From Oscillospiraceae bacterium (GTDB lineage: Bacteria > Bacillota > Clostridia > Oscillospirales > Oscillospiraceae): DNA of 64,000 nt. The stretch is from assembly GCA_024697625.1 (NCBI GenBank), contig JAILFJ010000034.1:1-64000 (forward strand). Direction: 5' to 3'. A model generated the notes under the pieces. The model was not told the origin of the DNA, did not search any database, and saw only the letters and a list, made by a program, of their open reading frames with translations. Both the position numbers and the translations under genes were made by a program. How positions within the stretch are numbered: position 1 is the first letter of the stretch; the number at the start of each line of letters is the position of its first letter. Below are positions 1 through 64,000 of the stretch, one piece after another.

Positions 1-2
1 GA

Positions 3-2054
3 CTGGTATCAGGGCCTATTTCAAGCCTATCCGACCCAACCAGCGGCAGCTCCGAATTCGAGGGTTCGCCTAAACTCGTTCTGAACTTTTTAGACTATTT
101 TAATTTTCAGTTACATGTGATTTTTACGAAAACTCAAAATACCAAGGGAGACCTGGTATGCAAGGTGTCCTGGCACACGGTTTCGGTCAGCACGAAGGCA
201 GGATTTGACGCATCCGCGGCCAAGACCTTCAAGGTTTTCCTGAAAGTGGGCGGGGCGGAGTATCCCCTGACGGTGAAAACCGTTGCCTCAAAGGCCAAAC
301 CGGTGCTGAAGCTGAAGGCCTCCGGCGCCATCGACACGGCAATTCCGGACAGTCAGATTCAGTTGACCGTGACGGCGTCGAATTTCTCATCCGCGAAGTA
401 TAAGCTCTCGTTCATAAAGCAGGACACCAAGGCGAAGACGGAGGAACCGGCGGACGAACTGTTCCGGACCGTTCAGAAAGGAAATGTGTTCACGGTAACG
501 GAGGCGCCGGGGGCCGGACTGACGGCGGGCACCTACCTTGCAACCGTCACGGCGGATGTTGCCGGTGAGCAGCTTTCCGCCAGCGCAAAGCTGACGGTGA
601 AGGCAACTCCGGCCTCCAAAGCGGCAATCACGGTGACCCTGAAAGCGAAGGGCAGCATTGATGTCATCCGCCCGGGGACATCCATCGTTCTGACGCCGAC
701 TGTGAAGAATGCTGCAGACTATGTTCCGGACCCTGCGGACCTGATTTTTTACAGCGGATCGGGAAAGAACGCCGCCAGGATCAAAGATCCGAATAAGATC
801 CCCTTTGATGTCGCAACGGACGGGACAGCCTTCATCCTGACCAGAAGAGCTGCTTTTGATCATACAAAGCAGAAATACGCCGTCGGACTCTCGATCAACA
901 TGGACGGCAGAACAGGAACGACGAAGTCTCCTGTTGCGCTGAATGTTAAGATGGGTTCAGCGAAGCTCGTCCAGAATGTTAAGACATTGGAGCTCCCCAC
1001 GACAGACCGATACGCCTACGGAAGCCTGATGATCAGTTCGGACGATGCCACGCTCGCACCCATCAGGAAGGTCGTGCTGGACGCTGCGAGCGCGAAGCTG
1101 ATCGATGTGACGACTGTCACACCGGGTCAATACGCCGTTCATTATAAAGGCGATGAAATCACTGCATCCAAGGATGTCAAGGCGAAGCTGAGCGTGTTCC
1201 TGGACGGCAACATCTCTTCAAAAGCCAACGCGACGATAAACGTGACAGTGAAGCTGGTGAAGAGCGGTACAGAGGGCAACGTGGAGCGTACCGGCTGGCT
1301 TCTGCACTTTGAACCGATGGAGCATGGCACGGCATACTGCACAGACGGCAGCGGGGCGGTCATCAGTACCGCGGATGAGGGCCAGACTGTCTTTGTCGTG
1401 CCGGTTCCGGAAGAGAATTATGTCGTTGATGCGGTAGAGTATAAATTCGTTGATGATGAGGCCTGGAAACCGCTGTATGAGCCGTATCGCTTCAAAGCGC
1501 TTTCTCAGGACACACTCATTCGGATCGCTTTCCGGGAGAAGGATTCGGACGAACCAATAGCTGTAAATTCTGAAACATTTCCTGATGCTGTATTTTGCAG
1601 CATTGTGTCCGCTTTTGATAAAAACGGAGATGAGCTTCTGAGTGTGGCAGAGAGGAATGCGGTCTTTGAAATTTCCTGCCCATTCATGGGTATTTCAAGC
1701 TTTGCAGGGATCGGGAACTTCCCGAACCTGACGGTGTTTGACTGCGAAGGCAACAGAATGGAGGAGCTGAACCTGAGCCGGAACACTATGCTGGAAACGC
1801 TGTCATGCGCAGACTGTTCAAATCTGAAGCGGGTTATGCTTCCTCAGACGCTTTACGAGATCCAGCCGCGCGCGTTTGAGAACTGCACTGCGCTGACAGA
1901 GGCTGTGATTCCAGAGAGCGTCTCTCAGATCGGCGAATACGCGTTCAACGGCTGTACGGCACTTCATAAGGTGTCGATGGGCAGGGGTGTGTCTCAGATC
2001 GGGAAAGGGGTCTTTCGCGAGTGCCCCGCGCTGTCTGATATTGTGGTTTCCTGA
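3..2054 (+). CDS. Secreted/surface protein fragment with Ig-like repeats and C-terminal BspA-type LRR_5 repeats (5' partial)
   Basis: Frame is open to the left window edge (no stop from base 3), so the GTG at 117 is probably internal. C-term ...LPQTLYEIQPRAFENCTALTEAVIPESVSQIGEYAFNGCTAL... is LRR_5-like. Confidence 0.75.
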   Translation: MVSGPISSLSDPTSGSSEFEGSPKLVLNFLDYFNFQLHVIFTKTQNTKGDLVCKVSWHTVSVSTKAGFDASAAKTFKVFLKVGGAEYPLTVKTVASKAKPVLKLKASGAIDTAIPDSQIQLTVTASNFSSAKYKLSFIKQDTKAKTEEPADELFRTVQKGNVFTVTEAPGAGLTAGTYLATVTADVAGEQLSASAKLTVKATPASKAAITVTLKAKGSIDVIRPGTSIVLTPTVKNAADYVPDPADLIFYSGSGKNAARIKDPNKIPFDVATDGTAFILTRRAAFDHTKQKYAVGLSINMDGRTGTTKSPVALNVKMGSAKLVQNVKTLELPTTDRYAYGSLMISSDDATLAPIRKVVLDAASAKLIDVTTVTPGQYAVHYKGDEITASKDVKAKLSVFLDGNISSKANATINVTVKLVKSGTEGNVERTGWLLHFEPMEHGTAYCTDGSGAVISTADEGQTVFVVPVPEENYVVDAVEYKFVDDEAWKPLYEPYRFKALSQDTLIRIAFREKDSDEPIAVNSETFPDAVFCSIVSAFDKNGDELLSVAERNAVFEISCPFMGISSFAGIGNFPNLTVFDCEGNRMEELNLSRNTMLETLSCADCSNLKRVMLPQTLYEIQPRAFENCTALTEAVIPESVSQIGEYAFNGCTALHKVSMGRGVSQIGKGVFRECPALSDIVVS

Positions 2055-2087
2055 GCGTAATGCGGGACGGATGATGAGGAGAGAAAA

Positions 2088-4859
2088 ATGATGGTCAACA
2101 ACAGAATTCTGAAGAAACTGATTTCGTTGCTTCTTGCGACTGTGATGCTCGGATCTTCCTGTGGCGAAGCCGTTGCGGATCTGGTGCAGCTTCCCGATGA
2201 TTTGAACCGGGTAGAAGAGGAAGTGTTTTATCATGATATTTCTCTATATGAGGTGGAGATCCCCTATGGGGTTGAGTCTATCGACTCAAAGGCCTTCGCC
2301 TACAGTTCTGTGAAAAGGATCAGAATACCGGACTCCGTGATCTGGATTGCTGACGATGCCTTTGAGGGAGTGAGCGACCTTACCATCTGCTGCAGTGAAG
2401 ATTCCTGTGCAAAGGAGCTTGCGGACAGTCGGGACGACTATGTGTGGGAACAACTGGGCGGACAGTATCATACTGAATCACTGGAAGAGCTAATCAACGA
2501 AATTCTGGAAGGCGTGGACGAGGCACCGTTTATATCGGAAAGTGAACTTGATCTGTCGCATCTGTCGGAAGAAGGCATTACGGATCCGGAGACCCTGAAA
2601 GCGATCCGGGAATACAATGAACTTCAGGATGAGTTGGGCATTCTTGTTGCTGAGTACCGGGAAGATACCGATGGGATTATTTCGGCACTGACGGAAAGCG
2701 CGGGGATTATCGAATCGGTGAATGTTGAAGAGACGGAGCAGGGCTTTGTCCTGAGCACTGAGAACGGAAGCTTCAGCGTGACAGGAGACGGATTTGACGC
2801 GCTTGACGAAGACTTTGAAGTACTGTCATCTGCGGCAACAGAAGACGGCAGTCTGTTCATGGAAATACAGAGCGGTTCCGCGGTCCTCTACCTGACCCTG
2901 AACAGCTCCGGAATCATGCTGAGCAGGAGCATGCATGTTACGGCTTCCAGTCTTGACTATTCTGCAGCTTCGGTAATGGATGTACTGGGCAAGATCGATT
3001 TCAGCTGGCTGATCTCGACTGCACAGTATCTGGCGGAAACAATCAATTCTGCCGTATCCGACTTTAGTAAATGGGTCAATGAAGGAATAAAGAAGCTTGA
3101 AAAAGAGATTCCTTTAATGGAAGCCAAACTCAAAAAGCTGCAGATTCAGGGAGCGGTAGACCCGGATGGCCCATTTCATGACGCTCGCGTCAAGGCAAAC
3201 TCTGAGCTGGTTTTTGCACGGGGATCAATTAAAACGCTCAAAGGTGTCCGTGCCAAAATCGCACGCTTTACCATACCGGAGACCTGCAGGGAAATTTTGG
3301 ACAACACAGCCAAAATCAGAACATTAAGAGGAATCTCCGGTCACGGTCATCCGACGGAGACGGAGAAGACAGAGGACGCTCAGGCATTAGTGGATCAGTT
3401 AACCGCACTTCTCAATACGTCGTACATTCTGGTAACCTGGGATCTGGTTGACGGCACTGCTTCCATTATAATGGATATCTCGGCTGTTGCCGGGTTTGTT
3501 GCCGGTGTATGCGCGGGCGGACCGGTGGGAGCTGTTACGGCTGTTGCTGCCACGGCGGCTGTAAAGAAAGTCGCTGTGGGAGCTATCCGTAAGCTTGTGT
3601 TGGCGGTAATAGGCAATATTGTGCGCAATGTTGCTACAAATGTTGCGTATGACAAAACGGTCGCAGCGGATGACAGACTGCATTCCTGTATGATCAGCGG
3701 CACGGTGAAAGACAAGGAGACGGGCAATCCGCTGAAAAACGTAACGGTCAGCTGCGAAACCGGTCAGACAGTGACGAATGCCCAGGGGCAGTATTCTCTT
3801 TCTGTGCCGACAGAGATCAGGGCGTATACTCTGACCTTTGCTGCAAGAGGCTATGTCACACAGAAGCTCACGGCCAATGTGAACGGGCGACTCTCCCTGA
3901 CGCTGGATCCGGTAAGTATGGAGCAGGCGGTAACGACCGTAACCGGCACTGTAACGGACGCGGAAAGCGGAGCCGCGCTTCAGGGAGTTCTGGTAACAAT
4001 CGGCGATGAGTCCGCGTTCACTGACGCAGACGGTAAATACACGCTGACCGTACCTTTCGGCGAATATACGGCGCTGTTCTCACTGGACGGTTATCATACG
4101 CAGGCGGAGGAACTGACGCTGGATAAGCCGGGAACAGTGCAGTGCAATATAGAGCTTCAAAAAGGCGCGGATCTGCCGGAGCCGGTGGTGACAAGAGATG
4201 TCATTACCTTCGGACGCTATGAGCAGGACGGAAATCTGTCAAACGGGCCCGAAGCAATCGAGTGGCTTGTCCTTGCAAAGCAGGGAAGCAGGGCTCTTGT
4301 CGTTAGCAGATATGCGCTGGAATCAAAGGCATACAATGATGAGCGTGTTGATATCACCTGGGAGACCTGCACCCTGCGCAGCTGGCTCAACAGCACCTTC
4401 CTGAACACAGCTTTCACGGCTTCGGAACAGAGCAGAATCCCGACAGTGACTGTCGTTAACAATGATAATACCAAATTCGGCACGGAGGGGGGTAACAACA
4501 CACAGGACAAGGTGTTCCTCCTGAGCATATCCGAGGTGGAGCAGTATTTCAGTTCAGAGAGCAAACGGGTTTATGACAGCGAAGACCCGGATGATTACTG
4601 GGTGTATTGGCCGGACAGAATGTGCGCTCCGACCGCATATGTTTATACGCAATGGGGTTGCACGTCCTGGGAAGATTGGCTAAATAGTTGGTATGAGGGA
4701 AATACCGAAATATGGGGCTGCTGGTGGTGGCTCCGGTCGCCCGGTGGCGATCAGGATAGTGCCGCGGGTGTCGACGGCGGCGGCTACCTCGACGACTTCG
4801 GCGACTACGGCGACGGCGGCGGCGTGCGCCCTGCTTTGTGGATAAATCTTGCATCTTGA
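2088..4859 (+). CDS. DGR target protein: signal peptide, LRR_5 fragment, two carboxypeptidase-regulatory-like beta domains, C-terminal DUF6273/CLec-like domain containing the variable repeat
   Basis: Signal peptide MMVNNRILKKLISLLLATVMLGSSCGEAVA; ISGTVKDKETGNPLKNV and VTGTVTDAESGAALQGV repeats; VITFGRYEQDGNLSNGPEAIEWLVL...TWETCTLRSWLNSTFL is DUF6273-like; ends CWWWLRSPGG...GGVRPALWINLAS, homologous to the TR. Confidence 0.9.
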   Translation: MMVNNRILKKLISLLLATVMLGSSCGEAVADLVQLPDDLNRVEEEVFYHDISLYEVEIPYGVESIDSKAFAYSSVKRIRIPDSVIWIADDAFEGVSDLTICCSEDSCAKELADSRDDYVWEQLGGQYHTESLEELINEILEGVDEAPFISESELDLSHLSEEGITDPETLKAIREYNELQDELGILVAEYREDTDGIISALTESAGIIESVNVEETEQGFVLSTENGSFSVTGDGFDALDEDFEVLSSAATEDGSLFMEIQSGSAVLYLTLNSSGIMLSRSMHVTASSLDYSAASVMDVLGKIDFSWLISTAQYLAETINSAVSDFSKWVNEGIKKLEKEIPLMEAKLKKLQIQGAVDPDGPFHDARVKANSELVFARGSIKTLKGVRAKIARFTIPETCREILDNTAKIRTLRGISGHGHPTETEKTEDAQALVDQLTALLNTSYILVTWDLVDGTASIIMDISAVAGFVAGVCAGGPVGAVTAVAATAAVKKVAVGAIRKLVLAVIGNIVRNVATNVAYDKTVAADDRLHSCMISGTVKDKETGNPLKNVTVSCETGQTVTNAQGQYSLSVPTEIRAYTLTFAARGYVTQKLTANVNGRLSLTLDPVSMEQAVTTVTGTVTDAESGAALQGVLVTIGDESAFTDADGKYTLTVPFGEYTALFSLDGYHTQAEELTLDKPGTVQCNIELQKGADLPEPVVTRDVITFGRYEQDGNLSNGPEAIEWLVLAKQGSRALVVSRYALESKAYNDERVDITWETCTLRSWLNSTFLNTAFTASEQSRIPTVTVVNNDNTKFGTEGGNNTQDKVFLLSISEVEQYFSSESKRVYDSEDPDDYWVYWPDRMCAPTAYVYTQWGCTSWEDWLNSWYEGNTEIWGCWWWLRSPGGDQDSAAGVDGGGYLDDFGDYGDGGGVRPALWINLAS
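4718..4836 (+). repeat. DGR variable repeat (VR), 119 bp, 3' end of target CDS
   Basis: 28 bp identical 5' block (ctgctggtggtggctccggtcgcccggt) and 19 bp identical 3' block (ggcggcgtgcgccctgctt) shared with the TR; all substitutions between them fall at TR adenines. Confidence 0.95.
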
Positions 4860-5006
4860 TTCTTCAAATCTGTCATCGTCCACTTTAATCATCTAAAAAA
4901 GAAAAATTAACTCAAGGAAAGAATGTACAGCGAGGGCGGGAAGGAAAACAAATGCCGCCGTAAGGCGGCCGAAAAAATTTTGAAAAATCGAGGGTTGTTA
5001 AATTGT

Positions 5007-5420
5007 ATGGAAAAAAGGCAGAGCGAGCTGACTGTAATCACTAAGACAAAGGAACTGAGTTCCTATATAATTACGATAACACAGAGATCGCCGAAACAGT
5101 TTCGATTTACTTTCATCTCCAAAATGCAGAATCTGTGCCTTGACTGTATCGAGTGCCTTTATCGAGCCAATGACACCTACGTGGCGTTTGGAGACCAAAA
5201 AGCATGGGACACTCGGATAGACTATCAACATAAGGCGATGACCAGCCTAAAGCTTCTGGGTTATATCTCGCTCCTGGCAATGGAGAACAAGTGCATTCTC
5301 CCAAAACAGTATGAGCAGATCTCACGCATGTCTTCGGAATGCCGTAATCTGCTCGGCGGGTGGATGAACAGCGACAGAAGAAGATTTCAGCCTCGGCCGG
5401 GCTGCAGTCCGGGGATCTGA
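5007..5420 (+). CDS. avd: DGR accessory variability determinant, Avd-like four-helix bundle protein
   Basis: ELSSYIITITQRSPKQFRFTFISKMQNLCLDCIECLYRAND...YQHKAMTSLKLLGYISLLAMENKCILPKQYEQISRMSSECRNLLGGWMNSDRR resembles Avd/four-helix-bundle proteins; lies between target and TR. ATG 5007 preferred over the ORF-track start 4923. Confidence 0.85.
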   Translation: MEKRQSELTVITKTKELSSYIITITQRSPKQFRFTFISKMQNLCLDCIECLYRANDTYVAFGDQKAWDTRIDYQHKAMTSLKLLGYISLLAMENKCILPKQYEQISRMSSECRNLLGGWMNSDRRRFQPRPGCSPGI

Positions 5421-5433
5421 TTATAATACTGTC

Positions 5434-5558
5434 CTGCTGGTGGTGGCTCCGGTCGCCCGGTAACAATCAGAATAATGCCGCGAATGTCAACAACGACGGC
5501 AACCTCAACAACAACGGCAACAACGTCGACAACAACAACGGCGGCGTGCGCCCTGCTT
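5434..5558 (+). repeat. DGR template repeat (TR), 125 bp, rich in AAC/AAT codons
   Basis: 35 adenines, 16 AAY triplets in the central block; flanks identical to VR; non-coding position between avd and RT. Confidence 0.95.
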
Positions 5559-5764
5559 CGCTCCCATATGCCTGAAACCTGTCCGTAAGTACGGCGGTCT
5601 GTGCAGGGGAGCAAAGGAATCAGATTCCCTCCCGTTTATGCGGGAAAATACATGTCGGCAGATGGAACTTACGCTGCGGCTTTCGTTCCATAAGGTGAGT
5701 CAGGGAACTGTGCACGGTTTCCGCTCACCCTGCCGATGCGTTTTTCATTGGCTACGGTAAAAAG
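5559..5764 (+). ncRNA. Structured TR-RT spacer, probable part of the DGR template RNA
   Basis: Perfect helices: TCGGCAG 5655-5661 / CTGCCGA 5730-5736 enclosing TGGAAC 5663-5668 / GTTCCA 5685-5690 and GGTGAG 5694-5699 / CTCACC 5724-5729; also GGAAT/ATTCC 5617-5629 and TCCCG/CGGGA 5630-5645. Confidence 0.6.
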
Positions 5765-6838
5765 ATGACAATGTATTTCGAGAAAATCTACAATTTCCAG
5801 AACCTGTACCAGGCACACAGGGCTGCAAGGCTTGGAAAACAGCATACCCGCGAGGTTATCGAATTCGAGATGGATCTGGCAGGAAATCTGACCAGACTCT
5901 CCGATACTATTCGGGAAAAGAACTATCGAATGACAGACTACTACTCATTCTACGTCCGCGACCCGAAACTGAGGGAGATTCATGCGCTACATTATCCGGA
6001 TCGTGTTGTTCAGCACTGTATCTGCGATGAAGTACTGTGTCCGGTTCTGGATCCGAAGCTCATATACGACAATGCGTCATGTAGAACCGGTAAAGGCACT
6101 CATTTTGCGATTGACAGAGTTAGCGGATTCCTACGAGAATTCTATCGCCGAAACGGTACGGGGGGTTATTTCCTGAAGTGTGATATTCGGAAGTATTTTG
6201 ATAATGTGGATCATGATATCCTGAAATCGAGGCTTCGCCGGGTGTTCAGAGAACCGGAAATGATGGCGCTTCTGGAACAGGTTATCGACAGTTATGAAAC
6301 AGCACCGGGAAAAGGTCTGCCCTTGGGAAATCAGACCAGTCAGTGGTTTGCAATCCTGTATCTGGATTCACTTGATCGACTCGTGAAGGAGCGGCTACAG
6401 ATACGGTATTATTCCCGATACATGGACGACTGTATTCTGATCCACAGCGACAGAGATGTTCTTCGGAATTGTCTTAACAGAATGAATGAGCTGGTTCAGG
6501 AAAAACTGAAACTTGAGTTCAATGAGAAGACACAGATCTTTCCTCTGAGAAACGGAGTAAATTATCTGGGATGGCATTTTTATCTCACCGAGACAGGTAA
6601 GGTAATCCGAAAAGTCAGAAATCAGTCTAAGAGAAGATACAGAAACAAACTCAGGCTGATGCAGTATAAATATGCGGAAGGCAGTATGGAGCTGGACAGT
6701 ATAAAACAGGTTCTGACCAGCTATCACGCACATCTTTCACACGGTCACACCTATAAACTGCAGGAGCGGACACTTCAGGGATTTGTCCTCGCGAAGAGCA
6801 GGGATACTTGCCAGAAAGTGTTGTGTACTATCAATTGA
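5765..6838 (+). CDS. DGR reverse transcriptase
   Basis: Catalytic YMDD (YSRYMDDCILI), DGR-type GLPLGNQTSQWFA motif (SQ), KCDIRKYFDNVDHDIL, NYLGWHF; directly downstream of TR. Confidence 0.95.
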   Translation: MTMYFEKIYNFQNLYQAHRAARLGKQHTREVIEFEMDLAGNLTRLSDTIREKNYRMTDYYSFYVRDPKLREIHALHYPDRVVQHCICDEVLCPVLDPKLIYDNASCRTGKGTHFAIDRVSGFLREFYRRNGTGGYFLKCDIRKYFDNVDHDILKSRLRRVFREPEMMALLEQVIDSYETAPGKGLPLGNQTSQWFAILYLDSLDRLVKERLQIRYYSRYMDDCILIHSDRDVLRNCLNRMNELVQEKLKLEFNEKTQIFPLRNGVNYLGWHFYLTETGKVIRKVRNQSKRRYRNKLRLMQYKYAEGSMELDSIKQVLTSYHAHLSHGHTYKLQERTLQGFVLAKSRDTCQKVLCTIN

Positions 6839-6975
6839 GAAAGATTCCGAATCAGGGAGCATGTTATGCAATTTACACTTGTTTTCCTGCATGACATGGA
6901 ATAGAATAGAATAGGTGTCACAGAGACAATAGGCATTACAACTCAAACAATAGAAAAAGAAAGGAAGGAAGAACT

Positions 6976-7548
6976 ATGAAAAAACTGCTTGCAATGCTCC
7001 TGTTGTTATCTCTCGTGCTCAGCCTTGGTGTCACGGCTTTCGCGGAAGAGGGGAAGACAGAGACCAAAACCTGGAAGGACGAGAAGGGGGAGACGGTCAC
7101 AGAGGTCTATGACGAGGACGGGCGTCTGATTCACAGGGAGGAGCCCTATTACAAGAACGGAAAGAAATCCGGAACCCTGTGCTACGACTCGATCGTCTGG
7201 TGCAGCTGGTCCAATGACAAGTACACGACACAGGCCGCATGGACACTTCCGGTTCTGAAGCCGGATACGGAACTCAACCGATGCCTCTCTTATACGCTGA
7301 ATATGGCGTATTTCAAGATCGCGGACAGCAGAGAGCTCGGGACCCAGAACATATATGTGCGCGAGGACGGCATTTTCCGGAGAGCCGACTATCTGGATAT
7401 GGACGAGCTGGAGACTTTCTATGATATGGATTTCAAGTATGACAGTCCGAAAAAGGTGGACGGATTTGCGATCCAGCCCTACAGATACGTGAGCTCGGGC
7501 GACTTCAGCCTTGCCTGCGCGCTGACCGATGTCTATTATCTGAAGTGA
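6976..7548 (+). CDS. Small secreted protein of unknown function
   Basis: Signal peptide MKKLLAMLLLLSLVLSLGVTAFA; SD aaggaaggaag upstream. Confidence 0.7.
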   Translation: MKKLLAMLLLLSLVLSLGVTAFAEEGKTETKTWKDEKGETVTEVYDEDGRLIHREEPYYKNGKKSGTLCYDSIVWCSWSNDKYTTQAAWTLPVLKPDTELNRCLSYTLNMAYFKIADSRELGTQNIYVREDGIFRRADYLDMDELETFYDMDFKYDSPKKVDGFAIQPYRYVSSGDFSLACALTDVYYLK

Positions 7549-7565
7549 TTCGTGCTTGAGAAATA

Positions 7566-7612
7566 AAAACAGAGAACCGGATGGCACAGACGCCTGTCCG
7601 GTTCTCTGTTTT
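7566..7612. terminator. Bidirectional intrinsic terminator
   Basis: aaaacagagaaccgga ... tccggttctctgtttt perfect stem between convergent genes. Confidence 0.85.
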
Positions 7613-10600
7613 ATGACAGCAGCTTCATCAGTTCCTCCGGTGTGAGGGACATGATGGACTCGCGACTGCCTTCCAGGATGGCCTCCGCCAGGTCCTTCTT
7701 CAGGTCCTGAAGCTCCTGGATGCGTTCTTCAATGGTGTCTTTCAGGATGAGTTTGTAGACCGTCACCTGTTTTGTCTGGCCGATGCGGTGGGCGCGGTCC
7801 GTAGCCTGGTTCTGAACTGCCAGGTTCCACCACGGGTCATAGTGAATCACCACATCTGCCCCGGTCAGGTTCAGACCCGTGCCGCCGGCCTTCAGCGAGA
7901 TGAGAAAAAGCGGAACGTCACCCTCGTTGAACTCCCGGACCATGGAGATCCTTTTTTCCTTCGGTGTGGCACCTGTGATCTTGAAATACGGGATTTTCCT
8001 TGCCTGCAGATCCTCTTCCAGCAGCTCCAGCATACTGACAAACTGGGAGAAGACCAGCATCCGGTGTCCGCCCTCCATGGCGCTTTCGATGAGCTCCAGG
8101 CAGGCCTCGCGTTTGGCGCTCTCGCCCTTGTAATTCTCAAAAAGCAGGGACGGATCGCAGCAGATCTGACGGATGCGCATGAGCTCGGCGAACATTTTGA
8201 TCTTTTCCTCGCCCTGCAGCTCTTCCTTCTTCAGCATGCCCTTCATGCGGACCACCTGGGCATCATAGAGCTTCTGCTGTTCGCCGCTGATTCTGGCGTA
8301 GCGGCACTCCTCCAGCTTCTCCGGAAGATCCTTCAGGACGTCCGTCTTTTTCCGGCGCAGAATGAAGGGCGCGGTCATGGCTTTCAGCTTCTCCGTTGCC
8401 TCCGGGTCGTGCTGTTTCGTGATGGGCAGTTCGTAACGCTTCTCGAACTCGCTGCGACCGTACAGGAAGCCTGGCATCAGATAGTCAAAGATGCTCCAGA
8501 GCTCCGCAAGGCGGTTCTCAATGGGAGTGCCGGTAAGGGCAAAGCGATGCTTCGCCCGGATCAGCCGCGCAGATTTGGACGCCGCGGCGCTGGCGTTCTT
8601 GATATACTGGGCTTCATCCAGCACGCAGTTTTGAAATTCCAGCTTTTCATACAGGACAATGTCCCGCTTCAGAAGGTCGTAGGAGGTGATAAAGACATCC
8701 GCTGCATCCGGAGAAGCGAGCAGTTTTTTGCGGACGCCCTGCGTGCCTGCAATGACGGTGCTGCGAAGCTCCGGGGCGAAGCGCCGGATCTCCTCCTGCC
8801 AGTTGTAGAGCAGGGACGCGGGGCATACCACGAGAGAGGGCAAAGGGAATTCACCGGAAAGACGGTCGCTTTCAAACAGAGCGATCATCTGGACGGTCTT
8901 TCCAAGGCCCATCTCGTCCGCAAGAATGCCGCCAAAGCCCGCACCCTGCAAGGTGCGCAGCCATTTGTATCCGTAGACCTGATAGGATCGCAGAACACCG
9001 TCCAGCACGGCAGGAACCTCATATTCCGCTTCCTGGACGGTTTTGAAGTTTCGGATCAGCGCACGGTAGGTCCGGTCTCGGCTGGCGACGAGCTCCTCGT
9101 GGCCCTCCAGCATCTTGTTCAGATAGAGGGCGCGGTAGATCGGGATCTGTGTTTTTCCGTGCAGAAGCTCTTTCGGGCTGAGCTCCATCTGACGAAGGAA
9201 TTCGTCCAGCTCCCGAAAGCGCTCATTTTCGGTCAGGTCGACAAAATCGCCGCTCTTCAGCCGGTAATAGCGCTTCTTTTTCGTGTAACTGTCATAGACG
9301 GACAGCAGTTCCTTCAGGCTGATGTCCTTTGACAGCACCGTGATATTCAGAAGGTCGGATTCTACGGAAATGCCGACCTGAACCTTTGGCTGCGGGATGA
9401 CGCGTTGGGAAAGGAAGGCGCTGCTGCCGTTTACCGTGCCGTAGAATTCCAGAGATGGGATCCCGGCGGTCAGGAAGTCATAGAGTTCATCGTCGCTCAC
9501 CTGCCGGACATAGGCTTTTTGGTTTTTATCCCATTCAGGGAACCAGCGTCCCACCTCGTCCAGAACACGCTGCTCCTGGTCCTTGTCCCGATAGGCGGCG
9601 ATCCGGCTGTTGAGGGAGGTGGGATTGAGCTCATGCTCTTTCCCCTCATAGGCTGCCTTGGTCCGGAGACTGAGCAGGTTGTCCTCCAGGTCCAGCCAGA
9701 AGCTGAACTGCGCTTCCGGGGGTAGAAAGGGTGTGGCTTCGTCCCGGCAGTTGTCGACGAACTCCACAAAGGGATTCTCCAGCAGACCCGGGATGATCCT
9801 GTAGTAGAACTCTCGGAAGTGCTCCGTTCCGACCTGAAAGCGGAAGTAGCCGGAACTGTCTGCCACCTCGAGGAAGGGATCCAGCACATGCTTTTCTGCC
9901 TTTGATATCCGTGACAGGCCCGAAGTGTTGAGCACATACCTGGAGGAATTTCCGGAGATCAGAACAGGGACAAAACCGGAGACCACGATCCCCATAAAGC
10001 TGCCTCTGGCATCTGTAAGGCGATCCGCGGTGAGGACAAAACGGATATCTATGTGCCCTACGGTCACGAGCTCGTCCTTGATCTTGTTGGTTTTGTCCAG
10101 CAACTCGCACTTCCCGCCCTCGTACATGTCATAGAAGGTATCCAGACGGGTCCCGGTGAGGGGCAGCTGATAGGTGCCTGCATAGGACTGGGAGCGGTGC
10201 CGCTGAATGAACTCGTAAAGTCTCCTGTCCGAAGAGACGAAATCCTGATCTTTGAAGTTCAGAACGTCTTTCTTGCCCAGGACATATTCCTTTTCCTTCT
10301 GGACCGCGTCGATCAGCTGATAGCAGTCTTTCAGGATGTACTTGCGGTTCCCGCAGGAACCGATCTTGAAGGAGAGCATGGGCTCTCCGTTTTCCACAAC
10401 GATCCGCGGCAGAAGCTCCACGGTCTCCTTCTTCTGCGGAGGGACTTCCACGCTGCGGACCTCTTTCCGGCTCTCCTCTTCCCGGGCCTTCTGGATCCGG
10501 CGGAAGAAGGACATGGCGCGGTCGTCGGTAACCTTCGCCCGCGACTCCTGCTCCGCCCGATCCCAGACCCGGCTGATGCTGACCAGGGCGTACTCATCCA

Positions 10601-11405
10601 GAGGTTCATCGGGGGTGCGATCGTCCTCTTCCTGGTAGAAGCCGATACTGTAACGTCCTTCTTTCTGACGCGAGCTCTCATGGACCGTGAGACTGGTCTG
10701 TTCCATGAGGCCCCAGACCAAAGCGGCTTCCACATCATCGTCAAAATACTGCTTGAAGCGGATCCGCTTGCTCCCGTCTCGTGCGGTCTCAAGAACCAGT
10801 TCATTCGCGAACCGGGCTTTGTCGTTTGCGATCTGTTTCATGCGGTAGATTGCGTAGGGCGTTGTCGTGTAGGAGCTCAGAGCTTTCTCCATGTCAAAGA
10901 GAACAGGACCGGAATCGCCGCGACCGGGAAAAGCCTCCATGACGGGGACCGGGTCCAGGCCGATGCGTTTGGCATCCTCCACGCGGGAGCGACGCTGGGC
11001 TGCGATGGACTCCTTCTCCTTGCGGCGTCGGTACTCGTACTCATCTTCCCATACTTCCCACGGACCGTGCTGCTCCTCCCAGAGAAGAAAAGCCGCTGCC
11101 ATATGGACGCAACGTCTCTTTCGGCAGCTGCATTCCAGACGCATCCGGCTCCAGTCATCGTTCAGATTCCTCGGCTCCTGGCCCCAGAAGATGACGGTAA
11201 CTTTCGGCTTCGTGTCAGTAAACTCGAAAGTATTCCTCCAGCCAAAAGAGACTCTTGCGCGCAAAAGGCTTTTATCGTTCTCAGCCTGGGAAATCAGTTC
11301 CGGCGAAAAAAGCGGCCTCCAGTCACAGGTTTTGTGCAGCATATCGCTCGGGTGTCTGTCGGCCGATTTATCTTTTGGCGCAGAAGGTACGGTTTTTCGC
11401 ATCAT
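7611..11405 (-). CDS. SWIM zinc finger / SNF2-family DEAD/DEAH helicase
   Basis: CSCRKRRCVH SWIM motif; GGILADEMGLGKTVQ, DEAQ, LTGTPIENRL, ...QATDRAHRIGQTKQVTVYKL. Confidence 0.93.
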   Translation of the reverse strand: MMRKTVPSAPKDKSADRHPSDMLHKTCDWRPLFSPELISQAENDKSLLRARVSFGWRNTFEFTDTKPKVTVIFWGQEPRNLNDDWSRMRLECSCRKRRCVHMAAAFLLWEEQHGPWEVWEDEYEYRRRKEKESIAAQRRSRVEDAKRIGLDPVPVMEAFPGRGDSGPVLFDMEKALSSYTTTPYAIYRMKQIANDKARFANELVLETARDGSKRIRFKQYFDDDVEAALVWGLMEQTSLTVHESSRQKEGRYSIGFYQEEDDRTPDEPLDEYALVSISRVWDRAEQESRAKVTDDRAMSFFRRIQKAREEESRKEVRSVEVPPQKKETVELLPRIVVENGEPMLSFKIGSCGNRKYILKDCYQLIDAVQKEKEYVLGKKDVLNFKDQDFVSSDRRLYEFIQRHRSQSYAGTYQLPLTGTRLDTFYDMYEGGKCELLDKTNKIKDELVTVGHIDIRFVLTADRLTDARGSFMGIVVSGFVPVLISGNSSRYVLNTSGLSRISKAEKHVLDPFLEVADSSGYFRFQVGTEHFREFYYRIIPGLLENPFVEFVDNCRDEATPFLPPEAQFSFWLDLEDNLLSLRTKAAYEGKEHELNPTSLNSRIAAYRDKDQEQRVLDEVGRWFPEWDKNQKAYVRQVSDDELYDFLTAGIPSLEFYGTVNGSSAFLSQRVIPQPKVQVGISVESDLLNITVLSKDISLKELLSVYDSYTKKKRYYRLKSGDFVDLTENERFRELDEFLRQMELSPKELLHGKTQIPIYRALYLNKMLEGHEELVASRDRTYRALIRNFKTVQEAEYEVPAVLDGVLRSYQVYGYKWLRTLQGAGFGGILADEMGLGKTVQMIALFESDRLSGEFPLPSLVVCPASLLYNWQEEIRRFAPELRSTVIAGTQGVRKKLLASPDAADVFITSYDLLKRDIVLYEKLEFQNCVLDEAQYIKNASAAASKSARLIRAKHRFALTGTPIENRLAELWSIFDYLMPGFLYGRSEFEKRYELPITKQHDPEATEKLKAMTAPFILRRKKTDVLKDLPEKLEECRYARISGEQQKLYDAQVVRMKGMLKKEELQGEEKIKMFAELMRIRQICCDPSLLFENYKGESAKREACLELIESAMEGGHRMLVFSQFVSMLELLEEDLQARKIPYFKITGATPKEKRISMVREFNEGDVPLFLISLKAGGTGLNLTGADVVIHYDPWWNLAVQNQATDRAHRIGQTKQVTVYKLILKDTIEERIQELQDLKKDLAEAILEGSRESIMSLTPEELMKLLS

Positions 11406-11445
11406 TACCTCCGGTATTTATCGGTATTGATACAGTATTGTGCGA

Positions 11446-12549
11446 TCAGGGAGCAGACTCTGAGCCGTCCTCGGAAACGCAGTCTCTGGCATGTTCCGCT
11501 GCATGTGCCTTCGCGTTACGGCCGAAGATAGAGAGCACAATGCCGAAGATGATGAGAGCGGCGACAAGACAGACAATGCGAAGACGACCGGTACAGGCGA
11601 TCAGGATGGCAAAGAGACCCAGAATGGCGGAGAGACCGCACAGCACTGCCACGACCTGCTTCTGGCTCAGACCGAGATCGAGAAGCCGATGGTGGATATG
11701 ACCCCGGTCAGGGTGAAACGGGCTCTGACCGTGGAGAATACGCCGCAGAAAAGCAAAGACGGTGTCAATCAGAGGAAAAGCCAGGGAAAGCATCGCGATG
11801 ATGGCGTGATACTTGAAAAGACCCATCGTCGAGACTACCGCAAGCACAAATCCGAGAAACTGGGAGCCGGTGTCGCCCATAAAGATCTTTGCAGGGTTGC
11901 GGTTATAGGGGATAAACCCAATGCAGGAACCGGAGAGACAGGCCAGAATCAGCGGAACGCCTGCGGAGAGATAGGTCATCGGCAGAATGAGAGACACTGC
12001 CAGGAGAGAGAGCGAACTGATTGTCGAAACACCGGCAGCAAGTCCGTCCAGCCCATCGATCAGGTTTACCGCATTGGTACACATGACGATCCACAGAAAG
12101 GTCAGCGGAACGGAGAGAAAGCCGATCTCGACAGGAGTCCGTACGCCGCCTACGTAGAGGGAGAGCGTGTCAAAGACCACACCGCAGCGGATGACGGTAT
12201 ATGCGGCCAGAAACTGACCGCCCAGCTTGAGCCACGGACTGAGGCAGATGACATCGTCCAGGATCCCCATCGCGACAATGATTGTAGCGCCAAGCAGCAG
12301 GCCCATCACCTGCTTGTTGGGTGTGACAAAAAGAATCACGGACAGGACAAAACCAATATAAATGGCGAGACCGCCCATGCGCGGAATGGGATGATCATGG
12401 ATACGGCGCCCATCCTTTGGAATGTCCATTGCGTCAAGACGCTCCGCGAGCGTCTTGACATGGGGAGTAACGAAGTAGGCGATCAGTGCGGCGACAATGG
12501 CGCAGACACCGATTTTCCAGAGCGGCAGTTCAACAGAGACGGCAGACAT
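11446..12549 (-). CDS. MraY/WecA-like UDP-sugar undecaprenyl-phosphate sugar-1-phosphate transferase
   Basis: MGGLAIYIGFVL, NLIDGLDGLAAG, FMGDTGSQFLGF, HPDRGHIHHRLLDLG. Start at ATG 12549 overlapping the trpS stop (TGATG). Confidence 0.9.
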   Translation of the reverse strand: MSAVSVELPLWKIGVCAIVAALIAYFVTPHVKTLAERLDAMDIPKDGRRIHDHPIPRMGGLAIYIGFVLSVILFVTPNKQVMGLLLGATIIVAMGILDDVICLSPWLKLGGQFLAAYTVIRCGVVFDTLSLYVGGVRTPVEIGFLSVPLTFLWIVMCTNAVNLIDGLDGLAAGVSTISSLSLLAVSLILPMTYLSAGVPLILACLSGSCIGFIPYNRNPAKIFMGDTGSQFLGFVLAVVSTMGLFKYHAIIAMLSLAFPLIDTVFAFLRRILHGQSPFHPDRGHIHHRLLDLGLSQKQVVAVLCGLSAILGLFAILIACTGRLRIVCLVAALIIFGIVLSIFGRNAKAHAAEHARDCVSEDGSESAP

Positions 12550-13568
12550 CAGAAAGGCTTCTCCACAAAGCCGACACGTTTGTAGACCTTCCTGAGGGTT
12601 CTGCGTGCTGTGGCAGAGGCGCGCTGTGCTCCTTCGGTATATACGCTGTGCAGATACTCCTTGTCCGCAATCATCCGGGCGCTCTCTTCCCTCACAGGGC
12701 GAAGACACTCAACGACTGCATCACCGACAGCGGGCTTGAAGGCGCCGTAACCCTTTCCTTCAAAATCACGCTCGATCTGCTCAAAGGACAGGTTTGTCAC
12801 GGAGGAATAGATGCTCATGAGATTCGAGACGCCGGGTTTGTTCTCCGGGTCATAGTGGATACAGTTATCGGTGTCGGAATCCGTGACCGCGCGTTTGAAC
12901 TTGCGTGCAATCTCTTCGGGGGGGTCCATGATGAAGACGCAGCCCTGCGGGTCAGACTTGGACATCTTGGAGGTGGGTACGGAGAGGCTCATGATCCGCG
13001 CACCCACCTTCGGAATGTAGGGTTCGGGGACCGTGAAAGTAGGGCCGTATATGTTGTTGAAGCGGATGGCGATATCCCGCGTAAGCTCACAGTGCTGTTT
13101 CTGGTCCTGTCCGACCGGGACAAAATCAGCCTGATACAGAAGAATATCTGCAGCCATGAGAGAGGGGTATGTGAAGAGACCGCCGTTGATGTTTTCTGCG
13201 TTCTTTGCACTCTTGTCCTTGAACTGGGTCATGCGGCTGAGCTCCCCGAACATGGTGTAGCAGTTCAGAATCCAGCCGAGCTCGGCATGCTCATGCACGT
13301 GGCTCTGGATAAAAAGTGTGTTCTTTTCCGGGTCCAGACCGCAGGCAATGTACTGAGCCAGCTGAGAGATCGAACGCCGCCGGAGATCGGCGGGGGTCTG
13401 GCGGACCGTGATACTGTGGAGGTCGGCCATGAAGTAATAGCAGTCAAACTGCTCAGCCAGCTCCGCCCAGTTCTTTACTGCACCGAGATAGTTTCCAAGA
13501 TGCAGGTCTCCGGACGGCTGGATGCCGGAGAGCATGACTTTTTTCTTCAGTTGTGTCTGTTGATCCAT
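12549..13568 (-). CDS. trpS: Tryptophanyl-tRNA synthetase
   Basis: LSGIQPSGDLHLGNYLGAVKNW, PVGQDQKQHCELTRDIA, MSKSDP. Confidence 0.95.
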   Translation of the reverse strand: MDQQTQLKKKVMLSGIQPSGDLHLGNYLGAVKNWAELAEQFDCYYFMADLHSITVRQTPADLRRRSISQLAQYIACGLDPEKNTLFIQSHVHEHAELGWILNCYTMFGELSRMTQFKDKSAKNAENINGGLFTYPSLMAADILLYQADFVPVGQDQKQHCELTRDIAIRFNNIYGPTFTVPEPYIPKVGARIMSLSVPTSKMSKSDPQGCVFIMDPPEEIARKFKRAVTDSDTDNCIHYDPENKPGVSNLMSIYSSVTNLSFEQIERDFEGKGYGAFKPAVGDAVVECLRPVREESARMIADKEYLHSVYTEGAQRASATARRTLRKVYKRVGFVEKPF

Positions 13569-13757
13569 GAAAGATTAATCTCCGTTTCCGGTTTTTGAAA
13601 ACAGTTCTGGGATGATGCGCAGTTCCTGCAGAACTGCCGCAGCGGTGATGGCAGGAAACTGTAACTTATGTATTCTAACAGAATAACTTGTACTTGACAA
13701 CATAAAAAATGAAAATTATTATATATGTGTTTCAAAACAGACAGGAGGAAACGACTT

Positions 13758-15245
13758 ATGCCGGAAAGACCGAGCCAGGAATGGTTTGATGAGATGGAAA
13801 AGAGAATTCCGAAGGACGGAGTGCGGACACGTTTTGCCCCGTCTCCCACCGGATATATGCATGTCGGCAATCTCAGGACCGCCCTTTATACGTGGCTGAT
13901 TGCGCGCCATGCGGACGGCACGTTCATTCTGCGGATTGAGGACACGGATCAGGGCCGTCTGGTGGAGGGCGCTGTGGACGTGATCTACAAGACGATGAAG
14001 GAGTGCGGACTGGATCACGATGAAGGTCCGGATGTTGGAGGGCCGGTCGGACCTTATATTCAGACAGAGCGCAGGCCTCTCTACGGGAAGTACGCCGAGC
14101 TCCTGGTTTCACGCGGCCACGCCTACCGCTGCTTCTGCGAGAAGACGGAGAGCGAGGAGGACAGCGGCGATTTCAGCCGCGGTGACGATCCGTGCCGCAG
14201 CCTGGACCCGCAGGAAGCCGACCGCCGGGCCGAAGCGGGCGAGCCTTATGTAATCCGCCAGCGTATCCCCCATGAAGGGGAAACCGTCTTCCATGATGAG
14301 ATTTTCGGTGATATCCGGGTCGAGAACAGCAGTCTGGACGACCAGGTGCTGATGAAGCGGGACGGCCTCCCGACATATAACTTTGCCAATGTCATCGACG
14401 ACCATCTGATGGGGATCACGCACGTGGTCCGCGGCAGCGAGTATCTCTCCTCGGCTCCGAAATACAACCTGCTCTACGAGGGCTTCGGGTGGAAAGTCCC
14501 GAAGTATGTGCACTGCTCACCGGTTATGAGGGATCAGCACAGCAAGATGTCCAAACGCCGTGGCGATCCGTCCTACGAGGACCTGATTGCGCAGGGTTAT
14601 CTGACAGAGGCTGTGATCAATTATGTCGCCCTCCTCGGGTGGAGCCCCGGAGGAGAACAGGAGATCTTCAGCCTGAACGAACTGAAAGAGATATTTGAGG
14701 TTTCGGGAATCTCCAGGTCGCCGGCGATTTTCGATATTGAGAAGCTGCGCTATTTTAATGCTGCCTATATTCGCGCGATGGCTCCGGAAGCCTTTGCACG
14801 GGTGGCGGAGCCCTATATCCGCCAGGCAGTGAAGAATGAGGCATATGATGCCGCCGCCATCGCAGCTTTGCTGCAGCAGCGGACCGAGGTCCTCACCGAT
14901 ATTCCGGAAAAGCTGGACTTTTTCGACGTGCTGCCGGAGTATGACGTGGAACTCTTCGTGCATAAGAAGTCCAAATCCGACCTCGAGAGCTCCCGGCTGA
15001 TCCTGAGTGAGATTCTTCCGAGCTTTGAGTCGCTGCCCGAGTGGACAGACGAAACGATTCTTACTGCGATGACGGAGCTTGCAGAAAGGCGGGGGGAGAA
15101 AAACGCCAGAGTCATGTGGCCGGTGCGTATCGCTGCAGCCGGGAAAGCCGTTACTCCGGGAGGCGCGGTTGAGATCTGCAGGATCCTGGGAAGAGAGGAG
15201 ACCCTGCGTAGACTGAGGCTGGCACTGGATAAACTGAACGGATAA
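13758..15245 (+). CDS. gltX: Glutamyl-tRNA synthetase
   Basis: TRFAPSPTGYMHVGNLRTALY; SKRRGD (KMSKR-like). AGGAGG SD before ATG 13758. Confidence 0.95.
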   Translation: MPERPSQEWFDEMEKRIPKDGVRTRFAPSPTGYMHVGNLRTALYTWLIARHADGTFILRIEDTDQGRLVEGAVDVIYKTMKECGLDHDEGPDVGGPVGPYIQTERRPLYGKYAELLVSRGHAYRCFCEKTESEEDSGDFSRGDDPCRSLDPQEADRRAEAGEPYVIRQRIPHEGETVFHDEIFGDIRVENSSLDDQVLMKRDGLPTYNFANVIDDHLMGITHVVRGSEYLSSAPKYNLLYEGFGWKVPKYVHCSPVMRDQHSKMSKRRGDPSYEDLIAQGYLTEAVINYVALLGWSPGGEQEIFSLNELKEIFEVSGISRSPAIFDIEKLRYFNAAYIRAMAPEAFARVAEPYIRQAVKNEAYDAAAIAALLQQRTEVLTDIPEKLDFFDVLPEYDVELFVHKKSKSDLESSRLILSEILPSFESLPEWTDETILTAMTELAERRGEKNARVMWPVRIAAAGKAVTPGGAVEICRILGREETLRRLRLALDKLNG

Positions 15246-16039
15246 TGTCGGGCAGGTTTACAAGAACAGAGATGCTGTATGGCCCTGCTGCAATGGAGCG
15301 GCTGAGCCGTGCACGTGTCACGGTCTTCGGACTCGGCGGTGTTGGGGGATATGCGGTGGAAGCTCTGGCCAGATCCGGCGTCGGAGCTCTGGACCTCATA
15401 GACAGCGACACGGTCAGCCTTACAAACCTGAACCGACAGATTCTGGCAACGGAAGCAAACCTGGGCCGGTTGAAGACCGAAGCTGCGAAGGAGAGGATCC
15501 TGAGCATCAACCCGGAGTGCAGGATCCGCTGTTTTCCGCTGTTTTATCTTCCGGAGACTTCTGACAGATATGACTTCGACGGCTGCCAATATGTGATCGA
15601 TGCCGTGGACACGGTAACCGCCAAACTGCTGATCGCAGCGATGGCACAGAAAATGGGAATTCCGATGATCTCTGTTATGGGGACGGGGAACCGAACGGAT
15701 CCGACGAAGCTTCGGATTGGAGATCTCAGAGAGACGAGGGGTTGCCCGCTGGCGCGGATCATGAGGAAGGAATGCCTGAGAAGGGGCATCGAAAGGCTGC
15801 AGGTTGTCTGGTCCACGGAACTGCCGGTCAGACCGCTGGATGGTGGGCAGGAGAGAGATTCGCTGACCGATGAGTGGGCAGATGCCCCGGACCGTGTGAG
15901 GCTCCCCGGGCGGCGTTCTGTGCCGGGATCTACGGCCTTTGTACCGGCCGTTGCCGGCATGATGGCGGCTTCCGAGGCGGTCAGGGTTCTCTCCGGACGG
16001 ATTTCGGATGAAAAGAATCGTCCTGCGCCTGAAAAATAA
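15245..16039 (+). CDS. ThiF/E1-like tRNA threonylcarbamoyladenosine dehydratase
   Basis: VFGLGGVGGYAVEALARSGVGALDLIDSDTVSLTNLNRQ. Confidence 0.88.
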   Translation: MSGRFTRTEMLYGPAAMERLSRARVTVFGLGGVGGYAVEALARSGVGALDLIDSDTVSLTNLNRQILATEANLGRLKTEAAKERILSINPECRIRCFPLFYLPETSDRYDFDGCQYVIDAVDTVTAKLLIAAMAQKMGIPMISVMGTGNRTDPTKLRIGDLRETRGCPLARIMRKECLRRGIERLQVVWSTELPVRPLDGGQERDSLTDEWADAPDRVRLPGRRSVPGSTAFVPAVAGMMAASEAVRVLSGRISDEKNRPAPEK

Positions 16040-16062
16040 CAGATGAAAACGAAAAGAAATCG

Positions 16063-16091
16063 TTGACATCGCGAAGGAAAAATGCTATAGT
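16063..16091 (+). promoter_or_regulatory. Sigma-A-type promoter for rplU
   Basis: TTGACA 16063-16068, 17-nt spacer, TATAGT 16086-16091. Confidence 0.8.
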
Positions 16092-16096
16092 ACCAG

Positions 16097-16184
16097 CGCC
16101 GCATTGAAGGGGCATCAAAGAGAGCGTGGTGGATGCACCGCTCCGCCTCCGAGAGCGAGTCCTGAAAAGAGGGAGGATATTTCG
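16097..16184 (+). ncRNA. Candidate ribosomal protein L21 leader
   Basis: About 85-nt structured-looking leader between promoter and rplU start; position and composition match Firmicutes L21 leaders, no covariance check possible. Confidence 0.45.
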
Positions 16185-16499
16185 ATGAAGTATGCAGTTA
16201 TTGTGACCGGTGGAAAGCAGTACCGTGTCGCAGAGGGCGATGTGATTTATGTCGAGAAGCTCAACGCAGAAGCCGGCGAGACCGTGACTTTCGACCGTGT
16301 TCTGTGTGTTGCCGAGGACGGAAACGTCACAGTCGGTACACCGGTTGTGGAAGGCGCCGCCGTTACCGCCAAGGTTGAGAAGACCGGCAAGTCCGCAAAG
16401 GTTCGCGTCTACAAGATGAAGCCGAAAAAGGGCTACCGTCGGACGCAGGGCCACAGACAGCCCTATACCAGGCTGACTGTTGAGGCCATCCGCGCCTGA
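16185..16499 (+). CDS. rplU: 50S ribosomal protein L21
   Basis: [26 protein letters not shown]...[16 protein letters not shown]. Confidence 0.96.
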
Positions 16500-16538
16500 G
16501 AGACAGACTTACAGAGTACAGAGTGGAGGTGTAATCAC

Positions 16539-16802
16539 ATGGCTCATAAGAAAGGTATGGGTTCTACCAAGAACGGCCGCGACAGTGCGTCGAAGCGCCT
16601 TGGCGCCAAGCGTGCAGACGGTCAGTACGTTCTCGCTGGGAATATTCTGGTTCGCCAGCGCGGCACGAAGATTCATCCCGGCACCAATGTCGGAAAGGGG
16701 AAGGATGATACTCTCTTCGCCCTTGTCGACGGTACCGTGAGGTTTGAACGTCTGGGCAAAGACCGTAAAAAGGTTTCCGTTTACGGAGAACTTGCTCAGT
16801 AA
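16539..16802 (+). CDS. rpmA: 50S ribosomal protein L27
   Basis: [48 protein letters not shown]. Confidence 0.97.
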
Positions 16803-16869
16803 TTTGACTGAGACTGACTGAAACCAGGCCGGACGCATGTCCGGCTTTTTCATTAGGAGGTGAGCACGG

Positions 16870-18150
16870 ATGCCCTCTTTTGTTGATAAGGCCAGGATTC
16901 GCCTGCATGCCGGAAAAGGCGGCGACGGTGCTGTTGCTTTTCACAGGGAGAAGTATGTTGCGGCGGGCGGACCGGACGGAGGAGATGGCGGCCGGGGCGG
17001 CAGCATTGTCTTTGTTCCGGACGACAGCATGACCACTTTGATGGATTTCCGTTATAAAAGAAAATACATCGCTCCCGACGGCGGAGACGGACAGGGAAAG
17101 CGCTGTGCCGGAAAGGACGGGGAGACGCTCTACGTCAGGGTTCCGAGGGGCACCCTGATTCGTGACACGGCATCCGGTGCGGTGATGCACGATATGTCCG
17201 ACGGACAGAACTTTACAGCCGCAAAGGGTGGCCGGGGCGGCTGGGGAAACATGCATTTTGCGACCCCGACAAGGCAGGTACCGCGTTTTGCAAAACCGGG
17301 GCTCCCGGGCGAAGAAAGAGACATCACCCTGGAGCTGAAGCTTCTGGCGGATGTGGGACTGGTGGGCTTCCCGAATGTCGGCAAATCCACGATCCTCTCC
17401 GTAGTGAGCAAGGCGCATCCCAAAATTGCGAACTATCACTTTACGACGCTCTACCCGAATCTGGGTGTCGTCTGGGTCAGTGAAGGCAGCAGCTTTGTGC
17501 TGGCAGATATCCCCGGGATTATTGAAGGTGCCTCGGAAGGCGCCGGGCTGGGCCATGATTTTCTGCGGCATGTGGAACGCTGCAGACTGCTGGTCCATGT
17601 GGTGGATGCCTCCGGCTCTGAGGGCCGAGATCCGGTGGATGATTATCGTATTATCAATGCCGAGCTTCAGGAGTACGAGCCGATTCTGGCTCAGCGGCCG
17701 CAGATTGTGGTTGCCAATAAGTGCGACATGCTCGGAGACGACAGAGAGAGGCTGGAACGGCTTCGCGAGACGGTTGAGGCGGCCGGGTACCCTTTCCTGG
17801 AGCTCAGTGCCGTCACGCATCAGGGTACGGCTGAGCTTGTGCAGATGTGTGCGGAGAAACTTTCTGATCTCCCGCCTGTCGCACCCTTTGAAGCGGATTA
17901 TGTTGCACCGGAGGTCAGCCCGGAGGGAGCGGAGCAGGTAACGATCCGGCATGAGGACGGTCTCTGGCAGCTGGAGGGCGACTGGCTGAGACGGGTTGCC
18001 GCCAGCGTGAATTTCTCGGATTACGAGAGCAGGATGTTCTTTGACCGAACCTTGCGCCGGGCCGGAATATTTGACAGGTTGGAAGCGATGGGGATTCAGG
18101 ACGGAGAGACGGTCTGCATCTATGATCTGATGTTTGATTACAGGTACTGA
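16870..18150 (+). CDS. obgE: Obg-family GTPase
   Basis: Gly-rich Obg fold; VGFPNVGKSTILSVVS; ADIPGIIEGASEGAGLGHDFLRH; C-terminal OCT domain. Confidence 0.96.
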   Translation: MPSFVDKARIRLHAGKGGDGAVAFHREKYVAAGGPDGGDGGRGGSIVFVPDDSMTTLMDFRYKRKYIAPDGGDGQGKRCAGKDGETLYVRVPRGTLIRDTASGAVMHDMSDGQNFTAAKGGRGGWGNMHFATPTRQVPRFAKPGLPGEERDITLELKLLADVGLVGFPNVGKSTILSVVSKAHPKIANYHFTTLYPNLGVVWVSEGSSFVLADIPGIIEGASEGAGLGHDFLRHVERCRLLVHVVDASGSEGRDPVDDYRIINAELQEYEPILAQRPQIVVANKCDMLGDDRERLERLRETVEAAGYPFLELSAVTHQGTAELVQMCAEKLSDLPPVAPFEADYVAPEVSPEGAEQVTIRHEDGLWQLEGDWLRRVAASVNFSDYESRMFFDRTLRRAGIFDRLEAMGIQDGETVCIYDLMFDYRY

Positions 18151-18151
18151 G

Positions 18152-18622
18152 ATGTCCCTCCGGAAAAAACGTCTGCTCTGCTACGGGACGATCACTGTCC
18201 TGATCATGCTGATGATTTTCCTGCTGTCAGCACAGGACGGCACGGAATCGGGAAGCCTGAGCGAGTGGTTCCTCTCGACTCCTGTCGGGAGATGGCTGAT
18301 ATCATTTTTACCGGAGATTACGGACGAGGGGCCGGAGCTGGACATCCGGAAATACGCCCATATGACGGAATATGCCCTACTCGCGGTCAGCTCCGGCCTG
18401 TTTTTCAGAACTCTGCTGAGAGAGAATCTGGTCTGCCTGAGCGGTCTTTCTGCACTGGTGCTGTGCTTCCTGTACGCCTGCACGGATGAGTTTCACCAGC
18501 ACTTTGTCCCGGGACGGGCCGGGACTTTCACAGACGTATTGATCGATACGGCCGGTGCGCTGGCAGGGCTGCTTGTATTGTCAGTATTCTGCCTGACCGG
18601 AAAGAGAAAGGAAACGGAATGA
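18152..18622 (+). CDS. VanZ-like family membrane protein
   Basis: DIRKYAHMTEYALLAV...CTDEFHQHFVPGRAGTFTDVLIDTAGALAGLL. Confidence 0.85.
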   Translation: MSLRKKRLLCYGTITVLIMLMIFLLSAQDGTESGSLSEWFLSTPVGRWLISFLPEITDEGPELDIRKYAHMTEYALLAVSSGLFFRTLLRENLVCLSGLSALVLCFLYACTDEFHQHFVPGRAGTFTDVLIDTAGALAGLLVLSVFCLTGKRKETE

Positions 18623-20277
18623 GCAAAAACCGCCATGTGAAAATCCAGGGGATTCTCGCAATTCCGGAAAAAATAAAATCCTGCCGGGAGCAGCTTCTGC
18701 GTCTGCGCTTTCCGCTCCAGCGCGTGTTTTCCGGCCGCGATATCCTTCTGGGACTGCTCCCGCTGATCCTCCTTGCCGTGTGCCATGCCGTTGCGGTGCT
18801 ACGTTCCTTCCTCCAGCCGGCATGCATTGTTCTGGCTCTGATTTCACTGGTCCCGCTTGCTTTCGAAGCGGCTGCCCTGATCGGAAGACGGGCTTTGCCG
18901 CTGGAGCAGCTGACGGTACTGATCTCGACGGTACCCGGGTTCCTGCTGGAACCTGACGCAGCGGTGCTGATCCCCGCCTGTACTGTTCTTCTGCATCAGG
19001 CACAGGCCTATGCGCTCCTGCATCGGGAGGCTGAGCTGAACGGTATGCGGGAACTTGCCCCGGAGCTGAGAGCCGGACCTGAGAAATGTGATGCAGAAAA
19101 AAGTGCAATCGGCGCACTGCTTGCGTCCTGCGGACTGGGCTGGTATGTGCTTCTGGCGTTCATTGCCCTTGTGCTGGCCGTCGTGCTGCTGTTTCATCTG
19201 CCGGAGGCATCGGGATGGCTGCGGGCGGTCACGGTCGCTCTGGTTCTGTCAGGTCCGTCAGCGGTATTATACGCTACGCAGCTGCTGCATTTTGCGGTGT
19301 TCTGCAGTGCGGCGAAAACCGGAATCGCCTATTCGGATGACATGGTTCCGGAGGAATACCGTGCCTGCAGGCTTTTCGCTTTCAGCAAGACCGGCACGGT
19401 GACGGACGGCCGCTATGAGATCTCGGAAGTGGAACCGGCCGGGATCACGACACTGGAGCTGCTCCGCATTGCTGCCATTGCAGAATCTCAGGCGGAACAT
19501 CCGATTGCCAGGACCCTCAGAAGTGTTGCAGAGCTGCCTGAGGACGTACAGATCCGGGAACTGCAGAACGTCCAGGAGATTCCCGGGAGAGGCGTTTCGG
19601 CATTGATATCCGGGAAGCAGGTATATGTCGGGAACGCTGCCCTGCTGGAGGAACACGGGATCTGGTTCAACGTCCCGTCAAACAGCGGCTCAGCAGTTCA
19701 CGTGGCTGTGGACGGAGAATACAGGGGATATATCATGATGGCAGACAGGCTCCGCGAAAAAGCCTTTGACGCCCTGGAAGAGCTCCGGGCAGAGGGAGCC
19801 GGCATGCTGGTGATGCTGACAGGGGACGTGCGTTCGGCCGCAAGAGCCCTGGCCTCATCGCTGAACTTTGACATGGTCAAACCTGAGTTGGGCCCGACGG
19901 AAAAAGCTTCTGCGGTGCGCTATCTGCGCTCCGTGCATGGGGAGAGGGCACGGATTGCCTGTGTGGGCGACGGCACCCATGATGCCCAGATGTTCCAGCA
20001 GTCGGACATTGCCGTATGTATGAACGCGGGGAAAGACAATACCGCCGAGGTAAACCTCTATGAGGATGACATCATGGCAGTGCCCCGCTCCTACCGAATC
20101 TGCCGGAAAGCGGCCCGGATGCTCTGGATCTGTGTTGCTCTGACGGCAGCGCTGAAGCTCCTGCTCCTTATACTGGGAATCACGGGTGTTGTTGCGCCGG
20201 GGGCTGCCGCAGCGGTGGACTGTGCCTGCGGGGCGGGAACTGCCGTTTATGCGCTGACCGGGTTTTCATTGGACTGA
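18619..20277 (+). CDS. P-type-ATPase-like HAD protein, apparently catalytically degenerate
   Basis: FSKTGTVTDG in place of FDKTGTLT, MLTGD, GDGTHDAQMF in place of GDGxNDAP; multiple TM segments. Confidence 0.8.
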   Translation: MSKNRHVKIQGILAIPEKIKSCREQLLRLRFPLQRVFSGRDILLGLLPLILLAVCHAVAVLRSFLQPACIVLALISLVPLAFEAAALIGRRALPLEQLTVLISTVPGFLLEPDAAVLIPACTVLLHQAQAYALLHREAELNGMRELAPELRAGPEKCDAEKSAIGALLASCGLGWYVLLAFIALVLAVVLLFHLPEASGWLRAVTVALVLSGPSAVLYATQLLHFAVFCSAAKTGIAYSDDMVPEEYRACRLFAFSKTGTVTDGRYEISEVEPAGITTLELLRIAAIAESQAEHPIARTLRSVAELPEDVQIRELQNVQEIPGRGVSALISGKQVYVGNAALLEEHGIWFNVPSNSGSAVHVAVDGEYRGYIMMADRLREKAFDALEELRAEGAGMLVMLTGDVRSAARALASSLNFDMVKPELGPTEKASAVRYLRSVHGERARIACVGDGTHDAQMFQQSDIAVCMNAGKDNTAEVNLYEDDIMAVPRSYRICRKAARMLWICVALTAALKLLLLILGITGVVAPGAAAAVDCACGAGTAVYALTGFSLD

Positions 20278-20291
20278 GGGAGAATAAGACT

Positions 20292-20852
20292 GTGAACGTG
20301 TATGATTTTGACGGTACTGTGTTTCATCCGGACAGCTCGTACTGTTTCTTCCTGTTCTGCCTGAGACGATGGCCCAGAGCAGTCCTGAAAGTGATTCCGC
20401 CATCCCTGATTCAGATGATCCGCTATCTGCACGGCGGAAAGGAAGACGCCCAGAAACTGAAGGAAGCGCTGTTCTCTTTCCTGAACCGGATCGAGGACCC
20501 GGAGACTGCTGCGGAGGCGTTCTGGGAGCTCAGCTTCGACAGGATCGAATCCTGGTATCTGCAGCAGAAACGGAGTGACGATCTTGTTATCTCGGCTTCA
20601 CCGGAGTTCCTGCTGACTCCCGCTGTGAGGAGACTCGGTGTGCGTCTGATTGCGACGCCGATGAATCCGTATACCGGAAGGATTGAAGGGAAAAACTGCC
20701 ATGACAGAGAGAAATGCAGGAGATTCCTCGAGGCTTACCCCGGTGAAAAGGTAGAGGAATTCTACTCCGATTCGCTCAGTGACACACCGATGGCCGAGCT
20801 TGCAGAGAAAGCATTTCTGGTAAAAGGCCCGGAGATCCAGCCCTGGCCATAA
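20292..20852 (+). CDS. HAD-superfamily (IB-like) phosphatase
   Basis: MNVYDFDGTVFHPDSS; DLVISASPEFLL; YSDSLSDTPMAELAEKAFLV. Confidence 0.8.
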   Translation: MNVYDFDGTVFHPDSSYCFFLFCLRRWPRAVLKVIPPSLIQMIRYLHGGKEDAQKLKEALFSFLNRIEDPETAAEAFWELSFDRIESWYLQQKRSDDLVISASPEFLLTPAVRRLGVRLIATPMNPYTGRIEGKNCHDREKCRRFLEAYPGEKVEEFYSDSLSDTPMAELAEKAFLVKGPEIQPWP

Positions 20853-20856
20853 AAAT

Positions 20857-20897
20857 GGAAACCGCAGAATCCACTTTCCTGAGATTCTGCGGTTTCC
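20857..20897 (-). terminator. Intrinsic terminator for the minus-strand gene
   Basis: 15-bp perfect stem ggaaaccgcagaatc/gattctgcggtttcc followed on minus strand by ATTTTT. Confidence 0.85.
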
Positions 20898-20951
20898 GAA
20901 TGCAATGGGGATTGTAGGCTGAAGTGTACAGAGAATCAATCCTTCCGCCGA

Positions 20952-21437
20952 TTACGGCTGCTTCCTGAATTCCGGTACAAAACTTCTGTCGTATCCCAGC
21001 TCCCGGAGACGCCGGTCGATCTTTTTTGTCTCCTTCTGATACATGATGTTCCGGAGCTCGTCATCCGGCACGAAACGGCAGTAGCCCGTGCAGAAACTGT
21101 CAAACATGGCGGGGTTGGACGGAGACAGCTTTGTGATGATCATCAGAACACACAGAACAGCCCCGGAGGCAAAGGCAATGATGAGGTAGCGCGGACAGAA
21201 CGCCAGCACCACGGCCAGAAGCACGGCAGATACCACCGCGCAGACAATCACCGAGGTAGTGGTATAACGCTTTGCACCGACGGCAATCAAGTCCGGATCC
21301 AGCTCGTGCATCTTTCGAATCAGCGGGTAGGCAGTAAAAAAATTAAAGAGAAGCTGCCGCAGAAAAATATAGGACCAGAGCCAGCCGCCGAAGAAAACAG
21401 CCGCCGCCAGCATGATCTGGGTTGGTTCAAGTTTCAT
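20952..21437 (-). CDS. Hypothetical membrane protein
   Basis: 161-aa ORF with three predicted hydrophobic segments, SD on minus strand. Confidence 0.65.
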   Translation of the reverse strand: MKLEPTQIMLAAAVFFGGWLWSYIFLRQLLFNFFTAYPLIRKMHELDPDLIAVGAKRYTTTSVIVCAVVSAVLLAVVLAFCPRYLIIAFASGAVLCVLMIITKLSPSNPAMFDSFCTGYCRFVPDDELRNIMYQKETKKIDRRLRELGYDRSFVPEFRKQP

Positions 21438-21494
21438 TCTTTATCCCTCCTGCTTTCGGGAGATGATACCATAAAACGGGCGAAGTTTCAAGAT

Positions 21495-21536
21495 AATTGA
21501 AAAGATAATCCGGACAATTGAAAAGATAATCCGGAC
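21495..21536. repeat. Perfect 21-bp tandem duplication
   Basis: aattgaaaagataatccggac x2 at 21495-21515 and 21516-21536. Confidence 0.95.
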
Positions 21537-21601
21537 AGAGACTTCCTTTTTTCTGTTCTTTGTGTTAATATAACTTAGTATATTGAGTTGGAGGAACAGC
21601 C

Positions 21602-21964
21602 ATGGGTGAGAATTATATCAGCTGCAGACAGGAGCACGGGAGCATCAACATCTCAGAGGATGTGATCTCCGGGGTGGTCCGCACGGCAGTTACAGAGGTA
21701 GAGGGTGTCTCCGGCCTCAGCACGACCGCGGGCTCGGAGCTTGCAGAGCTGCTTGGCATCAAAACGCTGCCGAAGGGGGTTAAAATCCGCTTCGACGACA
21801 ACAGAATCACCACCGACGTGATCATCACGGTCTCTTACGGCAGTAACGTTGTGAGCGTCGCGAAGGCGGTTCAGGAAGCAGTGCGGAACGTCATCATTGC
21901 AACGACAGGCTTTGAGAGCGCGGATGTGAACGTCCACGTCTCCGGCATATCGTTTGAGAAATAA
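21602..21964 (+). CDS. Asp23/Gls24-family envelope stress protein
   Basis: GSINISEDVISGVVRTAVTEVEGVSGL...; upstream of nusB. Confidence 0.88.
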   Translation: MGENYISCRQEHGSINISEDVISGVVRTAVTEVEGVSGLSTTAGSELAELLGIKTLPKGVKIRFDDNRITTDVIITVSYGSNVVSVAKAVQEAVRNVIIATTGFESADVNVHVSGISFEK

Positions 21965-21967
21965 GCC

Positions 21968-22408
21968 ATGACAAGGATGACAGCAAGGCAGCTGGCGGTT
22001 CAGCTGCTGTTTTCGATGGAGGCGAATCATCTGTCTCCGGAGGAGGCCGCCGGACTGTTCTTCTCAGAGGAACACTACGATACACTGAAGGATGAGGACA
22101 GCATCTATGCGGAGCCGCCGGATGAGGAGCAGATGCTCTATATCAGGCGCCTGACCGATACGGCTTACAGCCATCTTGAAGAGATCGACGAAGTCATCGC
22201 CCGTTACTCAAAAGGGTGGAAACTCAGCAGACTCCCGAAGACAACCCTGGCGGTCCTTCGCTGTGCAATCTGTGAGATCCTCTTTATGGACGATATTCCG
22301 GACGCCGTGGCAGTGGACGAGGCGGTAGAACAGGGAAAGCGCTATGACTCACCGGAGGGAGGCGCCTTTATTAACGGCCTTCTGGGGAGCTTCCTTCGGG
22401 ACAGATGA
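21968..22408 (+). CDS. nusB: Transcription antitermination factor NusB
   Basis: MTRMTARQLAVQLLFSMEAN...AVAVDEAVEQGKRYDSPEGGAFINGLLGSF. Confidence 0.93.
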   Translation: MTRMTARQLAVQLLFSMEANHLSPEEAAGLFFSEEHYDTLKDEDSIYAEPPDEEQMLYIRRLTDTAYSHLEEIDEVIARYSKGWKLSRLPKTTLAVLRCAICEILFMDDIPDAVAVDEAVEQGKRYDSPEGGAFINGLLGSFLRDR

Positions 22409-23649
22409 CGGAGACGATTCCGCGCATGACCGTGACGGTAAGCGAACTGAACGCTGCGGTCAAGGTTCTTCTGGAATCGGACCGTCGCTTCCTGGACCTC
22501 TGTGTGACCGGAGAACTCTCCAACTATAAGATCTACCCGTCCGGGCATCATTATTTCTCGCTGAAAGACCAGGAGAGCAGCCTTCGCTGCGTGATGTTTC
22601 GCAGCAGTGCCCAGAAGCTTCGGTTCCGACCGGAGAACGGGATGAAGGTGTCTGCGTACGGCAGTCTGAGAGTCTATCCGAGAGACGGTGCCTATCAGCT
22701 CAACTGCACCGGGATCATGCCGGAAGGGGTTGGAGACCTGCAGGTCGCCTACGAGCAGCTGAAGCAGAGACTCCGGGAGGAAGGTCTGTTTGATCCCGCG
22801 CACAAGAAACCGATCCCGGTGTTTCCGGACAGGGTTGCGCTGATTACGTCCTCCGCGGGAGCTGCAGTGCGGGACATGATCCGGATCTTCGGACAGCGGT
22901 GGCCGATGACAGAACTGGTTCTTCTGCCTGTCCGGGTTCAGGGCGAGGAGGCGCCGGCAGAGATTGCGGGCGCAATCCGCTATGCCAACGAGTTTGACGT
23001 TGCGGATCTCATTATTACCGGCCGCGGCGGCGGGTCGCTGGAGGATCTCTGGGCCTTTAACGACGAGCGGGTGGCCAGGGCAATCTATGCATCCCGGATT
23101 CCCGTGATATCGGCCGTAGGGCATGAACCGGATGTCACGATCTCGGACTACGTGGCCGACAGACGCGCCTCGACGCCCTCCAATGCGGCGGAAATCGCAG
23201 TGCCGGACTACCGCAGTGTCTATGAGGATCTGAAGAAGCTGGAACGCAAGCTCCGGCTCTCCCAGGAGAGCCGCCTGACATTCTGCCGGCAGCAGCTTGA
23301 ATTCTTTGGGAAGAAAAGAGTTCTGACCGACGCATCCGGCTTTGTGGACCTGCGGAGACTGGAACTGGACAGACTCCAGGAAAGAATGCAGATGTCGACA
23401 GAGAATCTTCTCCTTGGAAAACGGAGCGCTCTGGTTCAGAAAGCTGCTTCACTGGAAGCGATGAGTCCCCTGAAAGTGATGTCGAGGGGCTATCTCATGG
23501 CATTTGGACCGTCCGGTGAGATGCTCCGCAGCGCGCGCGAACTTCATGAGGGAGACGGATTTCAGCTGCGGCTGACCGACGGGACAGCCGACTGCAGAGT
23601 AGAACGTGTGGAGGTTTCTGAAGATGGAAAAACAGAAGCTGAGCTTTGA
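22405..23649 (+). CDS. xseA: Exodeoxyribonuclease VII large subunit
   Basis: VTGELSNYKIYPSGHHYFSLKD; IITGRGGGSLEDLWAFNDE; GHEPDVTISDYVADRRASTPSNAAE. Confidence 0.96.
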   Translation: MTETIPRMTVTVSELNAAVKVLLESDRRFLDLCVTGELSNYKIYPSGHHYFSLKDQESSLRCVMFRSSAQKLRFRPENGMKVSAYGSLRVYPRDGAYQLNCTGIMPEGVGDLQVAYEQLKQRLREEGLFDPAHKKPIPVFPDRVALITSSAGAAVRDMIRIFGQRWPMTELVLLPVRVQGEEAPAEIAGAIRYANEFDVADLIITGRGGGSLEDLWAFNDERVARAIYASRIPVISAVGHEPDVTISDYVADRRASTPSNAAEIAVPDYRSVYEDLKKLERKLRLSQESRLTFCRQQLEFFGKKRVLTDASGFVDLRRLELDRLQERMQMSTENLLLGKRSALVQKAASLEAMSPLKVMSRGYLMAFGPSGEMLRSARELHEGDGFQLRLTDGTADCRVERVEVSEDGKTEAEL

Positions 23650-23851
23650 GGCTTCGGTAAAGCGCCTGGAGGAGATCGTCGCCCATCTGGAAAAAGGGGA
23701 TATCACGCTTCAGGAATCCCTGGACTGCTTCGAGGAAGGATCAGCTCTGCTGGCGGACTGCAACCGGATGCTGGAGGATGCTGAGCAGAGAGTGTTTCAG
23801 ATGAAAAAAGGAAAAGACCGTCAGCCCGAGCTGACGCCGTTTGAAGAGTGA
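23624..23851 (+). CDS. xseB: Exodeoxyribonuclease VII small subunit
   Basis: LSFEASVKRLEEIVAHLEKGDITLQESLDCFEEG. Confidence 0.93.
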   Translation: MEKQKLSFEASVKRLEEIVAHLEKGDITLQESLDCFEEGSALLADCNRMLEDAEQRVFQMKKGKDRQPELTPFEE

Positions 23852-23852
23852 T

Positions 23853-24728
23853 ATGAAAAACAGACTATCCGAATACAGGACCCTGATCGACAGACGACTT
23901 GAGGATTTTTTTGTTCTGCCGGAAGGCGACCCGATGAGCGGATATGCGGAAGCGCTTCGATACAGCCTTCTCTCCGGCGGAAAGAGAATCCGCGGGACGC
24001 TTCTTCTGGAGTTCTGCCGGATCTGCGGGGGAGAGGTCGCAGCTGCGCTGGATGCCGCCTGCGGACTGGAAATGCTGCACACCTACAGCCTGATCCATGA
24101 CGACCTGCCCTGCATGGATGACGATGACCTGCGAAGAGGAAAGCCCACCAACCATGTGGTATACGGAGAATGCGTCGCGACCCTAGCAGGAGATGCCCTG
24201 CAGGCCGAGGCCTTCGGCACCATCCTGCGCTCGGATCTGCCCGGAGAGGCAAGGCTTCGCTGTGCGGAGCTGCTTGCGGATGCGGTGGGCTTTGACGGGA
24301 TGTGCGGCGGACAGTATCTTGATATGCTCGGAGAGGGCAAAGTGCTGACAACGGCTGAGCTTGATGCCATCAACCGGCGGAAAACGGGGGCGTTACTGAG
24401 TGCTGCCTGCGCCATGGGAGCGGCTGCGGCGGGAGGATCAAAAGAGCAGGAGACCGCCGCCGCACGCTTCGGCACACTGATCGGGCTGGCTTTCCAGATC
24501 CGCGACGACATGCTCGACGTGCTCAGCACCGAAGAGGAACTGGGAAAGCCGATCGGCTCGGATCGGAACGAAGGAAAAAACACCTATATGGCACTGCTTG
24601 GCCTGGAGGAATGCACCCGTGCTGTGGGGCGCCTGACGGACGAAGCGCTGGCTGTTCTGCGGGAGCAGTTCTCAGACACGGCGTTTCTCGAGAGCCTGGC
24701 GGAGAGCCTGGCAGCGCGGAAAAGCTGA
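23853..24728 (+). CDS. ispA: Polyprenyl (farnesyl) diphosphate synthase
   Basis: GGKRIRGTLLLEF; LIHDDLPCMDDDDLRRG; FQIRDDMLD. Confidence 0.93.
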   Translation: MKNRLSEYRTLIDRRLEDFFVLPEGDPMSGYAEALRYSLLSGGKRIRGTLLLEFCRICGGEVAAALDAACGLEMLHTYSLIHDDLPCMDDDDLRRGKPTNHVVYGECVATLAGDALQAEAFGTILRSDLPGEARLRCAELLADAVGFDGMCGGQYLDMLGEGKVLTTAELDAINRRKTGALLSAACAMGAAAAGGSKEQETAAARFGTLIGLAFQIRDDMLDVLSTEEELGKPIGSDRNEGKNTYMALLGLEECTRAVGRLTDEALAVLREQFSDTAFLESLAESLAARKS

Positions 24729-24735
24729 GTGGAGT

Positions 24736-26604
24736 ATGGAAGTTCTGAATCGGATTCATTCCTCTGCGGACGTCAAAAAGCTCAGTCCGGAAGAGCTGGA
24801 AATGCTCGCGGTAGAGCTGCGGGTTTTTCTGCTGAACTCCGTTGCAAAGACGGGAGGACATCTCGCCTCCAACCTTGGCGCGGTAGAGCTCAGCCTGGCA
24901 CTGCACAGGGTATATGACACCTCAAAAGACAGGCTGATTTTTGACGTCGGCCACCAGAGTTACGTCCACAAGATCATCACCGGCAGACGGGAGCGCTTTG
25001 ACACGCTGCGTCAGTTCGGCGGAATCTCGGGTTTCCCCAAACCGGTCGAGAGCGACGACGACGCGTTTATCGCCGGCCATGCGTCCAATGCGATCTCGGT
25101 CGCGGTAGGCATGGCGAAAGCCCGGACGCTTCAGCACGGCGACTATAACGTAGTGGCTCTGCTCGGAGACGGTGCCCTGACAGGCGGGCTTGCCTATGAG
25201 GGACTCGCAGCAGCGGCGGCTAGCGGGGAGCCGATGGTAATCATCCTGAACGACAACAAGATGTCGATCGACCCGAATGTCGGGGGAACGGCAAGGCTTC
25301 TGCAGGATATGCGGATCCGCCCGGGCTATATCCGCTTCAAACGCTGGTACCGCGATATGATGGCGGACGCACCGGAGCTTTACCAGTTCAGCCACCGGCT
25401 TAAAGAGAATATCAAAGGCCGGGTGCTGCCGTCCAATATGTTCAGCGCCATGGGGCTCAACTGCCTCGGACCGGTGGACGGGCACAACATCCGGGAGCTC
25501 GAGGCCGTTCTGAAACTGGCGAAGGACTATCGGGAACCGGTTCTGGTGCACGTCATCACAAAAAAAGGAAAGGGCGTTCCTTTTGCAGAGGAGCACCCGG
25601 AGATCTATCACGGACTCGGCCCCTTCGATCCCTTCACCGGGGAGCCGGAACCCGTGGAAGCAGGCTTTTCTGACTGTTTTGGAGAGACGCTCTGTAAGCT
25701 GGCTGAAGAAAACGACAGACTCGTTGGAATCACTGCGGCAATGTGTCTGGGAACCGGTATGGAGCATTTCGCGTCCAGATTCCCGGATCGGTTTACGGAC
25801 GTCGGAATCGCCGAAGGACACGCAACTTCGATGGCAGCCGGAATGGCGAAGCAGGGCCTGATTCCCGTTTTTGCCGTTTATTCCAGCTTCCTGCAGCGCG
25901 GCTTTGACATGATGATACACGACGTGTCCCTGCTGAAGCTGCATGTCGTCTTCTGCATTGACCGGGCCAGTCTTGTGGGCAGTGACGGCGAGACCCATCA
26001 CGGGATCTTTGATGTATCCTATCTCAGGACGGTCCCGGGCATGAAGATCTTTGCGCCGGCAAGTTTTTCCGAACTCCGAGAACTGCTACGGAAAGCGGTG
26101 GAAGAGGAGTCCGGTCCCGTTGCGATCCGCTATCCGCGGGGCGGTGAGAACACCTGGTCCGGGCTGCATCCGGAACGGGAAGCTGTTCTGCAGAGCGGCA
26201 GTGACGTGACGCTGGTGGCCTATGGCACCATGATTGCCGAGGCGCTGAAAGCGGCGAAGCAGCTGGAGACGAAGGGAATCTCGGCAGAGGTGATCAAGCT
26301 CTCGGCCCTGGACGGGAAGGACTTTCCGGAGACCATGAAGAGCCTGATGAAAACGGGAAGACTGGTCTGTACCGAGGAAGTATGTGCCGCAGGATCGCTG
26401 GGGACGGTGCTGGCGACCGCCGCAGCAGAACAGGGAATCCCGCTCCGGGCACGTTTTCTGAACCTCGGCGAAGGGATCGTTGTGCACGGCTCCCGGGCGG
26501 AGCTCATGCGGAAATATGGGATCGATGCGGAAGCGGCAGTCGAAGCGACGGTGGCCCTGCTGGGAGAACAGGTTCCGCAGCAGCTGCCGGGTACGCAGGT
26601 TTAA
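24736..26604 (+). CDS. dxs: 1-deoxy-D-xylulose-5-phosphate synthase
   Basis: GGHLASNLGAVELSLALHRVYD; FDVGHQSYVHKIITGR; GDGALTGGLAYEGL; IRYPRG. Confidence 0.96.
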   Translation: MEVLNRIHSSADVKKLSPEELEMLAVELRVFLLNSVAKTGGHLASNLGAVELSLALHRVYDTSKDRLIFDVGHQSYVHKIITGRRERFDTLRQFGGISGFPKPVESDDDAFIAGHASNAISVAVGMAKARTLQHGDYNVVALLGDGALTGGLAYEGLAAAAASGEPMVIILNDNKMSIDPNVGGTARLLQDMRIRPGYIRFKRWYRDMMADAPELYQFSHRLKENIKGRVLPSNMFSAMGLNCLGPVDGHNIRELEAVLKLAKDYREPVLVHVITKKGKGVPFAEEHPEIYHGLGPFDPFTGEPEPVEAGFSDCFGETLCKLAEENDRLVGITAAMCLGTGMEHFASRFPDRFTDVGIAEGHATSMAAGMAKQGLIPVFAVYSSFLQRGFDMMIHDVSLLKLHVVFCIDRASLVGSDGETHHGIFDVSYLRTVPGMKIFAPASFSELRELLRKAVEEESGPVAIRYPRGGENTWSGLHPEREAVLQSGSDVTLVAYGTMIAEALKAAKQLETKGISAEVIKLSALDGKDFPETMKSLMKTGRLVCTEEVCAAGSLGTVLATAAAEQGIPLRARFLNLGEGIVVHGSRAELMRKYGIDAEAAVEATVALLGEQVPQQLPGTQV

Positions 26605-26654
26605 CAGGTCCTGCAGCAGATTCGCAGGCTGCAGGTTCATCATGGATGGTCTGT

Positions 26655-27455
26655 ATGGAGAAAAAAATTCGTCTTGACCAGCTTCTGGTCCAGCAGGGTC
26701 TTGCTGAGAGCAGGGAAAAGGCCAGAGCCGTCATCATGAGCGGAGAAGTGTTCGTAAACGGGCAGCGGCTCGACAAGCCCGGAACGAATGTACCTCAGGA
26801 CAGTGTACCGGAGCTCAGGGGCACCTCACTGCGTTACGTCAGCCGGGGAGGACTGAAGCTGGAGAAAGCACTTCAGGTTTTCCCGATCGACCCTGCCGGC
26901 AGGATCTGCCTTGACTGCGGCGCATCGACCGGAGGATTTACTGACGTACTGCTCCAGAACGGCGCGGCGAAAGTCTACTCGGTGGACGTGGGCTACGGGC
27001 AGCTCGCCTGGAAACTCCGCCAGGATCCCAGAGTGGTCAATATCGAGAGAACCAACCTTCGCTATCTCAACCGGGAACAAGTACCGGAGAGCATCAGCCT
27101 TGCCGTGATGGATGTGTCGTTCATCTCAATCCGCCTGATCCTGCCGGCAGTAAAGCCTTTTCTGGAAGACGGGGCGGATTTTGTCTGCCTCATCAAGCCG
27201 CAGTTTGAAGCCGGCCGCAGCCAGGTGGGGAAGAAAGGCGTTGTGCGGGATCCAGCTGTGCATGAGAGGGTCATCGAAGAATGCCTGGAATCTGCGGTGA
27301 ATGACGGATACACGGTGCACGGACTGGACTATTCACCGATCCGCGGACCGGAAGGAAATATCGAGTTCCTATGCTATCTGAAGAATGGCGGCCTTCCGGG
27401 CAGCTACCCTGCTCCGGCTGAAGTGACTGCCGCCGCACATCGGGAGAAACTATGA
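26655..27455 (+). CDS. TlyA-family rRNA methyltransferase/hemolysin A-like
   Basis: S4 domain RLDQLLVQQGLAESREKARAVIMSGEVFVNGQ; CLDCGASTGGFTDVLLQNGA. Confidence 0.92.
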   Translation: MEKKIRLDQLLVQQGLAESREKARAVIMSGEVFVNGQRLDKPGTNVPQDSVPELRGTSLRYVSRGGLKLEKALQVFPIDPAGRICLDCGASTGGFTDVLLQNGAAKVYSVDVGYGQLAWKLRQDPRVVNIERTNLRYLNREQVPESISLAVMDVSFISIRLILPAVKPFLEDGADFVCLIKPQFEAGRSQVGKKGVVRDPAVHERVIEECLESAVNDGYTVHGLDYSPIRGPEGNIEFLCYLKNGGLPGSYPAPAEVTAAAHREKL

Positions 27456-28291
27456 TTGCAATCTGTCCCAATCCATACCGCGATCAGGATCTGCTCCTGA
27501 CAGAGAAAGTCGCGGAGATTCTGAAGACGACAGGACATGAGAGCCGGGTCTGTCCGGTTTTTACGGGGAAATCGTACGCTCCGCCCCGGAACATCCAGAT
27601 CAGCCGGATCTGTGACTGCATCTCAGAACTCAGCCATGCTGTGGTTCTGGGAGGAGACGGCACCATCCTCTCCGTCGTGCGCGAGCTGGATGGAGAGGAG
27701 ATCCCCATCCTGGGCATCAACCTCGGAACAAAGGGGTTCATGACTGCCCTGGAACCGGAAGACCTGGGAAGAATCCCGGAAGCGCTGCGGGACGACGCCC
27801 CCAGAAGCAGGCGGATGATGCTGGATGCGGTGCTTCACCGGGACGGGAAAGAGATTCTGCGGGACCGGGCGCTGAATGACGTTGTGCTCCACGGTTACGG
27901 TGAGTGCATCCAGCCGACGGCGTGGGCGGACGGAAAGAAGATGTTTTCCTTCTCCGGCGACGGGCTGATCATCGCGACACCGACCGGCTCCACAGGGTAT
28001 TCGATGTCGGCCGGCGGACCGATCGTGGAACCGAACGCCCGGGCCATTCTTCTGACGCCGATCTGTGCGCATACCCTGACGGCAAAGCCCTTTGTTCTTC
28101 CACCGGACAGAACGGTCCGCGTCCTGACGGAAAAGCTCACCGGACGTCGTGCCTACCTCGCGGTGGACGGCTATTCGGTAGCGGATCTGGAGAGCGGAGA
28201 TCTGCTTGAAATCCGCGCATCAGACTGCAGTGTGCAGATGATCGATCTTTCACGGCGTTCTTTCTTCGAACAGCTTGAAAAACTATTCTGA
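27452..28291 (+). CDS. nadK: NAD kinase
   Basis: VVLGGDGTILSVVRE; GINLGTKGFMTALEPED; TPTGSTGYSMSAGGPIVEP. Confidence 0.94.
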   Translation: MIAICPNPYRDQDLLLTEKVAEILKTTGHESRVCPVFTGKSYAPPRNIQISRICDCISELSHAVVLGGDGTILSVVRELDGEEIPILGINLGTKGFMTALEPEDLGRIPEALRDDAPRSRRMMLDAVLHRDGKEILRDRALNDVVLHGYGECIQPTAWADGKKMFSFSGDGLIIATPTGSTGYSMSAGGPIVEPNARAILLTPICAHTLTAKPFVLPPDRTVRVLTEKLTGRRAYLAVDGYSVADLESGDLLEIRASDCSVQMIDLSRRSFFEQLEKLF

Positions 28292-28305
28292 CGGAGGACA
28301 GCAGT

Positions 28306-28758
28306 ATGAAAAACGAAAGGCAGACCATGATTCTGGAGCTCATCAATTCCCAAAGCATTGAAACACAGAACCAGCTCATGCATGCCCTGGAGGAACGCGG
28401 AATCAGGACGACGCAGGCTACCCTGTCCCGGGATATCCGCGATATGCGTCTGACAAAGGAGGCTGCACCGGGCGGAGGCTACCGCTATGTTGCACTCAGC
28501 CCTCTGCATTCGGGGGACCACAGCCTCCGGCTCCAGAAGATCTTCCGTGAATGTGTCATTTCGTGTGACACCGCCCAGAATATTCTTGTCCTCCGCACGC
28601 TGCCCGGGCTGGCTCCGGCTGCCTGCAGCGCCCTGGACGGCATGGACATCGAAGGACTGGTCGGTACCATTGCCGGGGATGACACAGCCTTCCTGGCCAT
28701 GCGGGACCAGAATGCGGCGCGGGCCTTCTATGACGAGATCGGGACACTTCTGACCTGA
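28306..28758 (+). CDS. argR: Arginine repressor ArgR
   Basis: IETQNQLMHALEERGIRTTQATLSRDIRDMRLTKE; C-term GTIAGDDTAFLAM. Confidence 0.93.
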   Translation: MKNERQTMILELINSQSIETQNQLMHALEERGIRTTQATLSRDIRDMRLTKEAAPGGGYRYVALSPLHSGDHSLRLQKIFRECVISCDTAQNILVLRTLPGLAPAACSALDGMDIEGLVGTIAGDDTAFLAMRDQNAARAFYDEIGTLLT

Positions 28759-28759
28759 G

Positions 28760-30445
28760 ATGCTCAGAGAACTTCGGATTGAAAACATCGCCGTGATCGA
28801 AGCTGCGGACGTCAGCTTCGGCCCCGGACTGAACGTGATGACGGGCGAGACCGGCGCGGGAAAAAGCATCATACTGGATGCGATCTCGGCCGCGACCGGC
28901 GCAAGAGTCAGCCGGGAGCTCATCCGGACGGGGGCGGATCACGCAGCGGTCACGGCGGTATTCGACAGCGATACCGACAGCATCCGGAACTGGCTCCGGG
29001 AGAACGAGGTAGATGCGGAGGACGGGCAGGTCATCCTGCATCGGCGCATCTCTGCCGACGGCAAGAGCACGGCGAGGATCTGCGGCGTGCCTGTGACGGC
29101 CGGACAGCTGAGAAGCTTGGGCAGCCTGCTGCTGGAACTGCACGGACAGAACGACGGGATGAAGCTCCTGGACGAGAGCGGCCACCTTGAGGCACTGGAT
29201 CGTTTCGCAGCGCTGGATCAGACGGACTACAGAGAGACCTATGAAAAACTCCGCACCGTACGGAGGGAGAGAGACCGGCTCGCCATGGACGGCAGTGAGA
29301 AGCTCCATCTGCAGGAGAGCCTGCAGAGAAGTGTGAGAGAGCTGGAGGAGGCAGAGCTGCAGGAGGGAGAGTATGAAGAACTGGTCCGACGGCGCGAGCT
29401 GCTGAAAAACTCAGAAAAACTCACAGAGGCCCTCGAGCAGGCCATCCATGCGCTGAATTCTGAAGAAGGGGCCATCCCACTGCAGAAGGACGCGCTCTGG
29501 AACTGCCGGAGAGCTGCGGGATTTGCCGAGGAACTGCGGGAGGCGGCAGAAAAACTGGAGCAGGCCGGATTCCTTCTCAGCGACGTATTCGAAACCCTGC
29601 AGGATTTTCAGGACGCGCTCAGTTTCTCCCAGGATGAGTATGACAGGATCGAGGAGCGGCTGCACCTCATCACGCGCCTGGAGCGGAAATACGGAAAGAG
29701 TGTTGACGACCTTCCCGCCTGGCTGGAACAGTGCAGACTGCGCCTGAAGGAGCTGGACCTCTCAGAGGAGCGGCTGGAGGCGGCGGAGCATGAGCTTCAG
29801 AAGCTGAAGGCCTCCTGTACGGAGCTTGCCCTCCAGCTGCGCCGGCAGAGAAAGTCTGCAGCAAAAGCGCTGGCAGGAGCGGTGGAAGCAGAGCTGCACG
29901 ATCTGAACATGCCGGCGGCCCGATTTGAGGTTGCCTTTACGGAAGAGAGAGAACTCCAGCCTACCGGACTGGATGCCGTCGCATTTCTGCTCGCGGCCAA
30001 CCGGGGAGAAGACCCGGGCCGCCTGAGCCGTATCGCTTCCGGCGGTGAGCTGAGCCGCGTCATGCTGGCCCTGAAAAACGTGCTCTCCCGTGGAGACCCT
30101 GTCCCCACCATGGTTTTTGACGAGATCGATACCGGCGTCTCGGGTATCGCCGCACAGCGGGTCGGCGAGAAGCTGGCTTCCCTCTCCGGAGCAAAGCAGG
30201 TGCTGTGCGTGACGCATCTGCCGCAGCTGGCCTCCATGGCGGATACGCATTTTGTCATCACCAAGACAGAACGGGGCGGAAGGACCTTCACAGAGGTTGA
30301 GCCGCTTGACCGGCAGGGCAGGCGCCGAGAGCTTGCGCGCCTCCACGGCGGCGAAAACATCACGGAAACAACCCTGCGCTCGGCTGAGGAACAGCTTGAA
30401 TACGCAGAGAAATACAAACAAGGAGTCAAACATGGGAGTCTATGA
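28760..30445 (+). CDS. recN: DNA repair protein RecN
   Basis: MLRELRIENIAVIEAADVSFGPGLNVMTGETGAGKSI; FDEIDTGVSGIAAQRVGEKL. Confidence 0.96.
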   Translation: MLRELRIENIAVIEAADVSFGPGLNVMTGETGAGKSIILDAISAATGARVSRELIRTGADHAAVTAVFDSDTDSIRNWLRENEVDAEDGQVILHRRISADGKSTARICGVPVTAGQLRSLGSLLLELHGQNDGMKLLDESGHLEALDRFAALDQTDYRETYEKLRTVRRERDRLAMDGSEKLHLQESLQRSVRELEEAELQEGEYEELVRRRELLKNSEKLTEALEQAIHALNSEEGAIPLQKDALWNCRRAAGFAEELREAAEKLEQAGFLLSDVFETLQDFQDALSFSQDEYDRIEERLHLITRLERKYGKSVDDLPAWLEQCRLRLKELDLSEERLEAAEHELQKLKASCTELALQLRRQRKSAAKALAGAVEAELHDLNMPAARFEVAFTEERELQPTGLDAVAFLLAANRGEDPGRLSRIASGGELSRVMLALKNVLSRGDPVPTMVFDEIDTGVSGIAAQRVGEKLASLSGAKQVLCVTHLPQLASMADTHFVITKTERGGRTFTEVEPLDRQGRRRELARLHGGENITETTLRSAEEQLEYAEKYKQGVKHGSL

Positions 30446-31658
30446 GGAACTGACCGCGCGAGGACTGATTGCGCAGGTAACCAACGAAGAAGAAATCCGG
30501 AAGCTGGTGAACGAAGGAAAAGCCAGATTCTATATCGGCTTTGACTGTACCGCTGACAGCCTGACGGCAGGACACTTTATGGCGCTCTGCCTGATGAAGC
30601 GTCTGCAGATGGCAGGGAACACGCCAATTGCGCTGATCGGCGGCGGCACGACCATGATCGGAGACCCCTCCGGCAGAACAGATATGCGCAAGATGCTGAC
30701 CCGCGAGGATATCAACCACAACGCCGAGTGTTTCCGCCGGCAGATGGAGCGATTCATTGACTTCTCCGACGGAAAGGCCATCATGGTGAACAACGCCGAC
30801 TGGCTGCTGGATCTGAACTACGTGGACGTACTGCGGGAGGTGGGACCGCATTTCTCGGTGAACAACATGCTCCGTGCGGAGTGCTATAAAAACCGCATGG
30901 AGCGAGGGCTCAGCTTTTTCGAATTCAACTACATGATCATGCAGTCCTACGATTTCTACTATCTGTTCCAGCACTATGACTGCAACATGCAGTTCGGCGG
31001 CGACGATCAGTGGAGCAATATGCTGGGCGGTACGGAGCTCATCCGAAGAAAGCTCGGCAGGGACGCCCATGCCATGACCATCACGCTGCTGACGGATTCC
31101 CAGGGAAACAAGATGGGCAAGACCGCCGGCAACGCCGTGTGGCTGGATCCGAACAAGACCAGCCCCTATGAATTCTATCAGTACTGGCGCAACGTCGGGG
31201 ATGCGGACGTCATGAAGTGCATCCGGATGCTGACCTTCCTGCCGCTGGAGCAGATCGATGAAATGGCGTCCTGGGAGGGGAGCGATCTGAACCGGGCGAA
31301 GGAAATCCTGGCCTGGGAACTCACTGCAATGGTACACGGAGAAGAAGAGGCGGACAAAGCGCAGAAAACCGCCAGAGCGCTCTTCGCAGGCGGAGCTTCC
31401 GACGGCGGTGACGCCCCGGAAACCGTGGTCACCGAGAACGACCTGACCGACGGAGAGATTTCGCTCCCCGCACTGCTGGTGCTGGCCGGCCTCTGCAAGA
31501 GCAGGAGCGAAGCCCGGACCAACATCATCCAGGGCGGCGTGAGTCTGGACGGCACTGTTGAGAAAAACGAGAAACGCAGCCTCACGGAGGCGGAGCTGCG
31601 GGCCGGTTTCCTCCTGCGCCGCGGAAAGAAGGCCTACAGGAAGGTTGTTCTGAAATGA
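30432..31658 (+). CDS. tyrS: Tyrosyl-tRNA synthetase
   Basis: FYIGFDCTADSLTAGHFM; KMGKTAGNAVWLDP; C-terminal S4 domain. Confidence 0.96.
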   Translation: MGVYEELTARGLIAQVTNEEEIRKLVNEGKARFYIGFDCTADSLTAGHFMALCLMKRLQMAGNTPIALIGGGTTMIGDPSGRTDMRKMLTREDINHNAECFRRQMERFIDFSDGKAIMVNNADWLLDLNYVDVLREVGPHFSVNNMLRAECYKNRMERGLSFFEFNYMIMQSYDFYYLFQHYDCNMQFGGDDQWSNMLGGTELIRRKLGRDAHAMTITLLTDSQGNKMGKTAGNAVWLDPNKTSPYEFYQYWRNVGDADVMKCIRMLTFLPLEQIDEMASWEGSDLNRAKEILAWELTAMVHGEEEADKAQKTARALFAGGASDGGDAPETVVTENDLTDGEISLPALLVLAGLCKSRSEARTNIIQGGVSLDGTVEKNEKRSLTEAELRAGFLLRRGKKAYRKVVLK

Positions 31659-32407
31659 AAAAAAGCAGGTCAAAGCTCAGAGCTCTGATCTGCGCAGCGG
31701 CGCTGCTCTCTCTGCTCGGAGCGTTCAGGAGTCCGGCGAGGGCGGACCTTGTCAGCTCCGATGGGCAGCTGCGATACTATGACGAAACGGGCAGAGAGGC
31801 TTCCGAAATCGGGATGGATCTCTCGTTCTACAACAACCAGGTCGATTTCGAAGCCCTGAAAGCGCAGGGGATCCGATTCGTGATCATCCGCCTGGGCGGC
31901 CGAGGCTGGGGCACCGGGCATATGTACGGAGACCGCCAGACCCAGATCTTTCTGCGCAGCGCCCGGGATGCGGGGCTGCAGGTCGGGGCGTATTTTTTCT
32001 CCACCGCCATCAACGTTACGGAGGCAGTGGAAGAGGCGGAAGCCGCCCTGAAGACCCTGGACGGATATACGCTGGACCTTCCGCTCTATATCGACATGGA
32101 GTGGTCCGGCGACTATCCGAACGGTCGGGCGGACAGTGTGAGCGCCTGGGAGAGGGCCGCGATTGTTGCAGCGTTCTCGGATACCGTGGAGGCGGCGGGA
32201 TACCGCTCCGGCATCTACGCGTCCGAGGGCTACCTCCGTTACGAGACGGACGCCAGAGCGATTGCGGGCCTTCCCACGTGGCTGGCAAACTATACCTTGG
32301 AGAACCGCCTTCCGGAGTATACGGGCGACTATGAGCTGTGGCAGTTCACAGACTCCGATTACCTCGGCGGTCTGGATGGTCCGGCAGACCTGAACGTGAG
32401 GTTTTAG
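31655..32407 (+). CDS. Secreted GH25-family (lysozyme-like) hydrolase
   Basis: Signal peptide; GMDLSFYNNQVDFEALKAQGIRFVIIRLG; LPLYIDMEW; YELWQFTDSD. Confidence 0.88.
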   Translation: MKKSRSKLRALICAAALLSLLGAFRSPARADLVSSDGQLRYYDETGREASEIGMDLSFYNNQVDFEALKAQGIRFVIIRLGGRGWGTGHMYGDRQTQIFLRSARDAGLQVGAYFFSTAINVTEAVEEAEAALKTLDGYTLDLPLYIDMEWSGDYPNGRADSVSAWERAAIVAAFSDTVEAAGYRSGIYASEGYLRYETDARAIAGLPTWLANYTLENRLPEYTGDYELWQFTDSDYLGGLDGPADLNVRF

Positions 32408-32456
32408 CCCTTCTGCGGCTGATTTTTGGCTCTCTGCGGCTGAGATGGGTAAAAAG

Positions 32457-32486
32457 AATCCCCGAAACCTTCACGGCTCGGGGATT
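32457..32486. terminator. Bidirectional intrinsic terminator (GH25 gene / tRNA-Arg)
   Basis: aatccccga ... tcggggatt stem with flanking A/T runs on both sides. Confidence 0.75.
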
Positions 32487-32492
32487 TTGCAA

Positions 32493-32569
32493 TGGCACGC
32501 GATAAGGGATTCGAACCCCTGACCTTCTGGTCCGTAGCCAGACGCTCTATCCAGCTGAGCTAATCGCGC
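32493..32569 (-). tRNA. tRNA-Arg (anticodon ACG), CCA encoded
   Basis: Reverse strand gcgcgattagctcagctggatagagcgtctggctACGgaccagaaggtcaggggttcgaatcccttatcgcgtgCCA; complete cloverleaf. Confidence 0.96.
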
Positions 32570-32654
32570 ATTTCCGAAAGCTCAAATATAATAGCACATC
32601 CCAAAGCAAAATGCAAGCTTTTTTTATTCTTTTTGATACAGGAGAGTTCATCAG

Positions 32655-33716
32655 ATGAAAATTGTCGTACTCGGCGGAGGAATCAGCACGGAACGCCACG
32701 TGGCGCTTGTCACGGCAACCTCGGTCTGCAGGGCTTTGCGGCGCAGAGGACACAAAGCAATTTTTGTAGACCTGTTTCTGGGCCTGGAGAACTGGCACGG
32801 GTCCCTGGAAGAGGCTTTCGAGGAACCGTACGGTTTCTGCGGGCAGGTGGCCATCGAGACCGAGGAGCCGGACCTGAAGGCGGTATGGGCCGCCAGACGC
32901 TACCCCTCAAAGGGGCACCTCGGAAAAAATGTGGCTGAGATCTGCGCACTTGCGGACTGCGTGTTTCTGGGTCTGCATGGGATCGACGGGGAAGACGGAA
33001 AGATTCAGGCGCTGCTGGAGCTGATCGGGGTCCCTTACACCGGCTCCGGCCCCCTCGCGAGCGCAGTGGCAATGGACAAGGCGATGGCGAAGCGGATCCT
33101 GGAATCCCACGGAGTCCTCACGCCCGCCTGGAGAGAGTGCGTGATCACGGAGGAAAACGTCGAACAGCTGGCGCAGGAACTGCCGGTGCCCGGAGCGGTA
33201 AAGATCGTAAACGGCGGCAGCTCTATCGGAGTGGAACTACCGGAGACGAGGGAAGAACTGCGCGAAGCGCTGAAGCGCCTGGTCCGTTACGGCAGCCGCT
33301 TTGTGGCGGAGGAGAAGATCTACGGCAGAGAGCTGACGGTGCCGGTCCTGAACGGGAAGGCGCTGAGCCCCATCGAGATCGTCCCCCCCGAAGGCATGGG
33401 CTTCGACTATGTGGCAAAGTATCAGAGCGGAGCGCTGGGAGCGTCGGAGATCTGTCCGGCCGACCTGACGGAGGAGGAAGACCGGCTTCTCCGTAAGACC
33501 GCGGAACAGGTACACAGCGCGCTGAATCTGCAGGTCTACTCGCGCTCGGACTATATTCTGGACGCGGCGGGAAGAGCATGGTTCCTCGAAGTCAATACCC
33601 TTCCGGGCATGACGCCGAACAGCCTGATCCCGAAGGCCGCAGCGGTGGAGGGGATGAGCTATGACGAGCTGTGTGAAGAAATCGTCATGTCGTCGCTCAA
33701 AGTTCACCGCGCCTGA
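32655..33716 (+). CDS. ddl: D-alanine--D-alanine ligase family protein
   Basis: KIVVLGGGISTERHVALVTA; FLEVNTLPGMTPNSLIPKAA. Confidence 0.9.
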   Translation: MKIVVLGGGISTERHVALVTATSVCRALRRRGHKAIFVDLFLGLENWHGSLEEAFEEPYGFCGQVAIETEEPDLKAVWAARRYPSKGHLGKNVAEICALADCVFLGLHGIDGEDGKIQALLELIGVPYTGSGPLASAVAMDKAMAKRILESHGVLTPAWRECVITEENVEQLAQELPVPGAVKIVNGGSSIGVELPETREELREALKRLVRYGSRFVAEEKIYGRELTVPVLNGKALSPIEIVPPEGMGFDYVAKYQSGALGASEICPADLTEEEDRLLRKTAEQVHSALNLQVYSRSDYILDAAGRAWFLEVNTLPGMTPNSLIPKAAAVEGMSYDELCEEIVMSSLKVHRA

Positions 33717-33800
33717 TGCCTTGTTAACAATTTTTTGATGTATTGGTATAAAAATGGAATTAAAATAACGCCATAAATTGTTTCACACGGGTGACGGACC

Positions 33801-34205
33801 ATGAAGGAAAAAATGATGCAGTTTATGATGGGCAGAAACGGCAACGATTCTCTGAACCGCTTTCTGCTTCTTGCGGACGTGCTTCTGCTGCTGATTGCCT
33901 CGCTGACAAAGGGTGCAGTCAGCCGCCTTCTGACACCGCTTGCGCTCGTCCTGATCGTTCTGACCTACTACAGGATGTTTTCGCGGGACGTGGTCCGGCG
34001 CAGTGCCGAAAACGCTCGCTATCTCCAGGAGAAGGGACGGGTCCTGAGCAGCCTTCGGATCCTGCGGGACCGGTGGCAGCAGCGGAAGGACTACAAGTTC
34101 TTTACCTGCCCTGCCTGCAAGACCACGCTGCGGGTCCCGAAAGGGCGCGGCAGGGTCAAGATCGTCTGCCGGAAATGCGGAAACTCCTTCCAGGGAAAGA
34201 CCTGA
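33801..34205 (+). CDS. Small membrane protein with C-terminal zinc ribbon
   Basis: Two hydrophobic segments; FFTCPACKTTLRVPKGRGRVKIVCRKCGNSF. Confidence 0.75.
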   Translation: MKEKMMQFMMGRNGNDSLNRFLLLADVLLLLIASLTKGAVSRLLTPLALVLIVLTYYRMFSRDVVRRSAENARYLQEKGRVLSSLRILRDRWQQRKDYKFFTCPACKTTLRVPKGRGRVKIVCRKCGNSFQGKT

Positions 34206-35048
34206 ATGTTCGGCTTTCTGACAGCCGACCGCGGCATGCTGACAGCGGAGGAGGACCTGCGCTACCGCGGGGCCTACTGCGGCCTGTGCAGGAATCTACG
34301 GAGACGCTACGGCACGGCTGCCGGCTTCACCCTGAACTATGATCTCTGCTTTCTGATCCTGCTGCTCCAGTCGCTCTATGAAGAGCCGGAGCGGGACGGA
34401 GAGGAACCCTGCATCGCTCACCCGGTTCATGCCCGGAAGTGGTGGGAATGCTGCTTTACGGACTACGCGGCGGATATGAACATGGCGCTGAGCTATCTGA
34501 AGCTGAGAGACAACTGGGAGGACGACGGCAATCTCTCAGCCCTGGCGGTCTCGGCGGGAATGAAGAAGACGTGGCGCAGCCTGGCGGAGCGCTATCCGAG
34601 GCAGTGCGGCGCGATGGAGCGCTCGATCGGTCTTCTCCGGGATTTGGAGCGGGATAAAACCGAGGACCCGGATGCGGCTGCCGAGACCTTTGCCGTCATG
34701 ATGTCCGAGATCTTTGTCTGCCGGGACGACCGGTGGTCCGATACGCTCAGAGCCTTCGGCGCGGGACTGGGGCGCTTTTTATACGTCGCGGATGCCTGCG
34801 TGGATCTGGACCGGGACACCCTGCGGGGCAGCTACAATCCCTTCCGCAGATATTACGGCCTGAAAGACAACGGCGAGTGCTTCCGGGATATCCTCCGCAT
34901 GCTGCTGGGCGAATGCATGGCAGATTTCGACCGGCTTCCGCTGGTTCTGGACGCTGATCTGCTGAAAAACATCCTCTGCTTCGGCCTGTGGACAGAGTTT
35001 GACAGGAAATACAATACAACAGACGGGACGAACTCACATGGTTTCTAA
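34206..35048 (+). CDS. DUF5685-like protein
   Basis: [36 protein letters not shown]...; overlaps preceding and following genes. Confidence 0.75.
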
Positions 35049-35727
35049 CCCTTATCAGGTGCTTGGCGTATCGCCGGACGCCAGTGACGAGGAAATCAAA
35101 AAAGCATACCGCGAACTGACAAAAAAATATCACCCGGACCTGAACCCGGGGGATGAGCACGCAGCACAGATGATGAATGACGTCAACGCTGCCTATGATC
35201 AGATCAAAAGCGGGGCCGCAGCACAGCAGTCGTCCTACGCCGGCGGCTACGGCTCCACGGGGGGATACCAGTATCAGACCTACAGCGATCCCTTCGGCGC
35301 CTACGGGAACCCCTGGGGCGGAGCATGGCAGTATTCGCAGCAGTATACGCAGCAGACGGAGCGCAGCGAATACACCGCGGCGAAGAACTATATCCGAAAC
35401 GGCATGTACCGGGAGGCTCTGACGGCGCTGTCATCGGTGCCTCCGGAGGAGCGTGACGGAAAGTGGTACTACCTCTGCGCCGGGGCGAACATGTATCTCG
35501 GAAACAGGATTGCCGCACTGGATGCAGCCAAAAAGGCGGTCCAGCTGGAACCGGACAACCTCGAGTACCAGCAGCTCCTCCGGCAGCTCCAGACCGGTGG
35601 AGATTTTTATGACAATTACCGGGTCCGCTACACCAACGGCCTGAGCACGAACCGGCTCTGCCTGACGCTGTGCGCGGCCAACCTGTGTCTGGGACCGATG
35701 TGCCGAACGGGCGTCTTCTGCTGCTGA
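35038..35727 (+). CDS. J-domain protein with TPR-like C-terminus
   Basis: [36 protein letters not shown] (HPD motif). Confidence 0.88.
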
Positions 35728-35821
35728 AGAGCACGGGACAGCCCACAGAAAGTGCCGGTCAGTCCGTCAATACAGAACACGCTGCAGATCGATCTGTCTC
35801 ACAACGCAGACCGGTCTGCTT

Positions 35822-36322
35822 TTATATATCCAGAATGATGGTTCTGAGCCCGCTGCGCTCGGCACAGAGGATCGTTTTCATGGTGCCGCTGCCACGGCCG
35901 CTGAAGCAGGCCAGAAGCAGGGAGGAATGTTCGATCATGTACTCGTTCCGGCGCATCATGCAGTCCGGCGTATAGAGATGGGATACGTGGGTCACGGTAT
36001 CACAGCGGCTCAGAATATCGGCATAGACAGCCTGCTGACGCTTTGTCCAGCGGTCGGCCTGATCATCGCAGGGCACGGCCGCCTCCAGCGTTACGTCGGG
36101 ATGCCTCTCTCGGAGGGCAAGAACGGCCTCGGCAAAGTAGGTGTCGCAGCCAATGGCCATGCCGGAGATGAAGTGCCGGTAGCCGGAGGCATAGATCCCC
36201 TCAAGGCTGGCTGCAATCTGTTCCTTCAGAGAGATGCAGCGAGGGTCCTTTTCATTGGTGCTCCAGGGCAGCCGGACCGGCCGGTGCCCAGTGAAGCAGC
36301 AGGTGATTTCACGCCCGGGCAT
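35822..36322 (-). CDS. SLOG/DUF1273-family protein
   Basis: CCFTGHRP...GYRHFISGMAIGCDTYFAEAVLALRERHPDV; ATG 36322 chosen over 36394. Confidence 0.8.
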   Translation of the reverse strand: MPGREITCCFTGHRPVRLPWSTNEKDPRCISLKEQIAASLEGIYASGYRHFISGMAIGCDTYFAEAVLALRERHPDVTLEAAVPCDDQADRWTKRQQAVYADILSRCDTVTHVSHLYTPDCMMRRNEYMIEHSSLLLACFSGRGSGTMKTILCAERSGLRTIILDI

Positions 36323-36496
36323 GTCGTCCTCCTCCTGCGGCAGTCTGCTTCTGTGTTCAGTGTTCCTTCGGCGCTCAATGCCTCCGGTGCCCAAAAACTG
36401 ACTGCGCCGCTGTGCCGGCAGGTGGACACCGTGCCCGATGCGCCTGAAGGGATCGTGCCTTTGTCTGCGTCCACAGTATAGTCCAAAAAAAGGGGC

Positions 36497-36525
36497 TTGT
36501 CAAATTCCGCAGCGCGTGCTATACT
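36497..36525 (+). promoter_or_regulatory. Promoter for FMN riboswitch-ribU transcript
   Basis: TTGTCA 36497-36502, 17 nt, TATACT 36520-36525. Confidence 0.7.
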
Positions 36526-36531
36526 GCAGCT

Positions 36532-36638
36532 GTCTTCAGGGCAGGGTGTGATTCCCGACCGGCGGTACAGTCCGCGAGCCGAAAGGCATGAACCGGTGTG
36601 ATTCCGGTACCGACAGTAGAGTCTGGATGGAAGAAGAC
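36532..36638 (+). ncRNA. FMN riboswitch (RFN element)
   Basis: gtcttcagggcagggtgtgattcccgaccggcggtacagtccgcgagcc...gtgtgattccggtaccgacagtagagtctggatggaagaagac; closing helix GTCTTC/GAAGAC. Confidence 0.97.
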
Positions 36639-36734
36639 GGATAGAGAGTGTTTCAGATCCGCCCGTTCCTCTGCCCCATATTTTGTGCCTGAAGATATGT
36701 ATCTTCGGGCGATTCTTTTTTTGGAGGGGAAAAC

Positions 36735-37478
36735 ATGGAAAACCAAGTCGTCGAAAACCTGAAATTCATTGCCGTCTGCCTGCTGATCTTCGCGGGCCTG
36801 TTCCTTGTCGCGTGGTATCTGGAACAGAAGCTCTGCAAGAACAGGAAGTCTCTCTCAGACACCCACTACATCACCTACACGGCGGTATTCTCGTGCATGG
36901 CCGGTGTGCTGATGCTGGTGGAGATCCCACTGTTCTTCGCGCCCAGCTTCTATAAGATCGACCTGAGCGAGCTTCCGGTACTGATCTGCACCTTCTATCT
37001 CGGACCGGTAGCGGGCGTCATCTGCGAGTTTCTGAAGGTGAGCGTCAAGCTGCTGCTGAAGGGAACCTCGACGGCCTTTGTCGGAGACTTTGCAAACTTT
37101 GCGGTGGGCTGCTCCTTCGTACTGCCGGCGAGCGTCGTCTACCATGCCCGGCCGAACAGGAAAAGCGCACTCATCGGCCTCTGTGTCGGCACCCTTGTCA
37201 TGACGGTGTTCGGAAGCGCTTTCAACGCGGTGTATCTTCTGCCGAAATTTGCCCAGCTGTTCGGAATGCCCCTGGACGCCATCATCGGCATGGGCACGAA
37301 GGTCAATGCCTCAATCACCAGCGTGGCGACCCTGGTCCTCTTTGCGGTGGTGCCCTTCAACCTGCTGAAAGGCGTCGTCGTGTCCCTGCTGACCTTCCTG
37401 CTGTACAAGCGCATCTCTCCGATCCTGCACCGGGGCGACGAGCAGAGAAAGGCCGAAAAAGCACTCAAAAAAGCTTGA
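36735..37478 (+). CDS. ribU: Riboflavin ECF transporter S component RibU-like
   Basis: Multi-TM S-component protein directly under the FMN riboswitch. Confidence 0.85.
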   Translation: MENQVVENLKFIAVCLLIFAGLFLVAWYLEQKLCKNRKSLSDTHYITYTAVFSCMAGVLMLVEIPLFFAPSFYKIDLSELPVLICTFYLGPVAGVICEFLKVSVKLLLKGTSTAFVGDFANFAVGCSFVLPASVVYHARPNRKSALIGLCVGTLVMTVFGSAFNAVYLLPKFAQLFGMPLDAIIGMGTKVNASITSVATLVLFAVVPFNLLKGVVVSLLTFLLYKRISPILHRGDEQRKAEKALKKA

Positions 37479-37503
37479 CAAATCCTTCCCTTTGCACTAT
37501 AGT
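37475..37503 (+). promoter_or_regulatory. Promoter for aromatic amino acid operon
   Basis: TTGACA 37475-37480, 17 nt, TATAGT 37498-37503; overlaps the ribU stop codon. Confidence 0.85.
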
Positions 37504-37535
37504 AAGCGCATCTTTCTGAAGGAGTCAGAGCTTCC

Positions 37536-37592
37536 ATGAATTTCTGCTTTTCTGCATCCTATTATTATTACTTTACCGGCTTTTCACGGTAA
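37536..37592 (+). CDS. Phe/Tyr-rich leader peptide MNFCFSASYYYYFTGFSR
   Basis: ATG 37536 to TAA 37592, AAGGAG SD at 37519-37524; 8 of 18 residues aromatic incl. four consecutive Tyr. Confidence 0.85.
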   Translation: MNFCFSASYYYYFTGFSR

Positions 37593-37634
37593 GGATAATT
37601 TGTGATGCAAAAAGAGCACTGATCTCGTCATTTT

Positions 37635-37668
37635 GCCGCACGGGTTATCCTGTGCGGCTTTTGTTTTT
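37635..37668 (+). terminator. Attenuator terminator
   Basis: gccgcacggg-ttat-cctgtgcggc followed by ttttgttttt, just upstream of the DAHP synthase gene. Confidence 0.9.
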
Positions 37669-37680
37669 GGAGGTGTAGTT

Positions 37681-38682
37681 ATGATCGTTGTACTGAAGCA
37701 CGGCGTTACGGAGGAGAAGAAGGCTCAGCTGATTGCCTGGCTGCAGGCGCTGGGACTGAAGATCCACATCTCGGACGGAGAGTTCCAGACGGTGCTGGGC
37801 CTGATCGGCGATACATCCAACGTGGACATGGATCTGGTCGAGAGCCTGGAGATTGTCGACTCGGTCAAGCGGGTGACAGAGCCGTTCAAATGCTGCAACC
37901 GCAAGTTCCACCCGGAGGATATGGTGGTGGAGATCGGCGAGGTCAGAATCGGCGGCGGAAACTTCGTGATGATTGCGGGACCCTGTTCGGTGGAGTCCGA
38001 GGAGCAGATCGTGGAGGTCGCGAAGGCGGTGAAAGCGGCCGGCGCACAGCTGCTGCGGGGCGGCGCATTCAAGCCGCGGACTTCTCCCTACGACTTTGCG
38101 GGCCTCAAGGCGACCGGGCTGGAATATCTCCGGATCGCGAGAGAAGAGACCGGGCTGCCGATCGTAACGGAGCTCATGAACATCAACGACCTGCCGCTCT
38201 TCGAGGATGTGGACGTGATCCAGGTCGGAGCGCGGAACATGCAGAACTTCGATCTGCTCCGGGAGCTCGGGCGGATAGACCGTCCGATCCTCCTCAAGCG
38301 GGGCCTGGCCAACACCCTGAAGGAGCTGCTGATGAGCGCGGAATACATCATGGCCAGCGGAAACGAGCGGGTGATCCTGTGCGAGCGCGGGATCCGGACC
38401 TTCTCGGACTACACCCGCAACACCCTGGATCTGGCGGCCGTCCCGATGCTGCACCAGCTGACGCATCTGCCGGTGATCGTCGATCCGAGCCATGCCACCG
38501 GGATCGCGAAGCTGGTTCCACCCATGGCCATGGCCGCGACGGCAGGCGGGGCGGACGGCCTGATCATCGAGGTACACAACGACCCGATCCATGCCCTCTG
38601 TGACGGCGCGCAGTCACTGAGACCGGAGGATTTCAGTGCTCTGGCCGAGAAAATCAGAGCCATCAGGGGGATCGTCCAATGA
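37681..38682 (+). CDS. aroF: 3-deoxy-7-phosphoheptulonate synthase
   Basis: [44 protein letters not shown]. Confidence 0.95.
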
Positions 38683-39515
38683 GCACCGTGGGAGTTGTCG
38701 GACTGGGCCTGATCGGCGGCAGCTTTGCCAAGGCCTATCATGCCGCGGGCTGGGAGGTGCTGGCCTCCAACCGGACCGAGAGCGTACTGAACTTCGCCAT
38801 GCTCTCCGGGGACGTGGACGGTAAGCTTACCACGGAGAACGTGAAGGACTGCGACCTGGTGCTGCTGACGGTGTTTCCGGAGGCGTCGATCCAGGCCCTG
38901 GAGGAGCTGGGCCCGCACGTTGGAGAGAAGCCGGTGGTGCTGGACTGCTGCGGCACCAAGCGGGTCGTCTGTGAGGCCTGCTTTCAACTGGCAGAGAAGT
39001 GGCACTTTACCTATCTCGGCGGGCATCCGATGGCCGGAACCCAGTACTCCGGATACAAGTACGCCAAGGCGGACATGTATCGGAACCAGCCGATGGTGAT
39101 CGTGCCGCCAAAGTTTGATGACATCTATCTGCTGGATCGGGTGAAGAAGCTTCTGGCCCCTGCCGGCTTCTCCCGCATCTCGGTCACGACGGCAGAACAG
39201 CATGACAGGATGATCGCCTTCACGTCGCAGCTGGCGCACGTCGTCTCGTGCTCATATGTCAAGAGCCCCACGGCGAAGCTCCACCACGGCTTCTCGGCAG
39301 GCAGCTATCGGGACATGACCCGTGTCGCCAGGCTGAATCCACCCATGTGGGCAGAGCTGTTCCTGGAGAATCGGGACTTCCTAATGGACGAGATCGACAG
39401 CCTGATCGCCAGTCTCAGCGCCTGCCGCGATGCCATGGCGGAGAACGACAAGGAGCGGCTGACCGCGCTGCTGGAGGAAGGCAGACGGCTGAAAGAGGAG
39501 ATCGACGGACAATGA
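38679..39515 (+). CDS. tyrA: Prephenate dehydrogenase
   Basis: [40 protein letters not shown]. Confidence 0.92.
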
Positions 39516-40573
39516 CGGTGATACCGATCCGCACGGACTCCCGGTCCTACGAAGTCCGGATTGGCGCGGGCCTTCTGGACACGCTGGGGAGGGCCGTCTG
39601 TGCGTGCACCCGGGCGGCGCGCTGCGTCCTGGTCTCCGGTGAGAACGTCTGGCGCCTGTACGGAGAGAGGGCGGAGCAGAGCCTCAGAGGCGCCGGACTC
39701 GAGGTGTTTCCTGTTGTCTTTCCGCCCGGCGAGGACACCAAGAGCCTTGCCCGGTACGGCGAACTGCTGGAGTGTATGGCATCCTGCCGCCTTACGAGAA
39801 GCGACTGCGCCGTGGCACTGGGCGGGGGCGTGACCGGAGACCTGACGGGCTTTGCGGCGGCGACCTATCAGCGGGGTATCGACTATATCCAGGTCCCGAC
39901 CACGCTGCTGGCGGCGGTGGACTCGTCCGTCGGCGGCAAGACCGCAGTGAACCTGCCCGAGGGGAAAAACCAGGTTGGCGCGTTCTGGCAGCCTGAGCTG
40001 GTCCTCTGCGACACGGATACCCTGCGAACCCTGCCGGAGCGGGAGCTGCGCGCGGGGATGGCGGAGGTCATCAAGTACGCAGTGCTGGGTGACCCGGAAC
40101 TGTTCGAGAAGCTCAGGCGCAGGGAGATCTCCGAAGAGGAAATCATCGAGACCTGCGTCCGTATGAAGGCGGAGATCGTCGGGGAGGATGAGACGGACCA
40201 GGGGAAGCGCAGACTGCTGAACCTCGGGCACAGCTTCGGACATGCCGTGGAGAACCGGAGCGGCTACCGGCTTCTGCACGGAGAGGCGGTGGCGATCGGC
40301 ATGGCAATGATCTGCCGGGCGGCCGCGCATCTGGGTTGCCTCAGCCCGGAAGAGGCCGCAGCGGTCGTCGGGCTGCTGCAGGCATACGGGCTTCCTACAG
40401 AGAGCCCATGGCCGCCGGAGGAGCTGGAGGACGCCATGCTGCTGGACAAGAAGTTCGCCTCCGGGAAACTCAGCCTGATCGTCCCGGAGCGCATCGGCGC
40501 GTGCAGGATCGTGCCAACGGCGGCTTCGGAGCTGAAGGGCTGGCTGGAAGCCGGATATGAAAGGAGCGTCTGA
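39512..40573 (+). CDS. aroB: 3-dehydroquinate synthase
   Basis: ALGGGVTGDLTGFAAATYQRGIDYIQVPTTLLAAVDSSVGGKTAVNLPEGKN. Confidence 0.96.
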   Translation: MTVIPIRTDSRSYEVRIGAGLLDTLGRAVCACTRAARCVLVSGENVWRLYGERAEQSLRGAGLEVFPVVFPPGEDTKSLARYGELLECMASCRLTRSDCAVALGGGVTGDLTGFAAATYQRGIDYIQVPTTLLAAVDSSVGGKTAVNLPEGKNQVGAFWQPELVLCDTDTLRTLPERELRAGMAEVIKYAVLGDPELFEKLRRREISEEEIIETCVRMKAEIVGEDETDQGKRRLLNLGHSFGHAVENRSGYRLLHGEAVAIGMAMICRAAAHLGCLSPEEAAAVVGLLQAYGLPTESPWPPEELEDAMLLDKKFASGKLSLIVPERIGACRIVPTAASELKGWLEAGYERSV

Positions 40574-41854
40574 GTGTCGGAGCAAACTGTCAGAACGGGA
40601 GAGAGAAGCGGCGAAGTCCGGATCCCTTCCTCCAAGTCGGTGGTCCACCGGCTGCTGATCTGCGCCGCGCTGGGAGAAAAGCCCGTGCGGATCCGCCTCC
40701 GGGGCCTCTCAGACGACATCCTGGCCACGGCCGACTGCCTCCGTGCCCTGGGTGCTGAGATCCAGACAGAAGAGGGCGCGCTGCTGGTGAGTCCCGTACC
40801 ACAGGCTTCGGCCGCGGAAGGGGACACAGACAGCCCCGGCTCCCACGAGATCCCGGAGCTGCCCTGCCGCGAGTCCGGCTCCACGCTCCGCTTCCTGCTG
40901 CCGGTGGCTGGGGCGCTGGGAAGAGAGGTCCTGCTGAAGATGGAGGGGCGCCTCCCGCAGCGCCCGCTGGCCCCCTTTGACCGAGTACTGGCAGGCGGTG
41001 GAATGGAGATCCGGAGAGAGGGAGATCGGCTCCACTGTTCCGGAGCGCTTCGGTCCGGGAACTACGACCTGCCCGGGAACGTGTCGTCCCAGTTCTTTTC
41101 AGGGCTTCTGATGGCGCTGCCCCGGCTGGAGGGCGAGAGCCGACTGCGGTGCCAGGGAGAGCTGGAATCTGCTGACTATCTGGGGATCACGGAAAGCGTC
41201 CTGCAGGAGGCCGGGATCGTCTTTCGGAAACCGGAGCAGGGAACCTGGCTGATCCCGGGGAGGCAGAACTGTGCGCTCCCGGAGACGGTTCAGGCGGAGG
41301 GCGACTGGTCCAGCGTGGCCTTCTTCCTCAGTATGGGCGCACTCTCGGAGAAGGGAATCCTGGTCCGGGGCCTTCGCAGGGATTCCGGACAGGGAGACCG
41401 CAGAATCCTGGACTGCCTGCGGGACTTCGGAGCCTCCGTGGAGCTTCGGGAGGACGGCATTCTGGCACGGAGTGTGGAGCGGCGGCCTTTCCGACTGGAC
41501 GCAGGTCCGGTGCCGGATCTGGTGCCGGTCCTCGCCGTTCTCGCCTGCGCAGCCCGGGGTGATACGGTGATCAGCAATGCATCACGGCTGCGCCTGAAGG
41601 AATCCGACCGGCTCAGGACTACCGCAGCGCTGATCCGCAGCCTCGGCGGCAAAGTCACGGAAACGGAGGACGGCCTCATCGTTCACGGTACGGGCAGGCT
41701 GGCCGGCGGCGGGGCGGAGGCCTGCGGAGACCACCGGATCGCCATGTCGGCGGCGGTCGCGGCGGTGATCGCGGAGGCCCCGGTCACGGTACACGGGGCT
41801 CAGTGCGTGTCAAAATCCTACCCCGGTTTCTGGGAAGATCTGGAGGCACTATGA
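40574..41854 (+). CDS. aroA: 3-phosphoshikimate 1-carboxyvinyltransferase (GTG start)
   Basis: IPSSKSVVHRLLICAAL; CRESGSTLRFLLPVAGALG; RLKESDRLRTT. Confidence 0.95.
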   Translation: MSEQTVRTGERSGEVRIPSSKSVVHRLLICAALGEKPVRIRLRGLSDDILATADCLRALGAEIQTEEGALLVSPVPQASAAEGDTDSPGSHEIPELPCRESGSTLRFLLPVAGALGREVLLKMEGRLPQRPLAPFDRVLAGGGMEIRREGDRLHCSGALRSGNYDLPGNVSSQFFSGLLMALPRLEGESRLRCQGELESADYLGITESVLQEAGIVFRKPEQGTWLIPGRQNCALPETVQAEGDWSSVAFFLSMGALSEKGILVRGLRRDSGQGDRRILDCLRDFGASVELREDGILARSVERRPFRLDAGPVPDLVPVLAVLACAARGDTVISNASRLRLKESDRLRTTAALIRSLGGKVTETEDGLIVHGTGRLAGGGAEACGDHRIAMSAAVAAVIAEAPVTVHGAQCVSKSYPGFWEDLEAL

Positions 41855-42894
41855 GCAGCATCTATCAGGGAAGAAGATTGAGTCTCAGCCTGTTCGGCCA
41901 GAGCCACTCGGAGGCGGTCGGCATGACGTTGGACGGTCTGCCCGCCGGCATCGCGGTAGACCCGGAGGCGCTGCAGGTCTTTCTGAACCGGCGTGCGCCC
42001 GGCCGGAACGACTGGTCCACACCGCGGCGGGAGGAGGACAGGCCGGAGTTCATCTGCGGGCTGAAGGACGGGTATACCTGCGGCGCGCCTCTGACCGCAC
42101 TGATTCGAAACCGCAACACCAGGGGGAAGGACTACGCCCGGCTGAAGGAGGTCCCGAGACCCGGCCATGCAGACTATACCGCGCAGCTCAGGTTCCGTGG
42201 CTATCAGGACCATGAGGGAGGCGGACACTTCTCCGGCCGCCTCACCGCACCGCTCTGCGTCGCAGGGGGCGTGCTGCTGCAGGAGCTCGAGCGGCGCGGG
42301 ATCGGGATCCGGGCCAGAATCACGAGGCTTGCTGGCATCGCAGATTTAAGCCCCTTTGAGACCCCGGTGGATCAGAAGCCCTTCCCGGTGACGGACGACG
42401 GAAAGGCAGCCGCCATGCTGGATGCGATCGCCGCGGCAAAACGGGAGGGGGACTCGGTCGGGGGCGTGATCGAATGCGTCATCGACGGTCTGCCCGGGGG
42501 ATACGGCGCGCCGATGTTCGACGGCATCGAGAACCAGATCGCGCGGCTGGCTTTTGCCATTCCCGCGGTGAAGGGAATCGAATTCGGTTCCGGCTTTTCG
42601 GGCTGCGACCTGCGAGGAAGCGAGAACAACGACCCATTCCCGCTGCGCCCCGAGCACAACAACGCCGGAGGGATCCTGGGCGGTATCAGCACCGGCATGC
42701 CGATCGTCTTCCGGCTGGCCGTAAAGCCCACCCCGTCGATTGCAAAGACGCAGAACAGCGTGAACCTGCGTACCGGGGAGCCGGAGAGACTGCAGATCGA
42801 GGGAAGGCACGACCCCTGCATCGTCCCGCGGGCGGTTCCCGTTGTGGAAGCCGTCGCCGCCATCGCTGTTGCAGACCTGATTCTGGAGGAGTAG
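41851..42894 (+). CDS. aroC: Chorismate synthase
   Basis: LSLFGQSHSEAVGMTLDGLPAG; RPGHADYTAQLRFRGYQDHEGGGHFSGR. Confidence 0.96.
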   Translation: MSSIYQGRRLSLSLFGQSHSEAVGMTLDGLPAGIAVDPEALQVFLNRRAPGRNDWSTPRREEDRPEFICGLKDGYTCGAPLTALIRNRNTRGKDYARLKEVPRPGHADYTAQLRFRGYQDHEGGGHFSGRLTAPLCVAGGVLLQELERRGIGIRARITRLAGIADLSPFETPVDQKPFPVTDDGKAAAMLDAIAAAKREGDSVGGVIECVIDGLPGGYGAPMFDGIENQIARLAFAIPAVKGIEFGSGFSGCDLRGSENNDPFPLRPEHNNAGGILGGISTGMPIVFRLAVKPTPSIAKTQNSVNLRTGEPERLQIEGRHDPCIVPRAVPVVEAVAAIAVADLILEE

Positions 42895-42896
42895 AG

Positions 42897-44039
42897 ATGG
42901 AACTGAAAGACTACAGACAAGAGATAGACGGTATCGACGGGCAGGTGCTGGAGCTCTTCGTGCGTCGGATGGAGATCGCGGGCGAGATCGCAGGCTACAA
43001 ACGGGAAAAAGGCCTGCCCGTCCTGGACCTGCAGCGGGAGCGGGAAAAGCTCCGCAGGATCGAGAGCATGTGCCCGGAGGAGTTCAGCGACTACAGCTTC
43101 ACCCTCTTCTCGATGATCATGGAGCTCTCCCGCAGCCACCAGAACCGGATCCTGCACCGCGAGAGCCCGGAGACCAGGGCCATCGAAGCGGCACTGCGGG
43201 ACACCCCACAGCTCTTCCCGGAGAAGGCCATCGTCGCGTGCCAGGGGGTGGAGGGAGCCTATTCCGGCATAGCCTGCGAGAAGCTCTTCACCCGGCCGAA
43301 TATCTTTTACTTCTCGAGCTTTGACAAGGTCTTCTCCGCCGTTGAGAAGGGCCTCTGCCGCTACGGAGTCATCCCGGTGGAGAACAGCACCGCGGGTACG
43401 GTGAACGCTGTGTACGACCTGATGGTGAAACACAGCTTCCGCATCGTACGTTCGGTCCGGATCAAGGTGGACCACAACCTGCTGGTGAAGCCGGGGACCA
43501 GACCCGAGGAAATCCGCGAGATCTACTCGCACGGCCAGGCGATCGCCCAGTGCACCGCCTTCCTGCAGCGCTTCCCGAACGCCAAGATCATCCCCTGTGA
43601 GAACACGGCCGTGGCTGCGAAAACCGTGGCCGAGAGCGGAGAAACCGGCGTGGCTGCGCTGTCCTCCAGAGCCTGCGCGAAACTCTACGGTCTGGAGATC
43701 CTCATGTCCTCGGTACAGGACTCCGCCGACAACTATACGCGCTTCATCTGTATCTCGCGGAACCTGGAGATCTATCCCGGGGCGGACCACACCAGCCTGA
43801 TGATGGTGATCCGGGACGAGCCTGGAACCCTGTGCGGGGTGCTTTCGCGTTTCTACGCCCTGGGCATCAACATGCACAAGCTGGAGAGCCGACCGATTCC
43901 CGGAAAAAGCTGGGAATACATGTTCTATTTTGACCTGGATACCTCCGTCTACTCCCCGAAGTTCATCCAGCTGATGGGAGAGCTGGGAGATATCTGCGAG
44001 CAGCACGAGTATCTGGGAAGCTACAGCGAGGTGGTGTGA
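42897..44039 (+). CDS. pheA: Bifunctional chorismate mutase/prephenate dehydratase
   Basis: N-term chorismate mutase; ACQGVEGAYSGIAC; VIPVENSTAGTVNAVYDLM; ACT domain ESRPIPGKSWEYMFYFDLD. Confidence 0.93.
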   Translation: MELKDYRQEIDGIDGQVLELFVRRMEIAGEIAGYKREKGLPVLDLQREREKLRRIESMCPEEFSDYSFTLFSMIMELSRSHQNRILHRESPETRAIEAALRDTPQLFPEKAIVACQGVEGAYSGIACEKLFTRPNIFYFSSFDKVFSAVEKGLCRYGVIPVENSTAGTVNAVYDLMVKHSFRIVRSVRIKVDHNLLVKPGTRPEEIREIYSHGQAIAQCTAFLQRFPNAKIIPCENTAVAAKTVAESGETGVAALSSRACAKLYGLEILMSSVQDSADNYTRFICISRNLEIYPGADHTSLMMVIRDEPGTLCGVLSRFYALGINMHKLESRPIPGKSWEYMFYFDLDTSVYSPKFIQLMGELGDICEQHEYLGSYSEVV

Positions 44040-44040
44040 G

Positions 44041-45318
44041 ATGAACGGCGGAAGAATGAAGTGCGGACTGCTGGGCGAGAAGCTGGGCCACAGTTATTCG
44101 CCCCAGATCCATGCGGAGCTCGCGGACTACGAGTATCTGCTGTACGAAAAGAGCCGGGAAGAGCTGGAAGATTTTGTAAGGCACGGAGACTGGCACGGCC
44201 TGAACGTCACGATCCCGTACAAGAAGACGGTCATCCCGTACTGCGACCGCCTGAGCGACACGGCGCGGGAGATCGGCAGCGTAAACACCCTGCTGCGCCT
44301 GAAGGACGGGAGCATCCTGGGCGACAACACGGACGCCTTCGGATTCCGGACCCTGCTGGATTCGGTCCTCAACTACGGGCAGGAGGAGACCGGTATCACA
44401 CAGAGCACCGGCCTTACACAGGGCACCAGAGGAAAGGCGCTGGTCCTGGGGACGGGCGGAGCCTCCGTGACGGTGCAGGCGGTTCTGCGCAGCAGGGGGT
44501 ATCGGGTGATCCCGGTGTCCCGGCGCGGAGAGGACAACTATGAGAACATCGGCCGACATGCGGACGCGGTGCTGCTGGTCAACGCGACCCCTCTGGGCAT
44601 GTACCCGAAGAACGGAGAGAAGGCCACGGACCTGCGGCAGTTTCCGAAGCTCCGGGCGGTGCTGGACGTGGTATACAACCCCGCCCGGACAGCGCTGATG
44701 CAGCAGGCGGAAGAGCTGGGCATCCCCACGGCCGGAGGGCTGCGGATGCTGGTAGCCCAGGCCTGGCGCGCGTCGGAGATCTTCCTCGGTCGCGACCTGC
44801 CGGCAGACGCCATGCTGCGAATCGAGAGAAGCCTGGCCTCCGAGATGCAGAACATCATCCTGATCGGCATGCCGGGCTCGGGAAAGAGTACGGTGGCCGG
44901 GATGCTGGCCGAGCGCCTGGAACGCCCCTGCCTGGAGGCGGACGCGGAGCTGGAGAAGCAGGTCGGGATGAGCATCCCCGAGATCTTCCGGCTGGAGGGA
45001 GAGGAAGGCTTCCGACGCCGGGAGACGGAGATCCTGCGGGAGCTGGGAAAGCGTTCCGGCATCATCCTCTCGACCGGCGGCGGCTGTGTCACGCGGGAGG
45101 AGAACTATCCGCTGCTGCACCAGAACGGGACCATCGTCCGGATCGACCGAAGGACGGAGAAGCTGGCACGGGAAGGCCGGCCGCTGTCACTGAGCGCGGA
45201 TCTGGAGGAGATGCTCAGGGTCCGCGGTCCAATGTACGAGCGCTTTGCCGACTTCACGGTCCTGAACGACGGCACGCCGGAGGAGACCGTACAGAAAATT
45301 CTGGAGGTGCTGGCATGA
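44041..45318 (+). CDS. Shikimate dehydrogenase-shikimate kinase fusion
   Basis: N-term KCGLLGEKLGHSYSPQIHAEL...NVTIPYKK (AroE); C-term IILIGMPGSGKSTVAGMLAERLERPCLEADAELEKQVGMSIPEIF...STGGGCV (AroK). Confidence 0.93.
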   Translation: MNGGRMKCGLLGEKLGHSYSPQIHAELADYEYLLYEKSREELEDFVRHGDWHGLNVTIPYKKTVIPYCDRLSDTAREIGSVNTLLRLKDGSILGDNTDAFGFRTLLDSVLNYGQEETGITQSTGLTQGTRGKALVLGTGGASVTVQAVLRSRGYRVIPVSRRGEDNYENIGRHADAVLLVNATPLGMYPKNGEKATDLRQFPKLRAVLDVVYNPARTALMQQAEELGIPTAGGLRMLVAQAWRASEIFLGRDLPADAMLRIERSLASEMQNIILIGMPGSGKSTVAGMLAERLERPCLEADAELEKQVGMSIPEIFRLEGEEGFRRRETEILRELGKRSGIILSTGGGCVTREENYPLLHQNGTIVRIDRRTEKLAREGRPLSLSADLEEMLRVRGPMYERFADFTVLNDGTPEETVQKILEVLA

Positions 45319-45755
45319 AATTCCTCATTATCAACGGGCCGAACCTGAACCTGCTTGGCCTGCGGGAGCCGGACATCTACGGGAAGGAAGACTTCCACGC
45401 CCTGCAGCGCTTCATCTACGACTGCTGTGTGGAGGAGGGAATCGAACCCGTCCTGTACCAGTCCAACCACGAGGGGGCCATTGTCGACCGGATCCAGGAG
45501 GCGTATAATAAAGTGGACGGCATCGTCATCAATCCGGCCGCCTACACCCATACCAGCGTCGCAATCCTGGACGCCCTGAAGGCGGTGCGGATCCCCGCAG
45601 TGGAAGTGCATCTGTCGGACGTGGGATCACGGGAGAGCTTCCGCAGAATCTCGTATGCGGGTATGGCCTGCGTGGGCACCTTCGCCGGGCTCGGCTTCGA
45701 GGGATACCGGAAGGCGATCCGCTTCCTGAAGGAGTATCTGAATAGCCAACAGTGA
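45315..45755 (+). CDS. aroQ: Type II 3-dehydroquinate dehydratase
   Basis: IINGPNLNLLGLREPDIYG; QSNHEGAIVDRIQEA; VINPAAYTHTSVAILDAL. Confidence 0.96.
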   Translation: MKFLIINGPNLNLLGLREPDIYGKEDFHALQRFIYDCCVEEGIEPVLYQSNHEGAIVDRIQEAYNKVDGIVINPAAYTHTSVAILDALKAVRIPAVEVHLSDVGSRESFRRISYAGMACVGTFAGLGFEGYRKAIRFLKEYLNSQQ

Positions 45756-45929
45756 GCCCCTTGCCGCACGGCGGAGGCGGAGCTCCGGGCGAGAGAACGC
45801 AACCCGGGGAAACGCTCAATCCGGGTGAGAGCGCGCAATCCGGGAGGAAAGCCTTGCGAAACACCGGACGATCTGTTATAATACCGCAGAAACAGCAAGA
45901 ACGAGAACAGACAGGCGAGTGATAAGAGA

Positions 45930-46514
45930 ATGGAACTTTCGGCTGATTATTTTGACTCGATTCAGATCGACGTCGTCAAGCGAAAATACTATAACGCCAA
46001 CAAGGTGAACGCGGTCTTCGAGGAGATCCGGGAACAGGTCCTGGAACTGCTGGAGGAGAACGAGCGGCTCAAGAAGGAATTGAGCGGCCAGAAGAAGGCG
46101 GACGAGGGCATGCTGTCGCTGCCGCAGGTGTACCGGGAGACCCTTCAGAAGGGCCGGGAACGGGCGGCGGCCATGGAGCGCGAAGTGCAGGCGGAGGGAG
46201 AACGGCTCCGGCAGGAGTATGAGGCAAGACAGAAAAAGTCTGACGAGCTGCTGGCGGACTGCATCCGGGGCCTGCGGATCCGGGAGGAGGAGAACCTCAG
46301 CTTCCTGGACCGGAAAATGCGGGAATTCCGGGCACAGTACCCCATGAAGGACTGCAGCACGGACGACGGCCTGTCCGCGGAACCGGCAGAAGAGTACCCC
46401 GGGGAAGAGCTCACTGAGACCGAGCCGGATCTGGACGAACTGGAGCGGCGGATCGGCCTGCTGGCAAACGAAATCCGCGCCCTGGAGGACAAGCAGCCGG
46501 GCGGGGACTGCTGA
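45930..46514 (+). CDS. Coiled-coil, DivIVA-like protein
   Basis: Long charged coiled coil LLEENERLKKELSG...; position after aro operon with own SD. Confidence 0.6.
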   Translation: MELSADYFDSIQIDVVKRKYYNANKVNAVFEEIREQVLELLEENERLKKELSGQKKADEGMLSLPQVYRETLQKGRERAAAMEREVQAEGERLRQEYEARQKKSDELLADCIRGLRIREEENLSFLDRKMREFRAQYPMKDCSTDDGLSAEPAEEYPGEELTETEPDLDELERRIGLLANEIRALEDKQPGGDC

Positions 46515-46579
46515 GAGCGCCGGAACAGCGGACCACAGAAAGAACGGCGAAACCCGGACGGAAAATGAACAGAACAACG

Positions 46580-46620
46580 AACCCCGACTTCCATGATGCA
46601 TGTCATGGAAAGCCGGGGTT
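46580..46620. terminator. Intrinsic terminator between convergent genes
   Basis: aaccccg(a)cttccatga...tcatggaaagccggggtt stem. Confidence 0.75.
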
Positions 46621-46718
46621 TGTTCTATCACGGTGAGGCTGATACCAAACAGAGCGAGAAACCTCTGTCAGGTCCTGAAACGCAGCCCATCCGATGCGGG
46701 ATGCGATGAATCAGCAGG

Positions 46719-47900
46719 TCATGCCGAAGGAGCTTCCCTGATTCCGTGCTTCTCGGCATATCCCGTGAGCATCAGGGTCAGCGCACCGTCTCCGGTCACG
46801 TTGCAGGCAGTGCCAAAGCTGTCCTGCAGGGCAAAGATCGCGAGCATCAGAGCAGTGCCGTCGCTGTCGAAACCCAATACGCCGGTGATCAGACCCAGAG
46901 AGGCCATGACTGTACCGCCCGGCACACCGGGGGCGCCGATGGCAAATACGCCCAAAAGGAGACAGAAGAGGATCATGTTGCTCACAGAGGGAAGCTGACC
47001 GTACAGGACTTTGGAGATGGTCATCACGAAGAAAACCTCCGTCAGCACGGAGCCACAGAGATGGATATTGGCGAAGAGCGGGATCCCGAAATCCACCAGG
47101 TCGCGACGCAGATTTTTGCTTTTTCTGGCGCATTCCAGAGCGACGCCTAACGTGGCAGCCGAGGACATGGTTCCCACGGCAGTCAGATAGGCCGGTCCGT
47201 AATGACTGATCACCTCGCGTCCGGATCTGCCGGAATAGGCGGATGCGGTACCGTAGAGCACAGCCAGCCAGATGTAATGCCCTACCATGACGATCAGGAT
47301 CACGGCCAGAAATACCGGGAGCTGACGGGTGATGCTGCCCTCCCAGGCAAGACCGCAGAAGGTTGCGGCAATGAAAAACGGGAGGATCGGGATGATGATC
47401 TTTTCCACGATCTTCAGGACAACACTCCGAAACTCTTCCAGCACACCGGTAATGATCTCAGCCCTGGTCCAGACTGCGGCAAGGCCCACCAGCATGGAGA
47501 AGACGAGTGCTGACATGACCGGCATGATCTGCGGGATATCCAGCTGGAATGCGACCGCGGGCAGCTCGCGCAGCCCCTCAGGGTCGGTGATGATGTTCAG
47601 ATGGGGAATGATGGCAAAACCCGCGCCTGCGGACATGAAAGCCGCAAGAATACTGGAGACGTAGGCCAGAATGACCGCCACGGACAGCATCCGCGTCGCG
47701 CTGCCGCCGAGCTGGGTGATGGAGGGGGCGATGAAGCCGATGATAATCAGCGGGACACAGAACATGATGACCTGACCCATGATGTATTTGGCAGTGACCA
47801 CCACGACCATGGCGCTCTGCGGCAGAACAAGCCCCAGCAGAATGCCGATCACGATTGCCAGCAGCAGCCGTGCAGGAAGACTTTTAAAGAATTTCATCAT
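46719..47900 (-). CDS. Dicarboxylate/amino acid:cation symporter (DAACS family)
   Basis: LLLAIVIGILLGLVLPQ; GAPGVPGGTVMASLGLITGVLGFDSDGTALML; DSFGTACNVTGDGALTLML. Confidence 0.9.
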   Translation of the reverse strand: MMKFFKSLPARLLLAIVIGILLGLVLPQSAMVVVVTAKYIMGQVIMFCVPLIIIGFIAPSITQLGGSATRMLSVAVILAYVSSILAAFMSAGAGFAIIPHLNIITDPEGLRELPAVAFQLDIPQIMPVMSALVFSMLVGLAAVWTRAEIITGVLEEFRSVVLKIVEKIIIPILPFFIAATFCGLAWEGSITRQLPVFLAVILIVMVGHYIWLAVLYGTASAYSGRSGREVISHYGPAYLTAVGTMSSAATLGVALECARKSKNLRRDLVDFGIPLFANIHLCGSVLTEVFFVMTISKVLYGQLPSVSNMILFCLLLGVFAIGAPGVPGGTVMASLGLITGVLGFDSDGTALMLAIFALQDSFGTACNVTGDGALTLMLTGYAEKHGIREAPSA

Positions 47901-48050
47901 ATTGCTCCTTTTCTTTGTTTTATCCGTTCATAATCGGAGAACTTCCCGGTCAGATTTGCTTATCCCGCCGCACCCGCTCCGGTACGTACCGCTCCGCAAC
48001 CGGCGCGGGGGCTGTCCCGGCCTGCGGCCCAGCATCGGTTGCCCTGCAGC

Positions 48051-48623
48051 TCAGGAAGGCGCAGCATCATCCCGGCTGGAAACAATCACGACTTCGGCGT
48101 GATATTCCTGCTCTCCAGAGCTGTTCAGAGTGCTGTTGATCTCCAGATAGATCATGCGGACGACCTTTCCAAAGTAACTGCGGACGGTTTCAATATCCTT
48201 CTGGCGAATCATTCCGACACAGCCCTTTTCGGTCCTGACGCGGATCTGTACGCCCCGATCAAAGAAAAAGTCATCGAACCAGACACTGACAATCGCCACA
48301 TCGTCATCCGCACAGAGCTCCCTGAGAATCTGCTGACGGGAACTGCCGTCATCATTGTTCTCGGTGACACCGTCTACTGGAAAGGTCAGCCTGCGGAATT
48401 CGCCGGACGCCGGACGCGCCCGCGTGAGCGGGTTTTCGACACGGACAAGCTCTCCGTCCGGGGGATCCTCGTCCAGAGACATGTCCTCCTGCTCCGGTTC
48501 GCTCTTCTTCGGCATTCCGATGAAAACAGAGCCGATCATAATACTGATCAGTGCGGGGATGGTATGGTACTGCCAGAACAGAATCATGCCGGCAATCAGA
48601 ATCAGAATTCCAAGAATCCTCAT
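48051..48623 (-). CDS. Hypothetical protein with N-terminal TM hairpin
   Basis: MRILGILILIAGMILFWQYHTIPALISIMIGSVFIGMPKK; ATG 48623. Confidence 0.65.
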   Translation of the reverse strand: MRILGILILIAGMILFWQYHTIPALISIMIGSVFIGMPKKSEPEQEDMSLDEDPPDGELVRVENPLTRARPASGEFRRLTFPVDGVTENNDDGSSRQQILRELCADDDVAIVSVWFDDFFFDRGVQIRVRTEKGCVGMIRQKDIETVRSYFGKVVRMIYLEINSTLNSSGEQEYHAEVVIVSSRDDAAPS

Positions 48624-48789
48624 CGGAGCTCCCTTCTTCCGTACTGTTCTTTTCCATGAATCCCAAGTCAGCAGTTTACATGAGAATAGAACGAAAATCA
48701 AGTATGGAATGAGACAGAATCAGGTCCGCTTGACAGACGGGACGAAACGCAATAGAATAACCAAAAAAAGAGAGCTGGAACTGATAGAA

Positions 48790-49410
48790 ATGAGAAGCGC
48801 AAAAGAGTATAAAAACATCGTATTTGACATGGGCGGCGTGCTGGTAGATTACACCGCCGATAACGCCACATGGCATTTTACCGAAGACCCCGATATCGTG
48901 CGGGAGATCCATAACGTGATGTTCTGCTCTCAGGAGTGGATGGCACTGGACCTGGGCTCTCTGACGGATGAAGAAGCGATCGGCAGAATCCTGCCAAGAC
49001 TCTCCGGCGACAGGGTCAGGGAGATCGCCAGGAGCACCTTTGAACACTGGCACGAGTACAACAACGTGGCCCGGCCGGGGATGGAGGCTGTCGTCAGAGC
49101 CCTGAAGGCGCGGGGGCAGAAGGTTTATATCCTCTCCAATGTGAGCCGCCGCCTGACCGACACCTATAAGGACGTGGTTCCCGCGCCGGAATCCTATGAC
49201 GGGGCGTTTTTCTCAGGAGAGGTACTGGCGCTGAAGCCCCAGCCGATCATATACCGGATGTTCTTTCAACGCTTTGAACTGGAACCTGCGGAGTGCCTCT
49301 TCATCGATGATGTGAAGGCAAATGTGGATGCCGCCATCGGGTGCGGAATGGACGCATGGTGGTTCCGCTCGGGAGAGCAGGAGGAACTCAGGAAGTATCT
49401 GGAAGTATAG
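48790..49410 (+). CDS. HAD-superfamily hydrolase (IA)
   Basis: YKNIVFDMGGVLVDY; VYILSNVS; ECLFIDDVKANVDAAIGCGM. Confidence 0.88.
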   Translation: MRSAKEYKNIVFDMGGVLVDYTADNATWHFTEDPDIVREIHNVMFCSQEWMALDLGSLTDEEAIGRILPRLSGDRVREIARSTFEHWHEYNNVARPGMEAVVRALKARGQKVYILSNVSRRLTDTYKDVVPAPESYDGAFFSGEVLALKPQPIIYRMFFQRFELEPAECLFIDDVKANVDAAIGCGMDAWWFRSGEQEELRKYLEV

Positions 49411-49524
49411 CCGGGAACAGAAGGAATAGAAAGCCATCGGTTCCGCATCCGGCGGCGGGTTGCCTTCAGACGGGAACCGGCTGCCCCGACCGGACTGTAA
49501 TGAGATACGGGAGAGACCGAAGAG

Positions 49525-51249
49525 ATGAAGTATAAAACACTGCGGGAACAGATCTTTTATCCCCTGCTGGGCAGCGCTACCCTGGCGGTGGCCATTGAGA
49601 TTCTGTCCCTGCTTACGGACAATATCATCGTGGGACGCGTGGTAGGAGAGACGGGCCTCGCGGGGATCAACACGGTTGTGCCGCTCTTTTCCTTCTGCGC
49701 CTTTCTGGGCGGCCTGATCTGTGTGGGCGTTTCCTTCCGCTACGCCGACGCGATCGGACGCTTCGAGGAACGCAGAGCAGGCAACCTGCTCGGGATGGGC
49801 ATCCTGCTGGCCGTCGGAACAGGCGTTGTCATGTGGCTGGCGTCTTTTGCGGCGAAGAAGCTGTACTTCGCCATCCTGTCCCCGGCGGAGGAGATCCGGG
49901 CAGAGGGAGAGGCATATTACAGATATATCTGCCTGGTCATGCTGATCTATCCCGTGTTTGTCCTGCTGCTGGAACTGGTCTATGACGACGGTGACATTGC
50001 GCTGTGCAACGTGGCCTACGGGATGCAGATGCTGGGTAACGTTGGCCTTTCGATCCTGCTGTGCATCAGGATGGGTACCGGAGGAGCGAGCCTGGGCACG
50101 CTCATCGGTACGGCAGCAAGCCTCTGCACCCTGCTGCTGCATTTCGCGAAGAAGAAAAACGGACTCAGGCCCCATCTGTTCTTCTCATGGAGCGAGCTCA
50201 AGGCTTTCCTGCGATACGGCTTTACCGACGCGGGCGTATACCTGCTGTGGGCGGTGCTGTTCTATATCCTGAATGCCTTCGTGATCCGCCGTTTCGGAGA
50301 CGGCACACTGCCTGTCCTGGCGGTCGTTACGGGCTTCTTTGAACTGACGATCGTCTTCGACGGTCTCGGACAGGCCATGAAGCCGATCGTAAGTGTCTAC
50401 CATGCCGAGCGCAACAGCCCGGCCATCTCCAAAACCATGAAGTTCATGCTGCGCTGCGCCCTGGCCGAGGGGGTGCTGGCTACGGCGGCGGTCCTCATCC
50501 TGGCTGACGTCATGCCGCTGGCCTTCAGCCTCCGGGATCCGGTCAGCATCCGGGAGAGCGCCCTCGCCCTGAGGATCATCGCACCCTCTCTGACGGCCAT
50601 CTCGGCGCTCTACCTCTACTCCTCCTATTATCTGAACGTGGAACGGATCGGGCTGTCCGTGTGGATCACGGTCTGGAAGGATCTCATCAGTGTCCTTCTG
50701 CTGTCCCTTCCCATGAGCCTGCTGCTCGGCGTTCACGGACTCTGGGCGGGCATCCTGCTGGCGCCTTTCCTCACGGTGCTGATCTGGTATGTCACGGTCC
50801 GGCTGCGCCTCGGAGAGGAGAGCTTCCCTCTGCTGCTGAAAGAGGATCCCGATATTGCCGATTTCGATCTGCATCTCAGTGAGGAGGAGATCCTGACGAC
50901 CCGGGACAGGGCGGAGGAATTTCTCCGATCACGGGGCATCCCTGCCACACAGCGGGCGCAGGCCATGCTGCTGATCGAGGATCTGTCCATGCTGACGGCA
51001 GAGCGCAATCCGGAGCCCGGGAAGCTCTGCGCCGAATGGACCCTTCTGGCAGAGAAAAAAGCCGTAAGAATGATCTTCAGGGACTGCGGTGCGGTCGAGG
51101 ATCTGACCGACCCGAATGAGAAAGTATCTTCATTCCGGTCTTTTGTCGTGTCGTCCTATATGGAGAAGCAGAAGGTGAAAAAGTATCTCATGACTGTCGG
51201 AATGAACAGGACGGTTCTGGAAGTTCCCCGCGAAAGGAAAGGCTCCTGA
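49525..51249 (+). CDS. MATE-family efflux transporter with C-terminal histidine-kinase-ATPase-like extension
   Basis: 12-TM MATE core (LLTDNIIVGRVVGETGLAGINTVVPLF), about 120-aa soluble C-term with LLIEDLSMLTAE N-box-like motif. Confidence 0.8.
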   Translation: MKYKTLREQIFYPLLGSATLAVAIEILSLLTDNIIVGRVVGETGLAGINTVVPLFSFCAFLGGLICVGVSFRYADAIGRFEERRAGNLLGMGILLAVGTGVVMWLASFAAKKLYFAILSPAEEIRAEGEAYYRYICLVMLIYPVFVLLLELVYDDGDIALCNVAYGMQMLGNVGLSILLCIRMGTGGASLGTLIGTAASLCTLLLHFAKKKNGLRPHLFFSWSELKAFLRYGFTDAGVYLLWAVLFYILNAFVIRRFGDGTLPVLAVVTGFFELTIVFDGLGQAMKPIVSVYHAERNSPAISKTMKFMLRCALAEGVLATAAVLILADVMPLAFSLRDPVSIRESALALRIIAPSLTAISALYLYSSYYLNVERIGLSVWITVWKDLISVLLLSLPMSLLLGVHGLWAGILLAPFLTVLIWYVTVRLRLGEESFPLLLKEDPDIADFDLHLSEEEILTTRDRAEEFLRSRGIPATQRAQAMLLIEDLSMLTAERNPEPGKLCAEWTLLAEKKAVRMIFRDCGAVEDLTDPNEKVSSFRSFVVSSYMEKQKVKKYLMTVGMNRTVLEVPRERKGS

Positions 51250-51258
51250 AGCCGGCTC

Positions 51259-54207
51259 TCAGTCCCGAGGCCGGCCGGTACCGAACCGCTCGCGGAGCCG
51301 GCCGACGGTCAGCTCCGGATCCAGACAGAGCTCCTCCAGAAGCGAGGCATACAGCCTGAGAAAAGCCCGCATCCGGTCTGGTGAATACAGATCCCTGTTA
51401 AAGTACAGCTCCAGCTCAACGCCGTCTGCGCCTTCCCACACATCCAGCTCGAGCGCTTCCTCCGCCTCCGCGTCCCCGCTCTCCAGCTGACGGAAGGCAA
51501 AGAGCAGGGGTTCATCGCTCAGGCTGCTCAGGTAATTCTGATGGACGAAACAGAGCGCCGGGGCCGTGAGCCCCTCCGCTCCCAGTCCGGCGGGCTCATC
51601 GATGCTCCCATCCGGGAAGAACAGCCCGGATGCGCCTATCCCCCTGTCCCGCTGCCTTGCGGTCTCTCTGCAGAATGCTGCGGCGGGCATGTCGTCCGGA
51701 AGATCCTGACACAGGATCAGATCCTGCAGCATCAATCCGACGCGCCGCATGCTCTCCCGGTCTCTTCGGCCGTTCCAGGTCCAGGTGATCAGAACACGCC
51801 CGGCATGCCGGTAAAGGCCGAGCGTCAGAACCGCGAGCGCAGTGTACAGGGCGCTGACACTGACGCCGCAGCGTTTCGCAAGCAGGCTGACCTCCTTCGG
51901 AGCCGTCCTGAGAACCTGCTGTACCGCCGTGGCTTTGCCCGCCTCCGCCGCTGCGGCTCTGTCCGGCTCCGGCACTGCGACAAAATCCAGACCGCGGAGA
52001 AGAGCTTCCAGATACTCCTGCGTTCGGCGGGCTGCTCCGATGGCAGATACAGACGTGTGGGAGAGGAGAAAGGCCGGGTAGTCGTCCGGCTCAGGCAGCT
52101 CTCCTCTGTAGGCGGAAAGAATGTCCCGGATCAGAACGACAAGGGATTCCCCATCGCAGATGCTGTGGTGCGCGTTGAGCCAGAGGACGCAGCCACGCTC
52201 GGTCACAGACAGCCGGGCACGAAACAGGGGACTTCCGTCGGCGGAAAAAGGCGCGAGAAAGGACGCCTCCTCGGACCTGAGCGCAGCGTAATCCTGACAG
52301 ACCGGCACAACGGGCGCCGGCATTCCGCCCGAGAACACCTGCACGGGTTGGCCATCCTTCAGCAGGATGCCGGTGGAGAGCGCACTGTGGGCCCGGACAG
52401 CCTGTTCGACTGCGCGGGCAAGTCGGCCGGGATCGGTTCCGGGCCTGAACAGTAGTTCGCCGGCAACGTTTCTTGCGACAAGGCTCAGCCCTTTCGGAGC
52501 GCGGCGGACATAGAGCATCTGATACGGCAGGAGAGGCAGCGGCCGGCATTCCGCGGTCTGCGGCTGTACGGCAGCCTGGAGCGCCCGGAGTTCGGCTGCC
52601 ATCCGCCGCACCGTGCGGCACCGGTAAATACAGGCGATGTCGAGCCCAGGCAGCTCCGATTCCATCAGCAGCCGCATGGCCGTGAGGGAATCTCCGCCCA
52701 GCTCAAAAAAATCATCGTTGACGCCGGGGTCCTGCCCGTCAAGCTCCAGCGCTTTTGCCACTGCGCGGCACAGTGCCGCCTCGACCGGGCCTTCCGGCGC
52801 GACATAGGGGGCGGACAGGGCGTCCGGAAGGCTCAGACGGTCATAATCCAGCTTTCCGGCGGAGCTGAGAGGCAGAGCCGGCAGCTTCACGAAGACGGAC
52901 GGGATCATATAGGTCGGGAGGTATGCCTTCAGCCGCTCGCTGAGCACTGCGGCATCCGCACTCAGCTCCGTACCTGCGTAGAACAGACAGAGACAGTTCC
53001 TGCCGTGGAGGGAGAAGGGTTTTGCCGCAGCCTGTGAAACGGGAAAGGCTTTTTTGAAGGCCGACTCGACCTCTGCCGGATCGACGCGATTGCCATTGAG
53101 GTTAATCATCCTGTCCGTGCGGCCCAGTATGGTATAACAGCCGTCCGCATCCTGCCGCGCGAGATCACCGCTGACGAACCAGCGCTTTCCCCTGAGGAAT
53201 ACGAACGGGGTCTGTTCCCGGTCGGAGACATAACCGCGGAAGAAGGGAAGGGCCGCGCAGAGGATCCCTTCGCGGTCGGTCTCCTCACCGGTTTCCGTGA
53301 TGAGGATGGCCTCGGTACCGGGAATCGGTCGGCCGACCGGCGTGTTGTCCATGGCGTGACCGAAGCGATAAAGGCATGCCGGGTGCCCGAACTCACTGGG
53401 GCCGTAGATGTTCATGGAATCACAGCGGTCGCTGCTCACCTGCGAAACAATCTCGCCCCCGACGAAGACGACACGGAGCGAAAGCCCGTCCTGCCGCTGC
53501 AGGACACGGGCAAGGGCAGGCGGCACGAAAGTGGCGGTGATGCCGCGTTTTTTCAGATAGCCGAGCAGGGCAGCCGGATCCCGTGTCATCTCCGGCGAGA
53601 GTACATGGATCGTGCCGCCGTCCTGCAGAAGCCCTACCGTGATATAGACGCCGCCGACGAAAACCTCCGGGATGATATGCCCGAACTGTGTGGGCATGTA
53701 AGGGTCGAGCATCCCGTGCGTGCCGGCGGAGATGCGCTCATAGATGCCGTACTCCTGCATGGCACCCTTCGGGGTACCGGTGCTGCCGGAGGTGTAGATG
53801 ATGAAGGCCAGATCGTGCGGTGCGCTGTCGGCCCACGCAGATTCGTCAAGGGCTTCAAAGCGCATGGCCTCCTGCCATCTGTCCACGGTGAACTCCAGGG
53901 CGCAGCGGCATTCCCGGACGGCATACCGGACGCGCTCCGTGCCCATGCTGTCCGCGAGACTGACCCAGGCCGCACCGGCCTTCATCATGGCAATGCGGGC
54001 GGCGATATGCTCCATGCCTTTCGGAAGCAGCAGCGCGACCACATCCTCAAGTCCGATCCCTCGGGTTTTCAGATAGGAGGCCACCCGGCCGGAGAGCTCG
54101 TTCAGGCTGCGGTAATCGGTGGTGCGCGCCCCATCGCGGTCAACGATGGCCGGACGTTCCGGAAAGCGCTGACAGGCGTCAGAGATCTGTTTTAAAAAAG
54201 CGATCAT
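51259..54207 (-). CDS. NRPS-like protein, A-T-C domain order
   Basis: A domain LAFIIYTSGSTGTPKGAM, YGPSE; PCP DDFFELGGDSLTAMRL; condensation HHSICDG. Start ATG 54207 with GGGAG SD. Confidence 0.9.
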   Translation of the reverse strand: MIAFLKQISDACQRFPERPAIVDRDGARTTDYRSLNELSGRVASYLKTRGIGLEDVVALLLPKGMEHIAARIAMMKAGAAWVSLADSMGTERVRYAVRECRCALEFTVDRWQEAMRFEALDESAWADSAPHDLAFIIYTSGSTGTPKGAMQEYGIYERISAGTHGMLDPYMPTQFGHIIPEVFVGGVYITVGLLQDGGTIHVLSPEMTRDPAALLGYLKKRGITATFVPPALARVLQRQDGLSLRVVFVGGEIVSQVSSDRCDSMNIYGPSEFGHPACLYRFGHAMDNTPVGRPIPGTEAILITETGEETDREGILCAALPFFRGYVSDREQTPFVFLRGKRWFVSGDLARQDADGCYTILGRTDRMINLNGNRVDPAEVESAFKKAFPVSQAAAKPFSLHGRNCLCLFYAGTELSADAAVLSERLKAYLPTYMIPSVFVKLPALPLSSAGKLDYDRLSLPDALSAPYVAPEGPVEAALCRAVAKALELDGQDPGVNDDFFELGGDSLTAMRLLMESELPGLDIACIYRCRTVRRMAAELRALQAAVQPQTAECRPLPLLPYQMLYVRRAPKGLSLVARNVAGELLFRPGTDPGRLARAVEQAVRAHSALSTGILLKDGQPVQVFSGGMPAPVVPVCQDYAALRSEEASFLAPFSADGSPLFRARLSVTERGCVLWLNAHHSICDGESLVVLIRDILSAYRGELPEPDDYPAFLLSHTSVSAIGAARRTQEYLEALLRGLDFVAVPEPDRAAAAEAGKATAVQQVLRTAPKEVSLLAKRCGVSVSALYTALAVLTLGLYRHAGRVLITWTWNGRRDRESMRRVGLMLQDLILCQDLPDDMPAAAFCRETARQRDRGIGASGLFFPDGSIDEPAGLGAEGLTAPALCFVHQNYLSSLSDEPLLFAFRQLESGDAEAEEALELDVWEGADGVELELYFNRDLYSPDRMRAFLRLYASLLEELCLDPELTVGRLRERFGTGRPRD

Positions 54208-54635
54208 GTGTCTTCTCTCCCGTCTTCTGCCTGCACACTCCAAATGTGCCGGAAGCCGTCATTCTGTGCGCTCGCGCGGTCTCAGGGCGGCGATGTGGCC
54301 ATTATAGCATAAGCTGATTCTTTTTTAAAGAAAAACAATCAGCCTGTCCGCAGCCGAGGATGAGCAGGCGGGCTGCGGGCAGAAAGGCAGGAGCTTCCGC
54401 CTCCTGCGGAAACTGCACACCGGTCTCTCAGACAGTCCCTTCGGCCCCGGAGCCATTCCTGGCATAACAATGGATATCTGCTTGAAATCATGCGGCAATC
54501 ATAGTACAATTGCACTGCGCGAGAAGGAAAAGACACATACAGAAAAGGGCAGACCCGCTCTGCAGCTCAGGGACTGTTTCCCTGAGCCCCTTGAAATGAC
54601 GTCCCATGAAGTATAAAAGGGCGGAAGGAGAACAG

Positions 54636-57600
54636 ATGATACCTTTCTTTGATAAACACGGCAGTGTTCCACTGCGCCGGCTGGTTTCACTCATTATAGC
54701 GATGCTCCTGATGAGCGGGATCCTGTCCGTCACGGCCTGTGCTGAGTCCGATAAGAGTACCGTCCGGGTAGGTTATTATGAAAACGAACTCTTTCAGGAG
54801 GGTGCGGAGGAGGGCGCGGCCAAGACAGGCTATGCCTACGAATACTACCGCAAGCTCTCCGAATACACCGGCTGGAGATACGAATATATCTACGGCAACT
54901 TTGGCGAACTCTACCAGATGCTGCTGGACGGAGAGATTGATCTGCTGGCAGGCCTGGCCTGGAGAGAAGACCGCGCAGGGCAGATCGGCTATCCGACTGC
55001 CGTGATGGGCAGCGAGATCTATTATCTTGTGAAGCATGAGGAGAACCCGGACATCACAGCGGATCCGACAACGCTGAACGGATGCAGGATCGGCGTGCTG
55101 GAGAGCGCCATGGTCGACACGCTGAGACAGTATCTGGAAGACCGTCAGGTGAGTGCAGAGATCGTTGCCTTCAAAGACTACACAGAGCTGTTCCGGGCCT
55201 TTGACGCTCATACCATCGAAGTACTGGCAGCCGAAAGCGACGGAGCCCATGCCAGGGAGCACGCAGAGGTGCTGGGGGGATTCGGCTCATCGGACTACTA
55301 TCTGTGCGTCAATATCCGACGTCCGGAGCTTCTGGATACACTGAATACCGCACAGACGCGGCTCGCCGCAGAGGAGCCCAATTATCTGAATCTGCTCCGC
55401 GCCAAATACTTTTCCACCAGTGTTACGGCCAGGGCTTTTTCGCAGGCGGAGCGGGAATGGATGAACACACACACAGCGCTCCATGTGGGGTACCTGGACC
55501 GCTATCTGCCCTACAGTGATACGGATGCCGGGGGAGAAGCGACCGGCATTGTCAGGGACATCATTCCGGCGATCCTTCAGACTTTGGAAATGCAGAATAT
55601 CAGTGTCACATACACCGGATACAGGAGCTACGACGACATGATCTCCGGAATCGCCGCCGGTGAAATCGATGCGGCCTTTCCTGTGGGCGGCGGACTGTAT
55701 TACGCCGAGGAAAACGGGATCTATCAGTCCAACGCAGTTTCCTCCTCTCCGGCGGAGCTGGTCTATAAAGGCGAATTCAGCGAAAAAACGACAGAACATT
55801 TTGCGGTCAACGAAAACAACCGGATGCAGTATTACTTCGTACGGACGAATTATCCCGATGCGGAGATCACGTTTTATCCCTCCAGTGAAGAATGCCTGGA
55901 CGCCGTGCTTGCCGGAAAAGCCGGGTGCATGACGCTGAACGGACTGCGGGCCAATGACATTCTGCGCAACAGGCGATACGAGGACCTGTCCCTGCGCCAG
56001 ACCAGCTACAATGACGCCAGATGCTTCGGCGTGGAGATCGGCAACGAGGGTCTGCTGAAGCTCCTGAACCGGGGAATCAATATTCTGGGCGGCGACTACG
56101 CACAGAACATCTCCTACCGCTATACCGGCGGCCTGTATACCTACGACTTCACGGATGCGCTTATGGATCACATGGCGCTGGTCGGCACGGTCCTCCTGGT
56201 TGCGGCGCTGGTCGTTTTTCTGCTTGTACGGGATGTGAGGCGTACCCGGAGAGAGGTCAGGGAAAAAGAAGCGGCACGCATTGAGCTGGAAGAGAAAAAC
56301 AGAGAGCTCGCCCAAAGCCAGAAAGCCCTGTCTGACGCACTGGTCGCTGCGGAGCACGCCAACCATGCCAAGACCGCCTTCCTGAACAATATGTCCCATG
56401 ATATCCGCACCCCGATGAATGCCATCGTGGGCTTTACGGCGCTGGCGGCATCCCATATTGACAACAGGGAACAGGTGCAGGATTATCTCGGCAAAATCTC
56501 CGTGTCCAGCCAGCACCTGCTGTCCCTGATCAATGACGTACTTGACATGAGCCGGATCGAAAGCGGCAAGGTCACCATTGAGGAGAAGGATGTGCATCTG
56601 CCGGACGTGATCCATGACCTGCGGACTATTATTCAGTCGAGCATTGACTCCAAACAGATGGAGCTTTTCATCGACACCCAGGATGTCGTGCACGAGGAGA
56701 TCGTCACGGACAAGCTCCGGCTGAATCAGATCCTGCTGAACATCCTGTCCAATGCCATCAAGTTCACCCCTGCGGGCGGTACGATCAGCTTTCGCGTCAT
56801 CGAGAAACCCTCGCCTGCTGAGAAGCTTGCAAACTTTGAGTTTCGCATCAGGGACAACGGAATCGGCATGAGCGAGGAGTTCCAGAAGACGATTTTTGAA
56901 GCCTTTACCCGTGAAAAGACCAGCACGGTCAGCGGCATACAGGGGACCGGCCTCGGCATGGCGATTACGAAGAATATCGTCGACATGATGGGCGGCGTGA
57001 TCACCGTACATTCCACGGAAGGCAAGGGCAGCGAGTTTATCGTGGAACTCCCGTGCAGAATCAGCAGCGTATCCACAAAGTCTGAGCCGCTGCCGGAGCT
57101 GAAGGGACTGCGCGCGCTTGTGGCGGACGACGATACCCATACCTGCCTCTCCGTATGCTCGATGCTCCGCCAGATCGGCATGCGGCCCGACTGGACAAAC
57201 CGCGGAAAGGAAGCGGTGATCCGGGCCAGGGAGGCGGTTGAACAGGCGGATGAATTCCAGGTCTATATTATAGACTGGCTGATGCCGGATCTGAACGGGA
57301 TCGAAACCGTGCGGAGAATCCGTAAGGTGATCGGCAACAGCGTTCCGATCATCATCCTGACCGCATACGACTGGGCCGACATCGAGGAAGAGGCCAGAGA
57401 GGCGGGGGTAACCGCCTTCTGCTCGAAACCGCTGTTCATGTCGGGACTCAGAAATGTGCTGGCCCAGCCGTTTACGGCATCGAAGGACAGGCAGCCGGAG
57501 CCGTCGGAAGAGACCCCGGATTTCAGCGGCAAACGCGTGCTGCTGGCAGAGGATAACGCGATGAACCAGATGATCGCAGAGAATATCCTGAGCAGTGTCG

Positions 57601-57905
57601 GATTTGCCGTTGAGATCGCCTGTGACGGCACGGAGGCTGTGGAAAAAGTGAAATCCGCGCCTGCCGGGTATTATGACCTGATCCTGATGGATATTCAGAT
57701 GCCGAAAATGGACGGCCATGAAGCGGCGAAACAGATCCGGGCTCTTGAGGACAGACAGAAGGCCGGTATTCCCATTGTGGCCGTGACCGCAAACGCTTTT
57801 GAAGAAGACCGGAAAGCCGCGCTGGAGACGGGAATGAACGGACATCTGGCAAAACCGTATGACATTCCCACCATCATGGCAACACTGCAGACGCTGCTGA
57901 AGTGA
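54636..57905 (+). CDS. Hybrid sensor histidine kinase: tandem periplasmic SBP3-like domains, HisKA, HATPase, two receiver domains
   Basis: FLNNMSHDIRTPMNAIVGF; GIQGTGLGMAITKNIV; two REC domains (YIIDWLMPDLNG, LILMDIQMPKMDG). Confidence 0.92.
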   Translation: MIPFFDKHGSVPLRRLVSLIIAMLLMSGILSVTACAESDKSTVRVGYYENELFQEGAEEGAAKTGYAYEYYRKLSEYTGWRYEYIYGNFGELYQMLLDGEIDLLAGLAWREDRAGQIGYPTAVMGSEIYYLVKHEENPDITADPTTLNGCRIGVLESAMVDTLRQYLEDRQVSAEIVAFKDYTELFRAFDAHTIEVLAAESDGAHAREHAEVLGGFGSSDYYLCVNIRRPELLDTLNTAQTRLAAEEPNYLNLLRAKYFSTSVTARAFSQAEREWMNTHTALHVGYLDRYLPYSDTDAGGEATGIVRDIIPAILQTLEMQNISVTYTGYRSYDDMISGIAAGEIDAAFPVGGGLYYAEENGIYQSNAVSSSPAELVYKGEFSEKTTEHFAVNENNRMQYYFVRTNYPDAEITFYPSSEECLDAVLAGKAGCMTLNGLRANDILRNRRYEDLSLRQTSYNDARCFGVEIGNEGLLKLLNRGINILGGDYAQNISYRYTGGLYTYDFTDALMDHMALVGTVLLVAALVVFLLVRDVRRTRREVREKEAARIELEEKNRELAQSQKALSDALVAAEHANHAKTAFLNNMSHDIRTPMNAIVGFTALAASHIDNREQVQDYLGKISVSSQHLLSLINDVLDMSRIESGKVTIEEKDVHLPDVIHDLRTIIQSSIDSKQMELFIDTQDVVHEEIVTDKLRLNQILLNILSNAIKFTPAGGTISFRVIEKPSPAEKLANFEFRIRDNGIGMSEEFQKTIFEAFTREKTSTVSGIQGTGLGMAITKNIVDMMGGVITVHSTEGKGSEFIVELPCRISSVSTKSEPLPELKGLRALVADDDTHTCLSVCSMLRQIGMRPDWTNRGKEAVIRAREAVEQADEFQVYIIDWLMPDLNGIETVRRIRKVIGNSVPIIILTAYDWADIEEEAREAGVTAFCSKPLFMSGLRNVLAQPFTASKDRQPEPSEETPDFSGKRVLLAEDNAMNQMIAENILSSVGFAVEIACDGTEAVEKVKSAPAGYYDLILMDIQMPKMDGHEAAKQIRALEDRQKAGIPIVAVTANAFEEDRKAALETGMNGHLAKPYDIPTIMATLQTLLK

Positions 57906-58894
57906 GAGGTCCGCCGAATTTTGAAACGATCAGGGGACTTACAAACTGGCGTCTCACCATACGCCGGGGAGACAGCGGTATCAGCATCCTGCGGGCCCTG
58001 ACCTGCGATCGGGAGGCCATCCTGCCGGACGAACTGTTCGGACAGCCGGTGACAGAGCTGAAGGATCATGCGCTCGCTGCGGGCGCGGCACCCGTGGAAG
58101 GGGAAGAAGTACATATTCTCGGCGGGGCGGAGACAGACGACTGGGACAACCGGAATATTACGGAGCTGAGCCTACCGCGCCCGGTTCAGCAGATCGGCAG
58201 CTATGCCTTTATGAATCTCCAGTCCATGGAGACACTCCGCTTCTACGACGATCTGCGCTCCACCGGAAGCGCGAGCTTCATGAACTGCCGCAGCTTCTCA
58301 CGCCTGGAGCTCAGACGTACCGGCCGCCGACAGGGGCCGGCGCTGGCGCTGATCGTCCGGAGTATCCAGCAGGAACTGGAAGTGACGGTTTATGAGACAG
58401 ACGGGAATGTGCTGCGCCTCATCTTTCCGGAGTATCTTGAAAGCTACACCGAGAACAACGCCGCCCACCACTTCGAGCTCAGAATCCTGGGCGGGGGCTA
58501 TCCCTACCATGCCGTCTTCCGAGACAGGACGCTTCTGCTCGCAGACTACGACGCGCTCTGGCCCGCCTATCTCGCGCAGGAGCACGACGAGGAGAGCGCA
58601 CTGCGGCTGGCCTACAGCCGCTTTCGCTATCCGGGCGGCCTGAGTGAGAGGGCAGGGAAGCGGTATGCGGACTATCTCCGCGCGAACATGGACCGGGCGC
58701 TGTCCGCCGCCCTGCGGGAAAAGGACATGCAGGGGCTGAGACTGCTGCTGGAGCTCGGAGACCCTGCAGCGGAGACCCTGGACGGGGCGCTCGCGGAGTC
58801 CCGCAGGCTGCAGATGACCGAGGCCACAGCCATCCTGCTGGAAAAGCGCCATGTGCGCCCTGTCGCAGGCAGAATGAGAAGCTTCGACCTGTGA
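57902..58894 (+). CDS. LRR_5-like/repeat protein (GTG start overlapping kinase stop)
   Basis: ITELSLPRPVQQIGSYAFMNLQSMETLRFYDDLRSTGSASFMNCRSFSRLEL. Confidence 0.7.
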   Translation: MRGPPNFETIRGLTNWRLTIRRGDSGISILRALTCDREAILPDELFGQPVTELKDHALAAGAAPVEGEEVHILGGAETDDWDNRNITELSLPRPVQQIGSYAFMNLQSMETLRFYDDLRSTGSASFMNCRSFSRLELRRTGRRQGPALALIVRSIQQELEVTVYETDGNVLRLIFPEYLESYTENNAAHHFELRILGGGYPYHAVFRDRTLLLADYDALWPAYLAQEHDEESALRLAYSRFRYPGGLSERAGKRYADYLRANMDRALSAALREKDMQGLRLLLELGDPAAETLDGALAESRRLQMTEATAILLEKRHVRPVAGRMRSFDL

Positions 58895-58946
58895 AACGGG
58901 TGCAGCGCCGCCGTGAAGAGAGCAAGGGAGTGCAGAGAACAGGGGC

Positions 58947-60305
58947 ATGAACAACGACAAAAACCTTTCGTCGGTCGGGCAGGATATACTGCTGTCGGGC
59001 CGGACGCAGCTCTGCATGGTGATGCCCTATCTGAGCGGAGAACTGTGTGCTCTGGTCCCGGCACCGGGGGATGAGATCACGGTAAGCGCCGCCACAGACG
59101 GAGAAACGCTCTATTACAACGCCTCCTTCCTGGCATCAGGCTTCCTGAGAAGTGAGCGCTTTTCGCCGCGGCTTACAATGCATATGATGCTTCACTGTCT
59201 GTTTCGCAATCTGGCGAAGCGCCGGGGCCGGGACACCGCGCTCTGGGATCTGGCCTGCGATGCTGCGGTGGAGAGCGTCATCGATTCGCTTCCGTATACC
59301 TGCCTGCACCAGCGCACTGCCCCTGCCCGGGATCTGTTTCTTGCGGAATGCCGCCGCGAGATGAAGGTCCTGAACGCCGAGAGCATCTACCGCAAGCTCC
59401 TCCGGGACCGCCTGCCTGCCTACCGGATTGCGAATCTCCAGCGCCTGTTTGTCATGGATGACCACGGTCTCTGGGATCTGGAGGATAAACAGGAGCGGGA
59501 GCGCAGCGAGCGGCAGGATCAGCGCTGGCAGGACGCGGCATCCCGCTCAAAGACGGCAATGGACAGTCTGGTATCCGACCGGGGGACGGGCGGTGAGAAT
59601 CTCACGGAACAGCTCGCCGTCGCAGCCAGGGACGACGTGGATTACCGTAAATTCCTGCGGCGCTTCGCCGCTCCGCGCGAGATTCTGCGTGCGGACCCGA
59701 ATGCCTTTGACTATATCTATTACACCTACGGTCTGCAGCGTTACGGCAACATGCCGCTCATCGAAGCGCCGGAAACCCGGGAGGAAAAACGCATTGAGGA
59801 TTTTGTCATCGCCATCGACACGTCCATGTCCACCTCCGGCGCCCTGGTGAGACAGTTTCTGGCCAGCACCTACGCCATCCTGCGCTCTGCCGACACCTTC
59901 ACCCGCAAGCTGAACATCCATATCCTGCAGTGCGACGACCGGCTGCGCTCAGACCGGAAAATCACGAGCCTGGAGGAACTGCGGCGCTATATGGAGGACC
60001 TGACCCTGTCAGGCGGCAGCGCCACGGATTTCCGCCCGGTGTTTGAGCATGTGGATGCTCTGCTCGCTTCGGGAAGCTTCAGCAGCCTGAGAGGCCTTTT
60101 ATACTTCACGGACGGGATGGGGATCTATCCGACGAAGCGTCCGGACTACGAAACGGCGTTCATCCTGCTGGAGGAACCGCCCCTCTCTGTCAGAATCCCG
60201 TCATGGGCCATCCGCATCATGCCGTCTCTGCCATGGAAAAAGCCGCATAAGAGCTTTGACGACTTCTGGCAGGAAGAGATCCTGCAGGAACTGCCCGAAC
60301 TGTGA
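58947..60305 (+). CDS. VWA/DUF2201-like putative metallopeptidase-domain protein
   Basis: FVIAIDTSMSTSGALVRQFL...LTLSGGSATDFRPVFEHVD. Confidence 0.8.
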   Translation: MNNDKNLSSVGQDILLSGRTQLCMVMPYLSGELCALVPAPGDEITVSAATDGETLYYNASFLASGFLRSERFSPRLTMHMMLHCLFRNLAKRRGRDTALWDLACDAAVESVIDSLPYTCLHQRTAPARDLFLAECRREMKVLNAESIYRKLLRDRLPAYRIANLQRLFVMDDHGLWDLEDKQERERSERQDQRWQDAASRSKTAMDSLVSDRGTGGENLTEQLAVAARDDVDYRKFLRRFAAPREILRADPNAFDYIYYTYGLQRYGNMPLIEAPETREEKRIEDFVIAIDTSMSTSGALVRQFLASTYAILRSADTFTRKLNIHILQCDDRLRSDRKITSLEELRRYMEDLTLSGGSATDFRPVFEHVDALLASGSFSSLRGLLYFTDGMGIYPTKRPDYETAFILLEEPPLSVRIPSWAIRIMPSLPWKKPHKSFDDFWQEEILQELPEL

Positions 60306-60314
60306 GGTACCGAC

Positions 60315-61829
60315 ATGAACATCAAACAAGCCAAGGAACAGATCCGAAACACGCTGCGTGCGTATCTGAGCCGGGACAGCCTCGGAAACTACCGCATCCC
60401 GACGGTCCGGCAGCGCCCTGTCCTGCTGATCGGTCCGCCGGGAATCGGCAAGACCCAGATCATGGAGCAGATCGCCGCCGAGGAAAATGTCGGGCTCGTC
60501 TCCTACACGATCACCCATCATACCCGCCAGAGCGCGATCGGTCTGCCGTTTATTGAGAAGAGAAACTATGACGGGATGGAGCATACCGTCACGGAATACA
60601 CCATGAGCGAGATCCTCGGCTCGGTCTACGGGCTGATGGAGAAGACCGGACTCCGTGAGGGCATTCTCTTTCTGGATGAGATCAACTGCGTGTCCGAGAC
60701 GCTGGCGCCCATGATGCTGCAGTTTCTGCAGTGCAAGACATTCGGCAACCAGAAGCTGCCCGAGGGCTGGCTGATCGTTGCGGCGGGAAACCCGCCGGAA
60801 TACAACCGCTCGGTGCGCGACTTTGACGTAGTGACGCTGGACCGGGTCAAACGCATCACCGTGGAGGAGGATTTTCCCGTGTGGAAGGAATACGCGCTGC
60901 GCAAAGGCCTGCACGGGGCGGTGATCTCCTACCTCGATCTGAAGAAGGACAACTTCTACCGCATTGAAAACAGCCCCGAGGGCATGCAGTTTGCAACAGC
61001 GCGCGGCTGGGAGGACCTGAGCGAGATCCTGTTTGCCTATGAGGCTCTGGGAATCGCTCCGGATACGGAGCTGGCGGTGCAGTATGTCCAGATGCCGTCC
61101 ATCGCACGGGATTTTACGAATTACTACGCCCTCTATAACAGGTACCGCCAGGTCTATCATATTGATGACATTCTCCGGGGACAGGTCCCGAAGGTCACGG
61201 TGTCGGAGTTTGCCGCCGCACCCTTTGACGAGAAGCTTGCGGTGATGGGCCTGCTGCTCTCCCGCCTCAGCGAGGCTGCCCGCGAAACACGGCGGCAGGA
61301 CGCCCTCACCGCGGCACTCCACGATGCGGCGCTCGCCGCCAGGGGCCGCCTGCCGGAGCCGCCGGAAGCAAGCCTGCGGGAGATCGCAGCCGAGCGCCGC
61401 GCAGCGCTCAGATGCGCCGATCAGGCCGGCCAGGAGGATCGGGAGAAGAAGCTGCTGCGCCAGACGGAGATCCGGCGTCTCGAAGAATACATCGGACAGT
61501 TGGACGGAAGCCTGGACAGCGAAGAGCAGATGGATGCGCTGCGGAGCCTCTTTGCGGGAGATACCGCCCTGCGGGAGCGCCTTGCCGACGGGACAGGCCG
61601 GATGTTTGACAATGCCTTCCGCTTCCTGGAGGCTGCCGTCGGCCCGAGTCAGGAGCTGGTGCTTTTTGTGTCGGAGATCACGGCGGGCTATGACACCTCC
61701 TGGTACGTGGGTGAGTTTGGCTGTGACGCGTATTTCCGCCATAACCGGGATCTTCTGCTCGACATGACCAGGCAGAACATCCTGGACCGGCTTGCCGACC
61801 GGAACGGCGCCGAAACGCCTGCGCCCTGA
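60315..61829 (+). CDS. MoxR-like AAA+ ATPase
   Basis: LLIGPPGIGKTQIMEQIA; GILFLDEINCVSETLAPMMLQFLQ; LIVAAGNPPEYN. Confidence 0.9.
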   Translation: MNIKQAKEQIRNTLRAYLSRDSLGNYRIPTVRQRPVLLIGPPGIGKTQIMEQIAAEENVGLVSYTITHHTRQSAIGLPFIEKRNYDGMEHTVTEYTMSEILGSVYGLMEKTGLREGILFLDEINCVSETLAPMMLQFLQCKTFGNQKLPEGWLIVAAGNPPEYNRSVRDFDVVTLDRVKRITVEEDFPVWKEYALRKGLHGAVISYLDLKKDNFYRIENSPEGMQFATARGWEDLSEILFAYEALGIAPDTELAVQYVQMPSIARDFTNYYALYNRYRQVYHIDDILRGQVPKVTVSEFAAAPFDEKLAVMGLLLSRLSEAARETRRQDALTAALHDAALAARGRLPEPPEASLREIAAERRAALRCADQAGQEDREKKLLRQTEIRRLEEYIGQLDGSLDSEEQMDALRSLFAGDTALRERLADGTGRMFDNAFRFLEAAVGPSQELVLFVSEITAGYDTSWYVGEFGCDAYFRHNRDLLLDMTRQNILDRLADRNGAETPAP

Positions 61830-61979
61830 ACAGGTCTGCCGCGCTTCCCGCGACGGGAAGCCTGCGGGCGAAAGGAAAGCGCTGACAGCAGGAAAGCGCC
61901 GAGAACTCTTGCGAAGGCCTGTGCGGCTGTGGTATGATAGACAAAAGGGCAGTCTGTGATCTGCGGAGGCGAGAAGGCA

Positions 61980-62198
61980 GTGAAAATCAGAAAAAGAGAC
62001 CTGCGGATTATCCTGGTGATCTTGGTGATCCTTCTGCTGGCTCTCGCGTATCTCAGGTACTGGTATCTGCCAAAGCAGGGGGAAGGGGAAAGCCGCTGTG
62101 TCCAGTGCGGAAAGGCCGCTTCCCACCGGATTAAACTCGGAAGCTGGGTCGTCGGGCTGTGTGAAGAATGCTACCGGAACCTGGAAACCGATGGATAA
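61980..62198 (+). CDS. Small membrane-anchored protein with CxxC pairs
   Basis: IRKRDLRIILVILVILLLALAYLRYWYLPKQGEGESRCVQCGKAASHRIKLGSWVVGLCEECYRNLE; exact start uncertain. Confidence 0.5.
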   Translation: MKIRKRDLRIILVILVILLLALAYLRYWYLPKQGEGESRCVQCGKAASHRIKLGSWVVGLCEECYRNLETDG

Positions 62199-62240
62199 GC
62201 CGGCAGCCGGACCCCAAAAAAACGAACAATGGAGAAGACA

Positions 62241-63386
62241 ATGAAGTCAGATTCGCTGAAGGAAAAACTCACTTATATCTGCAGACAGTTCAGAATCCCG
62301 GGCGAGATCCTCGTCTACCGCTGGATTCCGTCCGGACACATCAACACCGCCTATTATGTGGCGGTCTATAACGGAAAGGAAGTCACGCAGCTCCTGGTTC
62401 AGAAGATCAACACCTACGTGTTCCGCGAGCCCGTCGGCATGATGAGAAACATCGAGAGAATCACGGAGTACATCCGGGCTCAGGAACGGACCATGGAGAA
62501 GAGAAGACGGCTGCACTTCAGACACACGGAGGACAGGAAGAACTATGTCATCCTGAAGGACGGAGCCGCGACAGGAGACGATGTGGACTTTCAGGATGAG
62601 AGCGTCGAGTTCTGGCGGGTGTATAACTTCATTGAGTGCTCCACCAGCTTCGAGACCGCGGACGGCGATCCGGAAGTGCTCAGAATGAGCGGCAAGGCCT
62701 TCGGACGCTTCAACAGACAACTGAAGGATTTTGATGCGGGACAGCTGATGGAATCGATCCCGCACTTCCATGATACGGTTTACAGGCTGAGGACTTTCTT
62801 TGCGACCGTGGAAAAGGACCCGCTGGGACGGGCTGCTGACTGCCGGCAGGAGATTGAGGTGATCCGGAAGCACAGCGAATTTGCAGGGACGCTGTGCCGC
62901 CAGATCGAAGCCGGAGCGCTTCCCATCCGGGTCACGCACAATGACACAAAGACAAATAACATCCTCTTTGACAAGGATACGCTGGACCCGCTGGTGATCA
63001 TCGATCTGGATACCTGCATGCCGGGGCTGGCCTGCTATGACTTCGGCGATACCATCCGTTTTGCTGCATGCACGGCGGAGGAGGATCAGCCGGAGAGCAT
63101 GAAGCTGGATCTGGCGTTGATGCGCGCGTACACCGAGGGGTATCTGAGCGAAATGAAGGATGTTCTGAGTGCGGCGGAGATGGACAGCCTCTCAACCGGC
63201 GCAGCGGTCATTACGCTGGAGCTGGCATCCCGCTTCCTGGGGGATTATCTGGAAGGAGACCGGTACTTCCGCATCGACTATCCCGAGCAGAACCTGAGAA
63301 GGGCCCAGGCCCAGCTGGTGCTGTTCGGAGACATGATGGCGCATATGGACGATATGAAACAGATCATCAGAGAAGTAGGCGCCTGA
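62241..63386 (+). CDS. Aminoglycoside/choline-kinase-like phosphotransferase
   Basis: PIRVTHNDTKTNNILFDKDTLDPLVIIDLDTCMPGLACYDFGDTIRF (HND, IDxD). GGAG SD before 62241. Confidence 0.88.
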   Translation: MKSDSLKEKLTYICRQFRIPGEILVYRWIPSGHINTAYYVAVYNGKEVTQLLVQKINTYVFREPVGMMRNIERITEYIRAQERTMEKRRRLHFRHTEDRKNYVILKDGAATGDDVDFQDESVEFWRVYNFIECSTSFETADGDPEVLRMSGKAFGRFNRQLKDFDAGQLMESIPHFHDTVYRLRTFFATVEKDPLGRAADCRQEIEVIRKHSEFAGTLCRQIEAGALPIRVTHNDTKTNNILFDKDTLDPLVIIDLDTCMPGLACYDFGDTIRFAACTAEEDQPESMKLDLALMRAYTEGYLSEMKDVLSAAEMDSLSTGAAVITLELASRFLGDYLEGDRYFRIDYPEQNLRRAQAQLVLFGDMMAHMDDMKQIIREVGA

Positions 63387-63428
63387 GAGCCGGGAGAGAA
63401 CAACCGACAGGGATACGGCAATAGGGCA

Positions 63429-63472
63429 AAAGCCCGGAAAACCCCGCTGCTTATTGGGGTTTTCCGGGCTTT
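63429..63472. terminator. Intrinsic terminator, 17-bp stem
   Basis: aaagcccggaaaacccc ... ggggttttccgggcttt. Confidence 0.9.
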
Positions 63473-63550
63473 GCTGCGTGCCCATGCAGGAGACATCCTC
63501 TGCCTGAAATGAGCACTGCCGGTCATGGCGGTGATTCTTTCAGAGTGCGA

Positions 63551-63766
63551 TCAGTCGACGTAATAGACCTTGTACTGGAGGGCTCCCCAGCCGTTGTTCC
63601 TGATGCAGTCCTGGACTGCCTGCTCGGCCTCCTGCCAGGTGGCGTAGGGCCCGAGAGACCAGTCGGCACCGATGGTCTTGGCGTAGTAGCCGGGCTCGGG
63701 GTCATAGTCTCCGAAGCCTCCGAAGCCTCCGACAACATTCTGAAGCTGATCGTCGTTCAGTTGCAT
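63551..63766 (-). CDS. Small double-glycine-leader peptide (bacteriocin/RiPP-like precursor candidate)
   Basis: MQLNDDQLQNVVGG|FGGFGDYDPEPGYY...; SD GAAGGAG overlapping the upstream gene's stop codon. Confidence 0.7.
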   Translation of the reverse strand: MQLNDDQLQNVVGGFGGFGDYDPEPGYYAKTIGADWSLGPYATWQEAEQAVQDCIRNNGWGALQYKVYYVD

Positions 63767-63778
63767 ATTCTGGCTCCT

Positions 63779-64000
63779 TCAGGCGTAATTGTGGGCGTCC
63801 TGAAGCACCATCTCCTTGACCTTCAGGAGACGGACCTTGGTGGAGTTCTCGTTCTCCTCCAGCTTCATGGTGATGTACTTGATGTTCTCCTCCAGCTCCG
63901 GGATCATGACATACTCCAGCGCGTTGACGCGCCGGCGCGTCTTTTCGATCTCCTCGGCCAGCAGCTGCATGGTCTTTTCGACCTGGGCGAGCTGCAGCAT
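63779..64000 (-). CDS. V-type ATP synthase subunit D, C-terminal part (runs off right edge)
   Basis: [49 protein letters not shown]. Confidence 0.88.

Follow-up and report, generated by a model that had tools for sequence, protein, structure and literature searches.

The mechanism of diversity-generating retroelements (DGRs) is taken here from PMC12875486. In the DGR of Bordetella phage BPP-1, the counterpart of the spacer between the template repeat (TR) and the reverse transcriptase (RT) gene recruits the RT-Avd complex, and the stem-loop that follows the variable repeat (VR) is not strictly required (PMC12875486). The targets of cellular DGRs are, as a general rule, exported and membrane-anchored (PMC8144416). 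DUF6273 has been published as a DGR target domain in phages (PMC11792537, PMC10743442), kinase-CLec targets with dispersed paralogs have been described in cyanobacteria (PMC7517822), and DGR-diversified antigen sensors have been reported from multicellular bacteria (PMC10907252). Because DUF6273 is already published in this role, the element described below belongs to a known DGR type; a literature search for DGRs together with DUF6273, which fell short of all journals, found only the two phage reports (PMC11792537, PMC10743442).

The element lies in a window of 64,000 nt (the whole stretch of DNA that was analysed), whose first base is also the first base of its contig. The source MAG measures 3.55 Mb in 181 contigs, with a completeness of 89% and a contamination of 3.2%. 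Positions 2088-6838 were confirmed to hold a complete, intact-looking DGR, in which target, avd, TR and RT follow one another on the + strand with chromosomal genes on either side. The four parts claimed in the earlier note, namely a target with a terminal repeat, an avd gene, an A-rich copy of the repeat and an RT, were all recovered where it had placed them and on the same strand. The features are as follows.

117 to 2054, + strand: upstream LRR_5 (BspA-type) protein (Pfam LRR_5, 3e-18), truncated 5' at the first base of the contig
2088 to 4859, + strand: DGR target, 923 aa (Pfam, hydropathy)
4290 to 4847, + strand: DUF6273, candidate variable ligand-binding domain (Pfam PF19789, 9.3e-30)
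4718 to 4836, + strand: VR, in the 3'-terminal part of the target ORF, with 22 substitutions and one 6-nt gap relative to the TR
5007 to 5420, + strand: avd, accessory variability determinant (PHROG 3206, Pfam bAvd)
5434 to 5558, + strand: TR, between avd and RT, 28% A
5559 to 5764, + strand: spacer RNA between TR and RT, with hairpins at ~5577-5598, 5616-5628 and 5631-5644
5765 to 6838, + strand: DGR reverse transcriptase, with YMDD at ~6419-6430 and GNQTSQ at ~6326-6343

The A-biased comparison of TR and VR that had been proposed earlier gave substitutions solely at TR adenines. In the adenine-aware alignment, 22 of ~33 aligned TR adenines are substituted, and none of the ~86 non-A positions is changed; when the alignment is made blind to base identity, the adenine bias persists (Fisher p = 9e-10). 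All 35 TR adenines occupy codon position 1 or 2 of the target frame, so that stop codons are unreachable by adenine mutation; 19 codons are variable and, as computed from the TR, ~10^20.6 protein variants are reachable. The repeats are just 106-125 bp long and diverge past GTGCGCCCTGCTT. Their 3' ends, the IMH/IMH* candidate, are GC-rich and identical over ~20 nt (GGCGGCGTGCGCCCTGCTT), with divergence thereafter. The VR lacks 6 nt of the TR (two codons, in frame), so that one or more indels must have arisen during or after the most recent homing. Adenine-biased TR/VR pairs also adjoin most relatives of this RT; the pairs of six close relatives that were tested carry 0-3 non-A changes each, and that of locus L053 carries 13 (of 90).

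The RT belongs to the Pfam family RVT_1, and its GNQTSQ motif, which accompanies YMDD, is of the GxxxSQ type and not the QGxxxS type of group II RTs. Its best PDB match is 8ub7 (E 9e-43), entered in the match table simply as 'Reverse transcriptase' and known as the solved BPP-1 DGR RT, and the best group II-type RT follows at 7.5e-18. An IQ-TREE phylogeny of 32 RTs, comprising DGR sequences including that of BPP-1 and three group II RTs, splits the DGR RTs from the three group II RTs with a support of 100/100. The earlier note had named a grouping with group II intron or retron RTs, or inactivating RT mutations together with an absence of A-site variation in the population, as findings that would speak against a DGR; in this tree of DGR and group II RTs the RT of the window falls with the DGR RTs, and its ORF is intact with the key motifs kept. 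That the RT and repeats are instead the remnant of a group II intron or retron beside a chance A-rich repeat is scarcely credible. The best NCBIfam hit of the RT is indeed group_II_RT_mat, at 106 bits and far under the cut-off of 300, but the tree, the PDB ranking, the GNQTSQ motif and the Avd match all point away from such a remnant, and the adenine-only substitutions, along with the avd gene, suffice to refute it. Within the DGR RTs, the RT of the window sits in a ten-member subclade (support 100/98) made up mostly of loci from bacterial MAGs, the sister clade of which holds the RTs of Faecalibacterium phage Lelie and phage nd12.

The avd gene product matches PHROG 3206, annotated as Avd protein of DGR (4e-24), and, just above the cut-off of 40, Pfam bAvd (40.6 bits); with NCBIfam NF033474 (Avd) it scores 53.4 bits, under the cut-off of 80. 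The Avd assignment made earlier is borne out by these family matches, with the start moved from the opening of the ORF at 4923 to the ATG at 5007, which is the likely start because the N-termini of relatives align there. The canonical target-avd-TR-RT reading of the locus is supported by this match together with the adenine-only TR/VR pair and the RT phylogeny.

In an alignment of TR-RT spacers, the three hairpins listed above are common to eight relatives. The first hairpin has a covariation score of 0.403, which is equalled in 1 of 500 shuffles and compares with 0.09-0.15 for slid versions; the structure so tested was drawn from the same sequences and is favoured over the slid versions by that origin. 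The alifold structure has 14 pairs in total, 7 of them with compensatory double changes. The spacer of the window scores 26 bits with Rfam RT-14, below the gathering threshold of 48.1, and that of the relative L079 gives a sub-threshold match to Rfam RT-2. No stem-loop was found 3' of the VR in the window (DNA folding z-score 0.76), nor 3' of a second VR in the same genome, described below; this is not disqualifying for a DGR, as the feature is neither universal nor defining.

The target protein contains an LRR_5 domain (aa 33-99), two CarboxypepD_reg-type stretches (best aa 617-691) and DUF6273 (aa 735-920) as identified by Pfam. Hydropathy analysis indicates a hydrophobic, signal-like N-terminus and a further hydrophobic stretch at aa 453-513, outside any assigned domain; because of the N-terminal segment, the protein is predicted to be secreted or surface-located. 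A search for pore-forming or other homology to aa 100-541 in 119 genomes gave one partial match (26%, query aa 17-214). The DUF6273 (PF19789) profile scores 104.2 bits against a gathering threshold of 23.5. Of the DUF6273/CLec-like target described earlier, the DUF6273 part is upheld by this match; a search of the PDB with an AF2 model did not return a C-type lectin fold. The model, covering aa 684-923, is of moderate quality (pLDDT 78, pTM 0.79) and matched no solved structure at E<=0.001; its fold matches are predicted viral models only, several of them named DUF6273. A C-type lectin fold of this domain may be supposed from the literature, where phage DUF6273 was assigned as CLec by DALI (PMC10743442).

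Among the genes tested on the downstream side are trpS, gltX, xseA and recN, which places the element in the chromosome and upholds the cellular, non-phage context claimed earlier. On the upstream side, the LRR ORF is open to base 1 of the window as read from the sequence, and possibly it is co-transcribed with the target, since the gap between them is 33 nt. A phage-borne DGR residing in a prophage, with a phage receptor-binding protein as its target, would account for the Lelie and nd12 RTs in the sister clade, for the targeting of DUF6273 in such phages (PMC11792537, PMC10743442) and for the matches of Avd, RT and DUF6273 to phage protein families. Such an origin is nonetheless very improbable and was already disfavoured: housekeeping genes adjoin the locus, the target has a signal-like N-terminus with LRR and CarboxypepD_reg stretches, and of the genes checked, none could be identified as coding for a tail or capsid protein. 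Among 102 congeneric genomes, RTs of this kind occur in the source genome alone, with a 35% match in a second genome; across the order, an RT match at E <= 1e-60 is present in 9 of 396 genomes. This patchy occurrence suggests that the DGR may have spread horizontally. In searches of plasmid and phage records, the only relatives to emerge were below 60% identity.

The preferred reading, to which a probability of roughly 0.93 is attached, is that of a cellular DGR that rewrites the C-terminal DUF6273 of an exported target. Avd and the RT would bind the avd-TR-spacer RNA, and the RT would copy the TR into cDNA, misincorporating opposite adenines. Through retrohoming, this cDNA would replace the VR at the target gene's 3' end, randomising up to 19 DUF6273 codons while the framework stays constant. 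The target would then be exported and its DUF6273 displayed outside the cell; because the domain would be both randomised and shown outside, the population could come to hold many binding specificities, the putative ligands being nearby cells, phages, host glycans or particles. Counting against this reading are the undetected post-VR stem-loop, the TR/VR indel and the failure of the PDB search to return a C-type lectin fold.

The same genome carries a second DGR. Contig C38 of the MAG holds a second avd, TR2 and RT2, the last 52% identical to the RT of the window (RT1), and the second VR lies on contig C166, where it differs at 19 of 33 TR2 adenines and at just 1 of the 86 remaining positions. 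The protein that bears this VR has a zinc-ribbon-like N-terminus, a Ser/Thr kinase (aa 45-272) and DUF6273 (aa 545-711); a strong predicted transmembrane segment begins at aa 403, between kinase and DUF6273, and the latter is predicted to lie outside the cell. C166 and C38 terminate in a 10-nt direct repeat (ATTATCCTAT) next to inverted ends that agree in 15 of 16 bases. By these signs an insertion element seems to lie 15 nt past the stop codon of the second target, parting it from its cassette. As RT1 and RT2 are not mutual nearest relatives in the tree, the two DGRs probably arrived separately. The closest relative of RT2 is L053, a member of the same subclade as the RT of the window; at least this one locus of the subclade, as judged by eye, adjoins a phage-tail-like ORF.

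The genome encodes 26 DUF6273 domains, compared with 0-5 in the other 101 congeners, and they co-occur with kinases and with LRR_5/DUF4132 proteins. The two current VRs are homogenised to their own TRs, with at most one non-A third position changed in each, whereas the other paralogs, when pooled, differ from the nearer TR at 56% of TR-adenine sites and, among non-A sites, at 33% of third and 14% of first and second codon positions. Because of this drift at non-A positions, neither TR1 nor TR2 has them as a target at present; they may once have been DGR targets, or ordinary selection may have diversified them. A genome-wide search for remote VRs of TR1 returned candidates on C87, C75, C56 and C11, with ~10-25% non-A changes in gap-aware alignment, and none of them is current. 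An origin of the DUF6273 contigs in contamination of the MAG is not favoured, their tetranucleotide correlation with the window being 0.89-0.95 as against 0.37-0.78 for other genomes.

These figures also bear on a DGR that was recently active and is now silent, for example untranscribed or blocked in homing by the TR/VR indel. The 6-nt difference between TR and VR, the lack of a detected post-VR stem-loop and the decaying pair of L053, the closest relative of RT2 (13/90 non-A changes), would fit an element of that kind. It is rendered improbable by the complete conservation of the ~86 non-A positions and by the intact RT and avd ORFs with their key motifs, set against the 33% reached at non-A third positions by drifted paralogs in the same genome.

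Beyond the cellular DGR itself, all tested targets in the RT subclade of the window carry DUF6273, with fusion partners that include SIR2_2 (L054), LRR_5 (L056), Stig1-like (L052) and TIR (L053, a drifted pair). It is conceivable, if on balance doubtful, that this subclade, known mostly from bacterial MAGs, is specialised for the diversification of DUF6273 sensors, which would be swapped between surface adhesins and effectors of immune or signalling type (membrane Ser/Thr kinase, SIR2, TIR); the 26 domains of this genome would then be current and retired hypermutated receptors, serving anticipatory recognition in a probably gut-dwelling bacterium.

The window thus presents a well-preserved cellular DGR, kin to gut-phage DGRs, in a bacterial chromosome and with a target predicted to be exported. 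Less expected are the second DGR with its membrane-kinase target, the 26-domain DUF6273 family and the SIR2- and TIR-DUF6273 fusions in the subclade. The second DGR corresponds to a receptor kinase whose predicted outer face is rewritten, and with either target one could ask directly which ligands such hypervariable sensors recognise. The remaining 24 DUF6273 domains show third-position drift, yet differ from the TRs at the same adenine sites; they could be used to date their exit from DGR control, if they were ever under it.

Compared with the BPP-1 DGR (Mtd/Avd/TR/bRT), the element shares the target-avd-TR-RT order, a homologous RT, the Avd family and adenine-specific TR/VR differences. It differs in being chromosomal, in its target, which in place of Mtd is an LRR protein that carries DUF6273 and is predicted to be exported, and in a VR that lacks a detected stem-loop. 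The Faecalibacterium prophage and nd4/nd12 targets (PMC11792537, PMC10743442) likewise have their VR in DUF6273, and their RTs are the nearest phage RTs in the tree, but those targets are phage structural or receptor-binding proteins, whereas the window element is cellular and falls in a separate RT subclade (100/98). The second DGR resembles the cyanobacterial kinase-CLec targets (PMC7517822) in its combination of a Ser/Thr kinase with a C-terminal variable domain and in belonging to a paralog family of which only some members are diversified. It comes from a genome that is not cyanobacterial, and its predicted transmembrane segment would put DUF6273 on the outer side of the membrane, whereas the cyanobacterial proteins are mostly predicted to be cytosolic. 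The antigen sensors of conflict systems (PMC10907252) are similar in that variable domains are fused to immune-type effectors such as TIR. Those sensors belong to RT clade 5 and come mostly from multicellular bacteria; among the related loci of the DUF6273 subclade, L054 has SIR2, L053 a drifted TIR and the second DGR a membrane kinase.

The MAG that holds the window (G000) carries a second DGR, and effector-DUF6273 fusions occur at related loci:

G000:C38 (locus L087) and G000:C166 (L088:12243-14396), second DGR
L053:614-3199, TIR-DUF6273 protein adjoining a DGR RT of the window RT's subclade
L054:2784-4430, SIR2_2-DUF6273 protein, likewise adjoining an RT of that subclade
window 6976-7548, a 190-aa protein, small and predicted to be secreted, shortly 3' of the RT, with no family matches over the cut-off

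The VR of the second DGR sits within a zinc-ribbon/Ser-Thr kinase/transmembrane/DUF6273 protein. This locus appears to be divided between C38 and C166 by an insertion element, apparently located 15 nt past the target's stop codon and accompanied by a 10-nt target-site duplication. A further 24 DUF6273 domains, in kinase-DUF6273, LRR_5/DUF4132-DUF6273 and other architectures, are found in G000 (contigs C88, C11, C166, C87, C75, C56, C39, C97, C154 and C14); congeners have 0-5 domains of this kind each. The TR-like segments of these 24 domains depart from TR1/TR2 mostly at TR-adenine sites, and their third positions have likewise drifted.

Among the related loci, the SIR2_2-DUF6273 protein contains an adenine-specific VR, and the TR/VR pair of the TIR-DUF6273 protein is drifted. 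A phage-tail-like ORF lies close by at L053. In another relative, L061, a 581-aa ORF (L061:1621-3366) is placed between the TR and the RT, which is seemingly split in two ORFs.

The TR-RT spacer of the window (5559-5764) weakly matches Rfam RT-14, and that of the relative L079 (L079:6304-6475) weakly matches RT-2, so DGR spacer RNAs may be what certain of the "RT-n RNA" families in Rfam represent.

Follow-up and report, generated by a model that had tools for sequence, protein, structure and literature searches.

A complete chromosomal DGR with a DUF6273 target domain in an Oscillospiraceae bacterium: adenine-specific variation in one VR and its setting among related systems

The type DGR is that of the Bordetella phage BPP-1, with the genes brt, avd, and mtd. 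DUF6273 domains are themselves known as DGR targets: the DGRs of Faecalibacterium prophages that target DUF6273 (PMC11792537) and the tentaclins (PMC10743442) carry the VR in a DUF6273 lectin-like domain, and the fold of DUF6273 has been described as that of C-type lectins (PMC10743442). A cellular DGR is represented by Treponema denticola variable protein 1. The RTs of these elements are defined by the motif (I/V/L)GxxxSQ (PMC3521204). Surveys of TR/VR pairs have found G to be the commonest change and C the rarest, with about half of the changed adenines becoming G and wide variation from VR to VR (PMC3521204, PMC6642488); that individual VRs vary widely in spectrum was stated in 2012 (PMC3521204). 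Slippage on AAC repeats in multiples of three is likewise an earlier proposal (discussed in PMC12875486).

The window analyzed here, meaning the whole 64,000-nucleotide stretch of the Oscillospiraceae contig, holds a complete chromosomal DGR of known type, one more cellular DGR. The anatomy of the cassette is established by its parts, which follow one another in the order target with VR, avd, TR, and RT with none missing (Table 1). Pfam assigns the target DUF6273 (E 9e-30), CarboxypepD_reg (E 3e-26), and LRR_5 (E 3e-10). The accessory protein passes the PF22296 cutoff marginally, at 40.6 bits against 40; Avd is a usual but not a universal component of DGRs. The RT is placed in the DGR clade by motif, with LPLGNQTSQ and YMDD both present, and its closest solved structure by sequence in the PDB is 8ub7 (E 9e-43). 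A GC-rich end, GGCGGCGTGCGCCCTGCTT, is common to TR and VR and is a candidate IMH region, and positions 4837 to 4925 contain no perfect stem of at least 5 bp with a 3- to 8-base loop. The genes checked downstream of the cassette are housekeeping genes, and the cassette is therefore taken to be chromosomal rather than part of a prophage. Immediately upstream of the DGR target, at 117 to 2054 of the window, is a second LRR_5 (BspA-like) protein.

Table 1. Parts of the DGR cassette, in window coordinates
Feature	Position	Strand	Details
DGR target gene	2088..4859	+	ORF of 923 aa; LRR_5, CarboxypepD_reg Ig-like repeats, C-terminal DUF6273 ending in VR
VR1, 119 bp	4718..4836	+	Encodes final part of DUF6273; alignment to TR1
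bAvd-like accessory protein, 165 aa	4923..5420	+	Pfam PF22296, E 3.9e-10
TR1, 125 bp, AAC- and AAT-rich	5434..5558	+	Alignment to VR1
Stretch holding the 6 bp absent from VR	5523..5539	+	Possible starts 5523 to 5534; AAC tract and one GTCGAC; gap enumeration
DGR reverse transcriptase, 357 aa	5765..6838	+	RVT_1, E 7e-19; LGNQTSQ and YMDD

The VR thus falls within coding sequence, at the C terminus of a target whose DUF6273 domain was modeled with a pLDDT of 88.6. The predicted model's top structural match was to a portion of an IgA peptidase (9qa6, Z 17.2), and the next matches were C-type-lectin-fold proteins with Z scores of 5 to 7.4. Treponema variable protein 1 (2y3c) was the second-best match overall, at Z 7.4, and Mtd (1yu3) gave Z 5.0 to 5.4. 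A Z score below 8 is weak when taken singly, and the list of lectin folds is consistent across matches. As far as the model shows, the DUF6273 domain of the target has a C-type-lectin fold.

TR and VR were aligned with every placement of one 6-bp gap, and the alignment reproduced the boundaries and the single gap given in an earlier note on this DNA. That note had counted 19 A>G and 4 A>T changes among 34 adenines, with none at C, G, or T. The count is recovered with nothing else changed when the gap starts at 5523, 5524, or 5525 (the last, for instance, removing GTCGAC). With the gap at 5526 the tally becomes 18 A>G and 4 A>T among 33 adenines, again with no non-adenine change, and with a gap in the AAC run (5529 to 5534) it becomes 16 A>G and 4 A>T among 31 adenines plus one T>G. 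The last of these needs the smallest number of mismatches (21, compared with 22 or 23 for the adenine-only placements), so the claim of zero changes elsewhere hinges on where the gap is put. The absence of A>C stands under every placement. Adenine-specific TR/VR mutagenesis is likewise borne out, with 20 to 23 adenine changes against 0 or 1 non-adenine change; the probability that all mismatches fall on adenines by chance is 1e-16 to 4e-16, or 6e-14 when one non-adenine change is allowed.

The adenine-only and the one-T>G alignments are near-equal readings, the former sparing one non-adenine change and adding two to three adenine changes. The 6-bp difference could accordingly represent two lost AAC units together with an ordinary T>G at the conserved GTC, which would make the VR not purely adenine mutated. 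We regard this as a serious possibility without preferring it: it has the fewest mismatches, and non-adenine changes occur in 46% of TR/VR pairs (PMC6642488), but it requires a rare kind of change where the adenine-only alignment costs two to three extra adenine changes, which are common here. The TRs of six related systems (TR2 of this genome, L044, L046, L047, L050, and L083) end in a block of nine codons of which the third is GTC or GTG, as in TR1, and the two-codon deletion can therefore be placed in the VR. It is in frame, and related systems repeatedly show in-frame indels of 3 or 6 bp, several of which fall within AAC/AAT runs.

The strong lean of VR1 toward A>G was set against 46 nonduplicate TR/VR pairs (VR1 and 45 others) from systems with RTs 25 to 100% identical, a convenience sample of related systems in which sites are not fully independent. 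The 45 further pairs, found near related RTs, show the same adenine pattern, mostly with 0 or 1 non-adenine change under a search that allowed at most two per ungapped segment; L047, which has two VR-like copies, dropped out of the set because of five non-adenine changes. In total there were 348 A>G, 209 A>T, and 139 A>C changes (50/30/20%). The VR1 spectrum of 18/4/0 (G/T/C) gives an A>G share of 0.82, second among the 46 after L040 (0.83). It departs from uniform misincorporation (exact P 3e-6), as the earlier note had proposed for this VR, and against ten close systems its G excess over the rest is modest (P 0.02, post hoc). At AAC, the first adenine became G eight times and T three times, and the second never became C. 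The fraction of adenines substituted, 0.65 to 0.68, falls within the 0.54 to 0.76 of ten relatives with RTs at least 52% identical. The earlier suggestion that a two-thirds fraction points to repeated or very efficient mutagenesis is thus unsupported, because each homing recopies the TR and the range among relatives includes this value.

A high A>G share might be a property of the enzyme, the RT of this cassette intrinsically inserting C opposite template A. In favor of this are VR1 itself and four systems of one genus (L083, L084, L099, and L100) with RTs 55 to 60% identical, whose spectra of 19/1/5, 17/3/8, 15/7/1, and 14/5/2 (A>G shares 0.61 to 0.76) might suggest a local trait of the RT; the BPP-1 RT in Escherichia coli also favors C misincorporation, at 59% (PMC12875486). 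We nevertheless consider an intrinsic RT bias unlikely. The RTs closest to this one (65% and 63% identical) accompany spectra of 9/7/5 and 8/7/6, RTs that align at 99% identity yield VRs with 6/5/6 and 9/1/5, and the BPP-1 profile at AAC, with T favored at the first A and C at the second (PMC12875486), is absent from VR1. By permutation, the A>G share differs from VR to VR by more than sampling would produce (P 0.0002), and over the 46 systems it bears no relation to RT distance (Mantel r -0.01, P 0.53). Host GC content was ruled out as a cause, the share showing no correlation with local GC content. The 46-pair test bears on the choice between RT and selection, and its outcome, an A>G share independent of the RT, agrees with PMC3521204 and is most readily explained by selection or sampling at individual VRs. 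Because published surveys already report such variability, the VR1 spectrum is ordinary in kind: its lean lies within the known VR-to-VR spread and is a trait of this VR, not one demonstrated for the RT. The earlier note had offered RT bias or selection and proposed a tally over VR alleles to separate them. No further VR alleles of TR1 were found in viral contigs (by exact motif) or phage records, and the other 101 genomes of the genus, searched as a source of more, held no RT above 37% identity; from the single allele and the 46-pair tally, VR-level selection or chance is the better of the options, though not proven.

It is likely, in our assessment, that this is a complete and probably working chromosomal DGR, and that VR1 is a product of mutagenic homing in which the A>G changes come from the variant that was kept and 6 bp were lost by slippage. 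TR RNA would be copied into cDNA by the RT, with bAvd, under misincorporation opposite adenines, and the mutated cDNA would take the place of the VR in the lectin-like DUF6273 target; a single homing event, or a few, would have produced the VR now seen. The high share of A>G, which yields Asp and Gly codons, would most likely mark a variant retained through selection or by chance, added to the lean toward A>G that DGRs show in general. The in-frame loss would most likely stem from cDNA slippage in the AAC tract during copying. If AACAACAAC were copied into GGCGACGGC, the cDNA end would fit GTCGAC at 5 of 6 bases; since a nascent end bearing the VR's adenine changes (coding GGCGAC) would pair with the TR GTCGAC to that extent, misincorporation could itself have aided the slip. 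That the pair is instead an old duplicate whose differences arose by chance or from base composition, and no DGR product, has nothing in its favor beyond the repeat itself and is refuted by the adenine restriction (P 1e-16 to 6e-14) alongside an RT, an Avd, and a lectin-fold target, which leaves it a negligible probability.

A second pattern emerged at the codon level, where PMC3521204 had suggested looking. Across the 544 AAY sites of the 46 pairs, changes at the first and second bases are not independent. Relative to expectations obtained by shuffling second bases within each VR, TGY (Cys) was found once where 31.5 were expected (z -7.5), TAY (Tyr) 103 times against 74.6, CTY (Leu) 22 times against 7.6, and CAY (His) 20 times against 33.4. 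Among in-frame AAY sites the TGY count is 1 of 517, and the out-of-frame control comprises 27 sites, too few to separate RT coupling from selection. A near absence of Cys is what residue-level selection would predict, and coupling internal to the RT would be the alternative; one or the other must account for the strong dependence between the two adenines. A narrow literature check found no prior report of the Cys deficit.

The same genome carries a second DGR. Contig C38 (L072, C38:55000-60863) encodes another DGR RT, 52% identical, together with TR2 and an avd-like reading frame recognized by eye. Its VR2 is a DUF6273 domain on a different contig, at C166:53874-54374 (L063, C166:48500-54549), and ends 175 bp from the contig end. 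TR2 and VR2 differ at 19 of 33 adenines and at 1 of 86 other positions, with a spectrum of 10/5/4 (G/T/C). A search for overlap between the ends of C166 and C38 found none; the C38 DGR and VR2 are likely adjacent in the genome.

In all, the genome contains 26 DUF6273 domains, apart from the two TR matches. Sorted by eye from their tails, they comprise a family of eight (on C88, C11, and C166, including VR2), a family of seven (on C87, C75, and C56), and eleven remaining domains, including VR1; the first two families lie at L060, L062 to L066, and L068. In the VR part of both families, the first and second codon positions differ at 0.44 to 0.49 of sites and the third at 0.20 to 0.28, and upstream of the VR the relation is reversed (0.15 to 0.26 and 0.43 to 0.46). 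The eleven remaining domains lack this reversal (0.57 to 0.59 and 0.68). In the VR segments of all domains except VR1 and VR2, NNY codons make up 76%, against 50% upstream, and K, E, Q, M, and W together 7%, against 24%. Third-position conservation, richness in NNY, and poverty in these residues together form the footprint expected of tails written from AAY templates. At L060, L061, L063, and L066, individual open frames contain two or three DUF6273 domains (e.g., 1,286 aa on C88 and 1,517 aa on C75).

Neither assembled TR fits the 14 domains with such tails (the two families minus VR2), and every domain other than VR1 and VR2 mismatches both TR1 and TR2 at 12% or more of non-adenine positions. 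Other DUF6273 domains as present trans targets of TR1 were rejected, with non-adenine mismatches of at least 13% against 0 for VR1. The assembly, which is 89% complete, yielded neither a third template nor a third RT, and a hypothetical AAC-rich consensus of the C87/C75/C56 family, used as a query, retrieved TR1 (84%) and the family itself with no further template. Most simply, the templates that once targeted the orphan tails would have been lost or have diverged, or a DGR absent from the assembly would target them. We tentatively propose, with less than even confidence, that the 14 orphan domains form a library of frozen variants from lost or replaced TRs beside two matched DGRs, and that natural VRs avoid Cys by a rule beyond the single-base spectrum.

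Compared with described systems, the cassette shares with BPP-1 the TR/VR pair, adenine-specific change, Avd, a DGR-type RT, and a VR at the C terminus of a C-type-lectin-fold target. BPP-1 is a phage system, whereas the present cassette is chromosomal, beside housekeeping genes, and has a DUF6273 protein as its target. The BPP-1 profile would also lead one to expect A>C at the second A of AAC (PMC12875486), and VR1 has no such changes; few A>C at this position are likewise reported in PMC10743442. The Faecalibacterium prophage systems and the tentaclins resemble the present one in the placement of the VR, but their targets are phage proteins, whereas the protein targeted here is cellular and has LRR and Ig-like modules, in a genome with 26 DUF6273 domains. 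Treponema denticola variable protein 1 (2y3c) is, as here, the target of a cellular DGR and has a lectin-fold variable domain, although it is only 10% identical over the aligned part and its architecture is unlike that of the present target.

Follow-up and report, generated by a model that had tools for sequence, protein, structure and literature searches.

A conserved spacer RNA between template repeat and reverse transcriptase in an Avd-type DGR and its probable part in cDNA initiation

The locus described here raises the question of whether the segment that separates the template repeat (TR) of a DGR from its reverse transcriptase (RT) gene, at positions 5559-5764, is a structured RNA with a part in cDNA synthesis. 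Positions are those of the window, the whole 64,000-nucleotide stretch of an Oscillospiraceae bacterium contig that was analysed. In BPP-1, the corresponding spacer folds and recruits bRT-Avd, and an internal adenine of the spacer serves as the primer for cDNA in the 3' portion of TR (PMC12875486). A first-pass annotation of the window had drawn a multibranch fold for this segment by eye and had proposed that it forms a functional core, comparable to that of BPP-1 and specific to this DGR family.

The DGR locus

On the plus strand of the window, a variable-protein gene is followed in turn by an avd-like gene, TR, the spacer and the RT gene. The variable-protein gene (2088-4859) has a C-terminal match to DUF6273 (E 9.3e-30), and its 3' end holds the variable repeat (VR, 4720-4836). 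The avd-like gene (5007-5420) encodes a putative DGR accessory protein that matches PHROG 3206, "Avd protein of DGR," with E 4e-24 and Pfam bAvd PF22296 with E 2.3e-10 and 41.4 bits, a score barely above the cut-off of 40. The RT gene (5765-6838) encodes a YMDD enzyme with an RVT_1 match (E 6.9e-19). The closest solved structures to this RT, PDB 8ub7 and its series (E 9.3e-43), are annotated "Reverse transcriptase" and are taken by us to be the BPP-1 RT. The adenine-rich TR (5436-5558) aligns to VR at 78%. In a wider TR-VR alignment, 20 of 34 TR adenines are substituted in VR, and the remaining differences are a single gap of 6 nt and six mismatches at other bases, most of them at the 5' edge. 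The locus is an Avd-type DGR, as it combines a bAvd-like protein, a DGR-type RT and an adenine-biased TR-VR pair whose differences fall almost only at TR adenines.

The same genome carries a second DGR on contig C38 (L002; G000:C38:58590-59964), with an RT 52% identical to the window RT, a TR of its own that matches the window TR at 74%, and a spacer RNA of the same kind that has diverged (52 bits). More TR-like stretches occur in this genome. The one at G000:C87:9880-9998, a full-length match at 72%, could represent a distant VR, and the shorter matches on C75, C56, C11, C166 and C88 may be common coding motifs.

Fold and covariation of the spacer RNA

The minimum free energy (MFE) fold of 5559-5764 has an energy of -80.8 kcal/mol, compared with -62.4 +/- 4.6 kcal/mol for dinucleotide shuffles (z -4.0), and none of 200 shuffles was as stable. 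As a tiled control, 12 segments of 206 nt over 4700-7105 gave z scores from -1.35 to +0.93, while 5559-5764 scored -3.67 in the same script. The conserved spacer (Sp) RNA, as delimited by covariation and by the covariance model R1, spans about 5557-5737 on the plus strand, and the final 27 nt ahead of the RT ATG (5738-5764) lie outside the model. The window RNA is itself a training sequence of R1, so its score of 173.7 bits is a self-match.

All helices lie on the plus strand. The first, P1, pairs GCTCCC (5560-5565) with GGGAGC (5607-5612) and encloses P2; across 11 loci, double changes were found in all eight modelled P1 pairs. The tip of the P2 hairpin (CCGTA 5583-5587, TACGG 5590-5594) has double changes in 3 of 3 modelled pairs, with 94% of cells paired. 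Directly after the P1 3' strand comes an AAAGG motif (5613-5617), in which AAGG is invariant among 17-18 aligned RNAs of the three-way-junction type found here and of the Rfam family RT-14. Hairpin P3a (GGAAT 5616-5620, ATTCC 5624-5628) is seen in the MFE fold, and its GG and CC are near invariant, so that covariation is neutral, neither for nor against this hairpin. Hairpin P3b (TCCCG 5630-5634, CGGGA 5641-5645) has double changes in five of six pairs and 98% of cells paired, and directly 3' of it lies the A-rich linker AAAATACAT. The RNA ends in a three-way junction. Its closing helix (TCGGCAG 5655-5661, CTGCCGA 5730-5736) has double changes in 6 of 8 modelled pairs (96.5% of cells paired). 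Junction hairpin 1 (ATGGAAC 5662-5668, GTTCCAT 5685-5691) contains an internal loop, UUAC/UUUC, and junction hairpin 2 (GGTGAGT 5694-5700, GCTCACC 5723-5729) is a group-specific insertion with double changes in 6 of 7 basal pairs.

RT homologues, 57-65% identical to the window RT, were found in five other genomes with the same RNA directly upstream. Covariation was compared with two controls, shuffles and pairing partners slid along the alignment. In a plain MAFFT alignment of the six spacers, which is independent of the model, 32 of 58 predicted pairs showed compensatory double changes, and 92% of cells paired as against 39-51% with partners slid by 1-3 columns; no shuffle attained any of these measures. 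The R1 model identified five more members at 34-52 bits (L002, L008, L009, L023 and L072). In the alignment of all 11 loci, which was fitted to R1, double changes were present in 48 of 58 pairs. These amounted to 137 double-change cells, compared with 45.8 +/- 5.6 after shuffling and at most 29 after sliding, and 91% of cells were paired, compared with at most 50% after sliding. The spacer RNA is therefore a real, evolutionarily conserved fold. Every helix of the multibranch fold in the first-pass annotation is in place in the MFE fold (P1 was absent from its list), and the covariation over homologous DGR loci, which it had put forward as the way to check that fold, bears it out.

These data also decide a reading in which only the overall stability is real, with the fold itself arising incidentally from GC-rich sequence and common ancestry. 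The RNA has a GC content of 0.54 and the loci are related, which would suit such an origin. However, dinucleotide shuffles and tiled segments are far less stable, and the compensatory changes stand well over both the shuffled and the slid controls, so that this reading is already refuted by covariation and its probability is negligible. A protein-coding spacer was likewise rejected: one frame is almost open, but the homologue RNAs, 172-190 nt long, differ by non-multiples of three and their changes are compensatory. When 398 genomes of the phylum were scanned with R1, the window genome alone matched, and a 24-bit R1 match at L073, with no DGR RT nearby, was attributed to chance.

The RNA might instead be a cis-regulatory leader of the RT gene (a riboswitch, an attenuator or a translational control element) without a role in cDNA synthesis. 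In favour of this reading, the RNA sits immediately before the RT ATG, and in four members (the window, L003, L004 and L006) a T-run occurs a few bases past the terminal stem. However, at two loci the RNA adjoins TR and other genes intervene before RT. In L009 a 581-aa ORF without a Pfam match (1008-2753) lies between the RNA and an RT gene that is split over two frames, and in L023 a MutS domain I gene (871-1446) occupies this place. Because the RNA stays at TR when RT is apart, a leader function is unlikely. In addition, P1 abuts the end of TR, which would be needless for a leader, and the counterpart segment of BPP-1 has a known priming role. A pattern scan of the plus strand of the spacer region also returned no terminator-like site, on which ground a terminator was rejected as well. 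Taken together, we consider a leader very improbable. Such RNAs could serve as markers by which DGRs can be found even with RT and TR apart.

A solo spacer RNA was also observed at L072 (1501-1675, genome G783). It has a TR-like 3' end, and a large repetitive gene comes after it. A search of that genome for a DGR RT gave no match, and L072 is probably a relic.

Relation to Rfam families and the BPP-1 spacer

The closest Rfam family to the window RNA is RT-14 (RF02921), which scores 26.0 bits over the full model and does not reach its gathering threshold of 48.1. RT-14 was present in 11 of 398 genomes of the phylum, and in 12 of 12 retrieved loci an RT homologous to the window RT adjoins the RNA. 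Where the flanking sequence of RT-14 loci was inspected, a TR-like, adenine-rich repeat lies on the side of the RNA opposite RT, and VRs were located nearby for most loci. With a homologous RT on one side, TR-like repeats on the other and VRs nearby, these RT-14 copies are DGR spacer RNAs, and gene context thus ties this RNA family to DGRs.

The window RNA and RT-14 have the same order of elements, and both contain the motifs GCC-GA, GUGC, AAAGG, UCC and the A-rich linker. The core common to the window RNA and the RT-14 spacers consists of P1, P2, AAAGG...CC, P3, the A-rich linker and the terminal stem. They differ in the terminal domain. RT-14 has a single, unbranched terminal stem, whose position is taken in the window RNA by junction hairpin 1. 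A further hairpin (5694-5729), absent from the RT-14 model, is inserted in the 3' strand of this stem and gives rise to the three-way junction, with covariation in both hairpins. Thus, the family specificity claimed in the first-pass annotation holds for the second junction hairpin, which marks the window group, and not for the core.

A tree of 47 RTs was compared with these RNA types. A strongly supported split in this tree separates the RTs of RT-14 loci and BPP-1 from those of three-way-junction and RT-2 loci, so that the RT-14 RTs and the window RT fall on different sides. In the best tree the ten three-way-junction loci fall together as one group, which has weak branch support (52/3) and is recovered in 54% of bootstrap trees. 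RNA type tracks the RT tree, the ten loci requiring one change compared with a shuffled mean of 9.3. Their hosts are Bacillota and one Actinomycetota genome. The Rfam family RT-2 (RF03077) gave no match to the window RNA; it matches other DGR TR-RT spacers, all below its threshold, and the RTs that go with these spacers fall on the same side of the split as the window RT. The window RNA is a DGR spacer RNA of a known kind. Within this kind, ten RT-linked loci, the window's included, make up a group of their own that carries an extra junction hairpin and lies below Rfam thresholds.

Upstream of one RT in G513:C59 lie two RT-14 RNAs (L055 and L060) spaced by about 590 nt, an arrangement that suggests that one RT serves two templates. 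A 20-bit RT-14 match at L048 on contig C176 lies in protein-coding-like DNA with no DGR sequence around it and was attributed to chance. Viral contigs searched by pattern for the AAAGG core gave no match.

The BPP-1 spacer scores 104.7 bits against Rfam Phage_DGR (RF03022), and Phage_DGR is the BPP-1 spacer. This family (gathering threshold 50 bits) did not match the window RNA up to E 1 or 5, and R1 did not match BPP-1. The case for equating the two RNAs is therefore built on position, overall plan and the relationship of their RTs. Both are TR-RT spacers of Avd-type DGRs with related RTs, and both have a hairpin near TR, a short hairpin followed by an A-rich linker, and a terminal stem. The window RNA differs from BPP-1 in its added junction hairpin and in a P1 that lies entirely 3' of TR. 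A core model pooled from three-way-junction and RT-14 RNAs and aimed at BPP-1 was dropped, as no single register would align P1 throughout.

P1 and the start of cDNA synthesis

Strong covariation, the DGR locus and the published role of the BPP-1 spacer together back the earlier suggestion of a functional structured RNA 3' of TR, the function itself being argued from analogy. It is thus very likely that the window RNA is an Avd-type DGR spacer RNA acting in cDNA initiation, and the analysis supplies a covariation-backed structure for such an RNA in a group outside the Bordetella model and below recognition by Rfam.

The position of P1 bears on where the template would end. First, TR-VR identity, read by eye, ends 0-3 nt ahead of the P1 5' strand in all 15 loci with a clear cis VR (the window, L003, L005, L006, L008, nine RT-14-type loci and the phage locus L091). 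The same TR-VR comparison found no VR for L004, L059, L002, L023 and L009 and a weaker match for L007. Secondly, AAAGG or a slightly altered form of it comes after the P1 3' strand. Third, in 34 DGR spacers the pairing of P1 in cis beats that in trans (mean -10.1 vs -8.3 kcal/mol; 0 of 10000 permutations as low), in a test with hand-chosen motif anchors and modest single-locus ranks. A clear P1 is missing in L092 and L096. Lastly, when Sp is numbered from 5559, the P1 3' strand takes up Sp 49-54 and A5613-A5615 fall at Sp 55-57. The priming adenine of BPP-1 is Sp A56. By comparison with that position, P1 is a reasonable candidate for the primer-template duplex, a reading towards which we lean, and A5613-A5615 would include the cDNA-priming adenosine.

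A rather doubtful alternative is that P1 is an ordinary architectural stem, with the actual primer-template duplex arising from different parts of TR and Sp, as a candidate intra-TR pairing suggests for BPP-1. This pairing, of ATCACC in TR with GGTGGT at Sp 49-54, would put the duplex within the annotated TR. However, the P1 3' strand likewise occupies Sp 49-54, right ahead of the adenosines, and P1 starts where the copied sequence stops.

If P1 does act as the primer-template duplex, the following steps can be proposed by analogy with BPP-1. The spacer part of the TR-containing transcript would fold and bind the RT-Avd complex. P1, immediately 3' of the template, would serve as the duplex, with the 3' end of TR entering the RT active site beside it, and an adenosine just 3' of P1 (A5613-A5615) would give the hydroxyl that starts the mutagenic cDNA of TR. 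The elements P2, AAAGG...CC and P3 and the terminal three-way junction may hold the protein and fix the start of copying. Protein binding and priming by the window RNA are predictions from the BPP-1 system. They turn the question of the template end into a prediction at single-nucleotide resolution, with copying starting beside P1 and priming at A5613-A5615.

A broader proposal, which we regard as evenly balanced, has three parts. A P1-type helix, formed by a post-template segment and a segment before the adenosine-rich motif, would set the template 3' boundary in the majority of DGRs that have a TR-RT spacer; the third terminal-domain helix of the window group would have coevolved with RT; and RT-14 and RT-2 would be branches of one DGR initiation RNA. 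If true, two families labelled merely as RT-associated RNAs in the Rfam library searched would be one and the same kind of DGR initiation RNA.

Hairpins were also observed downstream of VR. In the window, a GC-rich hairpin (GCCGCC-GTAA-GGCGGC) lies at 4954-4969. In other DGR loci post-VR hairpins, with mostly GATA-like loops, lie 32-39 nt after VR in the RT-14 type and 67-135 nt after it in the window group, and we take them to resemble the target hairpin known from BPP-1. Elsewhere in the window, an FMN riboswitch (115 bits) was identified at 36528-36642 and a tRNA gene on the minus strand at 32496-32569.
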